Shown piece after piece: positions 1 through 64,000 of a stretch of DNA of 64,000 nt. This DNA comes from Desulfolutivibrio sulfodismutans DSM 3696 (GTDB lineage: Bacteria > Desulfobacterota > Desulfovibrionia > Desulfovibrionales > Desulfovibrionaceae), in NCBI RefSeq assembly GCF_013376455.1, contig NZ_CP045504.1, positions 682,001-746,000 of the forward strand, in the 5' to 3' direction. Positions within the stretch are counted from its first letter, which is position 1, and every line of letters begins with the position of its first letter. Below the pieces are notes generated by a model, which was given only the letters and a program-made list of their open reading frames with translations, was not told the origin of the DNA and did not search any database. Made by a program: the position numbers and the translations under genes.

Positions 1-69
1 CAGGGACTGGCGTCCGTAGCCGGGCAGATGAAACGGAATGCGGCAGCCGGGAAACCAGGCATAGGTCAT
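1..69 (-). CDS. HdrB-like CCG-domain subunit, 5' end only (partial)
   Basis: The minus strand opens with ATG at 69 and reads without a stop to the window edge; the first residues are MTYAWFPGCRIPF. The YAWFPGC start is typical of the cysteine-rich CCG domain of heterodisulfide reductase subunit B and of the C-terminal half of GlpC. Its ATG overlaps the TGA of the upstream Fe-S protein (ATGA), so the two should be translationally coupled. By family knowledge this subunit would bind a noncubane [4Fe-4S] cluster and pass electrons between the Fe-S subunit and an acceptor. Only 23 codons are visible, so the family call rests on the N-terminal motif and context. Confidence 0.6.
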   Translation of the reverse strand, partial: MTYAWFPGCRIPFHLPGYGRQSL

Positions 70-1805
70 GGGCGGCCTCCCGTTTTCGGATCGCGCAACC
101 CGCCATCGTCCAAAAGCCCGGCCCGGGCCGCCGCCTCCACCCTGGCGTGGGCCAGGTTGCGCAGTTCGTAGAGCACGTCGGCCACCCGGATGCCCTGGGG
201 ACAGTGTTCCTGGCATTTGTAGCAGGTGGTGCAGTTCCATAGAAAATTGGCCGACAAGGCGTGCTCGGCAAGGCCCATGCGCACCAGATTCATGAGCTGG
301 TGGGGGCTGACGTCCACCTCGGCGGCCGGGATGTCCGGCAGGCGGAATATGGGGCACACCCCGGTGCACATCGAGCATTGCACGCAGTGGGCGAAGGTCT
401 CGGGGTTGTCCAGGAGCGAGGGGGAGGCGGCCAGGGTTCTGGCCACGGGCCGGGCCCGCCGGGCCAGCTTCTCCCAGACCTCTGGACCGTAGCTGCGCAG
501 GCGTACGGCCAGTTCCGGATGGCCCAGCCGGGCGGCCTCCCGTTTGGAGACCAGCCACAGATCCTGCAGGTTGATGCGCGAGGGGCAGACCACGGTGCAG
601 CGCATGCACTCGGTGCACACGAAGCCGCCCTCGGAGAAGGCGGCCAGGGCGGCCGGGGTGAGCTTTCCCGATTTTCCGGCCAGGCGGCGCATGGACAAAA
701 GCTTCTCCGAAGGCAGGATCTCCGGCGTGCCAAGGGCCAAAAAAGTCGGCAGCACGCTGCAATGGCGGCTGCAGATGCCGCAGTGGGTGCAGGCGTCCAG
801 GCCCACGGCCCGGGCCAGCGGGGCCGAAGCGTTCGGCCGGGCGGCCTCCTCCCCGGGATCAAGGCCGCGTAGCAGGATGCCCACGGGGGTGGACAGGATG
901 TGGAAGAGTTTTCCAAAGGGCAGCCAGGCCAGGGCGAACAGGCAGGCCAGAACATGGACCCACCACAGGGCGTTCGTCAGTCCGGCCCCGGCCGGGCCCT
1001 GAAGGCGCGACAGGACGCGCGACAGGGGGGCGGACACGAAGGCCGATCCGGGCGGGGAATGGCACGGGGCGCAGGACATTTCGGATATCTGGCGTCCCTT
1101 TTCCAGGTTCTCCGGGGTGGCGGCCTCCCGGGGCAGGCGAGCAACCGGAAAGGCCATGCCGCCTTCCGTGGCCCAATAGGCGCGCAGGGCGGTCAGGTCG
1201 GCGGCGTCGGGCGTGGGATAATAGTCGGTGGCCATGCGCTCGAAGGCGGCCGGGGAGACCATCTTGGTCCCCTCCAGGAAAAATCCCGAGGCGATGATCA
1301 GGCCGATCACCCCCAGGGTGAAGAAGTCCTCAAAGCGCGAGGTGCGCCGCATGTCGCGCACAAAGAGGCGGCGGCTCAGGGCGATGCCAAGGCCCAGGGC
1401 GACCATGGCCCCAAAGAGGTTGCGCAGAAACTGCCAGGGGTCGAGGGTGGGCTCGTAGCCCGGGAACAGCGGCCGGGAGATGAAATTTTCCAGGGCATGA
1501 AAAAAAAGCAGGCCGGAAAATCCGGCGAACAGGGCGAAATGCATGATCCAGCGCCACAGGCTGCCTTTGCGCAAAAGATGGCCCTGGAGCAGGATGTCGA
1601 TCAGGAAGGTAAGCCCCAGCCGGGGGGCGGCGGAAACCGCCTCGCGCCAGGAAAGGGAGCGCAACAGGGCGGCCAGGGCCCGCGACGGCGGCAGGCCGGG
1701 GACGGCCAGGGATGGGTCCGGGGCCAGCCAGCGGCCCATGCGCCATGCCGCGCCCCCGAGGCACACGGCCAGACAGGCCCACAGGATCATGGCGAAAAAA
1801 CTCAT
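66..1805 (-). CDS. Membrane-bound NarI/HdrC-like Fe-S protein with a CxxCH motif (GlpC-like electron-transfer subunit)
   Basis: From the ATG at 1805 (preceded by GGGAG) the product is 579 aa. An ATG at 1841 would add 12 residues but has no better ribosome site. The N-terminal half has several hydrophobic segments with spaced histidines, like NarI/HdrE b-type cytochrome subunits. A loop before the last membrane segment carries CAPCH (about residues 245-249), a covalent haem c motif. The C-terminal half has four CxxCxxCxxxC clusters (about 339, 397, 474 and 525), enough for four [4Fe-4S] centres, or two HdrC-like modules. It follows glpA and glpB, so it probably carries electrons from glycerol-3-phosphate oxidation into the membrane, replacing classical GlpC together with the HdrB-like protein downstream. 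Partner and acceptor are inferred. Confidence 0.75.
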   Translation of the reverse strand: MSFFAMILWACLAVCLGGAAWRMGRWLAPDPSLAVPGLPPSRALAALLRSLSWREAVSAAPRLGLTFLIDILLQGHLLRKGSLWRWIMHFALFAGFSGLLFFHALENFISRPLFPGYEPTLDPWQFLRNLFGAMVALGLGIALSRRLFVRDMRRTSRFEDFFTLGVIGLIIASGFFLEGTKMVSPAAFERMATDYYPTPDAADLTALRAYWATEGGMAFPVARLPREAATPENLEKGRQISEMSCAPCHSPPGSAFVSAPLSRVLSRLQGPAGAGLTNALWWVHVLACLFALAWLPFGKLFHILSTPVGILLRGLDPGEEAARPNASAPLARAVGLDACTHCGICSRHCSVLPTFLALGTPEILPSEKLLSMRRLAGKSGKLTPAALAAFSEGGFVCTECMRCTVVCPSRINLQDLWLVSKREAARLGHPELAVRLRSYGPEVWEKLARRARPVARTLAASPSLLDNPETFAHCVQCSMCTGVCPIFRLPDIPAAEVDVSPHQLMNLVRMGLAEHALSANFLWNCTTCYKCQEHCPQGIRVADVLYELRNLAHARVEAAARAGLLDDGGLRDPKTGGRP

Positions 1806-1879
1806 GGACGCTCCCGGGAAACGGCCCGCGCAAACGGCCACGGATGCCTCGCAGGCCAGACCGCCTTAGTCGCTACGCC

Positions 1880-3160
1880 CTAACGCCGACCGGCAAAGTC
1901 CTCCACGGCGGCATAGGACGTGGCCAGGGCCAGGCCCGCGCCGCACTTCTGGCGGGTCCAGTCGTGCCCGGCCAGGATGGAGCCCACGGCGTACAGGCTG
2001 TCGAAAGCGGCCTGTCCATCGCTCCCCAGGGGCCGAAAGCGGCTGTCCGTAGCCAGCCCGGCCCGGTTTATGCCGTGACCGGCCGGATCGAACATGTGTT
2101 CGCCATGCCACGCCGAGCGCGAGGCGGGCTGCACCACGGGCAGGCCGAACACGGACTCGATCACGCCCTTGCGATGGGGCACAAGGCCCTTGCCGAAAAA
2201 GCGGCCCGTGGCCAGAATCGCGCCCCTGGCCCGGACCTCGGCCTCCGGCGCATTCCAGCCCACGTCGCAGGCAAAGCCGCCCGATTCGGCGCGCACCCCA
2301 AGCACCAGCTTTTGAAAAAACGTCGCCACCCCCATCCGGACCATGGCCTCCTCAAAGGCGGCCTTCATACGGAGGCCGGTGACCGCCGGGGGGATGGTGG
2401 GAATCTCGAACACCGGCATGCCCAAAAGCCCGGTCAGGGCGGCCAGGGTCTCCCGGGTGCGGTAGATGCCGAGCACGGCGGGAAAGCCGACCATCTCCCT
2501 GCCCCGAAGGTGGGGAGAAAGGGCCCTGGCCAGCTCCTCGCGGTTTTTTTGGGATTCCAGGGCCAGGGCCATGGGTTCCGGATAGAGGGCCGGGCGGCCG
2601 CCGGGGAAGGGCAGTCGCACATGGGCCAGCCCCGGCCAGAAAACCCCGGCCGTCTGGGCGATCTGGGCGGAACTGAATCCCTTGAATCCTTCGAAATCCA
2701 CGATAAGGGCCGGGGGCGTGCGCCGGATGCCGTGGTCGGCGGCCCACATCCCGGCCGGAACCCGGTAGGTGTGCTTGACCGTACCCACGGGGGTCAGGAC
2801 CATGGCGTTTTTCCCGTCGTGGCCGTGATAGTCCAGGCCGATCTCCCCCAGAAAGGCGGTGAAGGCGGCGAAGGCGGCCTCGATGTCCGGACGGGACAGT
2901 TTGGCGTAGGGGTGGTCCGGCTCGTCGGCGGCCAGGGCGGTGAGCGCCGCGAACGGGTCGTCCCACAGACGGCGGTCCTTGATTGGATGCACGGCCAAAA
3001 GATCCAACAGGCCGCTGGCGAACAGGCTTTCGCCCGGGGCCCCGGCCAGGGCCACGGACAGGCCGCGCCGGATGGCCATGGCGGCGGCGGCCATGCCGGC
3101 CAGTCCCGTGCCGATGACCAGGAGGTCCACGTCGTGGCGGGGCGGCGTTGGCGCGGTCAT
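1880..3160 (-). CDS. glpB: Anaerobic glycerol-3-phosphate dehydrogenase subunit B
   Basis: The product is 426 aa. The N-terminus has an FAD-binding Rossmann motif, VIGTGLAGMAAA, within the first 30 residues. The SGLLDLLAVHP segment and a central stretch with VGTVKHTYRVP match GlpB. GlpB is the flavoprotein partner of GlpA in anaerobic oxidation of sn-glycerol-3-phosphate to dihydroxyacetone phosphate, on the inner face of the cytoplasmic membrane. The ATG at 3160 overlaps the glpA stop in an ATGA, which fixes this start against a longer open frame that lies wholly inside glpA. The gap to the membrane Fe-S gene downstream is about 75 nt. Confidence 0.88.
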   Translation of the reverse strand: MTAPTPPRHDVDLLVIGTGLAGMAAAAMAIRRGLSVALAGAPGESLFASGLLDLLAVHPIKDRRLWDDPFAALTALAADEPDHPYAKLSRPDIEAAFAAFTAFLGEIGLDYHGHDGKNAMVLTPVGTVKHTYRVPAGMWAADHGIRRTPPALIVDFEGFKGFSSAQIAQTAGVFWPGLAHVRLPFPGGRPALYPEPMALALESQKNREELARALSPHLRGREMVGFPAVLGIYRTRETLAALTGLLGMPVFEIPTIPPAVTGLRMKAAFEEAMVRMGVATFFQKLVLGVRAESGGFACDVGWNAPEAEVRARGAILATGRFFGKGLVPHRKGVIESVFGLPVVQPASRSAWHGEHMFDPAGHGINRAGLATDSRFRPLGSDGQAAFDSLYAVGSILAGHDWTRQKCGAGLALATSYAAVEDFAGRR

Positions 3161-4734
3161 GCGTCCTCCTTCCAGGTCTCGTCCCCCGGGACCAGTTCCA
3201 GGCCGAACAGCCCGCAATGCACGGCCTCCTGGAATTCGGCCTGCATGAGGGGAAAATCGAACAGGATGGGATGCACGCCCCGCCAGCGTTCGTCGAGAAA
3301 CCGGCGGATCTCGCACAGTCCCTGGTCGCCGCGCACCACCTCCGTGTCGTAGAGGTGGGCTGCGACCCGGAGACTGCAAAAACCGCCCTGGCAGGGGCCC
3401 TTGCCGATGCGGCTGCGCAGGCCGATGGACAAAAGCGTGGTTCCCGGGGAGGCGGCGGGCATGGTGCGCACGATGTCATCCACCACGCTTTTGGAGACCA
3501 TTTCGCATTCGCACAGGATGGCGTCCGTGGGGTCCGTGGCCTTGAGCCATTTTTTCGGGGCCAGTCCCGGCTCGGTCCAGCGGCCGCCCGCGTACGGGGG
3601 CATGACCGTGGTGGCCGTGAGACAGGGCGCGTCCACCCCGAGCTTGGCGCACACCAGATCGGCGGCCTTTTCGGCCATGAGCCGGTAGGTGGTGAGTTTG
3701 CCGCCGGTGATGGTCACGAAATTCTCCACGCCGTCCCGGGCATGGTCCAGAAGGGCGAATCCCCGGCTCACGGCCCGGTCGCCGCTTCCGGCGCTGGTCT
3801 TGCCGAAAAGCGGCCGCACCCCTGAATAGGCCCGGATATAGCGGGTGGCGTTGAGTTCCGGGACCATGGCCGCGCCCTCGTCGATGATCTGGTCCACCTC
3901 GGCGATGGTGGGACGGCAGTCGTCGGGGTCGGGGATGCGCACGGAGGTGGTGCCCAGGATGGACACCGTGCCGCCCGGCACCAGGATGTCCGCATCCGTG
4001 GCCGGGCGCAGGCGGTTGATGACCCGGTCGGTGATGCGGCTTTGGGTGACCAGCAGCGTCCCCTTGGAAAAAACCAGATCCACGTGCGGCCCGGCCAGGG
4101 CGGCCACCCGTCCGGCCCAGGCCCCGGCGGCGTTGATGACCAGGGAGACTTCAAGCTCGTATTCCCGGCCGTTCGCCGCGTCGCGCAGGGTCGCCGCCCG
4201 GATGCGGCCCGCATTCAGGCGAAAGCCCACCACCTGGGTCCAGGGCAGAAAACGCGCCCCGTGGGCCATGGCCTGGCCGATGTTGTCCAGGGAAAGCTTG
4301 AAGGGATCGACCGAGGCGTCGGCCACGGCATAGGCGGCAATCAGCCGGTCGGACAGGGCGGGCTCCATGTCCCGGGCGGTTTTCGCGTCCAGGCGGCTGG
4401 CGGCGATGCCGCTTTTGGCGCACAGGTCGGGAAAATCGGCCACGTAGGCCTCGTCGTCGCCGGAGACGGCCACGAAAAGCCCGCCGGTGTCCTCGACGCA
4501 GTGGGGGGCGATGCGGCGCAGGATCTCGCCTTCCTCGCGACACTCCCGGGCGGCCAGGGGATCCGAGCCCACATAGCGCGCGCCGCTGTGCAGCAGACCG
4601 TGGTTGCCGCCCGAGGCCCCGGCGTTGACGTCCTGTTTGTCCACCAGGACGCAGGCCACGCCGCGCAACGCCAGATCGCGGGCAAGTCCCGCGCCGGTGA
4701 CGCCGCCTCCAATAATGAGCACGGTGGTCCGCAC
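3157..4734 (-). CDS. glpA: Anaerobic glycerol-3-phosphate dehydrogenase subunit A
   Basis: A 525-aa FAD-dependent oxidoreductase, close to the 542 aa of E. coli GlpA. It starts with a dinucleotide-binding motif (IIGGGVTGAGLARDLALRG) followed by GASGGNHGLLHSGARY, typical of the DAO/GlpD/GlpA family. The C-terminus has a BFD-like [2Fe-2S] domain with CEC near residue 405 and CQGGFC near residue 450, a mark of GlpA rather than GlpD. It oxidises glycerol-3-phosphate to DHAP, passing electrons to the Fe-S subunits downstream. It is the first gene of a minus-strand operon, divergent from the GlpR-type repressor, which is the likely regulator. Confidence 0.92.
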   Translation of the reverse strand: MRTTVLIIGGGVTGAGLARDLALRGVACVLVDKQDVNAGASGGNHGLLHSGARYVGSDPLAARECREEGEILRRIAPHCVEDTGGLFVAVSGDDEAYVADFPDLCAKSGIAASRLDAKTARDMEPALSDRLIAAYAVADASVDPFKLSLDNIGQAMAHGARFLPWTQVVGFRLNAGRIRAATLRDAANGREYELEVSLVINAAGAWAGRVAALAGPHVDLVFSKGTLLVTQSRITDRVINRLRPATDADILVPGGTVSILGTTSVRIPDPDDCRPTIAEVDQIIDEGAAMVPELNATRYIRAYSGVRPLFGKTSAGSGDRAVSRGFALLDHARDGVENFVTITGGKLTTYRLMAEKAADLVCAKLGVDAPCLTATTVMPPYAGGRWTEPGLAPKKWLKATDPTDAILCECEMVSKSVVDDIVRTMPAASPGTTLLSIGLRSRIGKGPCQGGFCSLRVAAHLYDTEVVRGDQGLCEIRRFLDERWRGVHPILFDFPLMQAEFQEAVHCGLFGLELVPGDETWKEDA

Positions 4735-5146
4735 TCCGGTTCTCCTTGGAAGAAAGATGTCGTGTATCGGCGGCCCCCGTCGCGACCGGGACAGGCCCGA
4801 TCGCGACGGTTTCTTGGGGGGAGGCCGCCGTCCGAAGCGGGGACGGCCGCCGGGGGGTCCGGCATGGGATGGTCCCCGATTTCAGTTTACCCTTGTGAAA
4901 AGAAAAACGCAGTGATACGCACATGATGAAAAGGATGTTGTCATCACGCACATAAACCTGTCACAAAATAGCCGAGAAGCGGATTTTTGTCACCATTTTT
5001 TTCCAATAACAACAAAGTCGCGTAAACTTTTTTCAAAAACGAAAATGGATCGCGGGGTTGCGCCCGATCCGGGGAATCCGAACATGGCACATCGGGAGCG
5101 GGAACACGAGGAGCAGCATGCGGTGGCGCACGAAGAGCAGGCAGCG
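4735..5146. promoter_or_regulatory. Divergent glpA / glpR control region
   Basis: This 412-nt intergenic stretch separates glpA (left) from the DeoR-type regulator (right). It becomes AT-rich between about 4900 and 5045, as expected for back-to-back promoters. No match to the E. coli GlpR operator was recognised by eye, and no convincing -35/-10 pair could be fixed. If the regulator starts further upstream (ATG at 5084, preceded by GGGGA), the region is 62 nt shorter. Confidence 0.5.
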
Positions 5147-5944
5147 ATGACCGTCCCGGACTCCACGGGAAAGTCCGCCTCGGTGAAAAAACGCCAGGAG
5201 AAAATCCTGGCCACGGTGCGCGAAAAGGGATTCGCCACCATAGAGGCCCTGGCCAAGACCTTTCAGGTCACGCCCCAGACCATTCGCCGGGACATCAACA
5301 TGCTGACCCGGGAAGGTCTTTTGCATCGCTATCATGGCGGCGCGGGCCTGGAGTCGAGCACCGAAAACCTGGCCTATTCCGACCGCAAAGTACTGTGCCG
5401 CCAGGAAAAATGCCGCATCGCAGCCATGGTCGCCGCCCACATCCCGGACCATGCCTCGCTTTTTATCAACATCGGCACCACCACCGAGGAGGTGGCCCGG
5501 GCCCTGCACAGCCACCAACGCCTGCGGGTCATCACCAACAACTTAAACGTGGCCGGCATCCTGGCCGGATACGACAACGTGGAGGCGATCATCGCCGGGG
5601 GGCTCATCCGCCACCGCGACTGCGGCATCATCGGCGAAGCCACCATCGATTTCATCCAGCAGTTCAAAGTGGATTACGGCATTATCGGCATCTCCGGCAT
5701 CGACCTGGACGGAACCCTTCTGGACTTCGACTTCCGCGAGGTGCGCGCCGCCCGGGCCATCATCGACAACTCCCGCAAGACCTTCCTGGTGGCCGACCAC
5801 ACCAAGTTCGGCCGCAACGCCATGGTCCGCCTGGCGGACATCACCGAGATCGACGCGCTTTTCACCGACGCCATGCCGCCCACGGCCCTGCGCGAAAAGC
5901 TTGAGGCCGCCGACGTGAGCTATTACGTGGCCGACCAGGACTGA
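5147..5944 (+). CDS. glpR: GlpR-like DeoR-family transcriptional repressor
   Basis: A protein of about 265 aa from the ATG at 5147; an in-frame ATG at 5084 is an alternative. The N-terminal DeoR helix-turn-helix reads FQVTPQTIRRDINML. The C-terminal sugar-phosphate isomerase-like domain has IGTTTEEVA, NNLNVA, GGLIRHRDCGIIGEAT and GISGIDLDGTLLDFDFREVR, close to E. coli GlpR throughout. GlpR represses glycerol genes and is released by glycerol-3-phosphate. Its position between the dehydrogenase operon and the transporter genes says it controls both. The start is the least certain part. Confidence 0.88.
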   Translation: MTVPDSTGKSASVKKRQEKILATVREKGFATIEALAKTFQVTPQTIRRDINMLTREGLLHRYHGGAGLESSTENLAYSDRKVLCRQEKCRIAAMVAAHIPDHASLFINIGTTTEEVARALHSHQRLRVITNNLNVAGILAGYDNVEAIIAGGLIRHRDCGIIGEATIDFIQQFKVDYGIIGISGIDLDGTLLDFDFREVRAARAIIDNSRKTFLVADHTKFGRNAMVRLADITEIDALFTDAMPPTALREKLEAADVSYYVADQD

Positions 5945-6272
5945 TTCCGGGCGCGCCGCCGTCCGGCCTCCCTCTTGGATTGGCCCCCGGGCGGGCCCGG
6001 CCGCATTCCCTTTCGATGTCCAGACGCCTGCCACGGGCCGGGGAGGGCATTCCGGCCGCCTCCCCCCGCATGCCGCAGGGCGCACAATTCTTTCAATCCC
6101 TCCAATGAGATGGCATTTATTTTCGGTTTGTTACAAAAACATTTCTTTTTTCGCTTGAGAAAAAACCCTGAAGCTGCTATTCCCTTTTTTCGAAACCGAG
6201 TCTTCACTATTTGAAATAATACGTTATTTTAAGATGTTCGCCCCCACAATAGGCGAAGGCGGGGAGCCGGGG
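5945..6272. promoter_or_regulatory. Leader and promoter region of the glpSTPQUV operon
   Basis: This 328-nt non-coding stretch goes from GC-rich to strongly AT-rich after about 6110. TTGAGA at 6155-6160 is followed after 17 nt by TATTCC (6178-6183), a weak sigma70-like pair. A perfect 16-bp palindrome lies at 6214-6229. The layout, promoter-like pair and then palindrome before the first ATP-binding gene, fits a repressed promoter, but no site was proven. Confidence 0.45.
6214..6229. promoter_or_regulatory. 16-bp palindrome, candidate GlpR operator
   Basis: AAATAA-TACG-TTATTT has perfect 6-bp arms. It sits 43 nt upstream of the glpS ATG at 6273 and about 30 nt after the candidate -10. It differs from the E. 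coli GlpR consensus, so assignment to this regulator is positional inference only. Confidence 0.4.
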
Positions 6273-7358
6273 ATGAGTTTTTCAATCTCGAAAGTCGACA
6301 AGCGTGTCGGGCGGGAGACATATCTCTCCGACATCAATCTGCAACTCGAATCCGGGTCGCAAAACGTCATCCTGGGCCGCACCCTGGCCGGGAAGACCAC
6401 GCTTTTGCGCATCATGGCCGGACTCGACCGTCCCTCGCGCGGCAGCATCGCCGAGAACGGCAAGGACATGACCGGCGTTTCCGTTCGCAAGCGCAACGTG
6501 GCCATGGTTTACCAACAGTTCGTCAATTATCCATCGCTTTCGGTCTTCCACAACATCGCCTCGCCGCTCAAACTGGCCGGCATGGCCAAGGCCGACATCG
6601 CGGCCCGGGTGCGCGAGGTGGCGGCCGTGTTGCACATCGATCCTTTTCTGGAGCGCCTGCCCCAGGAACTGTCCGGCGGGCAGCAGCAACGCACGGCCAT
6701 CGCCCGGGCCCTGGTCAAGGACGCCTCGCTTTTGCTGCTGGACGAACCTCTGGTCAACCTGGACTACAAGCTGCGCGAAGAACTGCGCACCGAATTGCGG
6801 GAAATTTTCAGCAAGCGGGACTCCATCGTGGTCTACACCACCACGGAACCCTCCGAGGCGCTCATGCTCGGCGGCAACCTGGTGGTCCTGCACGAGGGCC
6901 GCGTGCTCCAGACCGGCCGGGCCGAGGAGGTTTACCGCTGTCCGGCATCGGTCAAGGTGGCCGAGATTTTAAGCGATCCGCCCATCAACATCCTGCGCAC
7001 GCGGGCGGACCAGGCCATGGCCCATCTGGGCGACGGGTTGTCCGTGCCTTTGGACGGACATCTCGCCGACCTGCCCCCTGGCGACTACTTTTTCGGGGTG
7101 CGCTCCCACCACCTGTTTTTACGCCGCCAGCATCCCCGGGACATCGAGCTGCACGGCCGGGTGGAGTTGGCCGAGATCAACGGCTCCGAGACCTTCATCC
7201 ACATGACCTACAACGGCCATCCGCTGGTGGTCCAGGAAGAGGGCGTCCACCAGCGCCGCATCGGCGAGGCCATTCCGTTTTTCGTGCGTCCCCGCAAGTT
7301 CTATATCTTCGACCGGGACGGCGCCCTGGTGCGTGCGCCCCTGTTCGAAGACGTGTAA
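6273..7358 (+). CDS. glpS: Glycerol ABC transporter ATP-binding protein GlpS
   Basis: A 361-aa ABC ATPase. The start is the ATG at 6273, preceded by GGGGAG; an upstream ATG at 6234 lacks a ribosome site. Walker A is GRTLAGKTT, in the unusual G-x-TLAGKT form seen in GlpS; the signature is LSGGQQQR; Walker B is LLLLDEPLVNLD. The C-terminal third is a TOBE-like domain. This protein is one of two different ATPases in the GlpSTPQUV transporter known from rhizobia, where it energises glycerol uptake. The other five components follow in the same order. Confidence 0.85.
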   Translation: MSFSISKVDKRVGRETYLSDINLQLESGSQNVILGRTLAGKTTLLRIMAGLDRPSRGSIAENGKDMTGVSVRKRNVAMVYQQFVNYPSLSVFHNIASPLKLAGMAKADIAARVREVAAVLHIDPFLERLPQELSGGQQQRTAIARALVKDASLLLLDEPLVNLDYKLREELRTELREIFSKRDSIVVYTTTEPSEALMLGGNLVVLHEGRVLQTGRAEEVYRCPASVKVAEILSDPPINILRTRADQAMAHLGDGLSVPLDGHLADLPPGDYFFGVRSHHLFLRRQHPRDIELHGRVELAEINGSETFIHMTYNGHPLVVQEEGVHQRRIGEAIPFFVRPRKFYIFDRDGALVRAPLFEDV

Positions 7359-7381
7359 TTCCGCCAACGAGGTACGTTTTC

Positions 7382-8476
<1,095 letters not shown>

Positions 8477-8533
8477 ACGGCCGCGTGGTCCAGTGCGCGT
8501 TTTTGGGATTCACAACTCGAAGAGAGGGACGAC

Positions 8534-9409
8534 GTGGAGAAGTGGGACGACAACAAGGCCTGGTTTCTGGTCTTGCCGGTCTTTTTAGTGGTGGCCTTTA
8601 GCGCCATCATACCGCTTATGACCGTGGTCAATTATTCGGTTCAGGACATCATGGCCCCGGGGCAGGGGATTTTCGTCGGCCCCGAATGGTATCGCGAGGT
8701 GCTGCACGACCCCAGGCTGCATGAGGCCTTCCTGCGCCAGTTGATCTATTCCTTCACGGTGCTGGCCATCGAGATCCCCCTGGGGATCGCCGTGGCCCTG
8801 ACCCTGCCCTCCAAGGGCTGGACCGTCTCGGCCTGCCTGGTTCTTTTGGCCCTGCCGCTGCTCATCCCCTGGAACGTGGTCGGCACCATCTGGGTGGTCT
8901 TTTCCCGCCCCGACATTGGCCTGTCCGGGATGACCATAAATGAACTTCTGGGCATTCCCTACAACTACACCGCCGATCCCATGGACAGTTGGCTGACGGT
9001 GGTCATCATGGACATCTGGCACTGGACGCCGCTGGTGGTTCTTTTGTGCTACGCCGGGCTCCAGGCCATCCCCGAGGCCTATTATCAGGCGGCCAAGATC
9101 GACGGGGCCTCGCGCTGGGCCGTGTTCCGGTTCATCCAGCTTCCCAAAATGCGCGGCGTGCTCATGATCGCGGTGCTTTTACGCTTCATGGACAGCTTCA
9201 TGATTTATACCGAGCCGTTCGTCCTGACCGGCGGCGGCCCCGGCAACTCCACCACGTTTTTGAGCCAGTTCCTCACCAAAATGGCCATCGGCCAGTTCGA
9301 TCTGGGACCGGCGGCGGCGTTCTCGCTCATCTACTTCCTGGTCATTTTGCTCTTAAGCTACATCTTCTACACCGTGATCACCAACCTCGGAAAAGGAGTG
9401 GCGAAATGA
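8534..9409 (+). CDS. glpP: Glycerol ABC transporter permease GlpP
   Basis: A 291-aa integral membrane protein of the MalF-type permease family, starting at GTG 8534 after GAGAGGGA. About six hydrophobic segments are visible. The EAA loop region reads EAYYQAAKIDGASRWAVFRFIQLP, including the conserved E-A--DGA---F--I-LP pattern that contacts the ATPase. Its stop overlaps the glpQ start (ATGA), showing translational coupling. It forms the transmembrane channel with GlpQ. Confidence 0.87.
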   Translation: MEKWDDNKAWFLVLPVFLVVAFSAIIPLMTVVNYSVQDIMAPGQGIFVGPEWYREVLHDPRLHEAFLRQLIYSFTVLAIEIPLGIAVALTLPSKGWTVSACLVLLALPLLIPWNVVGTIWVVFSRPDIGLSGMTINELLGIPYNYTADPMDSWLTVVIMDIWHWTPLVVLLCYAGLQAIPEAYYQAAKIDGASRWAVFRFIQLPKMRGVLMIAVLLRFMDSFMIYTEPFVLTGGGPGNSTTFLSQFLTKMAIGQFDLGPAAAFSLIYFLVILLLSYIFYTVITNLGKGVAK

Positions 9410-10209
9410 AGGTGAACGGCCGTCAGATCGTGCTGCTCCTGTATCTGGGATTTCTTCTTCTGCCCATTTATTGGCTGGTGAACATGTCGTTTAAGACCAC
9501 CGAGGAGATCCTCGGCGGCTTCAGCATGCTTCCTGACGACTTCACCATGGCCAACTACCGGATGATATTCACCGACAGTTCCTGGTACATGGGCTACATC
9601 AACTCCATCAAATACGTGGTCTTAAACACGGTCATCTCCCTGTCCGTGGCCCTGCCCGCAGCCTACGCCTTTTCGCGGTTCCGGTTTCTGGGCGACAAAC
9701 ACATGTTCTTCTGGCTTCTGACCAACCGCATGTCCCCCCCGGCCGTTTTTTTGCTGCCCTTTTTCAACTTCTACCAGACCGTGGGCCTTTTCGACACGCA
9801 CATCGCCGTGGCCCTGGCCCATTGCCTGTTCAACGTGCCCCTGGCGGTCTGGATTTTGGAAGGATTCATGTCCGGCATCCCCCGGGAGATCGACGAGACG
9901 GCCTTTATCGACGGCTACAGCTTTCCCCGGTTTTTCTTCACCATCTTCATCCCCCTGGTGAAGGCCGGCATCGGCGTCACGGCCTTTTTCTGCTTCATGT
10001 TCTCCTGGGTGGAACTGCTTCTGGCCCGGACCCTGACCACGGTCAACGCCAAGCCCATCGCCGCCACCATGACCCGGACCATCAGCGCCGCAGGCATGGA
10101 CTGGGGGGGCCTTGCCGCCGCCGGGGTTTTGACCATGATCCCCGGGGCCATCGTGATCTGGTTCGTGCGCAACTACATGGCCAAGGGCTTCGCCCTGGGC
10201 CGGGTCTGA
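9406..10209 (+). CDS. glpQ: Glycerol ABC transporter permease GlpQ
   Basis: A 267-aa MalG-type permease beginning at ATG 9406, overlapping the glpP stop. There is an N-terminal membrane segment, a periplasmic loop and several further hydrophobic helices. The EAA motif reads EIDETAFIDGYSFPRFF. It partners GlpP in the transporter. It is unrelated to the phosphodiesterase also called GlpQ; the name follows the GlpSTPQUV nomenclature. Confidence 0.86.
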   Translation: MKVNGRQIVLLLYLGFLLLPIYWLVNMSFKTTEEILGGFSMLPDDFTMANYRMIFTDSSWYMGYINSIKYVVLNTVISLSVALPAAYAFSRFRFLGDKHMFFWLLTNRMSPPAVFLLPFFNFYQTVGLFDTHIAVALAHCLFNVPLAVWILEGFMSGIPREIDETAFIDGYSFPRFFFTIFIPLVKAGIGVTAFFCFMFSWVELLLARTLTTVNAKPIAATMTRTISAAGMDWGGLAAAGVLTMIPGAIVIWFVRNYMAKGFALGRV

Positions 10210-10323
10210 TCCGCCGCGGCGGGGAATGGAGACGGTTTGCGGCGAGGCTGTGCGGCGGCCGCAGACATGGAAACGAGTGGATCAGGCCATTTGTCCTGAG
10301 CGCGTAACGAAGGAGTGCGGGGA

Positions 10324-10602
10324 ATGGATCTCACCTGGATGGAATGGACCCCCATCACGGCCTATTTTTTCATCTTCATAGGCTGCACCCTGGCCGTCAT
10401 GACCGTGTGGCAGGTGCTCTCGCCCACCGTCGAGCGCAAGGGGTTTCTGCCCATGGCCACCACCCGGGGAGACCGGCTTTTCGTCGGGCTTCTCGGCGGA
10501 TGCTATATTTTACTGGCCTTCATCGGCCTTTCCGAAGTCAGTCTCTGGTATGCCCTGGCCCTGGCCCTGGCCTTTCTCGGCGGCGTCCTGCGTTTCGGAT
10601 GA
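10324..10602 (+). CDS. glpU: Small membrane protein GlpU (DUF2160-like)
   Basis: A 92-aa protein with three hydrophobic segments, at about residues 12-33, 55-72 and 75-90. The start at 10324 has AAGGAG upstream. Its size, topology and place between the permeases and the binding protein match GlpU, the DUF2160 membrane protein of glycerol ABC transporters. Its biochemical role is not established in the family; an accessory membrane role is inferred from constant co-occurrence. Confidence 0.8.
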   Translation: MDLTWMEWTPITAYFFIFIGCTLAVMTVWQVLSPTVERKGFLPMATTRGDRLFVGLLGGCYILLAFIGLSEVSLWYALALALAFLGGVLRFG

Positions 10603-10678
10603 GCCCCGGTTTCGCCTGGCCTGGACAGACGTTTTGCGATGTGGAGCGGCAGGAAACGTTTAACCGGAGGTACGGCAG

Positions 10679-12442
<1,764 letters not shown>

Positions 12443-12470
12443 GCACGCCCGCACGACATGACTTGCATGA

Positions 12471-12502
12471 CGGCGCGTCCTTCGGGGCGCGCCGTTTGTT
12501 TG
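12471..12502 (+). terminator. Rho-independent terminator after glpV
   Basis: A 10-bp stem (CGGCGCGTCC paired with GGGCGCGCCG, one G-U pair) closes a TTCG tetraloop and is followed by a T-rich tail. It ends the glpSTPQUV transcript. Confidence 0.85.
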
Positions 12503-12828
12503 TCGCCAGCCTCCATCCCGCTTCAGGCAACGACCAAGGTCTGCGACCAGATCGATGACGCATGTCTCGTTCGCGTCAACCAAAGCCCGTCGCCGCCAGG
12601 GACGGCTCGGCAGCATCCCGGAAAGCCTCGAAGACCGCTGGCTGACGGTCTAGCCAACCCGCCCGGCGGGTGGCGTGCGCATTGCATTGGGTGAAAACTT
12701 TTCAGGTATCTGGTTCGTGGGATGTTGTTGTCTGCCGGAGTCTTGGGATACATATCCGCCCGGGCGGGGCGTCGGAGACGACAGCCTCCCATTTCGGATT
12801 CCGCCCCAACCACGTTCAAGGAGCCAAC
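12503..12828. other. Non-coding leader region upstream of cyuA
   Basis: These 326 nt hold no credible gene. They include a GC hairpin near 12658-12671 (CCCGCCCGGCGGG) and a sigma54-like element at 12671-12686. No known riboswitch fold was recognised. Confidence 0.5.
12671..12686 (+). promoter_or_regulatory. Possible sigma54 -24/-12 element upstream of cyuA
   Basis: TGGCGTGCGCATTGCA keeps the essential GG at -24, GC at -12 and correct spacing. It departs from TGGCAC at two positions. It lies about 140 nt before the cyuA ATG. An imperfect match can arise by chance in GC-rich DNA. Confidence 0.4.
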
Positions 12829-14157
12829 ATGGGTTTCAGCCTGAAAGACATCCTGCACGACAAGGCCTGGCAGCTTCTGCGCCTGGAAACCGACCCCGGC
12901 CTGGGTTGCACCGAGCCCGCCGCCATCGGCCTGTGCGCCGCCGTGGCCGCCGCCATCCTGCAATCCCGCGAGCCCGACGCCATTGTCGTTATGACCGATC
13001 CCAACATCTATAAAAACGCCATGGGCGTGAGCATCCCCAACGCCAACTCCGAGGCGGGCATTCCCCTGGCCGCCGCCCTGGGGGCCGTGGCCGGGGAGCC
13101 GTCCCAGAGGCTCCAGATCTTTTCCACCGTGACCCCGGACGACCTGGAAAAAGCCCAGGCCCTGGTGCGCCAGGGCAAGGTCACGGCAGGAATCGCTCCG
13201 GAGACCACGGGCCTTTACGTCAAGGTCGCCATCACCGCCGGAGAGCACACGGCCTGGGCCGTGGTCTCGGGCCGCCACGACCATGTGGCCTCCCGGGGCC
13301 TGGACGGACGGGAGATGGGCTGCGACGAGAATTCCGGGCCATCGTCCTCGGACTCCGGGCTGGTGGCCCTGGAAGAATGGCTGCTGGGCATGACTGTGCC
13401 GGAACTGGTCACCCTGGTGGACGAGATGGACAGCGCGGACCTGGAATACGTGCGCGAGGGCCTGGCCTTAAACGAGGCCCTGGTGGAATATGGCCTGGCC
13501 CACGGTCCGGGCATCGCCGTAGGCCGCACCCAGCTTGGGCTCATCCGCCAGGGCCTTGTCAAGAAGGACATGGTGGTCTGGGCCGGGGTGCGCACGGCCT
13601 CGGGCATTGATTCCCGCATGGGCGGGGCGCCGCTTCCGGCCATGACCCTGGCCGGGTCGGGCAACCAGTGCATTGCGGCGGGCATTCCGGTGGTCACCGT
13701 GGCCCAGTATGCGGACATGGAGGACCAGACCCTTGCGGTGCGGGCGGTCATGCTAAGCTACCTCATCACCTGTTCCATCAAGGCCGGGGTGGGGCGGCTC
13801 TCAGCGCTGTGCGGCAGCGGCATGGCGGGCGGGGCGGGCGTGGCCGCCGCCACGGCCTATCTGTTCGGAGGGACGATGGAGAAGATCGGCGGGGCCATCA
13901 AAAACCACATCGCGGCCTTTTGCCCCGTGGCCTGCGACGGGGCCAAGACCAGTTGCGCCCTCAAGGTCGGGGAGATGGCGGCAGCTGCGGTCAAAAACGG
14001 CCTTCTGGCCCTGTCGGGCTGCATCGTGCGGGCCACAGACGGGGTGGTGGACAAATCCCCGGAACAGACCATGCGCAACCTGGGAATCATCGCCAAAAAA
14101 GGCCTGTGCGGTCTTGATCCGGTGATCCTGGACATCATGCTGCACAAACAGGTCTAA
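12829..14157 (+). CDS. cyuA: L-cysteine desulfidase, CyuA/YhaM (UPF0597) family
   Basis: A 442-aa protein starting at ATG 12829 after AAGGAG. Conserved segments include DPGLGCTEPAAIGL near the N-terminus, GNQCIAAGIPV, LSALCGSGMAGGAG and CPVACDGAKTSCALK. These match the UPF0597 family, whose characterised members (E. coli CyuA, archaeal cysteine desulfidase) are Fe-S enzymes splitting L-cysteine to pyruvate, ammonia and sulfide. The conserved cysteines could ligate the cluster. It is cytoplasmic and appears to be a single-gene unit. A related serine-dehydratase activity cannot be excluded. Confidence 0.82.
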   Translation: MGFSLKDILHDKAWQLLRLETDPGLGCTEPAAIGLCAAVAAAILQSREPDAIVVMTDPNIYKNAMGVSIPNANSEAGIPLAAALGAVAGEPSQRLQIFSTVTPDDLEKAQALVRQGKVTAGIAPETTGLYVKVAITAGEHTAWAVVSGRHDHVASRGLDGREMGCDENSGPSSSDSGLVALEEWLLGMTVPELVTLVDEMDSADLEYVREGLALNEALVEYGLAHGPGIAVGRTQLGLIRQGLVKKDMVVWAGVRTASGIDSRMGGAPLPAMTLAGSGNQCIAAGIPVVTVAQYADMEDQTLAVRAVMLSYLITCSIKAGVGRLSALCGSGMAGGAGVAAATAYLFGGTMEKIGGAIKNHIAAFCPVACDGAKTSCALKVGEMAAAAVKNGLLALSGCIVRATDGVVDKSPEQTMRNLGIIAKKGLCGLDPVILDIMLHKQV

Positions 14158-14491
14158 CCCGCATCGTCGTTTTTTTCGCGGAGATACCGGGGTTCTTCTC
14201 GATCTTACGGATACCCGCCTCGGCCTGCGTAGCGCGAGTATCGTCTGACTTCTGGCGTTCACGCCGCCTGGGGCCTGTTCCCATGGCACGGGGGTTGCTT
14301 TGCTGCCCTTGGAGAGTCCCGGCCCGGTCGCCGCGTGGGATCAAAACATTCCGGGAAACGGCCCGAGGCGGGTGTCTGGCGGGAGTTTCCCCGGCCCCGG
14401 CCCGGAGGCTGCTTGTCCGCCATCATGCAAAACTGTAGCCTGACCCGACGTTTTTGCATTTCCCCTCACCACGGAGGTTGGCCAAAAGACC
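14158..14491. other. Promoter and leader region of the SBP-GTPase-ABC operon
   Basis: A 334-nt non-coding region. It contains the sigma54 element at 14284-14299 and an upstream stretch with GGCGTTCACGCC (near 14253), a short inverted repeat that could belong to an activator site. About 190 nt separate the promoter from the first ATG, so the transcript would have a long leader. Confidence 0.5.
14284..14299 (+). promoter_or_regulatory. Sigma54 (RpoN) -24/-12 promoter
   Basis: TGGCACGGGGGTTGCT is a full match to TGGCACR-N4-TTGCW, with the required spacing. It points toward the operon starting at 14492; rpoN itself is in this window at 32197. Transcription from it would need a bacterial enhancer-binding protein, none of which is seen nearby. 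Confidence 0.75.
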
Positions 14492-15523
14492 ATGAAAGCC
14501 CTTGACGAACTGATGCGCTCCGTGCGCGACATGGCGGAAGAGGACGCCGCATCTGCGGATGCCCCCGTCGATCTGTTGCTCTACGCGCCCTGCCCGGTGA
14601 AGCTGGTGGTGAAGGACGGCATCGACCGCATTGCCGCCGACCATGCCCGGCGCGGCCGGGAACTCACGGTGCATATCCCCATGGGCTGCACCTCCGTGGA
14701 CCCCTACGATCCCATCTACCGCGAATCCGACCCGGATCGGCTGCCCGGGGTCATCGGCTCCATCGGGTTCGGGGATTTCTGGCGGCGGGAGTTCGTTTCC
14801 CGCCACGTGCGGGCCGGACTTTTCGCCGCCGCCCCGGCGGCCCCCCTAAGCCCCCTGCACGAAAAGGCCGGGCTCCTCGATCCGCGCGGCCATTACACCC
14901 TCTACGGGGTCACCCCCTACCTTTTTCTGGCGGACACCCGCCGCCTGGGCGGCCTGCCCGTGCCGCAGGCCTGGGAAGACGTCCTGCATCCGCGTTACAA
15001 GGGCGAACTCATCATGTGCGGGGACGGCGACGACATGGCCGACGCCGTGATTTTAAACGTCTACAAAGAGTTCGGCATGGACGGACTGCGCGCCCTGGCG
15101 GCTAACTGCAAGGGCTTCATGCATTCCTCGTCCATGGTCAAATCCGCCGGGTCCGGCGATGAGTCGGCCGGGGCGGTGTATATCATCCCGGCCTTCTTCG
15201 CCGAGACCGTCACCCGGCCGGCGCATCTGCGGGTGGTCTGGCCTCGCGACGGCGCGGCGTCGAGCCCGTTGTATTTTCTGGCCAAAAAAAGCGAGCGGGA
15301 GCGTCTGGCCGAGGTCATCGCCTTTTTCGGGGACGGATTTGCGGGAATCGACAGCGCGGCCTGGTTTGCGCCCATGGCCGCTTCTGCGGCGGCCAGGCTT
15401 CCCCCCGAGGCCCGTCTCAAGTGGGTGGGCTGGGACTGGATCGAGGACAACGACGTCACCGAGCGCCGCGACACCTTAAACGCCCTTTTTCGGGACATGG
15501 TCCGGAAGGCGACATGCGCCTGA
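14492..15523 (+). CDS. Substrate-binding-protein-like protein without signal peptide
   Basis: A 343-aa protein starting at ATG 14492 after GGAGGT. The fold signature is that of AfuA/Fe(III)-type ABC binding proteins (IGFGDFWRREF, YGVTPYLFLAD, WEDVLHPRYKGEL), but the N-terminus is charged and lacks a signal peptide, so it should be cytoplasmic. Notable cysteines lie in LLYAPCPVKL and HIPMGCTSVDPYDP. Its last 10 nt overlap the downstream GTPase gene, indicating tight coupling. Ligand and function are unknown; a cytosolic ligand or metal carrier working with the GTPase and ATPase is inference from context. Confidence 0.7.
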   Translation: MKALDELMRSVRDMAEEDAASADAPVDLLLYAPCPVKLVVKDGIDRIAADHARRGRELTVHIPMGCTSVDPYDPIYRESDPDRLPGVIGSIGFGDFWRREFVSRHVRAGLFAAAPAAPLSPLHEKAGLLDPRGHYTLYGVTPYLFLADTRRLGGLPVPQAWEDVLHPRYKGELIMCGDGDDMADAVILNVYKEFGMDGLRALAANCKGFMHSSSMVKSAGSGDESAGAVYIIPAFFAETVTRPAHLRVVWPRDGAASSPLYFLAKKSERERLAEVIAFFGDGFAGIDSAAWFAPMAASAAARLPPEARLKWVGWDWIEDNDVTERRDTLNALFRDMVRKATCA

Positions 15524-16224
15524 TCACCGTGTCCGGGCCGCCCTCCTGCGGCAAGACCGCCGTATTGTCCAAGGCCTGCCGGGCACTCATGGACGCGGGC
15601 ACGGCCTGCGCCGTGGTCAAGTTCGACTGCCTGCAAAGCCGCGACGGGGAGATCTACCGCGAGATCGGTGTGCCGGTATCCGTGGTCTTTTCCGGCGGCC
15701 TGTGCCCGGACCACTTTTATGCCTCGAACCTGGAAGAGGCCTTTGCCTGGGCCATGGGAACCGGCGCGGGATGCTTCGTCATCGAAACCGCCGGGTTGTG
15801 CAACCGCTGCTCGCCGCATCTGCGCGGGGCCCTTGGGCTGTGCGTCATCGACAACCTCATGGGCATCGACGCCCCGGCCAAGATCGGCCCCATGCTGCGG
15901 CTGGCCGACCTCGTGGTGGTCACCAAGGGCGATCTGGTCTCCCAGGCCGAACGCGAGGTGTACCGGCACCGCATCCGCCAGATGAACAGCCGGGCCGTGA
16001 TCCGCCACGTCAACGGCCTAACCGGCCAAGGCTGCGCCGAATTGGCCCGGATCATGGAGCAGGCCCCGGATCTTTCCTCGGTCACGGACGTGAAGCTGCG
16101 GTTTTCCATGCCCGCCGCCGTCTGCTCCTATTGCCTGAGCGAAACCCGCATCGGCGTGCGCTACCAGAAGGGCAATGTGAAAAAGGCCCGTTTCGGAGGC
16201 GGCGATGTCCACGACGATCATTGA
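15514..16224 (+). CDS. G3E/HypB-like GTP-binding protein with cysteine motifs
   Basis: A 236-aa P-loop protein. Walker A is SGPPSCGKT at residues 7-15; IETAG with an adjoining CNRC follows the Walker B/switch region; VTKGDL is the guanine-specificity motif (TKxD). The C-terminus has CSYCLSETRIGVRY, a CxxC pair. The architecture resembles HypB/CobW/UreG metal-insertion GTPases. ATG 15514 overlaps the preceding gene and the 3' end overlaps the ABC ATPase by 20 nt. The cysteine pairs suggest metal or Fe-S binding. The target enzyme is unknown. Confidence 0.75.
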   Translation: MRLITVSGPPSCGKTAVLSKACRALMDAGTACAVVKFDCLQSRDGEIYREIGVPVSVVFSGGLCPDHFYASNLEEAFAWAMGTGAGCFVIETAGLCNRCSPHLRGALGLCVIDNLMGIDAPAKIGPMLRLADLVVVTKGDLVSQAEREVYRHRIRQMNSRAVIRHVNGLTGQGCAELARIMEQAPDLSSVTDVKLRFSMPAAVCSYCLSETRIGVRYQKGNVKKARFGGGDVHDDH

Positions 16225-17002
16225 GGGCGTTTTCGTGCCCCGGACCATGACCCTGACCGCCGGACGCGACAAGTCGGGGCGGCCCGAGGCTTGCGACGTG
16301 TCGTTTGCCGCCGGGCAGGTCACGGCGCTTCTGGGGCCCACGGGCTCGGGCAAGAGCCGTTTTCTCTCGGACATCGAGTCCATGGCCCAGGGCGACACCC
16401 CAACCGGACGCACGCTCTTGCTCGACGGACGTTCCCCGGACGCGGACGAGCGTTTCGCCCTGACGGGCAGGCTGGTGGCCCAGCTCACCCAGAACATGAA
16501 CTTTGTCCTGGACATGGGGGTGCTGGATTTTCTGACCACGCACGCCGAAAGCCGGGGGGCGGCCGACCCGAAAGATGTGGCCGACCGTGTCTTCGCCGCC
16601 GCCAATGCCCTGGCCGGGGAGCCGTTTTCCCCGGAGATCCAGCTCACCCAGCTTTCGGGCGGCCAGTCGCGGGCGCTTATGATCGCGGACACGGCGCTCC
16701 TTAGCTGGTCGCCGGTGCTGCTCATCGACGAGATCGAAAACGCCGGGGTGGACAAGAAAAAGGCCCTGGAGCTTTTGGTGCAAAGCGACAAGATCATCGT
16801 CATGGCCACCCATGATCCGGTCCTGGCCCTGTCGGCGCATCGGCGACTGGTCTTCGAGCATGGCGCGGTACGGGCCGTCGTGGAGCGCAGCGGCCGGGAG
16901 GAGGGCGTTCTGGCCAGGCTGTCGGCCATGGAGACGGAGATCTCCCGGGTGCGGGAGCGCCTGCGCCGCGGTGCGGCCGTGGACGGCTCGAAAGCCACAT
17001 GA
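16205..17002 (+). CDS. ABC-type ATPase lacking a permease partner
   Basis: A 265-aa ATPase with Walker A GPTGSGKS (about residue 43), Q-loop LTQN, signature LSGGQ, Walker B PVLLIDEIEN and H-loop ATHDP. The glutamate after Walker B is kept (DEIEN), so it should hydrolyse ATP. No membrane permease is encoded next to it. The start overlaps the GTPase gene. Soluble ABC ATPases of this sort may power a conformational or delivery step rather than transport; that role here is a guess. Confidence 0.75.
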   Translation: MSTTIIEGVFVPRTMTLTAGRDKSGRPEACDVSFAAGQVTALLGPTGSGKSRFLSDIESMAQGDTPTGRTLLLDGRSPDADERFALTGRLVAQLTQNMNFVLDMGVLDFLTTHAESRGAADPKDVADRVFAAANALAGEPFSPEIQLTQLSGGQSRALMIADTALLSWSPVLLIDEIENAGVDKKKALELLVQSDKIIVMATHDPVLALSAHRRLVFEHGAVRAVVERSGREEGVLARLSAMETEISRVRERLRRGAAVDGSKAT

Positions 17003-17055
17003 TTCCCGACAACGACGCAAACGCGTTCCGGCATGGAACCACAAGGAGATCTGCG

Positions 17056-17700
17056 ATGTACCGTCGTATCGTGGCCTGTGCGGTCGTGGCCGCTTTGGCG
17101 GTTTTTTTCGGAGCCTGGGTTCCGTCCTGGGGCTTGGCCGCCGAAATGACCCAGGACCAGGCCGCAAAGGCCCTGACGGACTTTTTTGCGGCCAAGCCCT
17201 ACTATCCGATTTCTGCGGCCTGCCTGAAGATCACCCCCGGGGGATACAAAAACCGGGGGTTCGCCTTTACGGTGGACGCCACGGACTGCCTGGACGAGGA
17301 GGGCGGCAAGGCGGACTCCTGGCGGGTGGACGCCGTGACCGGAGAGGTCTTCGTCCAAAACGCCAAAGGGAAATATCAGGCCCCGGGCGTCGATGCCCGG
17401 CTTGTCTCGGCCGATGCGGCCGAGGCCCTTGTTCTGGCCCTGCCCGAGGTGCAAAAGGAGATGAAGGCCCACAAAAACGCCTTTCTCATGCTGGAAGGGC
17501 ATCCCGACCGGGATATCCTGGCCGCGAACCCGGCCGAGGCCTTTTACGACTTCTATTTCGGCCACGACATGGGCGACCACACCACCCGGCTGTGGACCTT
17601 CCGGGTCAACGCCCTGAGCCGGGAGATGCTGGTCACCGACCCGGTGGAGGGCACGGATGTGTCCCTGGAGGCGTGGCGCAAGACTCTGTCGGGGAAATGA
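17056..17700 (+). CDS. Exported PepSY-like protein of unknown function
   Basis: A 214-aa protein from ATG 17056, preceded by AAGGAG. The first about 30 residues form a signal peptide ending GLAAE. The mature part has two similar segments, SWRVDAVTGEVFV and LWTFRVNALSREMLV, resembling PepSY-type beta repeats. It is 53 nt downstream of the ABC ATPase and directly before a terminator, so it is probably the last gene of the operon. No enzyme motif was seen. Confidence 0.6.
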   Translation: MYRRIVACAVVAALAVFFGAWVPSWGLAAEMTQDQAAKALTDFFAAKPYYPISAACLKITPGGYKNRGFAFTVDATDCLDEEGGKADSWRVDAVTGEVFVQNAKGKYQAPGVDARLVSADAAEALVLALPEVQKEMKAHKNAFLMLEGHPDRDILAANPAEAFYDFYFGHDMGDHTTRLWTFRVNALSREMLVTDPVEGTDVSLEAWRKTLSGK

Positions 17701-17737
17701 TCCGCTTGTCGCCGCCATGAAACGGCGCACCATGGAA

Positions 17738-17769
17738 AACCGTCCGGGCAGTGGCTCCGGGCGGTTTTT
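17738..17769 (+). terminator. Bidirectional terminator between the operon and cheV
   Basis: AACCGTCCGG pairs with CCGGGCGGTT around a 9-nt loop, followed by TTT. On the other strand the same hairpin precedes TTTTCC, so it can also end the convergent cheV transcript. Confidence 0.75.
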
Positions 17770-17791
17770 GGCGTTGGGAGAGGGGGGGCGG

Positions 17792-18778
17792 CTATTCGGT
17801 CAGTATCCGTTTCGGGATGCCGTCCAGGTCGCCCTCGATAAGCTTTTTGGCCCGGTCGGCCAGTGTGGCGATCTCGGGTTTGGTCACCTGGTCGTCGGCC
17901 CCCACGGAAATGCCCTTGTGGTAGAGCTGGTGGTTGATCAGCGAGGAGAAAAGAATCACCGGCAGGGATTTGAGCACCGGGTCGTCCTTGATCTTTTTGC
18001 ACAAGGAATGGCCGTCCATGGACGGCATCTCCAGGTCCGTGACCACCAGATCCACGTATTCGGAAAGCGGCACGCCCCGTTCGGCAGCCAGACGCTTCCA
18101 TTCCGTAAGCCTGTTCCAGGCGTTTTGGCCGTTGATGTCCTGCTCCACGGAAAAGCCGTCCTTCTCCAGGTAGGAAACGATCAATCGACGAATGGAATTG
18201 GAATCGTCCACCACCAGGGTTTTGTAGTGGGTGCGATCCACCATGCCGTCCTTGCGGCCGGTGCGGTCCATGCGGATGGCCAGGGCGGGGTTCAAATCCC
18301 AGATGATCTGCTCCATATCCAGAAGCAGCAGGATGCGATCCTCGAACTTGACCACGCCCGTGAAGTTTCGGGCCGCAAATTGCGCGGTATAACCGCTTGG
18401 CGGCTCCACATCGTTCCAGCTCTTGCGGTGAATGCGGGTGACGCCCGAAACCATGAAGGCGTTGACCACCTTGTTGAACTCGGCCACGATGACCTTGGTG
18501 GACTCCGTGCGGGCCATGGGTTTGCCCAGCCACAGGCTCAGGTCGATGAGCGGAATGACCCTGGAGCGCAGGTTGAACGTGCCGATGACGCTGGGGTGCG
18601 GCATGTGCGGCATCTCCGTGACCGTGGGCAGACGGATGATTTCCAGCACCTTGGCCACGTTGACGCCGAAATAGGCCCGATAGGGCTTTTCATCGCCCTG
18701 AGCCTGCTCATCTATGTAAAACTCAATGATTTCAAATTCGTTTGTTCCGGCTTCAAGCAAAATATTGGTTTGCGACAT
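17792..18778 (-). CDS. cheV: Chemotaxis coupling protein CheV
   Basis: A 328-aa fusion of a CheW-like domain (about residues 15-165) and a response-regulator receiver (about 190-320). The receiver has VVDDS (acid pocket), DLEMP with the phosphoacceptor Asp, FSS and TKPE with the conserved Lys. CheV couples methyl-accepting receptors to CheA and adapts by phosphorylation. No other chemotaxis genes adjoin, so it is an isolated copy. It is divergent from tamA. Confidence 0.92.
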   Translation of the reverse strand: MSQTNILLEAGTNEFEIIEFYIDEQAQGDEKPYRAYFGVNVAKVLEIIRLPTVTEMPHMPHPSVIGTFNLRSRVIPLIDLSLWLGKPMARTESTKVIVAEFNKVVNAFMVSGVTRIHRKSWNDVEPPSGYTAQFAARNFTGVVKFEDRILLLLDMEQIIWDLNPALAIRMDRTGRKDGMVDRTHYKTLVVDDSNSIRRLIVSYLEKDGFSVEQDINGQNAWNRLTEWKRLAAERGVPLSEYVDLVVTDLEMPSMDGHSLCKKIKDDPVLKSLPVILFSSLINHQLYHKGISVGADDQVTKPEIATLADRAKKLIEGDLDGIPKRILTE

Positions 18779-19122
18779 GGTTGTTTGGCTCCGCTCCCAT
18801 GTGTTTGCCCCCGGGGGGGGCTCGTGCGGCGCTGTCCCGGCCTACGCCATCAGATAGCGGGTCAGGCACGGACAGGCAGCGGGATTTATCCCGGATGAAT
18901 TCTGTCTCCAAACACCCATACGCCGGGCGGGAGAGAAAATCTAGCCATCCCATGCCCCGGTTTTGTGACAGTCACGCTATCGTATCCGTTCTTCTTGAAA
19001 AAGACTTATTTTCTCCAATCGGCATATGGCGGCGTCCCGACCGGCCGTGATGAAAAAAGAACTTTGCCCCAGGCCATGGGGAATGGTACCAGAAAGACGG
19101 GGAGGGGGAGTTCCAACACGCA
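18779..19122. other. Intergenic region between cheV and tamA
   Basis: These 344 nt contain a GTGACAGTCAC inverted repeat near 18965-18975, but no recognisable gene and no clear promoter. The true tamA start may lie slightly inside or downstream of this boundary. Confidence 0.4.
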
Positions 19123-21042
19123 ATGCCCGGCGAGGAGCCGTGCCATCACATGGGGGAGAGCTTTTCAGTGCCGAGGACAACCGCAGGGAGGACGTCCGTC
19201 GGGCACGGGCTGTATTTTTTGTGTCCGTTTCCCAACGTAGCCATCATCTTGGGGCTGGCGTGCGCCTTTTTTTTCCTGTCGCCCCCGCTCTCATCCTTTG
19301 CGGCGGACAAGACGCCGCCGCCCGATGGCGTGGCCTATGTCGTGGAGATCCAGGGCGTGGCCGATCCGGAGCTGGCGTCCCTGCTCGGTGAGGTCTCGAG
19401 CGTCAGACAGGCCCAGGATACGCCCTCGCCTTCGATCTTTCTGCTCAAGGGGCGGGCCGAATCCGACCTGGCCGCCTTCAAGGACGTCTTCAATTCCCGG
19501 GGATTTTTTGCGGCCGAAACCACTGTGGCTATCGACCAGCAGACCGCGCCGGTCAAGGTGATCTTCCAGGTCACGCTGGGGGATGCCTTCGTTTTGCGCG
19601 AGGTCCGGTTTACGCTTCCCGAGGGCGAGGAAAACCGCAAAGTGGATTTCCCGACTCCCAAAGACCTCGGGCTGGACATAAACGCCCCCTTTTCGGCCAA
19701 GGCCGTGCTGGCCGCCCAGGAAACCCTGCTGCGCCGCTTTCAGGAACAGGGCCGCCCTTTCCCGGATGTTGCCGAACGCAGGATCACGGCGGATTTCGCA
19801 GCCCATGCGGTCACGGTGTTGTGGCGGGTGGACCCGGGGCCGGACGCCGCGTTCGGGGAAACCGACATCCAGGGCCTGACCGAGGTGAACCCGGCGGTGG
19901 TGCGCCGGGAGATTCCCTGGAGCGTCGGACAGCCCTACGACATCCGTCTGGTGGAGCAGTTGCGCACCCGTCTGATGGCCCTGGGGCTTTTTTCCAGCAT
20001 CGAGGCCCAGCCGAACCGGGAGCTCGACGCCAAGGACCGGGCCACCGTGGTCCTGCGGCTTCTGGAGCGCAAGCACCGCACCTTCAAGGGCGGGGTGGAC
20101 TACAAAAGCGACGAGGGCCCGGGATTCACCCTGGGCTGGGAACACCGCAACCTCTTCGGCCAGGGCGAAAAATTGTCCCTGTCCGCCGGGGCCTCGCCCA
20201 TCCGCCAATACGGCGAGGCTATGTTCGAGCTTCCGGCCCTGTGGCATCCCCGGCAAAAGCTGACCGCCAAGGCCCGCTACGCCAACGAGGAGCTGGAGGC
20301 GTACGTCGGCGAGAACTTCACAGCCACGACCCTTTTGCGCCGCGAAATGGGGGACCATCTCTCGGCCGCCGCCGGGCTGGGATACCGCCTGTCCATCATC
20401 TCCGAGGACAAAAGCCGTCCCTGGGAGTCCGGCAAGGACTATCATTTCGTCTTCGTTCCCATGGAGATGGCCTACGATTCCCGCGACGACCCCCTGGATC
20501 CCCAAAAGGGCTTCCTGACCAGCCTGTCCCTGGCCCCGTATGCCGGTACCGCCGGGCAGTCGGGCTTTGTACGCCCAGAGCTCAACGCGGCGTTCTACTG
20601 GCGGCTTTTCGACTCCCCGGACGTCATCTTCGCCAACCGGGGCTACCTGGGCGCGGACATCGGGGCGTCCATGGACGAACTGCCCTCGGATCTGCGCTTC
20701 TATGCCGGGGGCGGCGGCTCCATCCGGGGCTATCCCTACCAGACCGTGGGGCCTTTGCGCAGCAAGACCCCCACCGGCGGCCGATCCGTGTTCACCTTTT
20801 CCTCGGAACTGCGGGTCCGGCTCTCCGAATACGTGGGGGTCGTGCCCTTTCTGGACGGCGGCACGGCCTTCGCCGACGCGCTGCCGCCCTACCAGGAGTC
20901 CCTGCGTTTCGGCGCTGGCCTTGGGCTGCGGGTCTACACCCCCATCGGCCCCATCCGGGTGGACGTGGCCACACCGCTGAACCGCCGCGAAAACATCGAC
21001 GACGTGGGGCAGTTTTACATCAGCATCGGGCAGGCCTTCTGA
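19123..21042 (+). CDS. tamA: TamA-type outer-membrane assembly factor (BamA family)
   Basis: A protein of up to 639 aa. After a hydrophobic signal-like stretch (about residues 38-60) come POTRA-type repeats, then a C-terminal 16-strand barrel region with the family motif GGGGSIRGYPYQ. The end, FYISIGQAF, terminates in phenylalanine as barrel proteins do. TamA sits in the outer membrane and works with TamB, encoded 81 nt downstream. The N-terminal 30-odd residues are atypical, so translation may start at ATG 19150 or later. Confidence 0.85.
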   Translation: MPGEEPCHHMGESFSVPRTTAGRTSVGHGLYFLCPFPNVAIILGLACAFFFLSPPLSSFAADKTPPPDGVAYVVEIQGVADPELASLLGEVSSVRQAQDTPSPSIFLLKGRAESDLAAFKDVFNSRGFFAAETTVAIDQQTAPVKVIFQVTLGDAFVLREVRFTLPEGEENRKVDFPTPKDLGLDINAPFSAKAVLAAQETLLRRFQEQGRPFPDVAERRITADFAAHAVTVLWRVDPGPDAAFGETDIQGLTEVNPAVVRREIPWSVGQPYDIRLVEQLRTRLMALGLFSSIEAQPNRELDAKDRATVVLRLLERKHRTFKGGVDYKSDEGPGFTLGWEHRNLFGQGEKLSLSAGASPIRQYGEAMFELPALWHPRQKLTAKARYANEELEAYVGENFTATTLLRREMGDHLSAAAGLGYRLSIISEDKSRPWESGKDYHFVFVPMEMAYDSRDDPLDPQKGFLTSLSLAPYAGTAGQSGFVRPELNAAFYWRLFDSPDVIFANRGYLGADIGASMDELPSDLRFYAGGGGSIRGYPYQTVGPLRSKTPTGGRSVFTFSSELRVRLSEYVGVVPFLDGGTAFADALPPYQESLRFGAGLGLRVYTPIGPIRVDVATPLNRRENIDDVGQFYISIGQAF

Positions 21043-21123
21043 TCGCCCGGGCGCGTGATCCGGACCCCGCCGCATGACCGCACCCCAGGGCCGACGCTGC
21101 ACCCCAGGACAAGGAATCCCTTC

Positions 21124-24100
21124 GTGACGCATCCCCCCCGCACGGACCAGCCCCCTGCCGCCCCCCCCAGCCGGGCGCGCCGCGCCGGACGGCTGGCGCT
21201 TTTCGCCGTTATGGGCGTCCTTTTTGCCGTCGTGCTGCTGTTTGCCGGCATCCAGACCGGGCCTGGACGCACCGGGTTGTGCCGCCTTTTGGAGCGGGCC
21301 GTGGCCGCCACCCCCGGGCTGACAGCCAGGATCGACGGCCTGGAGGGGTTTTTGCCGTTTTCCGTCCGGGTGGGGACCATAGCCCTGATGGACCATGCCG
21401 GGCCATGGCTTGTGGTTGCCGATGCCCGTCTGGACTGGTCGCTGTGGGCGCTTTTTACGGGTCGGGTGGAGATCACCGAGATTTCGGCGGGCATCGTGCG
21501 GGTGTTGCGGACGCCCGATCTGCCGCCGGACGAAGAACCCGTGGCCATGGTCTGGCCGCCGACCCCTCCCGGCCTGCCGCCGATTCTGGTGGAGAGATTG
21601 GCCGTGAACCGGCTGATTCTCGACGCGCCCATATCAGGCGAACGCACCGAAACCGCCATCGCCGGGCGGATGTCGGAGCGGGGCGGGCTGGTGGAGGCCC
21701 TTTTGCGCGCCGACCGCCGGGACGGCCCCAAGGCATTCGCCCGGCTCACCTGCCGGGCGGACCTGGCCGCTTGGTCCCTGGCCGTGGACCTTTCCGCCGA
21801 AGAGACCCCGGGCGGCCCCCTGGGGCTGGCCCTTGATCCGTCCGGGGCCGACTGCCGCCGGGGGCCCCTGGTCGTGGCCCTGGCCGGGGAGGGACCGTTG
21901 GCCGACTGGACGGGCAGGCTGACCGCCCGCCTTGCCGACCGGCCCTTGGTGGAGTCGGACGTATCCCTTCGCGTCCCCCTGGCGGCCAAGGCCAGGGCCA
22001 GACTGGCGCTGACCGGCTTCGCCGCGCCGCTGCCGGGGATGCTTCCCCCCAATGCCGCGGCCGTGGCCGAACGGATCGATTTTTCCCTGGCCGGGGGCAC
22101 GGTTCTCGGAACGGACGCGATCTTTGTGGATCCCTCGTGGGTCACCGTCGGCCCAGCCCGCCTGGAAGTCTCGGGACAAACCGATCCGGACGCCGGAAGC
22201 ATGGGCCTTGACGCCTCCCTGAACATCCCCAATCTCGCGCCCCTGGCATCCCTGGCCGGTGAGATCGGCGGGGCCTTTTCGGCCCGCCTGACGGCCTCGG
22301 GCGACCTGAACCGGCCCACGGCGCGCCTGACCCTGGCCGCCAGGGACGTGCAGACCCCCCAGGCGGGAATGTCGTCCGCCGCCTTGTCCTTCGATTTTTC
22401 CCCTGTCGCGGATCTTGGGCCGGTCTTTCCGGGACTCGGCGTCACGGGCGGCGGCCAGATCACCGGCCTGCGCGGCCCTGGCGGTGCGCTTTTTGCGGGC
22501 CATGCCCTGGTGCTGGCCCTGGACGCCGGACTGTCCGCGAACATGGACGCGGCCGTGCGCTCCCTGTCCGTCACGGCCGGTGGGCTTGCCGTCACCGCCC
22601 AGGGCGATCTGTCCCGGACCCGGCCCATGCAGGCCGCCTGCCGGATCACCCTGGCCGACCTGGGGGAGCTGGCCACAGGCCTGGGGCTGCCCCTGTCCGG
22701 GGCCTTTCGGGCCGATGCGGCGGTTTCCGGACAGCCTGACGGCCAGGGGATTGGAGTGGAGCTTTCCGGCGGCCTGACCGGTCTTTCCGCCGCCGGGGAA
22801 CCCGCCGCCGCTCTGATCGCGCATCTTTTTGGGCAATCCCCCACCTTTTCGGCCAAGGCCCGGATCGAGGGCCAAGCCATCACCGTTCCGGAACTTGCCC
22901 TGAGCGGCAAAAACCTGCGTCTGGCCGCCGAGGCCCGGGCCGACCTGGCCGGACGGACCATAGCCTCCACAACCACGCTGGACCTGCCGGACCTGGAGGC
23001 CCTTTCCCCGGCGGCAGGCCTCCCCCTGCGCGGCGGACTGGACCTTGCGGCCACCCTCTCCGGACGCCTGGATTCCCCGGACGCCGCGGCCGACATCCGC
23101 CTTTCCGGCCTGCGGATCGGGGATATGCCTGCGGCCTCGGGCGACATCCGCCTGACGGCGTCGGATCTGGCCGGTCAGCTCCGGGGGCGGGTTGCGGCCA
23201 CGGCGGCGGTCGGCGGGGAACGGCTGGGGCTTGAGGCCGAAGTCGCCATGCCGCCGGGACGGGTTGAGGTGAGCGGCCTGACCCTGTCCGGCCCCGGGGC
23301 GAAGATGACGGGGCAGGCCCGTCTGGCCCTGGACAGCGGCCTGTTGTCCGGAAACCTGTCGGGATCGTCCGCCGATCTGGGCCGCCTGGGGGCCATGCTC
23401 GGCTCGTCACTGTCCGGGAGCTTCGCCCTGGACGCCCGGTTCGCGGCGCAGGGCGGCGGGCAGGGCGTCACGGCCTCCCTGACGGGCAAGGGCCTGGGGC
23501 TGCCCGGGGCCACCGTCGCGGCCGTGTCGTTGTCCGCCGAGCTTTCGGATGTCCTGCGCTCCCCCCGGGGGAAGCTCAGTCTGACCGCAAGCGGGGCCAA
23601 GGCCCCGGGCGCGACGGTATCCTCCCTGGAGGTCACGGCCTCGGGGCGCGACGGCAAGGGCCTGGATTTTTCCATCCAAAGCGCGGCCGCCCTGGACGCC
23701 GTAGGGCCGATTCGGTGCGACATGGCCGGGCGGGCCGCGCCCGGGCCGGATGGCCTGGGCCTGGAATTGACCAGGCTTGCCGCCAAGGTGGCCGACCTGC
23801 CCGTGACGCTTCAGCAAAAGGCCGCCCTGATTCTGGCCGGGGACCGGCTGTCCGTCACCGGCCTGCGCCTGGGCCTGGGCAAGACCCTGCTTGCGGCGGA
23901 CGGCGGCTACAACGCCCAAAAAGCCGACCTGAAGGTGACGGTTACGGACGTGTCCCTGCCCGAGCTGGCCGCATTCGGCGCGCCGGGGATGACGGGAACG
24001 GCCAGGGCCGAGGCCAGGGTGTCCGGCTCCGGAACCCGGCCCGAGGCGTCCCTGCGCCTGACGGCCCAGGGGATCGGGATGCCCGTAGGGGCGGCCGGGG

Positions 24101-25623
24101 CGGCCGGAGCAGGCAGACGGGGCGGCCATGGTGGCCAGGGCGGCCAAAGTGGGTCGCCTTCCCTGGCCGTGGATGTGACCGCGAGCGTGGGGCAGGGGGG
24201 GATTCAGGCCGCCCTGGCGGCCTCGGGCCTGGGCAAGGCCCCATTGGCGGCCCGGGTGGCCCTTCCGGCCCGTTTCAGCCTGACGCCCTTCGCCTTCGAG
24301 ACGCCCCCGGACGGCGCCCTGTCGGGAAGCCTGACGGCGGATGTGGAGCTTGCGGATTTTGCGGCGCTTCTGGCCCAGGCCAACACCCGGGCCACGGGGC
24401 GGCTCACGGCCGACATGTCGGTCACAGGCGCCCTGGCGACGCCGGTATTGAGCGGCAAGGCCGGGCTTTCCGGGGGGACTGTCGAAAACGCCGACACGGG
24501 CATGCGCCTCAAAGACCTGCATCTGGCTGTTGAGGCCTCAGGCAGGCAGATTCGCCTGGTGGATCTCTCCGCCAAGGACTACGGCAAAGGGACCATGCGC
24601 GTTTCCGGCCAGGCCGACCTCTCGCCGGGGGAGGGTTTTTCCCTGGACATGGCGGCCGTGCTGAGCGCCCTGACCGTGGCGGACATGGACCTGGCCAAGG
24701 CCACCCTGTCCGGCGAGGTTGCGGCCTCGGGCAAGGGAAGCGCCCTGGCGGTGAAGGGGAAACTTTTTGTCGGCCCGGCCCAGGTAAACATCCCCTCCCG
24801 GCTGCCGCCCGACGTCAGCCAGGTGGCGGTGGTCGAGATCAACAATCCTGCCGCGCCGCCCCCGTCGGAAAAACGGAAAGCCGCCGCACCGGCCGTGGCC
24901 TCGGACATGTCCCTGGACGTGACCGTGGGCGTGGGAAACGGGGTCTATGTCCGGGGCATGGGCCTGGAATCGGAGTGGCAGGGGGAGGTGGCCGTGCGCG
25001 GCACGGCTGCCGCGCCGCACGTCACCGGCGGGGTGCATACCCTCCAGGGGGGCGGCGTGGAATTTTTCGGGCGGCGTCTGGAACTGGTCAAGGGCCGGGT
25101 GTCGTTTAGCGGCGGCACGCCCCCCGATCCCGAGTTGGACGTGGAGGCCAGCATCGCCGCCAGCGACGCCACCTGCGGCGTCGTGGTCACGGGTTCGGCC
25201 TCGGCCCCCAAGATCACCCTGACCTCGGACCCGCCCCTGCCCCGGGACGAGATCCTGGCCCGCATCCTGTTCGGGCAAAGCGCCGGGACCATCACCGCCT
25301 TCCAGGGCCTGCAGATGGCCCAGGCCGGGGCGGCGCTCATGTCCGGGGGCGGTACGTCGCTTGACCTGTTGTCGCGGACCCGGCGGCTGGCCGGGCTTGA
25401 CGAGTTGGATTTCGTTCCCGGCCAGGGCGGCCTGGAATCCACCCGCCTGCGGGCCGCCAAGTATCTGGCCAAGGGCGTGAAGGTCACGGTGGACCAAGGC
25501 GCGGCCGCCGACAGCGGCTCGGTGGCCGTGGAGGTGGACATCACGCCCAACATCAGCCTGGAAAGCAAGGTGGGTGCGGATTCCAACCAGGGCGTGGGCG
25601 TCAATTGGAAGTGGGATTACTGA
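21124..25623 (+). CDS. tamB: Translocation and assembly module protein TamB
   Basis: A 1499-aa protein from GTG 21124, which has AAGGAA at the right distance; an upstream GTG at 21055 has none. An N-terminal membrane anchor (about residues 25-45) is followed by a very long Gly/Ala/Leu-rich beta-repeat region and the conserved DUF490 C-terminus with LPRDEILARILFGQS and LESKVGADSNQGVGVNWKWDY. TamB spans the periplasm from the inner membrane, partners TamA, and as an AsmA-like protein is thought to move phospholipids or help insert outer-membrane proteins. No frame break was seen. Confidence 0.9.
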   Translation: MTHPPRTDQPPAAPPSRARRAGRLALFAVMGVLFAVVLLFAGIQTGPGRTGLCRLLERAVAATPGLTARIDGLEGFLPFSVRVGTIALMDHAGPWLVVADARLDWSLWALFTGRVEITEISAGIVRVLRTPDLPPDEEPVAMVWPPTPPGLPPILVERLAVNRLILDAPISGERTETAIAGRMSERGGLVEALLRADRRDGPKAFARLTCRADLAAWSLAVDLSAEETPGGPLGLALDPSGADCRRGPLVVALAGEGPLADWTGRLTARLADRPLVESDVSLRVPLAAKARARLALTGFAAPLPGMLPPNAAAVAERIDFSLAGGTVLGTDAIFVDPSWVTVGPARLEVSGQTDPDAGSMGLDASLNIPNLAPLASLAGEIGGAFSARLTASGDLNRPTARLTLAARDVQTPQAGMSSAALSFDFSPVADLGPVFPGLGVTGGGQITGLRGPGGALFAGHALVLALDAGLSANMDAAVRSLSVTAGGLAVTAQGDLSRTRPMQAACRITLADLGELATGLGLPLSGAFRADAAVSGQPDGQGIGVELSGGLTGLSAAGEPAAALIAHLFGQSPTFSAKARIEGQAITVPELALSGKNLRLAAEARADLAGRTIASTTTLDLPDLEALSPAAGLPLRGGLDLAATLSGRLDSPDAAADIRLSGLRIGDMPAASGDIRLTASDLAGQLRGRVAATAAVGGERLGLEAEVAMPPGRVEVSGLTLSGPGAKMTGQARLALDSGLLSGNLSGSSADLGRLGAMLGSSLSGSFALDARFAAQGGGQGVTASLTGKGLGLPGATVAAVSLSAELSDVLRSPRGKLSLTASGAKAPGATVSSLEVTASGRDGKGLDFSIQSAAALDAVGPIRCDMAGRAAPGPDGLGLELTRLAAKVADLPVTLQQKAALILAGDRLSVTGLRLGLGKTLLAADGGYNAQKADLKVTVTDVSLPELAAFGAPGMTGTARAEARVSGSGTRPEASLRLTAQGIGMPVGAAGAAGAGRRGGHGGQGGQSGSPSLAVDVTASVGQGGIQAALAASGLGKAPLAARVALPARFSLTPFAFETPPDGALSGSLTADVELADFAALLAQANTRATGRLTADMSVTGALATPVLSGKAGLSGGTVENADTGMRLKDLHLAVEASGRQIRLVDLSAKDYGKGTMRVSGQADLSPGEGFSLDMAAVLSALTVADMDLAKATLSGEVAASGKGSALAVKGKLFVGPAQVNIPSRLPPDVSQVAVVEINNPAAPPPSEKRKAAAPAVASDMSLDVTVGVGNGVYVRGMGLESEWQGEVAVRGTAAAPHVTGGVHTLQGGGVEFFGRRLELVKGRVSFSGGTPPDPELDVEASIAASDATCGVVVTGSASAPKITLTSDPPLPRDEILARILFGQSAGTITAFQGLQMAQAGAALMSGGGTSLDLLSRTRRLAGLDELDFVPGQGGLESTRLRAAKYLAKGVKVTVDQGAAADSGSVAVEVDITPNISLESKVGADSNQGVGVNWKWDY

Positions 25624-25701
25624 GGCGGACGGTTGATTTGGGCCTGCGGCTGTCCGGCAACGGCAACGTCCATGACCACGCCAAGCCTGCATCGGCATGC
25701 T

Positions 25702-25815
25702 GGCGGGGAGCACTGGACGGCGATCATGACCTGCCGACGGGGTCTCGTCCGGATCATTTCCGTGCGCCGGTCACGAAAAGATGCGGTGGAAGCCTATGAA
25801 AGCGAAGACTTTTGA
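25702..25815 (+). pseudogene. BrnT-like toxin remnant (C-terminal fragment)
   Basis: In the frame ending at TGA 25813-25815 the sequence reads GEHWTAIMTCRRG followed by LVRIISVRRSRKDAVEAYES. This is the typical C-terminal strand and helix of BrnT-type RelE-fold toxins (RIISARRA...EAYE). The N-terminal half is missing: upstream is only TamB and unrelated sequence. The fragment overlaps the start of the antitoxin gene, the normal BrnT/BrnA arrangement, so an intact pair was probably truncated here. Confidence 0.55.
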
Positions 25816-26029
25816 CACGCAGTTTGACGACGGCGCAAGCGTCCTGCCTGTTGCGGACATGGCCAAGGCCGCCCGCCCCAACAAGCTTAGGCGCGTCAAT
25901 GTGGACTTTCCTGAATGGATGGTGGAGGCGCTGGATACGGAAGCCCGCCGCCTTGGGGTCAGTCGGCAGGCCCTGGTCAAGGTGTGGATAGCCAATTGCC
26001 TTGCGCAGGAGTCGCAGAGCGTTCGCTGA
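25796..26029 (+). CDS. CopG/BrnA-like antitoxin
   Basis: A 77-aa protein with a ribbon-helix-helix region: RRVNVDFPEWMVEALDTEARRLGVSRQALVKVWIA. The N-terminal part (KTFDTQFDDGASV) is typical of CopG-type antitoxins paired with BrnT-like toxins. The adjacent toxin gene is a fragment, so this looks like an orphan antitoxin that may still repress its own promoter or neutralise related toxins. Confidence 0.75.
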   Translation: MKAKTFDTQFDDGASVLPVADMAKAARPNKLRRVNVDFPEWMVEALDTEARRLGVSRQALVKVWIANCLAQESQSVR

Positions 26030-26360
26030 CAAAAGGTGCCAGAGGGCTTGACGGTGTGCTGATATCGCCCGGCCAGGGTGATTTTCAGGGATATCCCCGG
26101 ACAAAGAAAAACTCCGGGTCCGACTTGTGGCGACGCGAGGGTGGACGAATGCGGGGAGGGGGGGTGAACGGGTGATTTGCGGAGAGGGTTTGCTTTCTGG
26201 GATATTGTGAGCGCAGGACTTGCGGTGTGTCAAATCATAGTTTATATATAATTTTGCGCAGCTAGCCCCATGGCCATTGAGGAGTGATGGCGTATCTGTT
26301 CCTCATTAACAGATTTTCGCTCAAGTCTTTTCCGGTCGTGTGAAGGCGGCTGCGCAATTT
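26030..26360. other. Left edge of an AT-rich island; no gene
   Basis: Base composition changes sharply at about 26180-26190, from GC-rich to AT-rich. The copy of the tRNA-end repeat is at 26175-26189. A 10-bp direct repeat, CTAGCCCCAT, occurs at 26262-26271 and 26366-26375. No coding frame was recognised. Confidence 0.5.
26175..26189. repeat. Copy of the tRNA-Ser 3' end (candidate attachment site, distal)
   Basis: ATTTGCGGAGAGGGT matches ATTGGCGGAGAGGGT at 27656-27670 in 14 of 15 positions, in the same orientation. It lies exactly at the left border of the AT-rich segment. Confidence 0.55.
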
Positions 26361-27353
26361 TTAATCTAGCCCCATCCCTCTTCTCATTTCGTATACCGAA
26401 TAAAACCATATTTTTTGACTGACAGAATATGGACAAATGAGACGGTTCCTACGCAGGATAACTTGAAGAACGCTCTGATGACGATGTGGAAACGAAACAT
26501 TTGCCCGGAGACCAATATAATCAACAACAATGGTGTTCCCATCTGGAAACAATTGGTGGTGAGCATGCCCTAAATTGAAGACCTGCGAACATTTATAAAC
26601 CATCGCTTTCGCTGCTCCTAGTAATAACCATGATTGTACAATTCTTTCTGGCAAGCGAGATCTGCGAGTCATATGCTTCCATCCGACGCGATTAACAAAT
26701 ATTTTCCCAAGTGTTGGATTACTGCATTGATCTGTATCGCTTCTCCAGCGTTTATAAAAGTTCCAGGCATCATTCCGTAGCGATTCATTTTTTCCTAGCT
26801 TGGGCAATACCAAGTCTTTTCTTAGCAGCATTATTTCTTCAAGCCGTCTATCGGCGGAGACAGGGCCACAAAGCTTATGAAAATCGCTTTTAGAATGATG
26901 AGCAAAGCGCTGTGACTTTGGAACAAGTATCATTCCACCATTAGTTGATGAGTAGCTGGCCGCATCTCTCAAATTTGTCCACCAAGCTGGGGGATCCCTT
27001 CTGTTTATTTTATCGTCAACGAAGATGAGAACCGCAGGGCCAGGAACACTGGCCCATCTTGGGCGATGGGTGTCGATGTAATTTTTGTCGAGTTGAACGC
27101 CAATGTGGTCTGGATATTGATTTTGATCTTTTCTGTAACCATCTCCGCCACATTTCACTTGAACAAAAACGACTCCACCTGTATCAGTTGGCCTCTTACT
27201 TCCACGTCGCATTAGTATTATTCCATCTATAGCATCATCATTCTGGGAATCATATGCTTGCCAGCCACTCTCCCAATCTCCTTCAACAATCCTAGAAACA
27301 GCATTAACCCCAATTCTTTCTTTAACACGATTACTTGTTTTATATTCAGACAT
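26361..27353 (-). CDS. DUF4365-like protein, putative nuclease (island cargo)
   Basis: A 330-aa protein; the ATG at 27353 has GAGG at good spacing, while an upstream ATG at 27401 does not. The N-terminal part (about residues 8-115: RIGVNAVSRIV, DDAIDGIIL, VVFVQVKCGG) resembles DUF4365, with the D...QVK pattern of PD-(D/E)xK nucleases. The C-terminal part has GWKHMTRRSRLPERIVQSW, resembling motifs in small toxin-like nucleases. Codon use is AT-rich, unlike every neighbour. It stands alone next to tRNA-Ser. A defence or mobile-element role is inference. Confidence 0.65.
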   Translation of the reverse strand: MSEYKTSNRVKERIGVNAVSRIVEGDWESGWQAYDSQNDDAIDGIILMRRGSKRPTDTGGVVFVQVKCGGDGYRKDQNQYPDHIGVQLDKNYIDTHRPRWASVPGPAVLIFVDDKINRRDPPAWWTNLRDAASYSSTNGGMILVPKSQRFAHHSKSDFHKLCGPVSADRRLEEIMLLRKDLVLPKLGKNESLRNDAWNFYKRWRSDTDQCSNPTLGKIFVNRVGWKHMTRRSRLPERIVQSWLLLGAAKAMVYKCSQVFNLGHAHHQLFPDGNTIVVDYIGLRANVSFPHRHQSVLQVILRRNRLICPYSVSQKIWFYSVYEMRRGMGLD

Positions 27354-27657
27354 ACTTATGCCTCGTTGCTCAGGTTGATAAAATCGTAAATCAACAATCA
27401 ATCATTTTAACTGCTCTTTTTGCTTAGGATAACATGACCCATTGGTGAAGTAATTCAGCATTTTTCGACGAGTTGAAAGAATATTCATTGATATTATTAC
27501 GGGGCAGAAGGGGGGAAATAAAATAAGTCCGGTCTGGTGCCCGGACATCAAGCGGATTTGATGGGTTTTATCCGGACATCTGAGAACAACTGAAAACGAA
27601 AAACGCTTCTAAAGTCAAAGGATTACGGATGAATGCGGAGTGCTGCGGATATTGAAT
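27354..27657. other. AT-rich right part of the island; hairpin and direct repeats, no gene
   Basis: This stretch would hold the promoter of the DUF4365-like gene. A GTCCGG / CCGGAC hairpin (27527-27546) and a direct repeat CCGGACATC (27541-27549 and 27572-27580) are visible. No integrase or other gene fragment was recognised. Confidence 0.4.
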
Positions 27658-27670
27658 TGGCGGAGAGGGT
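27656..27670. repeat. tRNA-Ser 3'-end segment forming the other flanking repeat
   Basis: ATTGGCGGAGAGGGT covers the end of the acceptor and T stems plus the encoded CCA of tRNA-Ser (minus strand). Its near-copy at 26175-26189 bounds the AT-rich island. Tyrosine integrases commonly use tRNA 3' ends as attB, which is the basis for the att-site reading. Confidence 0.55.
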
Positions 27671-27751
27671 GGGATTCGAACCCACGTGCAGGCTATTAAC
27701 CCACAACCCGATTTCGAGTCGGGCCCGTTACGGCCACTTCGGTACCTCTCC
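27658..27751 (-). tRNA. tRNA-Ser (anticodon CGA), CCA encoded
   Basis: The minus strand folds as a class II tRNA. The 7-bp acceptor is GGAGAGG / CCTCTCC with discriminator G and an encoded CCA. The anticodon stem is CCCGA / TCGGG around loop CTCGAAA, giving anticodon CGA (27714-27716), which reads UCG. A long variable arm (TTGTGGGTTAATAGCCTGCA) and GGTTCGAATCC in the T arm are as expected for serine. Confidence 0.97.
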
Positions 27752-27783
27752 GCGCTCGGTTCGCGACAGCGAATGAATTTAGT

Positions 27784-27812
27784 ATAATAGCCGCTTCGCA
27801 GGGATTAGGCAA
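27784..27812 (-). promoter_or_regulatory. Sigma70-type promoter of tRNA-Ser
   Basis: On the minus strand TTGCCT (-35, 27807-27812) is separated by exactly 17 nt from TATTAT (-10, 27784-27789). The start site would fall about 24 nt upstream of the tRNA 5' end. Confidence 0.7.
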
Positions 27813-27942
27813 GACTTTCATGCCCGGTTTCCTGCCGGATTCTCCCGCTCCAGATGAAGCCGCTTGGGCCGGGCCGCGCCTCCCATGCCGACTCCCGGCC
27901 GGATTCGCCCGCTAAAGGCCCTTCAGGCGGCGATTCACCGTT

Positions 27943-28545
27943 TCAGCCGGTTCGGATTCCGAGCGGCCAGCCAGGGGAGGCCTCCGTCCAGGCGGCGCCC
28001 GCCGTCCCCGCCACATCCGCCGTGGCCGGACGCTCCCGCCGGACCTTGAAAAACTGCCGCAGCATTCCGGCGCATTCGTCGTTCCGGATGCCGCCGAAAA
28101 CCTTCAAGCGATGGTTTAAAAAAGGCAGATCCATGGCCGCCAGCCGACTCCCGGCCGCCCCCGTCCTGGGATCGGCCGCGCCAAAAACCAGCAGTCCGAC
28201 CCGGGCGTGCACCATGGCCCCCATGCACATCAGGCACGGTTCAAGGGTGCAGACCAGGATGCAGTCCGAAAGCCGGTAGTTGCCCAGGCGCTCGGCCGCC
28301 TGGCGCAGGGCCAGCACCTCGGCGTGGGCCGTGGGATCCCCAAGGCGCAAAGGGGAATTCCCGGCCTGGGCCAGAAGCTCCCCACGGGAGGAATAGACGG
28401 CCGCGCCCACGGGCACATCCCCGAAGGCCGCCGCGCGCCTGGCCTCGGCCAGGGCCGGGTCCATGGCCGCCTCCCATGACCCCGGCGGGGTCGGGCAGGG
28501 CGGCGCTTCGGCCAGGATCAGGGAAGGGGCGTCGCACGCGTCCAT
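27943..28545 (-). CDS. tadA: tRNA-specific adenosine deaminase TadA
   Basis: A 200-aa protein from ATG 28545. The zinc site and catalytic glutamate are in TAHAEVLALRQAA and LEPCLMCMGAMVHAR; NYRLSDCILVCTLEPC matches bacterial TadA. It converts A34 to inosine in tRNA-Arg(ACG). The alignable part begins around GSWEAAMD, so the first about 25 residues are a variable extension. The C-terminal about 30 residues are also extra and low-complexity. It lies 96 nt downstream of purQ on the same strand. Confidence 0.88.
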   Translation of the reverse strand: MDACDAPSLILAEAPPCPTPPGSWEAAMDPALAEARRAAAFGDVPVGAAVYSSRGELLAQAGNSPLRLGDPTAHAEVLALRQAAERLGNYRLSDCILVCTLEPCLMCMGAMVHARVGLLVFGAADPRTGAAGSRLAAMDLPFLNHRLKVFGGIRNDECAGMLRQFFKVRRERPATADVAGTAGAAWTEASPGWPLGIRTG

Positions 28546-28641
28546 AGTGGATTCCGGATAGACCGCGCTGTCGGGCCATGCCCCCCGGCAGGGGGGACGC
28601 CGGGGAGAGGGGCATCCTGTCCGGCCCGGCGGCAAAGCGGG

Positions 28642-29454
28642 TCAGGTCGAGGATTTGAGGTAGGCCACGCCGTTTTCCAGAAGCACGGTGCCCAGGATCG
28701 AGGTCTCGCCCCGGGTCCAGCCGGGATGGTTGGTCGGATGGTTGAAGGCCTCGGGGTGGGGCATAAGCCCCAGGATGCGGCCCGTGGGGTCCGTCAGCCC
28801 GGCGATGCCCTGGGGGGAGCCGTTGGGATTTTTCGGGTATTCTTCCGTGGGCAGGCCCGTGGCCGGGTCGGCGTATTGCAGGGCCACCAGGTTCTCGGCC
28901 CACAGGGCGTCCAAAACGGCCTGATTCTTGGGGACGAGCTTGCCCTCGCCGTGGCGCACGGGCAGATCGATGCGCGAAATTCCCCGGGTGAAGACGCAGG
29001 GGCAGGCCGGATTGGCCGCAAGCGTCACCCAGCGGTCCTCGAAGCGGCCGGAATCGTTGTTGGACAAAGACAGTTCACGAACGAAATATTTGCCGAAAAG
29101 GCCGGGCAAAAGACCGATTTTGACCAGGAGCTGGAAGCCGTTGCAGATGCCCAGGATCAGCCCGCCAGCCTCGAAAAAGGCCTTGAGCTGGTCGATGACC
29201 GCCTCGCCTGTGCGGGTTTTGGCGTGGGTCCAGCGCAGGGCTGCGGCCTGGGCCGCGCCCAGGTCGTCGCCGTCCAGGAACCCCCCGGGAAAGATCAGAA
29301 AATTGTAATCGGCAAGCCGGGTGCGCCCGGCCGTGACGTCCGAGAAATAGGCGATATCGGTGACGTCGGAACCGGCCTGGGTCGCGGCGAACGCCGATTC
29401 GACCTCGCAATTGGTTCCAAAACCGGTGATCACGAGGGTTTTCACCTTGGGCAT
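28642..29454 (-). CDS. purQ: Phosphoribosylformylglycinamidine synthase I (PurQ-like)
   Basis: A 270-aa class I glutamine amidotransferase. The nucleophile is in LILGICNGFQLLVKIG, and the His/Glu pair in GLMPHPEAFNHPTNH. The N-terminus, LVITGFGTNCEVESAFA, matches PurQ. It supplies ammonia for the FGAR-to-FGAM step of purine synthesis. It is somewhat longer than the short PurQ of Bacillus (about 227 aa), as in other deltaproteobacterial forms. The ATG at 29454 has GGAGGAA upstream. No purL or purS is adjacent. Confidence 0.87.
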   Translation of the reverse strand: MPKVKTLVITGFGTNCEVESAFAATQAGSDVTDIAYFSDVTAGRTRLADYNFLIFPGGFLDGDDLGAAQAAALRWTHAKTRTGEAVIDQLKAFFEAGGLILGICNGFQLLVKIGLLPGLFGKYFVRELSLSNNDSGRFEDRWVTLAANPACPCVFTRGISRIDLPVRHGEGKLVPKNQAVLDALWAENLVALQYADPATGLPTEEYPKNPNGSPQGIAGLTDPTGRILGLMPHPEAFNHPTNHPGWTRGETSILGTVLLENGVAYLKSST

Positions 29455-31456
<2,002 letters not shown>

Positions 31457-31529
31457 TCCGGCCGACGCGGCCCGGTGACCTGATCCCTCGTGCCGCCCGG
31501 CTCCGGACGCCAAGGTGTGGAGCCCGGCC

Positions 31530-32051
31530 ATGGACCTGATGTCCCGGGCACGCCGGATCGCGCTTCTCGTTCTGGATGTGGACGGGGTCATGACCGATGG
31601 CGGGCTTTTGTACGACGCCGCCGGGGCCATCCGTAAACGCTTTCACGTCCACGACGGCCTGGGCATCAAGCTGGCCCAGGAGGCGGGCATCGAGGTGGCC
31701 ATGGTCAGCGGCCTGGACCAGGGGGCCGCCGCCGCCAGGGCCAGGGAGCTTGGCATTGCCGAATACCACGGCGGCCATCTGCGCAAGCTGCCGATCCTTG
31801 AGGACATTCTGGCCCGCAGGGGCCTGGCCTTTGAGCAGGCGGCCTTTTTGGGCGACGACTGGGTGGATGCCCCGGTCATGGCCCGGGTGGGGCTGCCCAT
31901 GGCCGTGGCCGACGCCCAGCCCGAGATCCTGGGCATGGCCCTGTGGGTATCCCGACGTCCGGGAGGACAAGGGGCCGTGCGCGAGGCCATCCGTTTTCTG
32001 CTTTCGGCCCAGGGAAAACTCCAGGGGCTGTGGCGGAAATGGGAGCGATAG
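31530..32051 (+). CDS. kdsC: KdsC-like HAD phosphatase (KDO-8-phosphate phosphatase)
   Basis: A 173-aa HAD-family protein without a cap domain, from ATG 31530 (GGAG upstream). Motif I is LDVDGVMTDGGL, motif II MVSG, and motif IV GDDWVDAPVM. KdsC removes phosphate from KDO-8-phosphate in lipopolysaccharide core synthesis. The usual neighbour kdsA is not between pyrG and this gene, and lptC/lptA/lptB are not between it and rpoN. Other small HAD phosphatases are possible but less likely. Confidence 0.82.
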   Translation: MDLMSRARRIALLVLDVDGVMTDGGLLYDAAGAIRKRFHVHDGLGIKLAQEAGIEVAMVSGLDQGAAAARARELGIAEYHGGHLRKLPILEDILARRGLAFEQAAFLGDDWVDAPVMARVGLPMAVADAQPEILGMALWVSRRPGGQGAVREAIRFLLSAQGKLQGLWRKWER

Positions 32052-32196
32052 CCCCGTGGCCCGCGAGTTGCCAGGGCGCGGCGTCTGTGTCATAAATCGC
32101 ACTACGCAGGCGGCCCAGGCCGTAGGCGTGTCGCGGGCGGAAGCTGTCTCGCCCGCATGAGATCCTAACGAGAGCAGAAGGTACAAACGAGATTCC

Positions 32197-33630
32197 ATGG
32201 CGCTGGAACTGCGGCAACAACTGAAACTTTCGCAGCAGTTGGTGATGACTCCCCAACTGCAGCAGGCCATCAAGCTTCTGCAACTGTCCAGGCTGGAGCT
32301 CATGGAGAGCATCCAGCAGGAATTGATGGAAAATCCCCTTCTGGAAGAAGTTCTGGAGGAGGAGAAGGGCGACCGGCAGATTGCCGACGACGATCACGCT
32401 CCCAAGTCCGGCGGCGACGATACCGCCATCGAAAAGGAACTGATCAAAAACGCCGAATGGGACGACTACCTGGGCGATTTCGCCAGCACGCCGGTACAGT
32501 CCCACCTCCGCGAGACGGAAATCCCCGAGGACGGCATGGCCTTTGACGCCCGCCTTTCCTCCAAGCCCTCCCTGGAAGGCCATCTGGACTGGCAGATGCG
32601 CCTGTCGAACTTCACGAAAAAAGAACTGGCCATCGGCGAGGCCATCTGCGGAAGTCTGGATTCCTCGGGATATCTGGCGGCTACGGCCGAGGAACTGGCC
32701 CACATGACCGGGACCACCCCGGAAGAGGTGGAGGCTGCGCTGTACAAAGTGCAGCGGTTGGACCCCGTCGGGGTGGCCGCCCGGAGCCCTCGCGAATGCC
32801 TCTTGGTGCAGATGGAGGTTTTGGGCCTGGACGATCCCATCCTTGTCGAGATGGTCTCGGAGCATCTGGAAGACCTGGAGGCCCGCCGCTACAAGCCCCT
32901 GGTGAAGAAGTTCAAAATCACCATGGAAGAGCTCAAGGTCTATCTGGACACCATTCAGAGCCTCAACCCCCTGCCGGGCGCGAGTTTCGGCTCAAGCGAG
33001 CCCATCTTCGTCAGTCCCGACGCCTACATCTACAAGTATGGCGACGATTTCATCATCCTGCTCAACGAGGACGGGATGCCGCGTCTCCAGCTCAATTCCA
33101 TGTATCTCGAAGATGTCATCCCCAAGGGAGACAAAGACCGGGACTACATCCAGGACAAGAAGCGGTCGGCGGAGTGGCTCATGAAGAGCCTCTACCAACG
33201 CCAACGCACCCTTTACAAGGTTCTTGAGAGCATTGTAAAATTTCAGAGGGGTTTTTTTGAAGAAGGCGTGAACAAATTGCGGCCGCTCATCCTCAAAGAT
33301 GTGGCTGAAGACATCAGCATGCATGAATCCACCGTGAGCCGCATCACGTCCAACAAGTATACGGCTACGCCCCACGGCATCTTTGAGCTCAAGTTCTTTT
33401 TCAACAGCTCGCTTGAACTCGACGATGGCAGCACCGTGGGTTCGGAATCGGTCAAGGCCACCATCCGGCAGCTTATCGCCGCCGAAGACCCGAAAAAACC
33501 CATCAGCGACGAGGCCATCGCGGACATCCTCAAGGAGCGGTTGCAGATCAACATCGCCCGCCGCACCGTGGCCAAATACCGGACGGCCATGGACATCGCC
33601 TCGTCATCCAAGCGCAAGGAAATGTTCTGA
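32197..33630 (+). CDS. rpoN: RNA polymerase sigma54 factor
   Basis: A 477-aa sigma54. Region I is the Gln/Leu-rich N-terminus (LKLSQQLVMTPQLQQAIKLL), which contacts activators; an acidic region II follows at about residues 50-110; the C-terminal RpoN box is ARRTVAKYR, which binds the -24 element. A full-length protein. It is followed by hpf, ptsN and rapZ as in many proteobacteria. Perfect and near-perfect -24/-12 sites occur upstream in this window (14284 and 12671). Confidence 0.96.
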   Translation: MALELRQQLKLSQQLVMTPQLQQAIKLLQLSRLELMESIQQELMENPLLEEVLEEEKGDRQIADDDHAPKSGGDDTAIEKELIKNAEWDDYLGDFASTPVQSHLRETEIPEDGMAFDARLSSKPSLEGHLDWQMRLSNFTKKELAIGEAICGSLDSSGYLAATAEELAHMTGTTPEEVEAALYKVQRLDPVGVAARSPRECLLVQMEVLGLDDPILVEMVSEHLEDLEARRYKPLVKKFKITMEELKVYLDTIQSLNPLPGASFGSSEPIFVSPDAYIYKYGDDFIILLNEDGMPRLQLNSMYLEDVIPKGDKDRDYIQDKKRSAEWLMKSLYQRQRTLYKVLESIVKFQRGFFEEGVNKLRPLILKDVAEDISMHESTVSRITSNKYTATPHGIFELKFFFNSSLELDDGSTVGSESVKATIRQLIAAEDPKKPISDEAIADILKERLQINIARRTVAKYRTAMDIASSSKRKEMF

Positions 33631-33681
33631 TTCGCCCGACACGCCGTGATCCGTCACGGCCGAACATACAGGAGGTACTCC

Positions 33682-34227
33682 ATGAACATCACGTTCAATT
33701 TCAAGAATTTCGAACCATCCGATCATCTTCGCGATTACGCCCGCAAGCGTTTTGAAAAACTGACGAAATACATGGCCAACACCGATTCCTCCGAGCTCCA
33801 GGTGAATCTGAGCGTGGAGAAAACCCGGCAAATGGCGGATATCGTTTTCACTGCGGACCTGTTGCACATCTCGGCTCACGAAGAGTCTGAGGACATGTAC
33901 TCCACCATCGACCTCATCCTGGACAAGATCGAGGCCCAGGTGCGCAAGATGCGCGAGAAGCAGAAGGACCGCCGCAAGCGCGCCGACACCGTGCGCTCCG
34001 AAGTCATCAGCTTCACCGAGTCCGCCTCGGGCCCCCGGGAGCGGACCATCATCGAGTCCGAGCATTACCAGCCCAAGCCCATGTCCGTGGATGAAGCGGC
34101 CATGCAGCTCGATACCCTGGGCTACGAGTTTTTGGTGTTCCTCAATTCCGAGACCGAGCGGATAAACGTCATCTACCGCCACAAAAAGGGTGATTTCGGG
34201 CTCATCGACCCTGGCACCGGCAACTGA
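33682..34227 (+). CDS. hpf: Long-form ribosome hibernation promoting factor
   Basis: A 181-aa protein from ATG 33682 with AGGAGGT upstream. The N-terminal domain (residues 1-95) is the HPF/YfiA ribosome-binding fold. The C-terminal domain (about 125-181, with YQPKPMSVDEAAMQLDTLGYEFLVF) is the dimerisation domain of the long form, which pairs 70S ribosomes into 100S. It lies 51 nt after rpoN. Confidence 0.93.
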   Translation: MNITFNFKNFEPSDHLRDYARKRFEKLTKYMANTDSSELQVNLSVEKTRQMADIVFTADLLHISAHEESEDMYSTIDLILDKIEAQVRKMREKQKDRRKRADTVRSEVISFTESASGPRERTIIESEHYQPKPMSVDEAAMQLDTLGYEFLVFLNSETERINVIYRHKKGDFGLIDPGTGN

Positions 34228-34294
34228 CGCCGAAAAGAAATACGGGCCATGACCGCGCAGAGGCGGGGAGGTCTTCGGGGAGTAACGCGAGAAA

Positions 34295-34747
34295 ATGAAG
34301 CTTGAGGAGTATCTGCGGCCCGAATTCGTCCTGGACGATATGCGGTCCGTACACAAATCCGACGTGTTGGCCGAACTGGTGGCCCCCATCGGCGTGGCCT
34401 TTGCCGACTTCGATGTGGACAAGGCCCACCGGGTGCTTCTGGAACGCGAGGCGCTGGGGACCACCGGCATCGGCGACGGCGTGGCCATTCCCCATGGCAA
34501 GATGCCCGGACTGTCGCAGATCATCATTGTCGTCGGCCGAAGTCTCACGGGCATCAACTTCGATGCCCTGGACTTCAAGCCGTGCCGTCTTTTCTTTCTG
34601 GTCATTGCGCCGGAGCATGTGGCCGGGATGCATCTGCGCATCCTGGCCCACATCTCCCGGCTACTTTCGGAAGAAAGCTTTCGCGAGGCCTTTTTGCATG
34701 CCGAGGGACGGCAGGGACTGTGGCGGGTCTTGACCGAGGCGGCGTAA
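34295..34747 (+). CDS. ptsN: PTS EIIA-Ntr regulatory protein
   Basis: A 150-aa EIIA of the fructose/nitrogen type. The phosphorylatable His is in GVAIPHGKMPGL (about residue 68). Conserved with rpoN-hpf-ptsN order. By family knowledge it is a regulatory phosphoprotein of the nitrogen PTS rather than a sugar transporter component. Confidence 0.92.
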   Translation: MKLEEYLRPEFVLDDMRSVHKSDVLAELVAPIGVAFADFDVDKAHRVLLEREALGTTGIGDGVAIPHGKMPGLSQIIIVVGRSLTGINFDALDFKPCRLFFLVIAPEHVAGMHLRILAHISRLLSEESFREAFLHAEGRQGLWRVLTEAA

Positions 34748-34860
34748 CGCCCTGACGTAACCCGGCGCCTCCTGACGGCAAAGCCGGGGCTGGCGTCCCG
34801 GGGCCGTGCCGTCATGCGGCTCGGCGTGTGTTCTCCGAATGCGGGAAAGGGGAGACGGCC

Positions 34861-35742
34861 ATGTCCGAACATGTCTTTCCGGTCATCATCCTCACCGGCC
34901 TTTCCGGATCAGGGAAAAGCAGCGGGCTCAAGATCTTCGAGGATCTCGGCTTTTTTTGCGTGGACGGCCTCCCGGTCAGCCTGACGCCGGTTCTGATCAA
35001 GCTTTTTGCCGGGCAGGCCGAAACCCGCTATCGCGGGTTGGCCCTGGGCATGGACGTACGCCAGGAGGATCTGGACCGGGAGTGGGGCGAGGCCCTGGCC
35101 CAGATCAAAACCCGCAGCGCCGACATCCAGATCGTCTTTTTCGAGGCCGACACCAAGGAGATCATCCGCCGCTACGCCACCACCCGGCGGCCGCATCCCC
35201 TGGAAAGCGGCGGCCACGGCCTGGAACGCGCGGTACAGGTGGAACGCGAACGCATGTCGCCCCTGCGCGACGCTGCGGACCTGATTCTCGACACCACCAA
35301 TTTTTCCATCCATGATCTGCGCCGCTCCCTCCAGGAGAAGTGGAGCTTTTTGTCCGGCAAAAGCGGCCATCTCAAAATCCACATCATGTCCTTCGGGTTC
35401 AAGTATGGGCCTCCTGCCGAGGCGGATCTCATCTTCGATCTGCGATTTCTGCCCAACCCCTATTTCGATACCGCCTTGCGCCCCCTTTCCGGGAAAGACC
35501 CGAAAATCGCCCGCTACGTCCTGGGCGGCGAACCGGGATGCACCTTTCTGGAAAGGTTCAGCGACTTTTTGTTGTACCTGGTGCCCCTGTATGCCCTGGA
35601 AGGCCGCTACCGGCTGGCCGTGGCCGTGGGATGCACCGGGGGCAGACACCGCTCCGTGGCCGTGGCCGAGGCTGTTTTTGACAGACTGTCCAAGGCCGGA
35701 TACACTGTTTCCCTTGAGCATCGGCATATCGACAAGGATTGA
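34861..35742 (+). CDS. rapZ: RNase adapter / nucleotide-binding protein RapZ
   Basis: A 293-aa protein from ATG 34861 (GGGGAG upstream). Walker A is LTGLSGSGKSSGLKIFEDLG; the C-terminal domain has SFGFKYGPPAEADLIFDLRFLPNPY and GCTGGRHRSVAVAE. In E. coli RapZ directs RNase E to the GlmZ sRNA. Here it sits between ptsN and the mannose-type PTS genes, where the npr gene follows in E. coli. Confidence 0.93.
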   Translation: MSEHVFPVIILTGLSGSGKSSGLKIFEDLGFFCVDGLPVSLTPVLIKLFAGQAETRYRGLALGMDVRQEDLDREWGEALAQIKTRSADIQIVFFEADTKEIIRRYATTRRPHPLESGGHGLERAVQVERERMSPLRDAADLILDTTNFSIHDLRRSLQEKWSFLSGKSGHLKIHIMSFGFKYGPPAEADLIFDLRFLPNPYFDTALRPLSGKDPKIARYVLGGEPGCTFLERFSDFLLYLVPLYALEGRYRLAVAVGCTGGRHRSVAVAEAVFDRLSKAGYTVSLEHRHIDKD

Positions 35743-35825
35743 CCGCGACCTGCCGGATGCGGCCCGGGAGGGCGTTTGTCCCGGGAGATCCCCCACAACA
35801 TCCGCAGCCGACCGACCGGAACGAC

Positions 35826-36260
35826 ATGAAAGCAGATTCCGCATCCCTCCCCATCGGGGTGGTCATCGCCACCCATACCGATTTCGGCGGCAGGCTGCTC
35901 AAGGCCGCTGAATTCATCATCGGTCCCCAGGAGAACTGTCAAAGCATCAGCGTGGACATCTCCCATGAGGTGGAGTTGACGCTATCCGCCATCAAAGAGG
36001 CCATTGCGGCCACGGATCGCGGGGCAGGGGTGTTGGTGCTCACGGACATGTTCGGCGGCACGCCCACCAACCTGAGCCTGTCCCTTTTGGGCACGGGCCG
36101 CCTGGAGGTCCTAACCGGTGTCAATCTGCCCATGCTGATCAAAATCCTCACCTCGCGCACGACCCCCCTGGAAAAGCTGGCCGTAGACGCCAAGCAGGCG
36201 GGATGCCAGGGGATCGTGGTGGCGGGGGAGGTGTTGCGCAAGAAGGTGGCTGAGGGCTGA
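35826..36260 (+). CDS. PTS mannose-family EIIA domain protein
   Basis: A 144-aa protein. The phosphorylated His is in VVIATHTDFGGRLLKAAEF (residue 17), followed by GPQENCQSISVD and TDMFGGTPTNLS, diagnostic of mannose/sorbose-family EIIA. It is cytoplasmic and passes phosphate to the EIIB encoded 4 nt downstream. Substrate unknown. Confidence 0.9.
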   Translation: MKADSASLPIGVVIATHTDFGGRLLKAAEFIIGPQENCQSISVDISHEVELTLSAIKEAIAATDRGAGVLVLTDMFGGTPTNLSLSLLGTGRLEVLTGVNLPMLIKILTSRTTPLEKLAVDAKQAGCQGIVVAGEVLRKKVAEG

Positions 36261-36264
36261 CGCC

Positions 36265-36726
36265 ATGCATTTTGTGCGGATCGACAACCGGCTGGTGCAT
36301 GGCCAGGTCATCGAGACCTGGTTGCCGCACACCCGGGCACGGATGATCGCTGTGGTCAACGACGAACTCGCGGGCAACATGTTGCGCCAGGAGATCATGT
36401 CCCTGGCCATCCCGGACGGCGTGGAAATCGTCTTTTTACCGGTCGCCAAGGTGACCGCGTTTTTTTCCGGCAGCGCCCGGCGGGACATGGACGCCCTGAT
36501 TCTTTTTTCCTCCTGCGCCGACGCCCGGGCCGCGTATGAAAGCGGCTACGGATTTAACTGCCTCAACCTGGGCAACCTGCACTATGCGGCAGGGAAAAAG
36601 CAGGTCTGCCCCCATGTGGCTTTGAGCAAGGATGACGAGGCCTGCTTGTATTTTTTCGTCCAAAATGGCGTAAAGATCGATTACCGGTGCGTTCCGGGAG
36701 ACTCTGAACTGCCGAGGGCGTTTTGA
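36265..36726 (+). CDS. PTS mannose/sorbose-family EIIB
   Basis: A 153-aa protein with the active-site histidine in VRIDNRLVHGQVIETWLP (residue 13). It takes phosphate from EIIA and gives it to the sugar in EIIC/EIID complexes. The TGA stop shares one base with the EIIC start (TGATG), so translation should be coupled. Confidence 0.9.
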   Translation: MHFVRIDNRLVHGQVIETWLPHTRARMIAVVNDELAGNMLRQEIMSLAIPDGVEIVFLPVAKVTAFFSGSARRDMDALILFSSCADARAAYESGYGFNCLNLGNLHYAAGKKQVCPHVALSKDDEACLYFFVQNGVKIDYRCVPGDSELPRAF

Positions 36727-37423
36727 TGCACATTGATACCGGGCTTGTCTCCCACATCCTCATCGTCGCTTTTTTTTTGTCCTTTTCACCTTTCTCCGCT
36801 TCTCGCTGAATCTGTTCCCCCTGGACCGGCCCCTGATCGTGGGTCTGGTCTACGGGGCGGTCTTCGGGGACATCCCCACATGCATGAATATCGCCATCTT
36901 TTTTGAGCTGTTCTGGCTCGACCTTTTTCCCGCCGGGACATTCATTCCTCCGAATCAGGCTGCGGCCACCCTGGCCACCCTGACCCTGGCCCGATGTTTC
37001 GGTCTGACCGAAGCCCCCGGGGTTCTGGCGGCGGTGGTCATGTCCCTGCCCCTGGCCCTGATTTTCGCCCGCCTTGAGGCGTTCCACCGCCGGTTCGAGA
37101 CCACGGCGCTGGCCAAGGCCGCTGACGCCGCCGCCCGGAAAGGAATCGTGCTCTCGCCCGGACGGCTCATCCTGCGCTCCCTGACGGATATGGCCATCAT
37201 CGGCGGGGTCTTGTTCGCCCTGGCCCTGGCCGGCCTTCTGGCTGCGGGGAATCTGGTGTTCGCCATGATCGGCCCGCTCTTGGAGCACCAATCCAAGTCC
37301 TTCGCCCATCTGTGGATCCTGGGCAGCCTGGGTGGCGTCCTGTCCCTGCGCCATCGCCCGGCCTATGCGGTGTTGTCCGTAGGAGTGGGCCTGAGCATTC
37401 TGTGGTTCCTGGTGTTGACTTAA
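36726..37423 (+). pseudogene. PTS mannose-family EIIC, frame broken at a T9 run
   Basis: From ATG 36726 the frame reads MHIDTGLVSHILIVAFF and then terminates at TGA 36807-36809. The rest of the protein (RFSLNLFPLDRPLIVGLVYGAVFGD and on to TAA 37421-37423, with several membrane helices) is in another frame, and the two join at a run of nine T (36770-36778). One extra T, or a -1 slip on the run, restores a full EIIC of about 230 aa. So this is either a phase-variable or slippage-dependent gene, a mutation, or a homopolymer sequencing error. No EIID gene follows. Confidence 0.75.
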
Positions 37424-37486
37424 GGTCCTGTTCCGGGCACAGAATCAGGAATCTCATGCCGCCTGCATTTTCCCCGGCCAAGACCC

Positions 37487-37515
37487 TTGGCAAAATCCAG
37501 AGATTGGGATAAGAT
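37487..37515 (+). promoter_or_regulatory. Sigma70-type promoter of ppaC
   Basis: TTGGCA (37487-37492) and TAAGAT (37510-37515) are separated by exactly 17 nt. A start near 37522 gives a leader of about 50 nt before the ppaC ATG. Confidence 0.6.
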
Positions 37516-37574
37516 TCACAAGCTTTCCCGGAGACGAAGCCCACAAGGCTATTAAACCATCAGGAGGATTGAAT

Positions 37575-38498
37575 ATGGCTGTTTATGCTGTTGGACACAA
37601 AAATCCGGACACGGACACCGTCGCCACCGCCATCGGCGCCGCCGACTACTACAAGAAAAAATGCGGCATGGACGTTATCCCCGTGACCCAGGGCGCGATC
37701 AACCCGGAAACCAAGTTCGTGCTTGGGAAGTTCGGCGTGGCCGTCCCCGAGATTCTCACCGACGCCACCGACAAAAAGATCATCCTGGTGGACCACACCG
37801 ATCTGTCCCAGAGCCTGGACAACCTGGGCAAGGGCGAGATCGTGGCCGTCATCGACCACCACAAGCTGGGCGACGTGACCACCACCAACCCCCTGGAGAT
37901 GTGGGTCTGGCCCGTGGGCTGCAGCTGTACCGTGCTCAAATCCATGTACGACTTCGCCGGCATCGAGATCCCCAAGCCCATCGCCGGGATCATGCTCTGC
38001 GCCATTTTGTCCGACACCGTCATGTTCAAGTCCCCGACCTGCACCGAGGCCGACAAGAAGGCCTGCGAGGCCCTGGCCAAAATCGTCGGCGTCACCGACA
38101 TGATGGCCCTGGGCGTGGAGATGTTCAAGGTCAAGTCCGCCGTGGAAGGCACCCCCATCCGCGAACTGGTCTTCCGTGACTACAAGGACTTCGACATGTC
38201 CGGCAAGAAGGTCGGCATCGGCCAGCTGGAAGTCGTGGACCTGTCCATCCTGACGCCCATCAAGGATCAGCTCCTGGCCGACTGCAAGAAGGTCAAGGCC
38301 GAGAACGGCAACCACAGCGTGTTCCTGCTTCTGACCGACATCATGAAGGAAGGCTCCGAGCTCCTGATCGTCTCCGACGATCCGGCCGTGGTGAAAAAGG
38401 CCTTCGGCGTGGACGTCAAGGGCGAGTCCGTGTGGCTCGACGGCGTGCTGTCCCGCAAAAAGCAGGTCGTGCCGCCCTTCGAAAAGGCCTTCGCCTAA
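37575..38498 (+). CDS. ppaC: Manganese-dependent inorganic pyrophosphatase (family II)
   Basis: A 307-aa DHH-family enzyme from ATG 37575 with AGGAGG upstream. Metal-binding motifs are AVGHKNPDTDTVATA near the N-terminus, VDHTDLSQ and VIDHHKLGD; the C-terminal DHHA2-type domain ends in SRKKQVVPPFEKAF. It hydrolyses pyrophosphate. In sulfate reducers this pulls forward sulfate activation to APS, which releases pyrophosphate. It has its own promoter and a strong terminator, so it is a single-gene unit. Confidence 0.96.
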   Translation: MAVYAVGHKNPDTDTVATAIGAADYYKKKCGMDVIPVTQGAINPETKFVLGKFGVAVPEILTDATDKKIILVDHTDLSQSLDNLGKGEIVAVIDHHKLGDVTTTNPLEMWVWPVGCSCTVLKSMYDFAGIEIPKPIAGIMLCAILSDTVMFKSPTCTEADKKACEALAKIVGVTDMMALGVEMFKVKSAVEGTPIRELVFRDYKDFDMSGKKVGIGQLEVVDLSILTPIKDQLLADCKKVKAENGNHSVFLLLTDIMKEGSELLIVSDDPAVVKKAFGVDVKGESVWLDGVLSRKKQVVPPFEKAFA

Positions 38499-38523
38499 TT
38501 CGTTTCGATGCGATGTGAGTGAG

Positions 38524-38557
38524 AGCGGGGCGGCCTTCGGGCCGCCCCGCTTTTTTT
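38524..38557 (+). terminator. Rho-independent terminator after ppaC
   Basis: A perfect 12-bp stem (AGCGGGGCGGCC with GGCCGCCCCGCT) closes a TTCG tetraloop and is followed by a run of T. Confidence 0.92.
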
Positions 38558-38558
38558 G

Positions 38559-38578
38559 GTGCGCCCTGCAGGGCGCAC
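38559..38578. repeat. 20-bp perfect palindrome
   Basis: GTGCGCCCTG-CAGGGCGCAC is perfectly self-complementary with no spacer. It starts directly after the T-run of the ppaC terminator. Its role is unknown. Confidence 0.8.
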
Positions 38579-38756
38579 TCACGCTGAAGCTGCGGGGCTG
38601 GGTGAACTGTGATGTGAACCGCCGTGGCAGGAACGAGGCGACCCGTTTCGAGCCTGGGCAGGGCGTCGGCCATCGGCGGACGCCTCTTCGGGCCAAGTCC
38701 GGGCCATCCTCGAAAAGTCAATCTTAACCCATCGAAATATTGGATATTATAACAAT

Positions 38757-38780
38757 CTAAAACACCCCTTTTAGGGTGTC
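38757..38780 (-). terminator. Terminator for the HEAT-repeat gene (minus strand)
   Basis: Read on the minus strand, ACACCCT-AAAA-GGGGTGT forms a hairpin followed by TTTTAG. It lies about 120 nt beyond the stop of the gene at 38900. Confidence 0.6.
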
Positions 38781-38899
38781 CGGGGGCGGCTTCAGCCGGT
38801 TTCCAGACCGTCCAGCCCGTGGGGTCACAGGTCAAAGCGCGCCTGCGTCCTACGGCTGCGGCAGGTGCGGCACGCTGGTATGAGCGCCACCCAGGCCGT

Positions 38900-39718
38900 C
38901 TATCCGTCCCCCCCTTTCCCCTTGATGCTGCGCAACGCCCTGGACCGTATCCGCCGGTTGGCCGGGGAATCTCCCTCTCGTTCCCAGACTGCGCACAGGT
39001 CGCGGACAAATTCCGGATGATCCTTGGCCGCGTCGTTGAGCCAGTTGCCCACGGAATCCTGCACGTATTTGGCGGGATCATTGCGTACGGGCACAAGCAG
39101 GGCCAGTCCTTTGGCCGGATCGTGCCGGAGTTCGGCCAGATGGGCGCACCATACGCCACGTGGGCGCGTGATCTCGATGGCGAACCGGCGCAACCTCTCC
39201 GACTGTTCATGGACGAGTGGTTCAAGCATGGTCATCCATGCCCCAAGATCGCGCGCTACATGGGGACGAACGGCCATCCACGCCCATTCCCGAACGCCAA
39301 AGTGGGGATCATCCGCAAAAGGCCGCATGGCGTTGAGCCTGTCGGTCGCGGCCAGGTCCGACGCCAGCCCGATGACGAAACAGGCGAATCCGCGCACGGT
39401 GTCCGAGGCGTGCCCGGAAAGCATGGGCAAAAGGGCGGTCCCGCCGTGGGACAAAAGAAGCTTGGCGGCCAGGTTCATGCGCCGGGTGATGCCCAGGTCG
39501 GCGGCGGCAGCCATTTCGGAGATACACGCCGGGGCCATGTCCGGCACGGCGGCGGCCAGAAGCGCGGCATAATCCACGGCCAGCCCTTCGGCCAACGTGG
39601 CGGATTCCAGGGTTCCGGCGTTGAGCGCGGCAAGAACGTGGGCCGGGATGTCCGCCCGGCGCACGGCGCCGGTACGGCGCCCCGGGACGGATTGCTTGCG
39701 GGTCGATGGCTGGTGCAT
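38900..39718 (-). CDS. AlkC/AlkD-like DNA alkylation repair protein (HEAT repeats)
   Basis: A 272-aa all-helical protein from ATG 39718, which has AAGGT upstream; the open frame continues further back without a ribosome site. Segments such as EQSERLRRFAIEITRPRGVW, VQDSVGNWLNDAAKDHPEFV and NRRIRSRALRSIK are typical of the bacterial DNA alkylation repair family. Members excise N3/N7-alkylated purines without base flipping. It appears to be a single-gene unit with its own terminator. Confidence 0.75.
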   Translation of the reverse strand: MHQPSTRKQSVPGRRTGAVRRADIPAHVLAALNAGTLESATLAEGLAVDYAALLAAAVPDMAPACISEMAAAADLGITRRMNLAAKLLLSHGGTALLPMLSGHASDTVRGFACFVIGLASDLAATDRLNAMRPFADDPHFGVREWAWMAVRPHVARDLGAWMTMLEPLVHEQSERLRRFAIEITRPRGVWCAHLAELRHDPAKGLALLVPVRNDPAKYVQDSVGNWLNDAAKDHPEFVRDLCAVWEREGDSPANRRIRSRALRSIKGKGGDG

Positions 39719-40140
39719 GACACGACCTTCGGGTTTATGGATGAAAACGTGCCGTCTGGCGGCGACGTATTCCGATGTACCATTTTTTTGAAACGGAAAA
39801 AGCCCGGCAGAGACGTCACCACACAGCTCCCGGGCAGGATGCATTTTCGGCGACAGGGCGCACACCGGCAGACTTTTCCCCCTCTTCCGGGGCGGGGAGC
39901 AATGTCCCATAATGTAAATTATGTAAACTTTAAAAACAGGTGCGACGCCGCAAGAGTCCGAAAAGACATGGGAACCACTCAAGCCGTATCCCGCCGGTGG
40001 CGACATCGCGACCTGATCCTTCCAAGACAACGATGTCGGAAGCACACAAGGATCAGCACTGCGCAACGCCATCCGTCCAAGCCCGAACCCCGGGCGGTCG
40101 CCCGCGTCGGTTTCCCGCCCAGGCGGCTCCCGGGTCGAAA
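39719..40140. other. Intergenic region between ade and the HEAT-repeat gene
   Basis: These 422 nt hold no credible gene. An AT-rich patch at about 39905-39940 (TAATGTAAATTATGTAAAC) is the likeliest promoter area for the minus-strand gene. Weak imperfect repeats only. Confidence 0.4.
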
Positions 40141-41892
40141 TCAGGATTCGGCCACAAACAGGTCGATCAAGGAAAAGGATTCCACGTCTACAAGCCCCTT
40201 GTCCGTGAGCTTGAGTTCCGGGATGACCGCCAGAGACAGAAACGACATGGACATAAACGGATGCGCGTCGGCTTTCCCCGGCGCGGACACGCTGGCATAG
40301 GCCCCGCCAAGATAGGCCAGGGACTTTTCCAACTCGTCCAGGCATCCCGCTGACATGAGCCCGGCCACGGGAAGCTCCACAACGGCCAGAATGCGCCCAT
40401 CTTTAACCACGCAAAATCCGCCCCCGACCTTGGTCAGGGTTTGGGCCGCAAAGGCCATGTCCGCGTCATTGACTCCGGCCACGATGAGGTTGTGGGAATC
40501 GTGGGAAACCGTCCCGGCAATGGCCCCGGCCGCCAGTCCGAGTCCCTGGACAAAGCCCAGGCCCACATTGCCCGTGGCGTGATGGCGCTCGATGACCGCC
40601 AGCTTGGCCAGGTCGCGCCCGGGATCGGCCAGGGCCAGCCCGTCGGCCAGACGCGGTTCAAGCGTCAAGCCACGGGTGACGATCTGCCCCGGCACGAGGC
40701 CGATGACCCGCACCCGGCCCGGCTTGGCCGGGATGCGAAAGGTCTCGGGGGTGACCTGGGCCGGTCGCATGGTGTTGTTCGGGACAGGGACTTCGCGGCA
40801 GGCAAGATTGAGGTCCCGGACGTCCCGGCCGCCAAGCCAGACCCGGGAAACGGCGAACGTCTCCAGGTCGTCCACAAGGACCAGATCCGCCCGGTAGCCC
40901 GGGGCCACGGCCCCCCTGCCAGGCAGCCGGAAATACCGCGCGGTGTTGATCGAGGCCATGGCCACGGCCGCAACCGGTGAAATCCCGTGGGCCACGGCCC
41001 GGCGCACCAATTCGTTCATGTGCCCGTGTTTTTTGATGTCTACCGGGTCGCGGTCGTCGCTGACCAGGGAGAACCGCCAGGCATTCTCCGGGGTCACCAG
41101 GGGCGCCAGATCGGCCAGATTCTGCTCGGTGCTGCCCTCGCGGATCATGACCTGCATGCCCTTTCTGAGCTTCTCCCGGGCCTCTTCGAGGCGGGTGCAT
41201 TCATGGTCCGATCCCGGCCCGGCCAGAATATAGGCGTTGAGCCGTTTTCCGGTCAAAAGGGGCGCGTGGCCGTCCACCACCCGGCCTCTGGCGGCGGCGA
41301 TTTTGGCCAACATCAAGGGGTCGCGGGCCAGGACGCCCGGATAGTTCATGACCTCGGCCAGGCCGAGCATCTGGTCGGCGAAGGGATAGTCCGCCGCCAG
41401 CATGCGCCGGATGTCCTGCGGGGTGATGGCCGCGCCCGAGGTCTCCATGTGGGTGGCCGGGACGCAGGACGACATCATGACATAAAAGGTCAAAGGCAGA
41501 TTCCGGCTGGCCGCCAACATGTATTCGATGCCCGCCGGGCCCATGACGTTGGCGATTTCGTGAGGGTCGCAGACCACGGCGCAGGTGCCATGCGGGGCCA
41601 CGGCCCGGGCGAACTCGGGGGGCGACAACAGGGTGGATTCGATGTGGATGTGGCCGTCGAGAAAGCCGGGACACAGGAAGCGCCCACCGGCGTCCACCAC
41701 CTCCCGGGCCGGATAGTCTCCGAAACCGAGCACCACGCCGTCGGCCACGGCCACGCTTGCGGCATGGATCTCGCCGGACAGGACATTGACCAGCTGGCAG
41801 CCGGTGATGAGCAGATCGGCCGGGGTTTCGCCAAGGGCCAGGGAAATACGCCGCGTCAGGCGGGCCACGTCGTCAAAAGGCGGTTTGTCCAT
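40141..41892 (-). CDS. ade: Adenine deaminase
   Basis: A 583-aa amidohydrolase from ATG 41892; an ATG at 41931 would add 13 residues. Metal-binding and active-site motifs include CPGFLDGHIHIESTLLSP, VCDPHEIANVMG, REGSTEQNL and SHDSHNLIVAG. The enzyme converts adenine to hypoxanthine in purine salvage. Length and domain order match bacterial Ade/AdeC. It is divergent from yedF. Confidence 0.92.
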   Translation of the reverse strand: MDKPPFDDVARLTRRISLALGETPADLLITGCQLVNVLSGEIHAASVAVADGVVLGFGDYPAREVVDAGGRFLCPGFLDGHIHIESTLLSPPEFARAVAPHGTCAVVCDPHEIANVMGPAGIEYMLAASRNLPLTFYVMMSSCVPATHMETSGAAITPQDIRRMLAADYPFADQMLGLAEVMNYPGVLARDPLMLAKIAAARGRVVDGHAPLLTGKRLNAYILAGPGSDHECTRLEEAREKLRKGMQVMIREGSTEQNLADLAPLVTPENAWRFSLVSDDRDPVDIKKHGHMNELVRRAVAHGISPVAAVAMASINTARYFRLPGRGAVAPGYRADLVLVDDLETFAVSRVWLGGRDVRDLNLACREVPVPNNTMRPAQVTPETFRIPAKPGRVRVIGLVPGQIVTRGLTLEPRLADGLALADPGRDLAKLAVIERHHATGNVGLGFVQGLGLAAGAIAGTVSHDSHNLIVAGVNDADMAFAAQTLTKVGGGFCVVKDGRILAVVELPVAGLMSAGCLDELEKSLAYLGGAYASVSAPGKADAHPFMSMSFLSLAVIPELKLTDKGLVDVESFSLIDLFVAES

Positions 41893-42013
41893 AACTACGG
41901 TGCTCCAGGGATGTTTCTTCGAATGGACCATACCACAATCCGTCGGCGTGGGAAGAAGGTCGTGCGAGCAACCGTAGACTTAAAGTAACACTTGATATCT
42001 TTGTTATCAGTCA

Positions 42014-42025
42014 TTTCGATCGAAA
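42014..42025. promoter_or_regulatory. 12-bp palindrome between ade and yedF
   Basis: TTTCGATCGAAA is perfectly self-complementary and lies in the AT-rich divergent promoter region. It could be a regulator site; nothing links it to a known protein. Confidence 0.3.
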
Positions 42026-42109
42026 AGTAATCTATCAATATATTTTATTTATTTGACCTCGCGCCGGGGATATGATGGGACAATGAAACTGAACGAAAAA
42101 GGACCCCCC

Positions 42110-42721
42110 ATGAAGACCATCTCCCTGGATTGCCGTGGACTTGCCTGCCCTGGTCCGGTGCTACGGTGCAAGGACGCCATCGATTCCGAATCCCCGGATA
42201 TCATCTCCGCCACCGTGGACAATGAGGCGGCGAAGGAAAACGTCGCCCGCTTTCTCGCGGCCAAGAAATACCAGGTGGAGATCGCGCCCGTGGCTGGCGG
42301 ACATGTCCTGACCGGCGCCCGACAGGGGGGCGCATCCCCGGCCGACTGCCCTGCCCCCGTCTCCGGGGAGTCTTTGGCCGCCAGGGAACAGATCGTGGCC
42401 TTCCTCACCGCCGACGCCATCGGTCGGGGCGACGACGTCCTGGGGCAAAAGCTCATGGCCAATTTTCTGGCCACCCTGCCGGAACTCGGCGAGAGCCTGT
42501 GGCGTATCGTCATGGTCAACGGCGCGGTCAGGCTGGCCGTGGCCGGAAGCCCGGTCCTGGACAGGCTCAAGGCCTTCGAAGCGGCCGGGGTGACCATATT
42601 GGTCTGCGGCACCTGCCTGGACTTTTTCGGGATTTTGGACAAAAAAGAGGTCGGCCAGACCACCAACATGCTTGACGTGGTCACCAGCCTGCAACTGGCC
42701 ACCAAGGTGCTCCAGGTGTAA
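42110..42721 (+). CDS. yedF: Sulfurtransferase-like selenium metabolism protein YedF
   Basis: A 203-aa protein from ATG 42110 (AAAGGA upstream). The N-terminal TusA-like domain has LDCRGLACPGPVLRCKDAI with the reactive Cys in CPGP. The C-terminal domain is DsrE-like with LVCGTCLDFFGI. This two-domain form is annotated in selenium-using organisms. It suggests persulfide or selenium handling in the cytoplasm. Its stop codon is followed in the same frame by rluB. Confidence 0.85.
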   Translation: MKTISLDCRGLACPGPVLRCKDAIDSESPDIISATVDNEAAKENVARFLAAKKYQVEIAPVAGGHVLTGARQGGASPADCPAPVSGESLAAREQIVAFLTADAIGRGDDVLGQKLMANFLATLPELGESLWRIVMVNGAVRLAVAGSPVLDRLKAFEAAGVTILVCGTCLDFFGILDKKEVGQTTNMLDVVTSLQLATKVLQV

Positions 42722-42748
42722 GGCCACTTCCCGGCCCGGAGTCCCTCC

Positions 42749-43711
42749 ATCGCCCATCCCACACGCGACGCCTCCCCTCCGGCGCACAGCGACCCCGCCC
42801 AAGGGGTTCGGCTCAACAAGGCCCTGTCCCAGGCCGGTATCTGCTCCAGAAGACGGGCTGATGAGCTTATTTTGACCGGCAAAGTGCTTGTCAACGGGGT
42901 TTTGATCCATGAGCCTGGGGTCAAAATCGACCCAAATCGTGATACTGTTGTCGTTAATGGCCAAAAAGCGGCTTTTTCCCCGCAAAAAACCCACATCTAT
43001 TTGGTTTTCCACAAGCCCGTACAGACCGTGACCACGGCCTCCGATCCCCAGGGACGCCCCACGGTCTTCGACCTCCTGCCTCCCGAAATCCCCCGCCAGG
43101 GCCTTTTCACCGTGGGACGTCTGGATTTTTATTCCGAGGGGCTGTTGCTTTTCACCGATGACGGGGAACTCACCCACCGGCTCACCCACCCGTCAACTCA
43201 TGTTCCCAAAATATATCATGTTTTGGTTCGCGGCCAAGTCAACGGGCGCACCCTGTCCACCATGGCCCAGGGCATGCGTCTGGCCGAGGGCGAGGTTCTG
43301 GCCCCGGTCGAGGCCACCGTTCTCCACCGCGAGTCCCCGGAACGCGCCCTGCTGTCCCTGCGGCTCATCCAGGGCGTCAATCGCCAGATTCGGCGCATGT
43401 GCCGCGACCTGGGATTGACCGTGCTGCGTCTGACGCGCGTGGCCCAGGGCCCCATCCTGCTTGGCGATCTTCCCCGAGGGACGTTTCGGCCCCTGGCCCC
43501 GGAGGAGGTTTCGGCCCTGCGGGCCGCCGCCGGGCTCGGGCCTGTTCCCCATGCTTCCGCCCCGCCAGCGTGCGCCGCTCCCGCCCGGGACGACCGGCGA
43601 CGGCAGACGCCCCCGCATGCCACCCCGGCCCGCCCTCCCCAGTATCACACGCGCCGGGCCGTATCACAGCCGTCAGCGAAAACGGGCCACCGAAAAACAC
43701 GGGAAAAGTAA
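42749..43711 (+). CDS. rluB: RluB-type 23S rRNA pseudouridine synthase, non-canonical start
   Basis: The S4 RNA-binding domain (VRLNKALSQAGICSRRRADELI) and the catalytic domain (GRLDFYSEGLLLFTDDGEL, with the catalytic Asp) are both present. No ATG, GTG or TTG occurs between the yedF stop and the S4 domain. The best placed initiator is ATC at 42749, with CGGAG seven bases upstream. TTG 42872 would delete the S4 domain. The product would be about 320 aa with a basic, low-complexity C-terminal tail of about 60 residues. It isomerises a uridine in 23S rRNA. Confidence 0.8.
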   Translation: MAHPTRDASPPAHSDPAQGVRLNKALSQAGICSRRRADELILTGKVLVNGVLIHEPGVKIDPNRDTVVVNGQKAAFSPQKTHIYLVFHKPVQTVTTASDPQGRPTVFDLLPPEIPRQGLFTVGRLDFYSEGLLLFTDDGELTHRLTHPSTHVPKIYHVLVRGQVNGRTLSTMAQGMRLAEGEVLAPVEATVLHRESPERALLSLRLIQGVNRQIRRMCRDLGLTVLRLTRVAQGPILLGDLPRGTFRPLAPEEVSALRAAAGLGPVPHASAPPACAAPARDDRRRQTPPHATPARPPQYHTRRAVSQPSAKTGHRKTREK

Positions 43712-44108
43712 TCGGAACGTCAACAAAAACGTATGACGATTTCGCATTGATTCAGATGCCTGAAGAAGAATACGCAGTCCGGACAGCAAGGTCGTAGGAC
43801 AGGCCACGATGACTGGCGAAGCGCAGTCCCTCGCCGCCAAACAGGCCATGGGATGCGTGGAATCTGCCTGGGACGGGACATTTCAGGCTGTTTGAAAAAA
43901 TGAAACGCCGATTCCCGGCCGATTTTCCAACCGGCGCCTTGGAAAACTTGGGATTGTGGGAACGGTCGGCGTTCCTCGGCGGCTAGAATCGCCGCCCCTG
44001 ACGGCTATGGTCGGCCAACGCCCTCGAATGCCGATGGCTACACCGAGGGCTTCGGGCGAGCCCCGCCGCGCAACACCTGCCCTCCCGGCGCACACCGGAA
44101 ACAACGGA
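43712..44108. other. Convergent intergenic region between rluB and lolA
   Basis: These 397 nt hold no recognisable gene. No clear terminator hairpin with a T-run was found; some short G/C-rich inverted repeats are present. Confidence 0.4.
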
Positions 44109-44771
44109 CTATTTCGAGAGCGTGCGCCCATCCGCGCCGGTATTGTCGTGAACGGAGACGCCCGGGGGCGGGGTGAAGGAAAACAAGGAATCAGGCAGGT
44201 TGGCCTCGACCTTGAGGTTTTTCAGGGTCAGATCATTGGTGTTGGCGTAAAAATCCTGGATGGACAGGCGCATGATCATCTGCGTCGCCGGATCCACCCA
44301 GACATGGGCCATGACCAGCCCGGGCTCCGGCTCCTTGGGCACCAGCTTGAACCGAACCAGTCCCGCTCCTGCGGCGTCGGGCTCTTCGAAGACGTGGAAA
44401 TCCTCGCGCAGATTGGCCTTGCCGGTCAGAAACTTGAGCATGGTCTTGGAGTTGATGATCTCCTCCACCGGATACCGAAAGGCCTCGCGGTCGTCCTCGA
44501 AATAGTCCCAGACCGCCTCCTTGCCCACCAACAGCAGTTCCTTTTCGGGTTTCACCGTCTCCCAGCGCACCAGGCTCGGTTTCTTGAAGGTGATCGACCC
44601 GGAACGCGTCTCCCCCTCGCCGCTGGCCGAATTCTTCAAGTCCTGAATGAACTCTGCCTTAAAGCCAGACAACGATTCGTATTTTTTCTGCACGGCGTCC
44701 ACCAGGTCCGCGCCACGAACCGGGACCGCCCACACGGCGACCAGAAGGCACGCCAGAATCATCTTTTTCAT
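44109..44771 (-). CDS. lolA: Outer-membrane lipoprotein carrier protein LolA
   Basis: A 220-aa periplasmic protein from ATG 44771 (GAGGT upstream). A signal peptide of about 20 residues ends VRGA. Conserved features include FKAEFIQDLKNSASGE, GSITFKKPSLVRWE and LTLKNLKVEANLPDSLFSFTPPPGV. LolA carries lipoproteins from LolCDE to the outer membrane. It follows ftsK on the same strand, as in E. coli. Confidence 0.87.
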   Translation of the reverse strand: MKKMILACLLVAVWAVPVRGADLVDAVQKKYESLSGFKAEFIQDLKNSASGEGETRSGSITFKKPSLVRWETVKPEKELLLVGKEAVWDYFEDDREAFRYPVEEIINSKTMLKFLTGKANLREDFHVFEEPDAAGAGLVRFKLVPKEPEPGLVMAHVWVDPATQMIMRLSIQDFYANTNDLTLKNLKVEANLPDSLFSFTPPPGVSVHDNTGADGRTLSK

Positions 44772-44907
44772 GCTGCACACCTCTTTTTTACCTGCCCGCT
44801 TTTCCGGGGGCCGTCCGGACGGCGTCGCCGCCATCGGCCCGAACCCGTTTCGTGACCGGAAACCGTGTTTCCAGACCGTCCCGGTTCGTTGAACTCGTTC
44901 GGGGATT

Positions 44908-44945
44908 CCAAAGGGCGAAGCCCTTTGGCCGCCGGAGGCCTTTTT
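44908..44945. repeat. REP-like hairpin between ftsK and lolA
   Basis: CCAAAGGGC-GAA-GCCCTTTGG is a perfect 9-bp hairpin followed by GCCGCCGGAGGCCTTTTT. From memory, motifs of this kind recur many times in Desulfovibrio genomes, but only one copy lies here. It is in the leader of lolA, where it may affect processing or attenuation. Confidence 0.5.
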
Positions 44946-44964
44946 CCCCTTGCGATCCCGCCCC

Positions 44965-47265
44965 CTAATCCTTCCCCCGCAACACGGCTCGGGGCTTGCT
45001 GCCTTCCTGGGGCCCGAGCATGCCGTCGCGTTCCATCTGTTCGATAAACCGGGCCGCCCGGTTGAACCCAATGCGGAAGCGGCGCTGAATGAGCGAGATG
45101 GAGGCCCGACCCTGCTCCAGGACGAAATCCACGGCCTGGGGATAGATGGGGTCGGAGGCCGTGTCGTCGCCGCCGTCGCCGCCATTCTCGCCGTTTCCGT
45201 CCCCTCCTGCGCCCGTCTCCCGCTGCCATTCGGCAAAATCCAGCTCGTAGCCCGGCGCGGCGCGCTGTTTCCAGAACTCCACCACCTCTGCCGTCTCCTC
45301 GTCCGAGACGAACGCCCCGTGCATGCGGGTCATTTTGCCGCCGCTGGGCTTGAAAAGCATGTCCCCGCGCCCGAGCAGATGCTCCGCCCCCACCGTGTCC
45401 AGGATGGTGCGCGAATCGTGCTTGCTGGTGACCTGAAACGAGATGCGGGTGGGAAAGTTGGCCTTGATAAGCCCGGTGACCACGTCCACGCTGGGCCGCT
45501 GGGTGGCCAGGATGAGGTGGATGCCGGCGGCCCGGGCCAACTGGGCCAGGCGTACGATGCTGATCTCCACTTCCTTGGCGGCGGTCATCATCAGGTCGGC
45601 CAGCTCGTCGATAATGATCACCAGATAGGGCATGGGGGTCAGGTCGGCCAGCTCGTCGGGCCGGTCGCCGCCCAGCTTTTCAAGCTTCTCCCAATATCCG
45701 GCGATGTTGCGCACCCCAAGCCGGGCCATGGCCTCGTAACGCCGGTCCATCTCGTGTACGGCCCAGTCCAGGGCGCTTTTGGCCATGGACATCTCCGTGA
45801 CCACGGGATGCACCAGATGCGGCAGGTCGTTGTAGACCGAAAGCTCGATGCGCTTGGGGTCCACAAGCAGGAGCTTCACCTCGTCGGGCCGGGCCTTGTA
45901 GAGGATGCTTAAGAGGATGCCGTTGATGCACACGCTTTTGCCGCTACCCGTGGCCCCGGCCACCAAAAGATGCGGCATCTTGGCCAGATCCGCCACCTGG
46001 GGCCGTCCCTGGATGTCCTTGCCGATGGCCAGGGTCAGCTTCGACGCCTGGGAGGTGAAGGCCTCGGACTCGAGGATCTCGCGCAGATAGACGGTCTGGC
46101 GCTTGGCGTTGGGGATCTCCACGCCCACCGTGTCCCGGCCCGGGATGGGGGCCTCGATGCGCACGGCCAGGGCCTTCATGGCCAGGGCCAGGTCGTCGGA
46201 GAGCCCGGCGATGCGGCTGATTTTGATGCCCGGGGCGGGTTTGAATTCGAACATGGTCACCACGGGGCCGGGCACGATGCGCTGCAACTCCCCCTTGATG
46301 TCGAAATCGGCCAGGCATCCGGCCAGGCTTTCGCCCTGCTTTTTCACGGCCTCGGGATCAGGGCCCTGGCCCTTGGCCGGGGGCGGCACGCTAAGGAGGT
46401 CCAAAGGCGGCAGGGGGGCGTCGGGATCGGCCTGGAAAGGGGCCGGACGCGGCTTGCGCGGGCGCTTTGGCGATGCCGCAGCGGGCCTTACGACAGGCGC
46501 GACGCTTGTGGACGGCTCGGGATCGTCGTTTGCATCGTCGGAAAAGACGAATTCCTCGTCCGTGGCCTGGTTCCCGGCCGGAATGTTTCCAAAGGCAGCA
46601 GGCGAGGCAGGCTCCACGCGCCTGCCCCGGGGTTCAAACAGGGCGCGGACGCCACGACCCAGGATGGTCCCCAGACGGCCCAGGACCGTCCAGCATGCGC
46701 GGGCCAGCCACCAGCCGCCGCGTCCGGCCCGACCCCACACGGCGTCGAACGAGAGCCCGAACAGGAGTTGCACCGCGAACACGGCCAGGAAAAAGAGCAG
46801 AAGCCCCCCGCCGTATCCGCCAAGCCAGGTGGATAGGGCGGAGAACGCGGCCCGGCCGAGGTAGCCCCCGCCCTGCACCTGTCCAAGCATCACCAGGGGG
46901 CGCAGGGTCTCGGTGGCGCAGGCGGCCGAAACCACGACGAAAAGCAAGACGACGCCGCACCAGCGCACGGGGCCAAGCCCGATGTCCCGCACAAAGGTCC
47001 GCACCGTGAGCCACACAAACCATACGGGCAGGAAAAAGGCCCCCACGCCGCACACGTCAACGAGAAATCCAGCCCAGTAGGCCCCGGCCCGCCCGGCCAT
47101 GTTGCGGATCTCGTGCCCGGGGCCCACATGCTGGGTCAGGCTCGGATCGAGGTAGTCGTAGGTGGCGAGGCTGACGGCGGTGAATACCCCCATGAAGAGG
47201 AGGAACAGTCCCGCCATCTCCCGGAAATACCGGGTCTCGCCGCCTTGTTCCTTATTCTCGGCCAA
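44965..47265 (-). CDS. ftsK: DNA translocase FtsK
   Basis: A 766-aa protein with N-terminal membrane segments (about residues 15-170), a Pro-rich linker and a RecA-like motor with Walker [10 protein letters not shown] and Walker B-side [10 protein letters not shown]. The C-terminal gamma winged-helix domain ([20 protein letters not shown]) recognises polar KOPS-type sequences. It acts at the septum in chromosome segregation. The open frame begins at TTG 47265, overlapping the efp stop by 14 nt; an ATG at 47214 is a weaker choice because its ribosome site is badly spaced. Confidence 0.93.
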
Positions 47266-47809
47266 TGTACTCGCCAGACCTGGTATCGACTTTGATGCGT
47301 TCGCCGGTGTTGATGAAAAGCGGCACGTTGACGGTGATGCCCGACTCCAGCTTGGCCGGTTTGCTGGCCCCGCTGACGGTATCGCCCTTCACGCCGGGCT
47401 CCGTGTCCGCCACCACCAGGATGACCGAGGCCGGAAGATCGATGTCCAGGGGCGCGCCATTGTACATGAGCATCTTGAGCTCCATGCCGTCCACAAGGTA
47501 GCCGCCCTTGTCGCCGAGCTGGGCCCCGCCCACATGGGTCTGCTCGTAGCTCGACATGTCCATGAACACGAAATCCGCGCCTTCGCGGTAGAGAAACTGC
47601 ATCTCGCGGGTCTCCAGGTCCGGCTTTTCCACCTTTTCCCCGGAGCGGAAGGTGTTTTCCACCACCCGGCCGTTGAGCATGTTTTTCAGTTTGGTGCGCA
47701 CGAAGGCCCCGCCCTTGCCGGGCTTGACGTGCTGGAAATCAACGATTTCGTAAGGAACCCCGTCCCACTCGATCTTGAGTCCCCGACGAAAATCCGTGGT
47801 CGAAAGCAT
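47252..47809 (-). CDS. efp: Elongation factor P
   Basis: A 185-aa protein from ATG 47809 with AAAGGAG upstream. The acceptor loop [10 protein letters not shown] carries the lysine (residue 32) equivalent to the modified Lys34 of E. coli EF-P. Three OB-like domains fit the length. It rescues ribosomes stalled at polyproline stretches. It lies between aroQ and ftsK. Confidence 0.95.
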
Positions 47810-47811
47810 TG

Positions 47812-48297
47812 TCACTCCTTTGGTGTGTGTTGTGCGGTGTCCATGAACCGTTGCCACAGGGCGCACACGCCCAGGGCATAGCTGTGCAGGCCGAAACCGG
47901 CGATGACGCCGAGGCAGGACCGCCCGATGAGGCTTTTGTGCCGCAAGGGCTCGTCGCTCCGGGCCAGGATGTTGCTTAAATGCACCTCAACGCAGGGTAT
48001 CCCGATCCAGGCCAGACAGTCGGCCAGGGCCAGGCTGGTATGCGTGTAGGCCCCGGCATTGAGCACAATGCCGTCCACGCCCTGGCGCATGGCCTCTTCC
48101 AGGCGGTCGATGAGCTGCCCTTCGCCGTTGGCCTGGAAATGCCCAAGCGTAATGCGCCCGGCCTTTTCCGGCCCGAGGATGTCCCGGATAAGCTCGGGCA
48201 GGTCGGCCAGGGACCGGCTGCCGTAGATTTCCGGCTGGCGTCGGCCGATGTGCCCCAGGTTTGGGCCATTGGCAATCAAAATCGTGAAGGTGCGCAT
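47812..48297 (-). CDS. aroQ: 3-dehydroquinate dehydratase, type II
   Basis: A 161-aa enzyme of the shikimate pathway. Active-site features of type II dehydroquinases are intact: [17 protein letters not shown] (Asn, Arg, Tyr), [10 protein letters not shown] (Asn, His), EVHLSN (His) and LRHKSLI (Arg). It converts 3-dehydroquinate to 3-dehydroshikimate. It ends 2 nt before the efp ATG, so aroQ-efp-ftsK-lolA is probably one operon. Confidence 0.9.
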
Positions 48298-48454
48298 TCC
48301 GTATCCCCCTCTCCCGGCACACGTTGAAATCGACGCAAACTGGCGGCAGTGTGAGGCAAAGCCGCCAAAACTTCAAGTCCGGCATGAAGGTTTGCGGTGC
48401 GATCCCCGCATCCAGGGCTTGACGCCGAGGCATCGACAGGCCACACATGCGGAC

Positions 48455-49225
48455 ATGAAACCCGATACGTCCCCGGTGGTCATGACCCTGACCGACACCA
48501 TCTATCTGCCGTCGCAGCTTAAGCCCGTTCCCGCGCCCCAGGTGGCCCTGGCCGGACGCTCCAACGTGGGCAAGTCCACGCTGGTGAACATGCTCGGGAG
48601 CCGCAAGGGACTGGCCAAGATCAGCGCCACCCCGGGCAAGACCCGGAGCCTCAACTTCTACCACATCCGTCCCGGGGATTTCTACCTGGTGGACCTTCCC
48701 GGCTACGGCTATGCCCGCTGCGCCAAGACCGAACGCGAGAAATGGGCCAAGCTCATCGATGTCTATTTGACCGACAATCCGTGGCTGCGGGCGGTCATGG
48801 CCGTGGTGGACTGCCGACTGCCGCCCCAGGCCCTGGACCTGGACCTTTTGGCCTACGCCTCTGGCCAGGGATTGCCGACCATGGTGGTTTTGACCAAGGC
48901 GGACAAGTGCAGCCAGCGGGAGCGCGAGGCCAAAAAACGGGTGTGGGCGGATATCCTGGCCGCGCCGCCCCTGGTTTTTTCCGGCAAGACCGGCCTTGGC
49001 CGCACGGCCCTGTGGGCCGAAATCGCCCGGCTGGTCAATCCGGACGACGATTCCGCAGAGTCTCTCCCCGTCCAGGCCATGGAGGCCGAACCCGGACCGG
49101 GCCCGACGCCACCCCAGGTGGACGCCCCCGGGCCGGAAACGCCCCAGGCCGATCCGGCGAACGCCGCCCCCGGGGTCAAGATTCGGACAAAACCGCGTCG
49201 CCGGACTGTTCGCGCAAAAACTTGA
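48455..49225 (+). CDS. engB: Ribosome biogenesis GTP-binding protein EngB/YsxC
   Basis: A 256-aa TrmE-Era-EngA-EngB family GTPase. G1 is GRSNVGKST, G3 DLPGYGYA and G4 LTKADK. ATG 48455 is chosen; ATG 48482 is possible. The GTPase core ends near residue 205; a C-terminal tail of about 50 Pro/basic residues (KIRTKPRRRTVRAKT) is longer than usual. It assists 50S subunit assembly. Its 3' end overlaps the small minus-strand gene by 50 nt. Confidence 0.9.
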   Translation: MKPDTSPVVMTLTDTIYLPSQLKPVPAPQVALAGRSNVGKSTLVNMLGSRKGLAKISATPGKTRSLNFYHIRPGDFYLVDLPGYGYARCAKTEREKWAKLIDVYLTDNPWLRAVMAVVDCRLPPQALDLDLLAYASGQGLPTMVVLTKADKCSQREREAKKRVWADILAAPPLVFSGKTGLGRTALWAEIARLVNPDDDSAESLPVQAMEAEPGPGPTPPQVDAPGPETPQADPANAAPGVKIRTKPRRRTVRAKT

Positions 49226-49376
49226 CCAGAAACTCCGCGTCCTTGGGCCCGAGGTTGAATCTCACGGCGGCTTTTTCCACCAAAACCGGAATCGAGTCCT
49301 TGGATTCGCCCTTGGCGGCGCAGATCCAGGCCACGGCCTTCCGGAACAGTTCATCTTGGGGCATAATGGTGCTCAT
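49176..49376 (-). CDS. Small conserved-looking hypothetical protein
   Basis: A 66-aa acidic/amphipathic protein, MSTIMPQDELFRKAV onward, from ATG 49376 with AAGGAG at ideal spacing. Sequence and composition look genuine (helical, no low complexity). Function not recognised. It overlaps the 3' end of engB in antisense, so transcripts of the two genes would be complementary over 50 nt. Confidence 0.65.
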   Translation of the reverse strand: MSTIMPQDELFRKAVAWICAAKGESKDSIPVLVEKAAVRFNLGPKDAEFLVKFLREQSGDAVLSES

Positions 49377-49536
49377 GGGCGCTCCTTGCGGTCTTTTGAC
49401 TGCCTACACCACCTGCCCGGCCCTTGCAACGTGGCCCGCCTTCAGGTAGGTGCGCCGGATTCACACCGTTTCGCCGTGCCTGTGGTCCCCCTCCCCTGCA
49501 CCAACACGCCAAACCATCAGCCAGCACGAGTGTTTC

Positions 49537-50334
49537 ATGGACCAGATCCTTTCCGCCATCGTTTTGGGCATCATCGAGGGATTGACCGAATTTTTGCCCG
49601 TGTCCTCCACCGGCCACCTGATCCTGGCCGGGCATCTCATGCGCTTTACCGGGGAAAAGGCCGCCAGCTTCGAGGTCATCATCCAGCTCGGGGCCATCCT
49701 GGCCGTGGCGGTCATGTACCGGGACCGGTTTCTCGGGCTTCTGCGGGCCAACCCCTACCAGCGGTTCTCAGGACTGCGGGGGATCGTCCTTTTGGGGCTG
49801 ACCTGCATCCCGGCCGCCCTGGTGGGATTTCTGACCCACAAGGCCATCAAGACCTACCTGTTCGGGCCGACCACCGTGGCCCTGGCCCTGGCCGTGGGGG
49901 CCGTGGCCATCCTGGTGGTCGAGGCCATGCGCCGCCGGGTGCGCTTCGAGACCCTGGACGACATCTCCCCGGCCCTGGCCCTGGGCATCGGGGTGTTCCA
50001 ATGCCTGTCCCTGTGGCCGGGTTTTTCCCGCTCGGCCGCGACCATCATGGGCGGCATGCTGCTTGGGGCCAAGCGTTCCCTGGCTGCGGAATATTCCTTC
50101 ATCGCCGCCGTGCCCATCATGTGCCTGGCCACGGCCTATGACTTCTACAAGAGCTACCATCTCTTCGAGGCCGGGGATCTGCTGGTTTTGGCCGTGGGAT
50201 TCGTGGTCTCGTTTTTTTCGGCCTGGGCCGCCGTCAAGGGATTTATTCTGCTGCTTGGCCGCACCACCCTGCGCCCCTTCGCCTGGTACCGGCTGGCCCT
50301 GGCCGTTGCGGTCTTTTTTTTCTGGCCCGCCTAG
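49537..50334 (+). CDS. uppP: Undecaprenyl-diphosphatase UppP (BacA)
   Basis: A 265-aa integral membrane protein from ATG 49537. The catalytic motifs are EGLTEFLPVSSTGHLIL near the N-terminus and PGFSRSAATIMGGMLLG in the middle. About eight hydrophobic helices. It dephosphorylates undecaprenyl pyrophosphate to recycle the peptidoglycan/LPS lipid carrier. Confidence 0.93.
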   Translation: MDQILSAIVLGIIEGLTEFLPVSSTGHLILAGHLMRFTGEKAASFEVIIQLGAILAVAVMYRDRFLGLLRANPYQRFSGLRGIVLLGLTCIPAALVGFLTHKAIKTYLFGPTTVALALAVGAVAILVVEAMRRRVRFETLDDISPALALGIGVFQCLSLWPGFSRSAATIMGGMLLGAKRSLAAEYSFIAAVPIMCLATAYDFYKSYHLFEAGDLLVLAVGFVVSFFSAWAAVKGFILLLGRTTLRPFAWYRLALAVAVFFFWPA

Positions 50335-50419
50335 AGTGCCCCACGCGGCCGGTTTGACCGGCCTTGCTCGGCCCGGTTCGGCCCTGTTCAACCGGAACGC
50401 GCCGTGATACCGGTCTGTC

Positions 50420-52525
50420 ATGCCACATGACGATACGCGCGAAACGCGTCCGGCCGCCTCCCGCCCCATCCGCATCCTGCCGCCCGAACTGCAAAACCAG
50501 ATCGCGGCCGGAGAGGTGGTGGAGCGCCCGGCCAGCGTGCTCAAGGAACTGGTGGAGAACAGCCTGGACGCCGGGGCCTCCCGGGTGGAGGTCGTTGTCG
50601 AGGGCGGCGGCCGGGGACTCATCCAGGTCCAGGACAACGGCTTCGGCATGACCCCGGCGGAACTGTCCCTGGCCGTGACCCGCCACGCCACCAGCAAGCT
50701 GGCCAGTCTGGCCGAACTGTCCACCATCGGCAGCTACGGCTTCCGGGGCGAGGCCCTGCCGAGCATCGCCTCCGTGTCGCTGTTCCGCTGCACCTCGGCC
50801 TGCCAGGGCTACGATGAAGCGGCCATGATCGAGGTCATAAACGGCCGCATCACGGACCAGGGCCCGGCGGCCATGACCCAGGGAACCCGCATCGAGGTCC
50901 GGGATCTCTTCGCCGGGGTTCCGGCCCGGCTCAAATTTCTCAAGACCGAGGCCACGGAAACCAAGTTGTGCGTGGAGACCCTGTGCCGTCTGGCCCTGGC
51001 CAGGCTGGACGTGGCCTTCAAGCTGACCTGCGGCGGCCGCACGGTGCATCGCTTTCCGGCCGGACAGACCCTCCAGGCCAGGCTGGCGGGCATGTGGCCC
51101 CCGGCGGTGACCGAGGACATGGTGACGGTATCCCTGGCCCACGACGGGTTCGCGGTGACAGGCCTTGTGGGCCGACCGCTCACGGCCCAGGCCCGGGCCG
51201 ACCGCATGCTTTTTTTCGTGAACGGCCGCCATGTGCGCGACCGGGTGCTCCTGTCCGCCGTGCGCGAGGCCTACAAGGGACGGCTGTTGTCCCGGGAATA
51301 TCCCCAGGCCGCCATCTTTCTGGCCATGCCTCCCGAAGACGTGGACGTCAACGTCCACCCGGCCAAAAGCGAGGTCCGGTTCCGCGAGGAATCGCGCATC
51401 TTCACCCTGGTGCGCCGGGCCGTGTCCGAGGCCCTGGACAAGGCCAGCGTGATGCGCACCTCGCCCGCCCCAGAGCCCTGGCTGTCGGGCCGGGGCGAGC
51501 CGGAAAAATATCCGGGCTACCGGGATTTCGCAGCCCATATGCAGGAGCAGGACCGGCAGGCAGCCTCCCCGGAACCGCCCTATGCCGGGCCGCGACCCTT
51601 TTCCGAACCGGATTCGTTTCCCGACCCCCGGGACTCCTCCCTGGCCCCGCCGCCGCTTCTGCGCGAGCCCGCCCGGCCCGCCGGGGCATGGCCCCAGGCC
51701 ACGCGCAACGTGGACCCTCCGGCCGTGGCCGCCCACGCCCGATCCGCCCAGGTCGCCCAGGACGCCCAAACGGCTTCGGCCGCCCCCCTGCCCGGGTGGA
51801 CGCGACACACCGGATCGCCCTTTGCCGACGCCGCGTCCCACCCAGGCGACGACCGGCCGTTTCTGGCCCCACCGCCCGGGAAGGACCGGGAGCCCGGACC
51901 GGGCCCGGCCGCCACCGTGCGCGACGCCTCGGCCCCGGCCGGAATCGTGCCCGGCCGGGGGATGGGACATGGGGGCGAGGAGATCGAATACCTGGGGCAG
52001 TTCGCGGACACCTATCTCTTGGTGCGCATGGGCGGGTCGGCCCTGACCCTGGTGGATCAGCACGCGGCCCACGAGCGGGTGCTTTTTGCGGCCATGCGTC
52101 GGGACGGCCGACGCGGCGATTCCCGGCCCCTGGGGATTCCGCTTCAGGTGGCCCTGCACAAGTCCGAACAGGCCATGCTGGGAAAGCTGTGGGACGAGTT
52201 GCGGGCCGTGGGCTTCGACCTGGAGCGCGCCGACCCCGGGGTGCTGGCGATCAAAGGCCTGCCGCCCTCCCTGACCGTGGCCGAGGCCGGGGACTACCTG
52301 CGCGCCGCCCTGTCCGGGCAGGCCAAAAAAATTGAGGATTTATGGACGCTTCTGTCCTGCAAGGCGGCCATCAAGGCCGGGACGCGGCTGGTCCCGGACG
52401 AGGCCCTGGCCCTGCTTGCGAGCTGGCGGGAATGCCCGGAGAGGGACTACTGCCCCCACGGACGGCCGGTGGCCGTGCGTTTCACGGAACATGAGCTGGA
52501 GCGGCTTTTCAAGCGCAAGAAATAG
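50420..52525 (+). CDS. mutL: DNA mismatch repair protein MutL
   Basis: A 701-aa GHKL ATPase. The N-terminal domain has LKELVENSLDAGAS, QDNGFGM and GFRGEALPSI. A Pro-rich linker covers about residues 340-515. The C-terminal domain keeps CPHGRP and SCKAAIKAG, typical of endonuclease MutL. The metal motif reads DQHAAHERVLFA (from residue 546), so the second Glu of DQHA-x2-E-x4-E is Ala. The gene overlaps hldD by 17 nt at the 3' end, tail to tail. Confidence 0.94.
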   Translation: MPHDDTRETRPAASRPIRILPPELQNQIAAGEVVERPASVLKELVENSLDAGASRVEVVVEGGGRGLIQVQDNGFGMTPAELSLAVTRHATSKLASLAELSTIGSYGFRGEALPSIASVSLFRCTSACQGYDEAAMIEVINGRITDQGPAAMTQGTRIEVRDLFAGVPARLKFLKTEATETKLCVETLCRLALARLDVAFKLTCGGRTVHRFPAGQTLQARLAGMWPPAVTEDMVTVSLAHDGFAVTGLVGRPLTAQARADRMLFFVNGRHVRDRVLLSAVREAYKGRLLSREYPQAAIFLAMPPEDVDVNVHPAKSEVRFREESRIFTLVRRAVSEALDKASVMRTSPAPEPWLSGRGEPEKYPGYRDFAAHMQEQDRQAASPEPPYAGPRPFSEPDSFPDPRDSSLAPPPLLREPARPAGAWPQATRNVDPPAVAAHARSAQVAQDAQTASAAPLPGWTRHTGSPFADAASHPGDDRPFLAPPPGKDREPGPGPAATVRDASAPAGIVPGRGMGHGGEEIEYLGQFADTYLLVRMGGSALTLVDQHAAHERVLFAAMRRDGRRGDSRPLGIPLQVALHKSEQAMLGKLWDELRAVGFDLERADPGVLAIKGLPPSLTVAEAGDYLRAALSGQAKKIEDLWTLLSCKAAIKAGTRLVPDEALALLASWRECPERDYCPHGRPVAVRFTEHELERLFKRKK

Positions 52526-53501
52526 CCGCCGACAGGTAGGGATTGTCCGTGGCCAGATAGCCGGTCACGTAGTCCGCCACCGCGTCTTCAAGCGGGGTCA
52601 TGGGGGCCTGGTATCCGGCGGCGCGCAGACGCTCCACCCTGGCCTCGGTGAAATACTGGTATTTGCCGCGAAGTTTGCCGGGCATCTCCACATAGTCGAT
52701 CTTCGGTTCCCGGCCCATGGCCGCAAAGACCGCTCGGGCCAGATCGTTCCAGGTCCGGGCCTGTCCCGTTCCCACGTTCAGGATGCCGCCCGCGTGGGGA
52801 TTTTCCAGAAGCCACCAGACCACCTCCGCGCAGTCCTTGACCCACACGAAATCGCGCATCTGGCCGCCATCGGGATAGTCCTCGCGGTCGGACTTGAAAA
52901 GCGCCAGCCGCCCGGTGTCGCGAATCTTCTCAAAGGCTTTGCAGACCACGCTGCGCATCTCTCCCTTGTGGTATTCGTTGGGGCCGAACACGTTAAAAAA
53001 CTTCAGGCTGGCCACCCGGGAAAGAAACCCGTGCCGCCTGAGCCACAGGTCGAAGAGGTGCTTGGTCAGGGCGTACATGTTTAAGGGGCGCAAGTCGTCC
53101 AGGGTGGCCGGATCGTCGTCGAAGCCGCGCGACCCGTCGCCGTAGGTGCTTGCGCTCGAGGCATGGATGAACCGGGCGTCGCGGCTTGTGGCGTACTGGC
53201 ACACGGATTTGGAATAGTGGTAGTTGACGCGCATGAGCCGCTCGGCGTCGGTCTCGGTGGTTGCGGAACAGGCGCCCATGTGCACCAGGGCCGCCGGGTT
53301 GAAGGGGTCGGTGTGGCCCTCGATGCGGACCAGGAAGTCGTCCTTGTGCAGATAGTCGGCAAACCGAAGCCCCACGAGATTTTTAAACGTGTCGTCATGG
53401 CCCAGGTCGTCGACGATCAGGATGTCGTCGACCCCCATGTTGTTCAACTTCCACACGATGGCGCTGCCGATAAATCCCGCCCCGCCGGTGACGATATGCA
53501 T
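52509..53501 (-). CDS. hldD: ADP-L-glycero-D-manno-heptose-6-epimerase
   Basis: A 330-aa extended short-chain dehydrogenase. The NAD(P)-binding motif is [13 protein letters not shown], and the catalytic YALTKHLFD gives Tyr and Lys. [17 protein letters not shown] and [19 protein letters not shown] are typical of HldD/RfaD. It epimerises ADP-heptose for the LPS inner core. It is convergent with mutL. Confidence 0.92.
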
Positions 53502-53653
53502 GTCCGCCCCCCGTTTTTTACGTGCCCTGCGGCTGGGTTATGGACTTTCGGGGGCTCTTTGGCAAGGCAAGGCGGAATTCTTGCCCCATGGCGGGCCGCC
53601 CTCCTTGCCTCGACACGATTTTTCGACTACTCCCCCGGCCACGGGAGGTCACC

Positions 53654-54295
53654 ATGCTCGCCATTCTCGACTACAAGGCCGGAAACCAGACCAGCGTCCG
53701 CCGGGCCCTGGACCATCTCGGCATCCCCTGCCGCATCACCTCCGATCCCGCCGTCATCGCCGCCGCCTCGGGCATCATCTTCCCCGGCGTGGGCGCGGCC
53801 GGACAGGCCATGGACGAACTCACCCAGACCGGCCTGGATGCGGTCATCAAGGCCCAGGTGGACGCCGGAAAGCCCCTTCTGGGCATCTGCGTGGGCTGCC
53901 AGATCCTCCTCGACTACAGCCCGGAAAACGATACCAAGGCCCTTGGCATCGTGTCCGGCGAATGCGCCATGTTCAACCGGTCCCTGACCGAGGAGGACGG
54001 CGCCCCCATCCGGGTGCCGCACATGGGCTGGAACCGCGTCAAACTCCTGCGGGACTGCGAAATTTTGCGAGGGATCGAACCTGAGGCGGAATTCTACTTC
54101 GTGCACAGCTATTATCCCGTTCCCGCCCCGGAATTCGTCCTAGCCGAGACCTTCTACGGCATCGACTTCTGCTCCGTGCATGGTCGGCCGGGACTGTGGG
54201 CCGTGCAATTCCATCCGGAAAAAAGCGGCCGCCCAGGACTGACGCTTCTGGCCAATTTCAACGCCTACTGCCGGGAGGCCGCCCATGCTCAGTAA
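53654..54295 (+). CDS. hisH: Imidazole glycerol phosphate synthase subunit HisH
   Basis: A 213-aa class I glutamine amidotransferase from ATG 53654 with GGAGGT upstream. The nucleophile is in [11 protein letters not shown]; the His/Glu pair is in VQFHPEKS; oxyanion-side [10 protein letters not shown] is present. It supplies ammonia to HisF, encoded by the next gene, with which it overlaps by 11 nt. Confidence 0.93.
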
Positions 54296-55064
54296 ACGCG
54301 TCATCCCCTGCCTGGACGTGCGAAACGGCAAACTCACCAAGGGCGTGAAATTTGCGGGCAACGTGGACATCGGCGATCCCGTGGAGACGGCCCGTATGTA
54401 TTACGAGCAGGGCGCGGACGAGATCGTCTTCTACGACATCACCGCCTCCGCCGAGGGCCGGGGCATCATGCTCGACGTGGTGGAACGGGTGGCCGCCCAG
54501 ATCTTCATCCCCTTCTCCGTGGGCGGCGGCATCTCCACGGTGGAGGACATGCGGGCCGTGCTCGTGGCCGGGGCGGAAAAGATCTCGGTCAATTCGGCGG
54601 CCGTGAAAAATCCGGACATCATCAGCCAGGGGGCCCAGGCCTTCGGCTCCCAGTGCGTGGTGGTGGGCATGGACGTAAAAAAGGTTCCTGTCTCCGAGAC
54701 CATCCCTTCAGGCTACGAGGTGGTCATCCACGGCGGCCGCAAGGCCATGGGCCTGTGCGCCCTGGACTGGGCCAAGACCGTGGAGGCCCTGGGCGCGGGT
54801 GAGATATGCCTCAACTCCATCGACGCCGACGGCACCAAGGACGGCTACGAGCTGACGCTTACCCGGCTTATCGCGGAAAACGTGGGCATCCCGGTCATCG
54901 CCTCGGGCGGCGCGGGCAACCCCGACCACATGGCCGACGCCCTGACCCAGGGCAAGGCCCAGGCGGCGCTGATCGCCTCCATCGTGCATTACGGGGAATA
55001 CACCCTGCCGGGCATCAAGGAGCATCTGGTCGGCCGGGGCATCAAGGTCCGCTCGGTGTGGTAG
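54285..55064 (+). CDS. hisF: Imidazole glycerol phosphate synthase subunit HisF
   Basis: A 259-aa (beta/alpha)8-barrel cyclase. The two catalytic aspartates are in [11 protein letters not shown] and [13 protein letters not shown]; phosphate-binding SVGGGIST and ASGGAG are present. With HisH it makes imidazole glycerol phosphate and AICAR in histidine synthesis. No other his genes adjoin in the window. Confidence 0.95.
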
Positions 55065-55110
55065 GGGCGGCCTGAAGCGTTCCCACAGGCAGCACGACGA
55101 CATAAAAGAG

Positions 55111-55152
55111 CGCCGCGTCCGGGAGCTCCCTGGCGCGGCGTTCGTTTTTTCG
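55111..55152. terminator. Bidirectional terminator between hisF and moaC
   Basis: CGCCGCG (55111-55117) pairs with CGCGGCG (55134-55140); the interior GGGAGCTCCC can extend it. A T-run follows on the plus strand, and CTCTTTT on the minus strand, so it can end both convergent units. Confidence 0.75.
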
Positions 55153-55164
55153 TAAGTGGCCGGG

Positions 55165-55674
55165 TTATGCCGGATAAGGCCGATCCTTGGGCCACAGCGG
55201 GGACACGAAGACGCCGGACTTGCCGCCGCTCTTAAAGAGAAGCCGCACGGCCGTGACTTCAATGTCCTTTTGAACAGCCTTGCACATGTCGTAGAGGGTC
55301 AGCGCCGCCACGGATGCGGCGGTCAGGGCCTCCATCTCCACCCCCGTGGGGGCGTCGGTGCGGGCCTCGGCCTCAATCATCACGGCGCAGGCGGTCGCAT
55401 CGATCGTAAAGCGCACGTCGGCAAAGGACAGGGGCAGGGGGTGGCACAGGGGGATCAGTTCGAAGGTCCGCTTGGCGGCCAGGATTCCGGCGATCTTGGC
55501 CGTGGCCAGGGCGTCGCCCTTGGGCAGGGCCGCCTCCTGGAGCAGGGCCATGGTTTTCGGCGACAAAATCACCCGGGCTGCGGCCACGGCGATGCGCCGG
55601 GTCGTGGCCTTGCCGCCCACGTCCACCATGCGGGCTTTGCCCTGGGCGTCGATATGGGAGAGTTCCTCGGACAT
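55165..55674 (-). CDS. moaC: Cyclic pyranopterin monophosphate synthase MoaC
   Basis: A 169-aa enzyme of molybdenum cofactor synthesis. Conserved segments are [36 protein letters not shown] and KSGGKSG. It acts after MoaA to form cPMP. It is the last gene of a minus-strand operon behind rpoZ, dnaJ and a TPR protein, 5 nt from the TPR gene. Confidence 0.95.
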
Positions 55675-55679
55675 GCGGC

Positions 55680-56093
55680 CTAAAACTCCGGAACCTTGAC
55701 CTTGTAATCAATGCGCTTGGCGGCCTTGGCGTCGGCCTTGGCCTTTTCCAGGTTGCCCATGGCCTGATACACGAAGGCCCGGTTGCCCAGAATCTCGGCA
55801 TTATTGGGGTCGATGGCCAGGGCCTTCTCAAAATCGCCCAGGGCCTTGTCGTACTGGTTCATCTGGGAATAGCACAGGGCGCGCACGTTGTAGGCGCTCA
55901 TCAGGTTCATCTTCTCAATCCCTTCCGGCTTGGAGATGATCTTGTTCAGCGACTCAACGGCCTTGGGAAAATTTCCCTGGTCAATGGACGACAACGCCTC
56001 GGCGAAATCCTGGTCAGGTGTGGCCTGCCCCGCAAGCGGAAAGGCAAGACATAGGCAGGCAGCGAGAAAAAAGGCGCGAACACACGTTTTCAT
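55680..56093 (-). CDS. Exported tetratricopeptide-repeat protein
   Basis: A 137-aa protein with a signal peptide (hydrophobic residues 6-22, AGQA cleavage) and about two to three TPR motifs (residues 30-120; for example [20 protein letters not shown] and [20 protein letters not shown]). Likely a small periplasmic scaffold. It sits 2 nt after dnaJ. No partner can be named. Confidence 0.78.
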
Positions 56094-56095
56094 GG

Positions 56096-57208
56096 TCAGT
56101 TCCCCATGGCCTCCTTGGCCTTTTTGAAGAAATTTTTGACCTTCTTCATGGGCTTTTGCTCTTCAAGCTTCTGAAACTCGCGCAAAAGCTCTTCCTGTTT
56201 CTTGGTCACGTTTTTCGGGATGGTCACCGTGACCTGGACCAAGAGATCGCCCCGATCCCGGCCGCCGGGATGCGGCAGACCCAGGCCGCGCAAGGCGAAG
56301 ACCTTGCCGCTCTGGGTGCCGCGCGGTATCTCCATGCTCTCCGTGCCTTCAAGGGTGGGCACCTCGATCATGTCGCCGAGAGCCGCCTGCACGAAGCCTA
56401 TCTCCGTAGCATAAATGAGATCCTGGCCTTGGCGGTCAAAAACCTTGTCCGGCTCGACCCGGATGATCACGTACAGATCCCCGGGAGGACCGCCGTTTTT
56501 GCCGGGTTCGCCCTCGCCGCGAAGCCTCAGGCGCATGCCGTTGTCCACCCCGGCGGGCACCTTGACGCTGATTTCCTTGATCTCGTGGAGAAGTCCCCGG
56601 CCCCGGCAGGCGGCGCACGGGGTGGTGATCACCGTGCCCTGGCCCCGGCACACGGGGCATGGCACGGCGATGCGGAAAAATCCCTGGCTTTGGTGTACCT
56701 GCCCCGCTCCACCGCAGTGGCGGCAGGTCTCGGGGCGGGTGCCGGGCGCGGCGCCGCTGCCGCCGCACTCCGCACACGGAACTTCCTTGGGAATCTTCAG
56801 GGCGACTTCCGTCCCGGCGGCGGCGTCTCGAAAGGCCACGGTCAGATCGTAGCGCAGATCGGACCCGGCCTGGGGTCTGGGGCCACGCCCTGCCCGGCCG
56901 CCAAATCCGAAAAATTCCCCGAAGATGTCGGAAAAGGTGCTGAACACATCGTCGGTTGAGGAAAAACCGCCGAAACCGCTCCCGCCAAGCCCTTCCTTGC
57001 CATACCGGTCGTACCGCGCCCGGGTCTCCGGATCGCGCAACACCTCGTAGGCCTCGGCGGCCTCCTTGAACTTGGACTCGGCCTCGGGGTCGTCCGGATT
57101 ACGGTCGGGATGATACTTGAAGGCCATCTGGCGATAGGCCTTCTTGACTTCATCCTCACCCGCATCGCGCCCGACGCCCAAAATCTCGTAGTAGTCAGCC
57201 TGGGACAT
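56096..57208 (-). CDS. dnaJ: Chaperone protein DnaJ
   Basis: A 370-aa type I J-protein. The J domain has [10 protein letters not shown] (HPD motif); a Gly/Phe-rich region follows; the zinc domain has four CxxCxGxG repeats ([32 protein letters not shown]). It stimulates DnaK. It is 17 nt downstream of rpoZ, and dnaK is not adjacent. Confidence 0.96.
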
Positions 57209-57225
57209 AGTGCTAATGGAACTCG

Positions 57226-57444
57226 TTAGGATTCAACATGGATGCCCGCTTCCACGATGGACTCGGAAGGCAGAACCTCACCGGCGGCAATTTCGCGTAG
57301 CGCGGTGACCACTTCCTTGTTCTTGCATTCCACGAGGGGGGTGTAGCCTTCTCGGTACTGCTTGACCCGTTTGATGGCCATCTGGACAATGAGGAACCGG
57401 TTGTTGATTCTCTGCAGGCAATCTTCGACGGTAATTCGAGCCAT
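57226..57444 (-). CDS. rpoZ: RNA polymerase omega subunit
   Basis: A 72-aa protein from ATG 57444 with AAGGAG upstream. [21 protein letters not shown] and AIKRVKQY match omega. It aids RNA polymerase assembly and ppGpp binding. The longer open frame starting at 57579 is not supported. First gene of the rpoZ-dnaJ-TPR-moaC run. Confidence 0.9.
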
Positions 57445-57618
57445 TCGTTTCTCCTTGCGCGCCGGACGGGCTGCGGTGACGGCCAGGGCGTGTTCGTCTA
57501 CCCTGGTAAGTCGTTTTTCGGCCGAGTCAAGGGGCCCGACGCCGGGCATGACACGGCCGCTTCGGGACAAGATGTCCAACGCAAAACTGAAGTTAATATC
57601 CCAGATCGTTTAGATCCG

Positions 57619-58995
57619 TCAAGGGCCATGATCGATGGCGTTACGGCCCTGGTAGCGCACGGCCAGGATCGTGATGTCGTCGGATTGGGGGGCGTCCCCG
57701 GCATAGGCCTGAACCGCCTGGAAGATGCCTTCGACCAGTTCTTTCGGTCCCCGATGCCGGTCGGCCCGGCAGGCTTCAAGCAGCCGTTCGTTGCCGAACA
57801 GGGCGTTTTTATCGTTCATGGCCTCGGTCACGCCGTCGGTATAGGCCAGAAGCGTATCCCCCACAGCCAGGGTGAGCGTGCCGACCTTATAGGGGAAATC
57901 GGGCATGGCCCCGAGCACCAGCCCGCCCGAGGGCGGCAGAAAGGCCGTGGTCCCTCCCGGACGCACCGCGACCGGCAGGTTGTGGCCGGCGTTGGCGTAG
58001 TCGAGACGGCCTGTGCGCAAATCCAATATGGCGCAAAAGGCCGTGACGAAAAGCCCTGACTCGTTGTCGTGGGCCAGCTTGTCGTTGACCCGGGCCGCGA
58101 TTTCCACCGGGCCCCGCTCCGGCCGGGTATAGGCCTTGAAAAGGGTCATGGTCACGGCCATGAACAGCGAGGCCGGCACGCCCTTTCCGGCCACGTCGCC
58201 GATGACCAGAAAAATCCGGTTTTCGTCCAGGGCGTAGTAATCGTAAAAATCGCCGCCCACCTCCTTGGCCGAATCCAGCATGGCGTAAAGCTCCACCTCC
58301 GGCCGATCCGGAAAGGCCGGAAACATCCTGGGCACAATGCCCATCTGGATGTCCCTCGCCACCCGCAATTCGCCCTCGATGGCCTCCTTGGCCGCCCGGG
58401 TGCGGCGTTCCTCCACGACGTTGCGCACAATGCCGACGAAGACGGCCATGCCCAGGGCGTTGGCCACGAGCATGGGCACGGCGGCGGACCTGACCACGAC
58501 CAGGGCGGTGGCCACGGGCGTGCCGAAAACCACCCCGGCCACCATGTGGAAGGCCTCGATGCCAAGGGCCAGGGCCACGGCCTGGGTCGTGGTGAGGAGC
58601 TGACCGCCACGGAACCGATACACGAGTCCGCCGACCAGTCCGGCCAGGATGGTGGACAGGGTGCAGCCGTAGCAGGTGGGACCGCCCAGGGTGAACCGAT
58701 GGGCCCCGCCGAGTAGTCCCGCCCCGAGTCCGGCCAGGGGACCGGCCAAAAGACCGGCCAGGGCCGGGCCCAGGTCGCGGATGTTGATGTAGGAGCCGAG
58801 GATGCTGACCCCGGACAGGGTGCCGTAGATGGAGAAGAGGCCGAAAACCACGGCCATGACGGCCAGGTTTTTCGGCGTGCGTTTCCCGTCAAGAATCTCG
58901 GCGAACACCCGGGTGCGCGTCAGGCCATAGGCCAGGACCATGACCACGCACACGCTTTGGAGCAACGCCACAAGGCTCGATGTGGTCGAATCCAT
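57619..58995 (-). CDS. SpoIIE-type PP2C phosphatase with N-terminal 5TMR membrane domain
   Basis: A 458-aa protein. Residues 1 to about 190 form membrane segments with NIRDLGPALAGLLAGP and GGPTCYGC, typical of the 5TMR-LYT sensor. The C-terminal half is a PP2C/RsbU-like phosphatase with VGGDFYDYY, IGDVAGKGVPASLFMA, ANAGHNLP, AYTDGVTEA and SDDITILAVRY; metal aspartates are present. It probably dephosphorylates an anti-anti-sigma-type protein in response to a membrane signal. It lies 9 nt downstream of the OPT-like gene. Confidence 0.85.
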   Translation of the reverse strand: MDSTTSSLVALLQSVCVVMVLAYGLTRTRVFAEILDGKRTPKNLAVMAVVFGLFSIYGTLSGVSILGSYINIRDLGPALAGLLAGPLAGLGAGLLGGAHRFTLGGPTCYGCTLSTILAGLVGGLVYRFRGGQLLTTTQAVALALGIEAFHMVAGVVFGTPVATALVVVRSAAVPMLVANALGMAVFVGIVRNVVEERRTRAAKEAIEGELRVARDIQMGIVPRMFPAFPDRPEVELYAMLDSAKEVGGDFYDYYALDENRIFLVIGDVAGKGVPASLFMAVTMTLFKAYTRPERGPVEIAARVNDKLAHDNESGLFVTAFCAILDLRTGRLDYANAGHNLPVAVRPGGTTAFLPPSGGLVLGAMPDFPYKVGTLTLAVGDTLLAYTDGVTEAMNDKNALFGNERLLEACRADRHRGPKELVEGIFQAVQAYAGDAPQSDDITILAVRYQGRNAIDHGP

Positions 58996-59004
58996 GCATC
59001 CCTT

Positions 59005-60960
59005 CTAATAGGCCAATCGCCCCAGGGACTTCATGATCAGCGTCGCGCCCATGGAGAACATGCCCATCAGCCCCATGCCGCAGGAAAAGCCGGCCAAAAG
59101 CACCGGCGCATACTGCCGCCACATGGCTCCATAGCGCTTGAGGAAATAATACCGGCCGAGCATGGCCCCCAACAGTTCGAGGATGAGGCCATGGGGAGTG
59201 CTCTGCCCCAGGCCCCGCACGATGCCGTAGACCAGGAGCACCGGCAGCCCGAAGACGCTTAAAATGGCATAGACAATGAGCCCAAGGAACATCCCGGCCG
59301 AGACGTACCAGCCGCTTAAGGCCTGAAAGAAAAGCGAATTGCCCTCCAGGGTGGAGGTCTGCATGAGCAGGGTGTTTAAGGCCTGCAAATGCCACAACTC
59401 CTGGGCATAGGGATAGGAGGCGGACGGGATGGGGGCCAGTTGCCAGATGAACTGGGAAAAAAACAGGCTGGCCACCATGACCACCGGAAAGACCACGATC
59501 TCGGCCTTGATGATGCCCCGCAGGCTGGTGCCGGTCAGTTCGATCTCCCGGAAATCCACCGTGGCCTTGCCATAGTTGTGGATGGGGATGGGGGCGTACC
59601 AGATCTCGATGCCCTGGTAGCCGAAAAACCTGGCCCCGGCGATGAAGCTGGCCTCCCGAACCAGGGGCAGGCTCACGAACTGTCCGGCGATGCCCTCCAT
59701 GCGCGCGGTGATGTAGGAAATGACCGGGGTATAGATGAAGCCGTACAAAATGAAAAAGATCCACGGAAAATTGGGCACAAGCCACACGCACATGGCGATG
59801 TAGGACAGGGTGGACACCACGTAGATGGCCACGGATACCCAGAAATTGATGTCCCCCCGGGCCTTGTTGGTGATGAACAGCGCCCGATACCCCACCCCGC
59901 TCGACCCCTTCCCGAAGGACTTGGCCACCTGCCATACGCCGATGATGCCGATGGCCAGCCCGAGGCCGATGCCAAAACTCATGTAAAAGTCGAAGTTGTT
60001 GGCGAACACCGTGTCCACGGTGCCCATGCCGTAGCGCCAACGGTGCAGGATGCCGTGCTCGAACAGGATGGGGTTGGCCACCACGGTGATGAGCAGCCCC
60101 ATCAGACCACCGATGACCGCCCAAAACGGCAAGACCATGCCCGTAAACAACAGCCCCAGATCGAACTGGATGCCCGTGGCCACGGCCGGAAGCCATTTTT
60201 CCGTGCTGCGGGTGAAGTCCGCCCAGGGAATGGGAATGAGGCGGAGGGGCTCGGTGAACACCAGCCCCGAAACCACGGGAAAAAGGACGTACACGGCCCC
60301 AAAGACCAGTCCGATCATGCCTCCGATGGAAAAGACCCGCCATTTCCAGCCGGTTTTCTTGTCCTCGGTGGATTCGGCCAGGGCCATGGTGCCCAGGGCC
60401 CCGACCGGGGCCATGGGAAAGGGCAGCTTTTCCACATCGGAGGTGATGCGGTACAGGGCGTATCCCAGGCCGAAATGGTCCACCCGCTGGATGATCTGGG
60501 AACCCACCAGAAGCAGGATGGGGATGAGCCAGTCGCGGTGCAAAAACGTGCGCTGCAACAGGGATTCGGAGCCCACGGCCGGGGCCACCCAGGCGGGGAT
60601 GAATTCCGTCAGCCCCAGCATCTTGGCCGCGTCGGACTGGATAAGGTATTGGTTCCAGAGCAATCCCGAGAACGGCGAGGCCATGGCCGCCCCGGCCATG
60701 TAGTACAGGAGGAAGATTTCCTGCTGCTTGAGTTCGGTGTAGGCCCGCTTGGCGATCTCCGCGAACAGGATGATGGTCACCCACCGCGCGGCCGGGCCGA
60801 TGCCCGTGCCGATGACCAGTTGCAGGTACATGCTGCCGGGCATCATCAGAAAGCCGATGAACACCGCGCCAATAATGGTCTTCCAGTCGAAGCCCTCCTC
60901 GAAATGCTTGGGCTGCGGAAGAAGATCGCGATATTCTTGCAGTTCCTTGTCGTCGTACAT
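59005..60960 (-). CDS. OPT-like/DUF6784-DUF6785-type membrane protein
   Basis: A 651-aa polytopic membrane protein from ATG 60960 (GGAGAG upstream) with about 14 hydrophobic segments. It resembles oligopeptide-transporter-like uncharacterised proteins; LPFPMAPVGALGTMALAES is similar to conserved OPT/YSL loops. Substrate unknown. It is followed closely by the phosphatase and preceded by a second large protein of the same general type. Confidence 0.65.
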   Translation of the reverse strand: MYDDKELQEYRDLLPQPKHFEEGFDWKTIIGAVFIGFLMMPGSMYLQLVIGTGIGPAARWVTIILFAEIAKRAYTELKQQEIFLLYYMAGAAMASPFSGLLWNQYLIQSDAAKMLGLTEFIPAWVAPAVGSESLLQRTFLHRDWLIPILLLVGSQIIQRVDHFGLGYALYRITSDVEKLPFPMAPVGALGTMALAESTEDKKTGWKWRVFSIGGMIGLVFGAVYVLFPVVSGLVFTEPLRLIPIPWADFTRSTEKWLPAVATGIQFDLGLLFTGMVLPFWAVIGGLMGLLITVVANPILFEHGILHRWRYGMGTVDTVFANNFDFYMSFGIGLGLAIGIIGVWQVAKSFGKGSSGVGYRALFITNKARGDINFWVSVAIYVVSTLSYIAMCVWLVPNFPWIFFILYGFIYTPVISYITARMEGIAGQFVSLPLVREASFIAGARFFGYQGIEIWYAPIPIHNYGKATVDFREIELTGTSLRGIIKAEIVVFPVVMVASLFFSQFIWQLAPIPSASYPYAQELWHLQALNTLLMQTSTLEGNSLFFQALSGWYVSAGMFLGLIVYAILSVFGLPVLLVYGIVRGLGQSTPHGLILELLGAMLGRYYFLKRYGAMWRQYAPVLLAGFSCGMGLMGMFSMGATLIMKSLGRLAY

Positions 60961-61094
60961 CAGCTCTCCGTCTTTCGTCCCGGTCGTGAAAGTCCCTGGT
61001 CTGGCTGGCGACGCTCAGCAGGGTTGCGGCCTGGCGAGGTCTTCCTGTGCATCGAAAGGCGTCATCCAACACCACGCGCGTCCTGGCGGCGCCT

Positions 61095-63065
61095 CTAGTT
61101 CGGCAGCACCAGATAGCTTTGCCCGGCATAGATGCCGATGACGGCGTAGATGCCGCCCATGAGCAGATCGCCGATGATCAGCCCCACAAAAAGCATTCGC
61201 ACCCGCCGAAAGAGCGACACCCCGCCGTAGCGCAGGGTGAGCTGGTTGCACATCCAGCCGATGAGGAAACTGAACCACAGGATGCGCATGGCCGAACTGT
61301 ACATGGTCAGGTAGCCGATGGGATGGATGGGCCACCAGTAGAACCGCTGGTAGCAGATCACCAGCACGAACATGATCACCGCCCCTGCCAGGGCGAACCC
61401 GATGATCCATTCGTTGGGCCCGGCCGGGGCGTCGAACAGGCGCTGCACGTTCTCGTACACCCCGACCGTGGTCTGGGTCTCCCAATCCACCTGGAGGTCG
61501 CGCAGGCCGTACTTGTGGCACAAGGCCAGCATGGCCGTAAACGAGACGATCACGGACAGAAAGAGCGCCACGCCAAGTCCGGCCATGATCAGGCGCTTTT
61601 GGCGCACGTTTTCGGTTATCTTGGAGAAATGCATCAGCGAGGGCATGAGCGATTCACGCAGATCCACAAACAGCACCTTCTGCATGACCGCCGCCATCAT
61701 AAGCCCGATATTGGAGAAAAACCCCGATCCGAAAAAGGCCAGAAGCCCGTCCGTGGGCGCGGCGGTGAGGGTGAAATAGGCCAGACCGCCCTGGCAGATG
61801 ATGCGCGTGGCCACCAGCATGATCACGAAAAAAATGCCCAGAAGCAGCACCGCCGGGACAAGCGACATGCCGAAATAGACGCACCAGGCCGCCAAAAGCC
61901 CAAGCCCGGCCAGGACGCCCCAGAAGGACAGGGCGGCGGAGATCCATTCGCTCTCGGCGGCCGCAGCCCGGCGGAAGGTCAGGGCATCCCTGGCGGCGGC
62001 GAACAGGTGTTGCCGGGCCAGCCAGACGATGAACAGGAAAAACACCCCGTAGGCCCCGATCATCTGGGTCTCCTCGGGACGGGTCAGGGTCGGGCCGAAG
62101 GTCACCCCCAGGGCGGACGAGGGAATCTGGTAGCCGATGACCTCGAAAAATCCGAACAACAGGCCGCCGAGAAGGTAAAACACCCAGAAGCTTAGGGAAA
62201 TCTGCCGGGCGGTCAGGTAGGCGAAGCCGATAAACGCCGGATAGAAATAGATGCGCAGCTTGCTGAACCCGGAAAAAAAACCAGTCTGGGGAAAATAGGG
62301 CCCCAAAAGAAACAGGGTGGGAAACTGGGGCACGGCCGGGTCGTAAAAGCCGATGCCGTTGATCGTATGCAGAAAGATCGGGATGAAAAGGCCCACCATC
62401 AGGAAACGGTCGGTGAAAAAGGCAAAGGGGCGGCCCTGGTCATAGGCCTCGGTCATGAGCGTGGGCACGCGCAGAAGCGGGAAATTCATGCGTTCGTTGG
62501 CCACCCACTGCCGGGAAAAGAGATTCACCAGGCAGACCATGACCAGGTAGCACAAAAGGATGAACACGCCCCAGGCAGCCAGGGGCACGATCCACGCCGA
62601 CCAGGGGATGCGGGCGAGCACCTCCAGCCAGCCCAAGCGATAGCCGCCCTCCAGGCCGTTGTACAGGGCCTCCACGGCGGACGGATCAATGGGCGCCCAG
62701 TCCTTGGGAACCAGGGGGGCCAGCACGTCCTTCCAGCGGTTGCCCACCGTGGCGAAATGGGCCGGGGCCGTGATGTTGATGAAAAACGTCCGGGCCAGGC
62801 CGGTATAGGCCACGCCGGAGACCACGACCATGAACCCCCAGGACACGAGGAGTTCGATGCCCGTGAGGACAGGATTTTTCCGAAAAAACAGGCGCGAGAC
62901 CAACGCCGCGCCAAGGGTGGCCACAAACAGGATGAAAAACGGCGCCAGGGGGAAATGCCCGCCCCCAAGGGGGGTGGCCGCCATGTACATGTTGTTGGCC
63001 GGGGTCACGGCGCAGATGACAAGCCCCATGACAATGCCCAAAACCACGCTTCGCGCCCGGATCAT
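61095..63065 (-). CDS. DUF6785-like large membrane protein
   Basis: A 656-aa protein from ATG 63065 with GGGAGG at good spacing; the open frame upstream of it is not supported. About 14 hydrophobic segments, with the loops SRQWVANERMNFPLLRVP and FFSNIGLMMAAVMQKVLFVDLRESLMPSL. Like the adjacent 651-aa protein it is related to OPT-like transporters of unknown substrate. The two may form a heteromeric channel. It lies about 100 nt downstream of the FtsX-like gene. Confidence 0.65.
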   Translation of the reverse strand: MIRARSVVLGIVMGLVICAVTPANNMYMAATPLGGGHFPLAPFFILFVATLGAALVSRLFFRKNPVLTGIELLVSWGFMVVVSGVAYTGLARTFFINITAPAHFATVGNRWKDVLAPLVPKDWAPIDPSAVEALYNGLEGGYRLGWLEVLARIPWSAWIVPLAAWGVFILLCYLVMVCLVNLFSRQWVANERMNFPLLRVPTLMTEAYDQGRPFAFFTDRFLMVGLFIPIFLHTINGIGFYDPAVPQFPTLFLLGPYFPQTGFFSGFSKLRIYFYPAFIGFAYLTARQISLSFWVFYLLGGLLFGFFEVIGYQIPSSALGVTFGPTLTRPEETQMIGAYGVFFLFIVWLARQHLFAAARDALTFRRAAAAESEWISAALSFWGVLAGLGLLAAWCVYFGMSLVPAVLLLGIFFVIMLVATRIICQGGLAYFTLTAAPTDGLLAFFGSGFFSNIGLMMAAVMQKVLFVDLRESLMPSLMHFSKITENVRQKRLIMAGLGVALFLSVIVSFTAMLALCHKYGLRDLQVDWETQTTVGVYENVQRLFDAPAGPNEWIIGFALAGAVIMFVLVICYQRFYWWPIHPIGYLTMYSSAMRILWFSFLIGWMCNQLTLRYGGVSLFRRVRMLFVGLIIGDLLMGGIYAVIGIYAGQSYLVLPN

Positions 63066-63162
63066 GCCCGCCCTCCCAGGGTGTCGGCCCGATTTCCGGC
63101 CGTAAAACGTGCCTGGAAGCAACGCATGTGACGCCCCAGGCGCATCCTCGCTTTGAGCGGCA

Positions 63163-64000
63163 TCATGCCCCCCTCGCTTTCTGCTCGGCAAACCCGGCGA
63201 CGATGTTTTCCTCGTAGGCCACCTGGTTTTCGGGGTCCAGGGAACGCCACACCAGAAGCTGTTTGCGCAGATTGTCCAAAAAGCCCTTGTTCAGGCGCTT
63301 CCACATGCCCGCCTCACCGGCCACCCGCCTCAAGGTCACCTGGATTTCCATGAACCCCGGGTTTTTCATGTCCGGCACAAACAGGATGTCCACGCGCTCC
63401 TTGATGCCGAAATCAAAGGGAGCCAGCCACACCATGGCCGTGAGCCGGAAGCAGGAACGCAGTTCGCGAAACGCCGTGTCGATCTCTCCGGGATGCGGCC
63501 CCTTGTCCGGAACGTCCCACGGGCATTCGAAGGCGAACTGGACGTCGTCGGTGGAAAAAAGGCCGTGGGAGATGTCCTGGTGGGACTTGTAATAGTCGTA
63601 CAAAAACCCTCCGGCGTATTCCTGCTCCCGAATGCGCATGAGAAACGGCAGATGCACGGAGATGACGCCGTCAATGGCCTCGGGCAGGGTCCAGGAACGG
63701 TTGACGTCGGGGATGGCGATCTCCCCAGCCACCTTGGAGGGATAGATGACCGACAAAAGGACCACGGCGATGACCAGGAGCATGGCCGCCACCCCGGCCA
63801 GGGAGGAATAGTTGGCGGTCATCCCGGCCCATATGGAGGTGCCGGACAACAGTCCGGCCGCGGTTTGGGCCAAGAGATATCCCAGGACGGCGCTGATGAC
63901 CGCAAAGGCCAGGGCTTCGGCGATGAACAGGAAGGAGACGTGGGTGGGGGCCAGTCCCACGGCCGTGTATACCCCGATCTCCCGTTTGCGCTCGTAGACG
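63163..64000 (-). CDS. FtsX-like permease with a C-terminal extension (5' end outside window)
   Basis: The frame is open through the right edge (VYERKREIGVYTAVGLAPTH), a segment typical of FtsX/MacB permeases just before the last helices. Two membrane helices follow, then about 200 residues of soluble sequence (from IPDVNRSWTLPEAIDGV to the stop) not seen in ordinary FtsX proteins, which end soon after the last helix. The missing N-terminal part and a possible ABC ATPase partner would lie beyond 64000. It begins the cluster with the two OPT-like proteins and the phosphatase. Confidence 0.75.
   Translation of the reverse strand, partial: VYERKREIGVYTAVGLAPTHVSFLFIAEALAFAVISAVLGYLLAQTAAGLLSGTSIWAGMTANYSSLAGVAAMLLVIAVVLLSVIYPSKVAGEIAIPDVNRSWTLPEAIDGVISVHLPFLMRIREQEYAGGFLYDYYKSHQDISHGLFSTDDVQFAFECPWDVPDKGPHPGEIDTAFRELRSCFRLTAMVWLAPFDFGIKERVDILFVPDMKNPGFMEIQVTLRRVAGEAGMWKRLNKGFLDNLRKQLLVWRSLDPENQVAYEENIVAGFAEQKARGA

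Follow-up and report, generated by a model that had tools for sequence, protein, structure and literature searches.

The described systems closest to the locus analysed here are the type VII, or mechanotransmission, ABC systems (MacB, LolCDE, LolF-LolD, FtsEX and BceAB), the OPT/YSL transporters (PF03169, TC 2.A.67), the M28 peptidases with their non-catalytic relatives, and ABC- or Wzx-dependent polysaccharide export. The known cargoes of OPT proteins are peptides, glutathione-like compounds and metal chelates rather than glycans, and the M28 relatives transferrin receptor and nicastrin are both without peptidase activity. In polysaccharide export, a set of glycosyltransferases is co-inherited with a membrane transporter. 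We analysed a 64,000-nucleotide stretch of DNA (the window; C1:682001-746000) from a 4.44 Mb Desulfobacterota genome, at the end of which the original prediction had placed four genes on one strand, encoding an FtsX permease, two OPT-like proteins of about 650 aa and a 5TMR-PP2C phosphatase. All four genes are present there, on the minus strand (Table 1). The predicted FtsX domain is real, but it makes up just the C-terminal end of a larger protein of 1,667 aa, hereafter M28-FtsX, whose start lies 4.2 kb outside the window. The suggestion that an ABC ATPase and further genes be sought past position 64000 was borne out, as the DNA beyond the window edge encodes a LolD-like ATPase followed by a short FtsX permease, FtsX1. 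The unit is a five-gene cassette in the order FtsX1 - LolD-like ATPase - M28-FtsX - DUF6785 - OPT2. The DUF6785 gene starts with an ATG at position 63065 that is preceded by GGAGGG, and the operon directly upstream of the cassette, encoding a histidine kinase, a TPR-like lipoprotein and an NtrC-type regulator, is arranged like QseE/QseG/QseF. A promoter and terminator scan of the region returned promoter-like sites at chance level and terminator-like sites within genes.

Table 1. Features of the window, of the DNA beyond it and of related loci. Positions with two dots count from the first letter of the window; C1 is the contig that holds the window unless another genome is named, and the prefixes L and G denote loci and genomes of the homologue collection.
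Feature	Position	Strand	Remarks
5TMR-SpoIIE (RsbU-type) PP2C phosphatase	57619..58995	-	PF07694 (1.3e-38) and PF07228 (2.6e-56)
OPT2, 651-aa polytopic membrane protein	59005..60960	-	No Pfam or NCBIfam match
DUF6785 protein, 656 aa	61095..63065	-	DUF6785 (PF20581, 4e-163) and DUF6784 (PF20580, 1e-33)
M28-FtsX, C-terminal 278 aa	63163..64000, to window edge	-	FtsX domain (PF02687) and cytoplasmic tail
M28-FtsX, full length	C1:745163-750166		N-terminal M28-like ectodomain, extra TM segments, MacB-like periplasmic core, FtsX TMs
LolD-like ATPase	C1:750175-750915		Directly upstream of M28-FtsX, outside the window
FtsX1, about 245 aa	C1:750967-751698		PF02687; upstream of the LolD-like ATPase
Histidine kinase, TPR-like lipoprotein and NtrC-type regulator	C1:751893-755485 (L005:14894-18486)		One operon, directly upstream of the cassette
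Glycosyltransferases of the window genome	C1:4003855-4014943 (L152, L153)		GT28a and two GT4 in one part, histidine phosphatase and GT28b in the next, separated by a large sensor hybrid kinase
Second SpoIIE-type PP2C paralogue	C1:1697573-1698334; G213:C64:5269-6030		One TGA in the read-through frame in both genomes
Split cassette	G106, C1:121000-140900 (L162)		FtsX1-LolD-M28FtsX, about 12 kb with a histidine kinase/NtrC pair, DUF6785-OPT2
Secreted 204-aa family, 288-aa family and PqqD-like protein	L081:11978-13870; L073:15121-16955		Downstream of OPT2
288-aa/PqqD-like pair of the window genome	C1:1456928-1458179		Unlinked to the cassette
Large ABC exporter, nucleotide-binding domain seemingly interrupted by a long insertion	L073:12039-14612; L081:16887-19553	- (L081)	Adjoins a CRP-like cyclic-nucleotide-binding protein and an RsbW-like HATPase

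Profile comparisons place the ABC parts of the cassette in the MacB/LolCDE (type VII, mechanotransmission) class. PF02687 is found in both permeases (E 3.5e-12 and 7.9e-14), and the ATPase matches MJ0796 (5e-74), MacB (2.5e-58) and LolD (1.7e-52). As in other type VII systems, FtsX C-terminal domains, a MacB-like core and an ATPase of the MacB/LolD class occur together, but here one permease bears a very large M28-like ectodomain together with additional TM segments, the near-obligate neighbours are two proteins with a predicted OPT fold, and the cassette encodes neither MacA/TolC nor LolA/B. The M28-FtsX profile, built from 34 homologues, matches M28 aminopeptidases over its first ~320 residues (2ek8, E 4.5e-13; YwaD 6hc6, about 5e-12; matched length ~290 residues) as well as transferrin receptor and nicastrin, while its later part matches MacB (5lil, 5e-10), LolC and LolF. 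The zinc-ligand His of the HxD motif, the Glu-Glu pair and the last His of M28 enzymes are replaced in 34/34 homologues, with F, S, A, R or P at the His of HxD and G, S, A or E at the last His, and one Asp ligand position is kept in 32/34. Because most of the zinc and catalytic residues are replaced in all homologues, the M28-like region is predicted to be a pseudo-peptidase ectodomain which, unlike M28 peptidases, is fused to a MacB-like FtsX permease.

The description of the two ~650-aa proteins as OPT-like held at the level of fold, more weakly for OPT2 than for DUF6785, and failed at the level of sequence. PF03169 matches neither protein, nor any other in the window genome, and comparison of OPT2 and DUF6785 by hhalign with four PF03169 proteins and with each other gave no significant score, the alignments being too shallow; by sequence, neither can be assigned to the PF03169 family. 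An AlphaFold2 model of DUF6785 (53 homologues; pLDDT 91.9, pTM 0.92) returned a single significant match when compared with the PDB using Foldseek, barley Yellow Stripe 1 (HvYS1, 7wsr_A; E 1e-6, probability 1.00, TM 0.65/0.71, 10% identity in the match), on which it superposes over its whole length and with which it shares the ~650 aa size class, at an identity of about 10-15%. The model thus indicates an OPT fold for DUF6785. OPT2 yielded a poor model (pLDDT 45) whose single significant Foldseek match was again 7wsr_A (E 1.8e-5, TM 0.44/0.47), and the order of secondary-structure elements is similar in the two models; an OPT fold for OPT2 is likely but not proven. Also unlike the OPT/YSL transporters, two different OPT-like proteins are here encoded together, alongside an ABC complex.

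Homologues were collected from an even sample of 247 Desulfobacterota genomes and from a scan of 84,980 GTDB species, which gave 247 OPT2 relatives; almost all of the 80 loci that were kept bear the labels of sulfate-reducing Desulfobacterota lineages, and among named relatives the nearest is Desulfovibrionaceae bacterium Ess09-06, whose OPT2 is 97% identical. In both the phylum sample and the 80 named genomes, the order FtsX1-LolD-M28FtsX-DUF6785-OPT2 recurs with little variation. Among the loci whose flanks are long enough to be scored, DUF6785 lies upstream of OPT2 in 81/84 loci, M28-FtsX in 59/64, LolD in 53/57 and FtsX1 in 47/54. One identical set of 15/247 genomes carries DUF6785 (over the cut-off), OPT2 and M28-FtsX, and this set includes a genome (G073) in which OPT2 sits on a separate contig and another (G106) in which the FtsX genes lie 12 kb away. 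The joining of an FtsX protein to the two large membrane proteins, which the original prediction had read as an uncharacterised transport system, is therefore upheld by a conserved five-gene order and by identical presence and absence across Desulfobacterota, and that reading is supported; of the four families whose linkage and co-occurrence had been expected, FtsX, DUF6785 and OPT2 hold together and the 5TMR-PP2C does not. In a few loci the FtsX genes lie elsewhere or are split off from DUF6785 and OPT2, as in G106, and in three loci (L078, L128 and L049) no DUF6785 gene adjoins OPT2. Its place ahead of OPT2 is taken in L049 by two ABC ATPase genes.

The 15 cassette genomes represent about nine families, and other genera of the host's family are without any part of the cassette. 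Searches with DUF6785 gave no match in plasmids and none in viral contigs. Across 51 loci, pairwise distances of the five cassette proteins are correlated (r 0.76-0.95), a result that vertical descent alone could give, and mean pairwise identity is highest for OPT2 (80%), followed by the ATPase (77%), and lowest for M28-FtsX (47%). A functional link to sulfate reduction was considered and rejected: dsrA is present in 15/15 cassette genomes but also in 121/247 genomes overall, which leaves a correlation of lineage or habitat only.

Further genes accompany the cassette frequently but not universally. Downstream of OPT2 in Desulfobacterales and Desulfobulbales, in ~40 loci, are a secreted 204-aa family, a 288-aa family and a PqqD-like protein, the latter two of which also form a pair in the window genome. 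The 288-aa family occurs in 7/15 cassette genomes versus 0/7 others, and a search for relatives of solved structure recognised none. In 27 loci, the cassette is linked to the ABC exporter with the seemingly interrupted nucleotide-binding domain and to its CRP and HATPase neighbours.

Several families carry, immediately ahead of FtsX1, a whole or partial gene set of the order GT28a-GT4-GT4-histidine phosphatase-GT28b-polysaccharide-deacetylase-like, whose glycosyltransferases are unlinked to the cassette in the window genome. Using the window genome's own GT28b, a family-28 glycosyltransferase, as the query at a threshold of E <= 1e-40, we detected GT28b in all 15 cassette genomes and in none of the remaining genomes among the 247, although in several of the 15 it lies on a different contig or far from the cassette. 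GT28a was found in the same 15 genomes plus four with weaker matches. The chance of identical sets is 2.6e-24 if genomes are independent, and since the genomes are related this value serves as a guide only; a control search with the PP2C phosphatase matched 58 genomes in a distribution unlike that of the cassette. Linkage and co-occurrence with the glycosyltransferases establish a shared process and are not proof that a glycan is the cargo. Because the cassette is found only in genomes with this particular glycosyltransferase set, it probably moves a sugar-containing molecule of the envelope. Co-inheritance of glycosyltransferases with a membrane transporter is shared with ABC- or Wzx-dependent polysaccharide export, but no Wzx/Wzy, ABC-2 polysaccharide exporter or outer-membrane Wza was recognised in the cassette, and its transporter parts are of the FtsX and OPT types.

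Building on the computed gene content and order, the modelled OPT fold of DUF6785, the ABC class, the loss of M28 active-site residues and the exact co-occurrence of GT28b, we infer a complex, a substrate, a direction of transport and a division of labour. We tentatively favour a reading, plausible rather than probable, in which the cassette encodes an ATP-driven five-subunit inner-membrane machine that exports or assembles a glycan or glycoconjugate, the OPT-fold pair serving as its conduit. The cytoplasmic glycosyltransferases (two GT28 and two GT4), joined in several genomes by the histidine phosphatase and the polysaccharide-deacetylase-like protein, would make the glycan or glycoconjugate that is the most likely substrate. 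FtsX1 and M28-FtsX would form a heterodimeric permease of the LolCDE/MacB class powered by the LolD-like ATPase, with the M28-like ectodomain acting as a non-catalytic binding or docking domain, while DUF6785 and OPT2 may jointly form the membrane conduit through which the product crosses or leaves the inner membrane. ATP hydrolysis would then move the periplasmic M28-like and MacB-like domains such that the product is extracted and pushed toward the periplasm or outer membrane. Several observations sit poorly with glycan export, namely that known OPT proteins carry no glycans, that the OPT2 model is poor, that the OPT2 and DUF6785 profile comparisons are not significant and that in some loci the cassette is split or DUF6785 is not found next to OPT2.

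In the main competing reading, the OPT-fold pair takes up a peptide or a metal chelate (metallophore), while the FtsX, M28-like and LolD-like parts would serve as a periplasmic capture or recycling partner and the glycosyltransferases would make or modify the chelator. The closest solved structure, HvYS1, is an iron-phytosiderophore transporter, the profile matches to M28, transferrin-receptor and nicastrin-like proteins suit the binding of peptide or protein, and many loci have a linked PqqD-like protein. However, ordinary OPT transporters need no ABC complex, the cassette has no receptor, siderophore-synthesis or metal-regulator gene, and four glycosyltransferases with a polysaccharide-deacetylase-like protein suit a chelator poorly, such that we regard uptake as unlikely, if the most serious of the alternatives. 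Somewhat less likely again is a Lol-like machine for lipid or lipoprotein extraction, with the OPT-fold proteins as scaffolds or lipid-handling subunits rather than conduits. Such a machine would account for the resemblance of the ATPase and permeases to LolD, LolC, LolF and MacB, and for a short FtsX1 paired with a long FtsX in a heterodimeric arrangement as in LolC/LolE, but the cassette lacks a LolA/LolB-like partner, and the strict retention of two large OPT-fold proteins, with OPT2 the most conserved, suggests that these do essential work.

Signalling genes adjoin the cassette, namely the histidine kinase-TPR lipoprotein-NtrC operon and the PP2C phosphatase in the window genome and CRP, HATPase and PP2C genes elsewhere, which is what would be expected of Bce/MacB-like sensing and efflux of envelope-active compounds that signals through a neighbouring PP2C or histidine kinase/NtrC pair. 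We consider this improbable, as the signalling partner varies by lineage and is missing in many, the PP2C is not co-inherited, and the cassette contains no adaptor or TolC gene. Because the regulators beside the cassette differ between lineages, being an NtrC/histidine kinase pair (NtrC also adjoins the cassette in Solidesulfovibrio), a CRP/HATPase pair or sometimes a PP2C further off, regulation of the cassette is lineage-specific. The original proposal that the phosphatase belongs to a four-gene unit and provides signal output coupled to transport is favoured by a PP2C start 9 nt after the OPT2 stop, on the same strand. This arrangement recurs in one more genome of the genus and in a single relative, but these are the only 3 loci in which PP2C directly follows OPT2; the full-length protein, 5TMR sensor included, has homologues in 3 further sample genomes without the cassette, and the phosphatase domain is matched in 58/247 genomes versus 15/247 for the cassette. 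The adjacency counts and the control search rule out PP2C as a core component, and coupling of transport to its signal output is now very improbable. The 5TMR-PP2C is a local, lineage-specific addition, probably regulatory and not a core part, and may regulate the operon in the window genome. The TGA in the second PP2C paralogue may be only a normal stop.

We found no paper on DUF6785, the M28-FtsX fusion or this cluster in the open-licence literature. While the individual folds are known, the combination of an FtsX-type ABC machine with an OPT-fold pair is, as far as can be told, undescribed. It is possible, though on balance doubtful, that the cassette represents a new composite class of transporter in which an ATP-driven mechanotransmission ABC complex, obligately joined to an OPT-fold hetero-pair and a pseudo-peptidase ectodomain, energises the passage of an envelope glycan or glycoconjugate through that pair. 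If so, these would to our knowledge be the first OPT-fold proteins in an ABC machine, and the first to handle something other than a peptide or metal chelate, and the cassette would join FtsX-type ABC machines and the OPT fold, transporter types not known to cooperate. DUF6785/DUF6784 and OPT2, the latter without any family model, are thereby tied to a fold, to constant partners and to a pathway that can be tested, and the cassette would point to a shared, patchily inherited surface component of sulfate-reducing bacteria.
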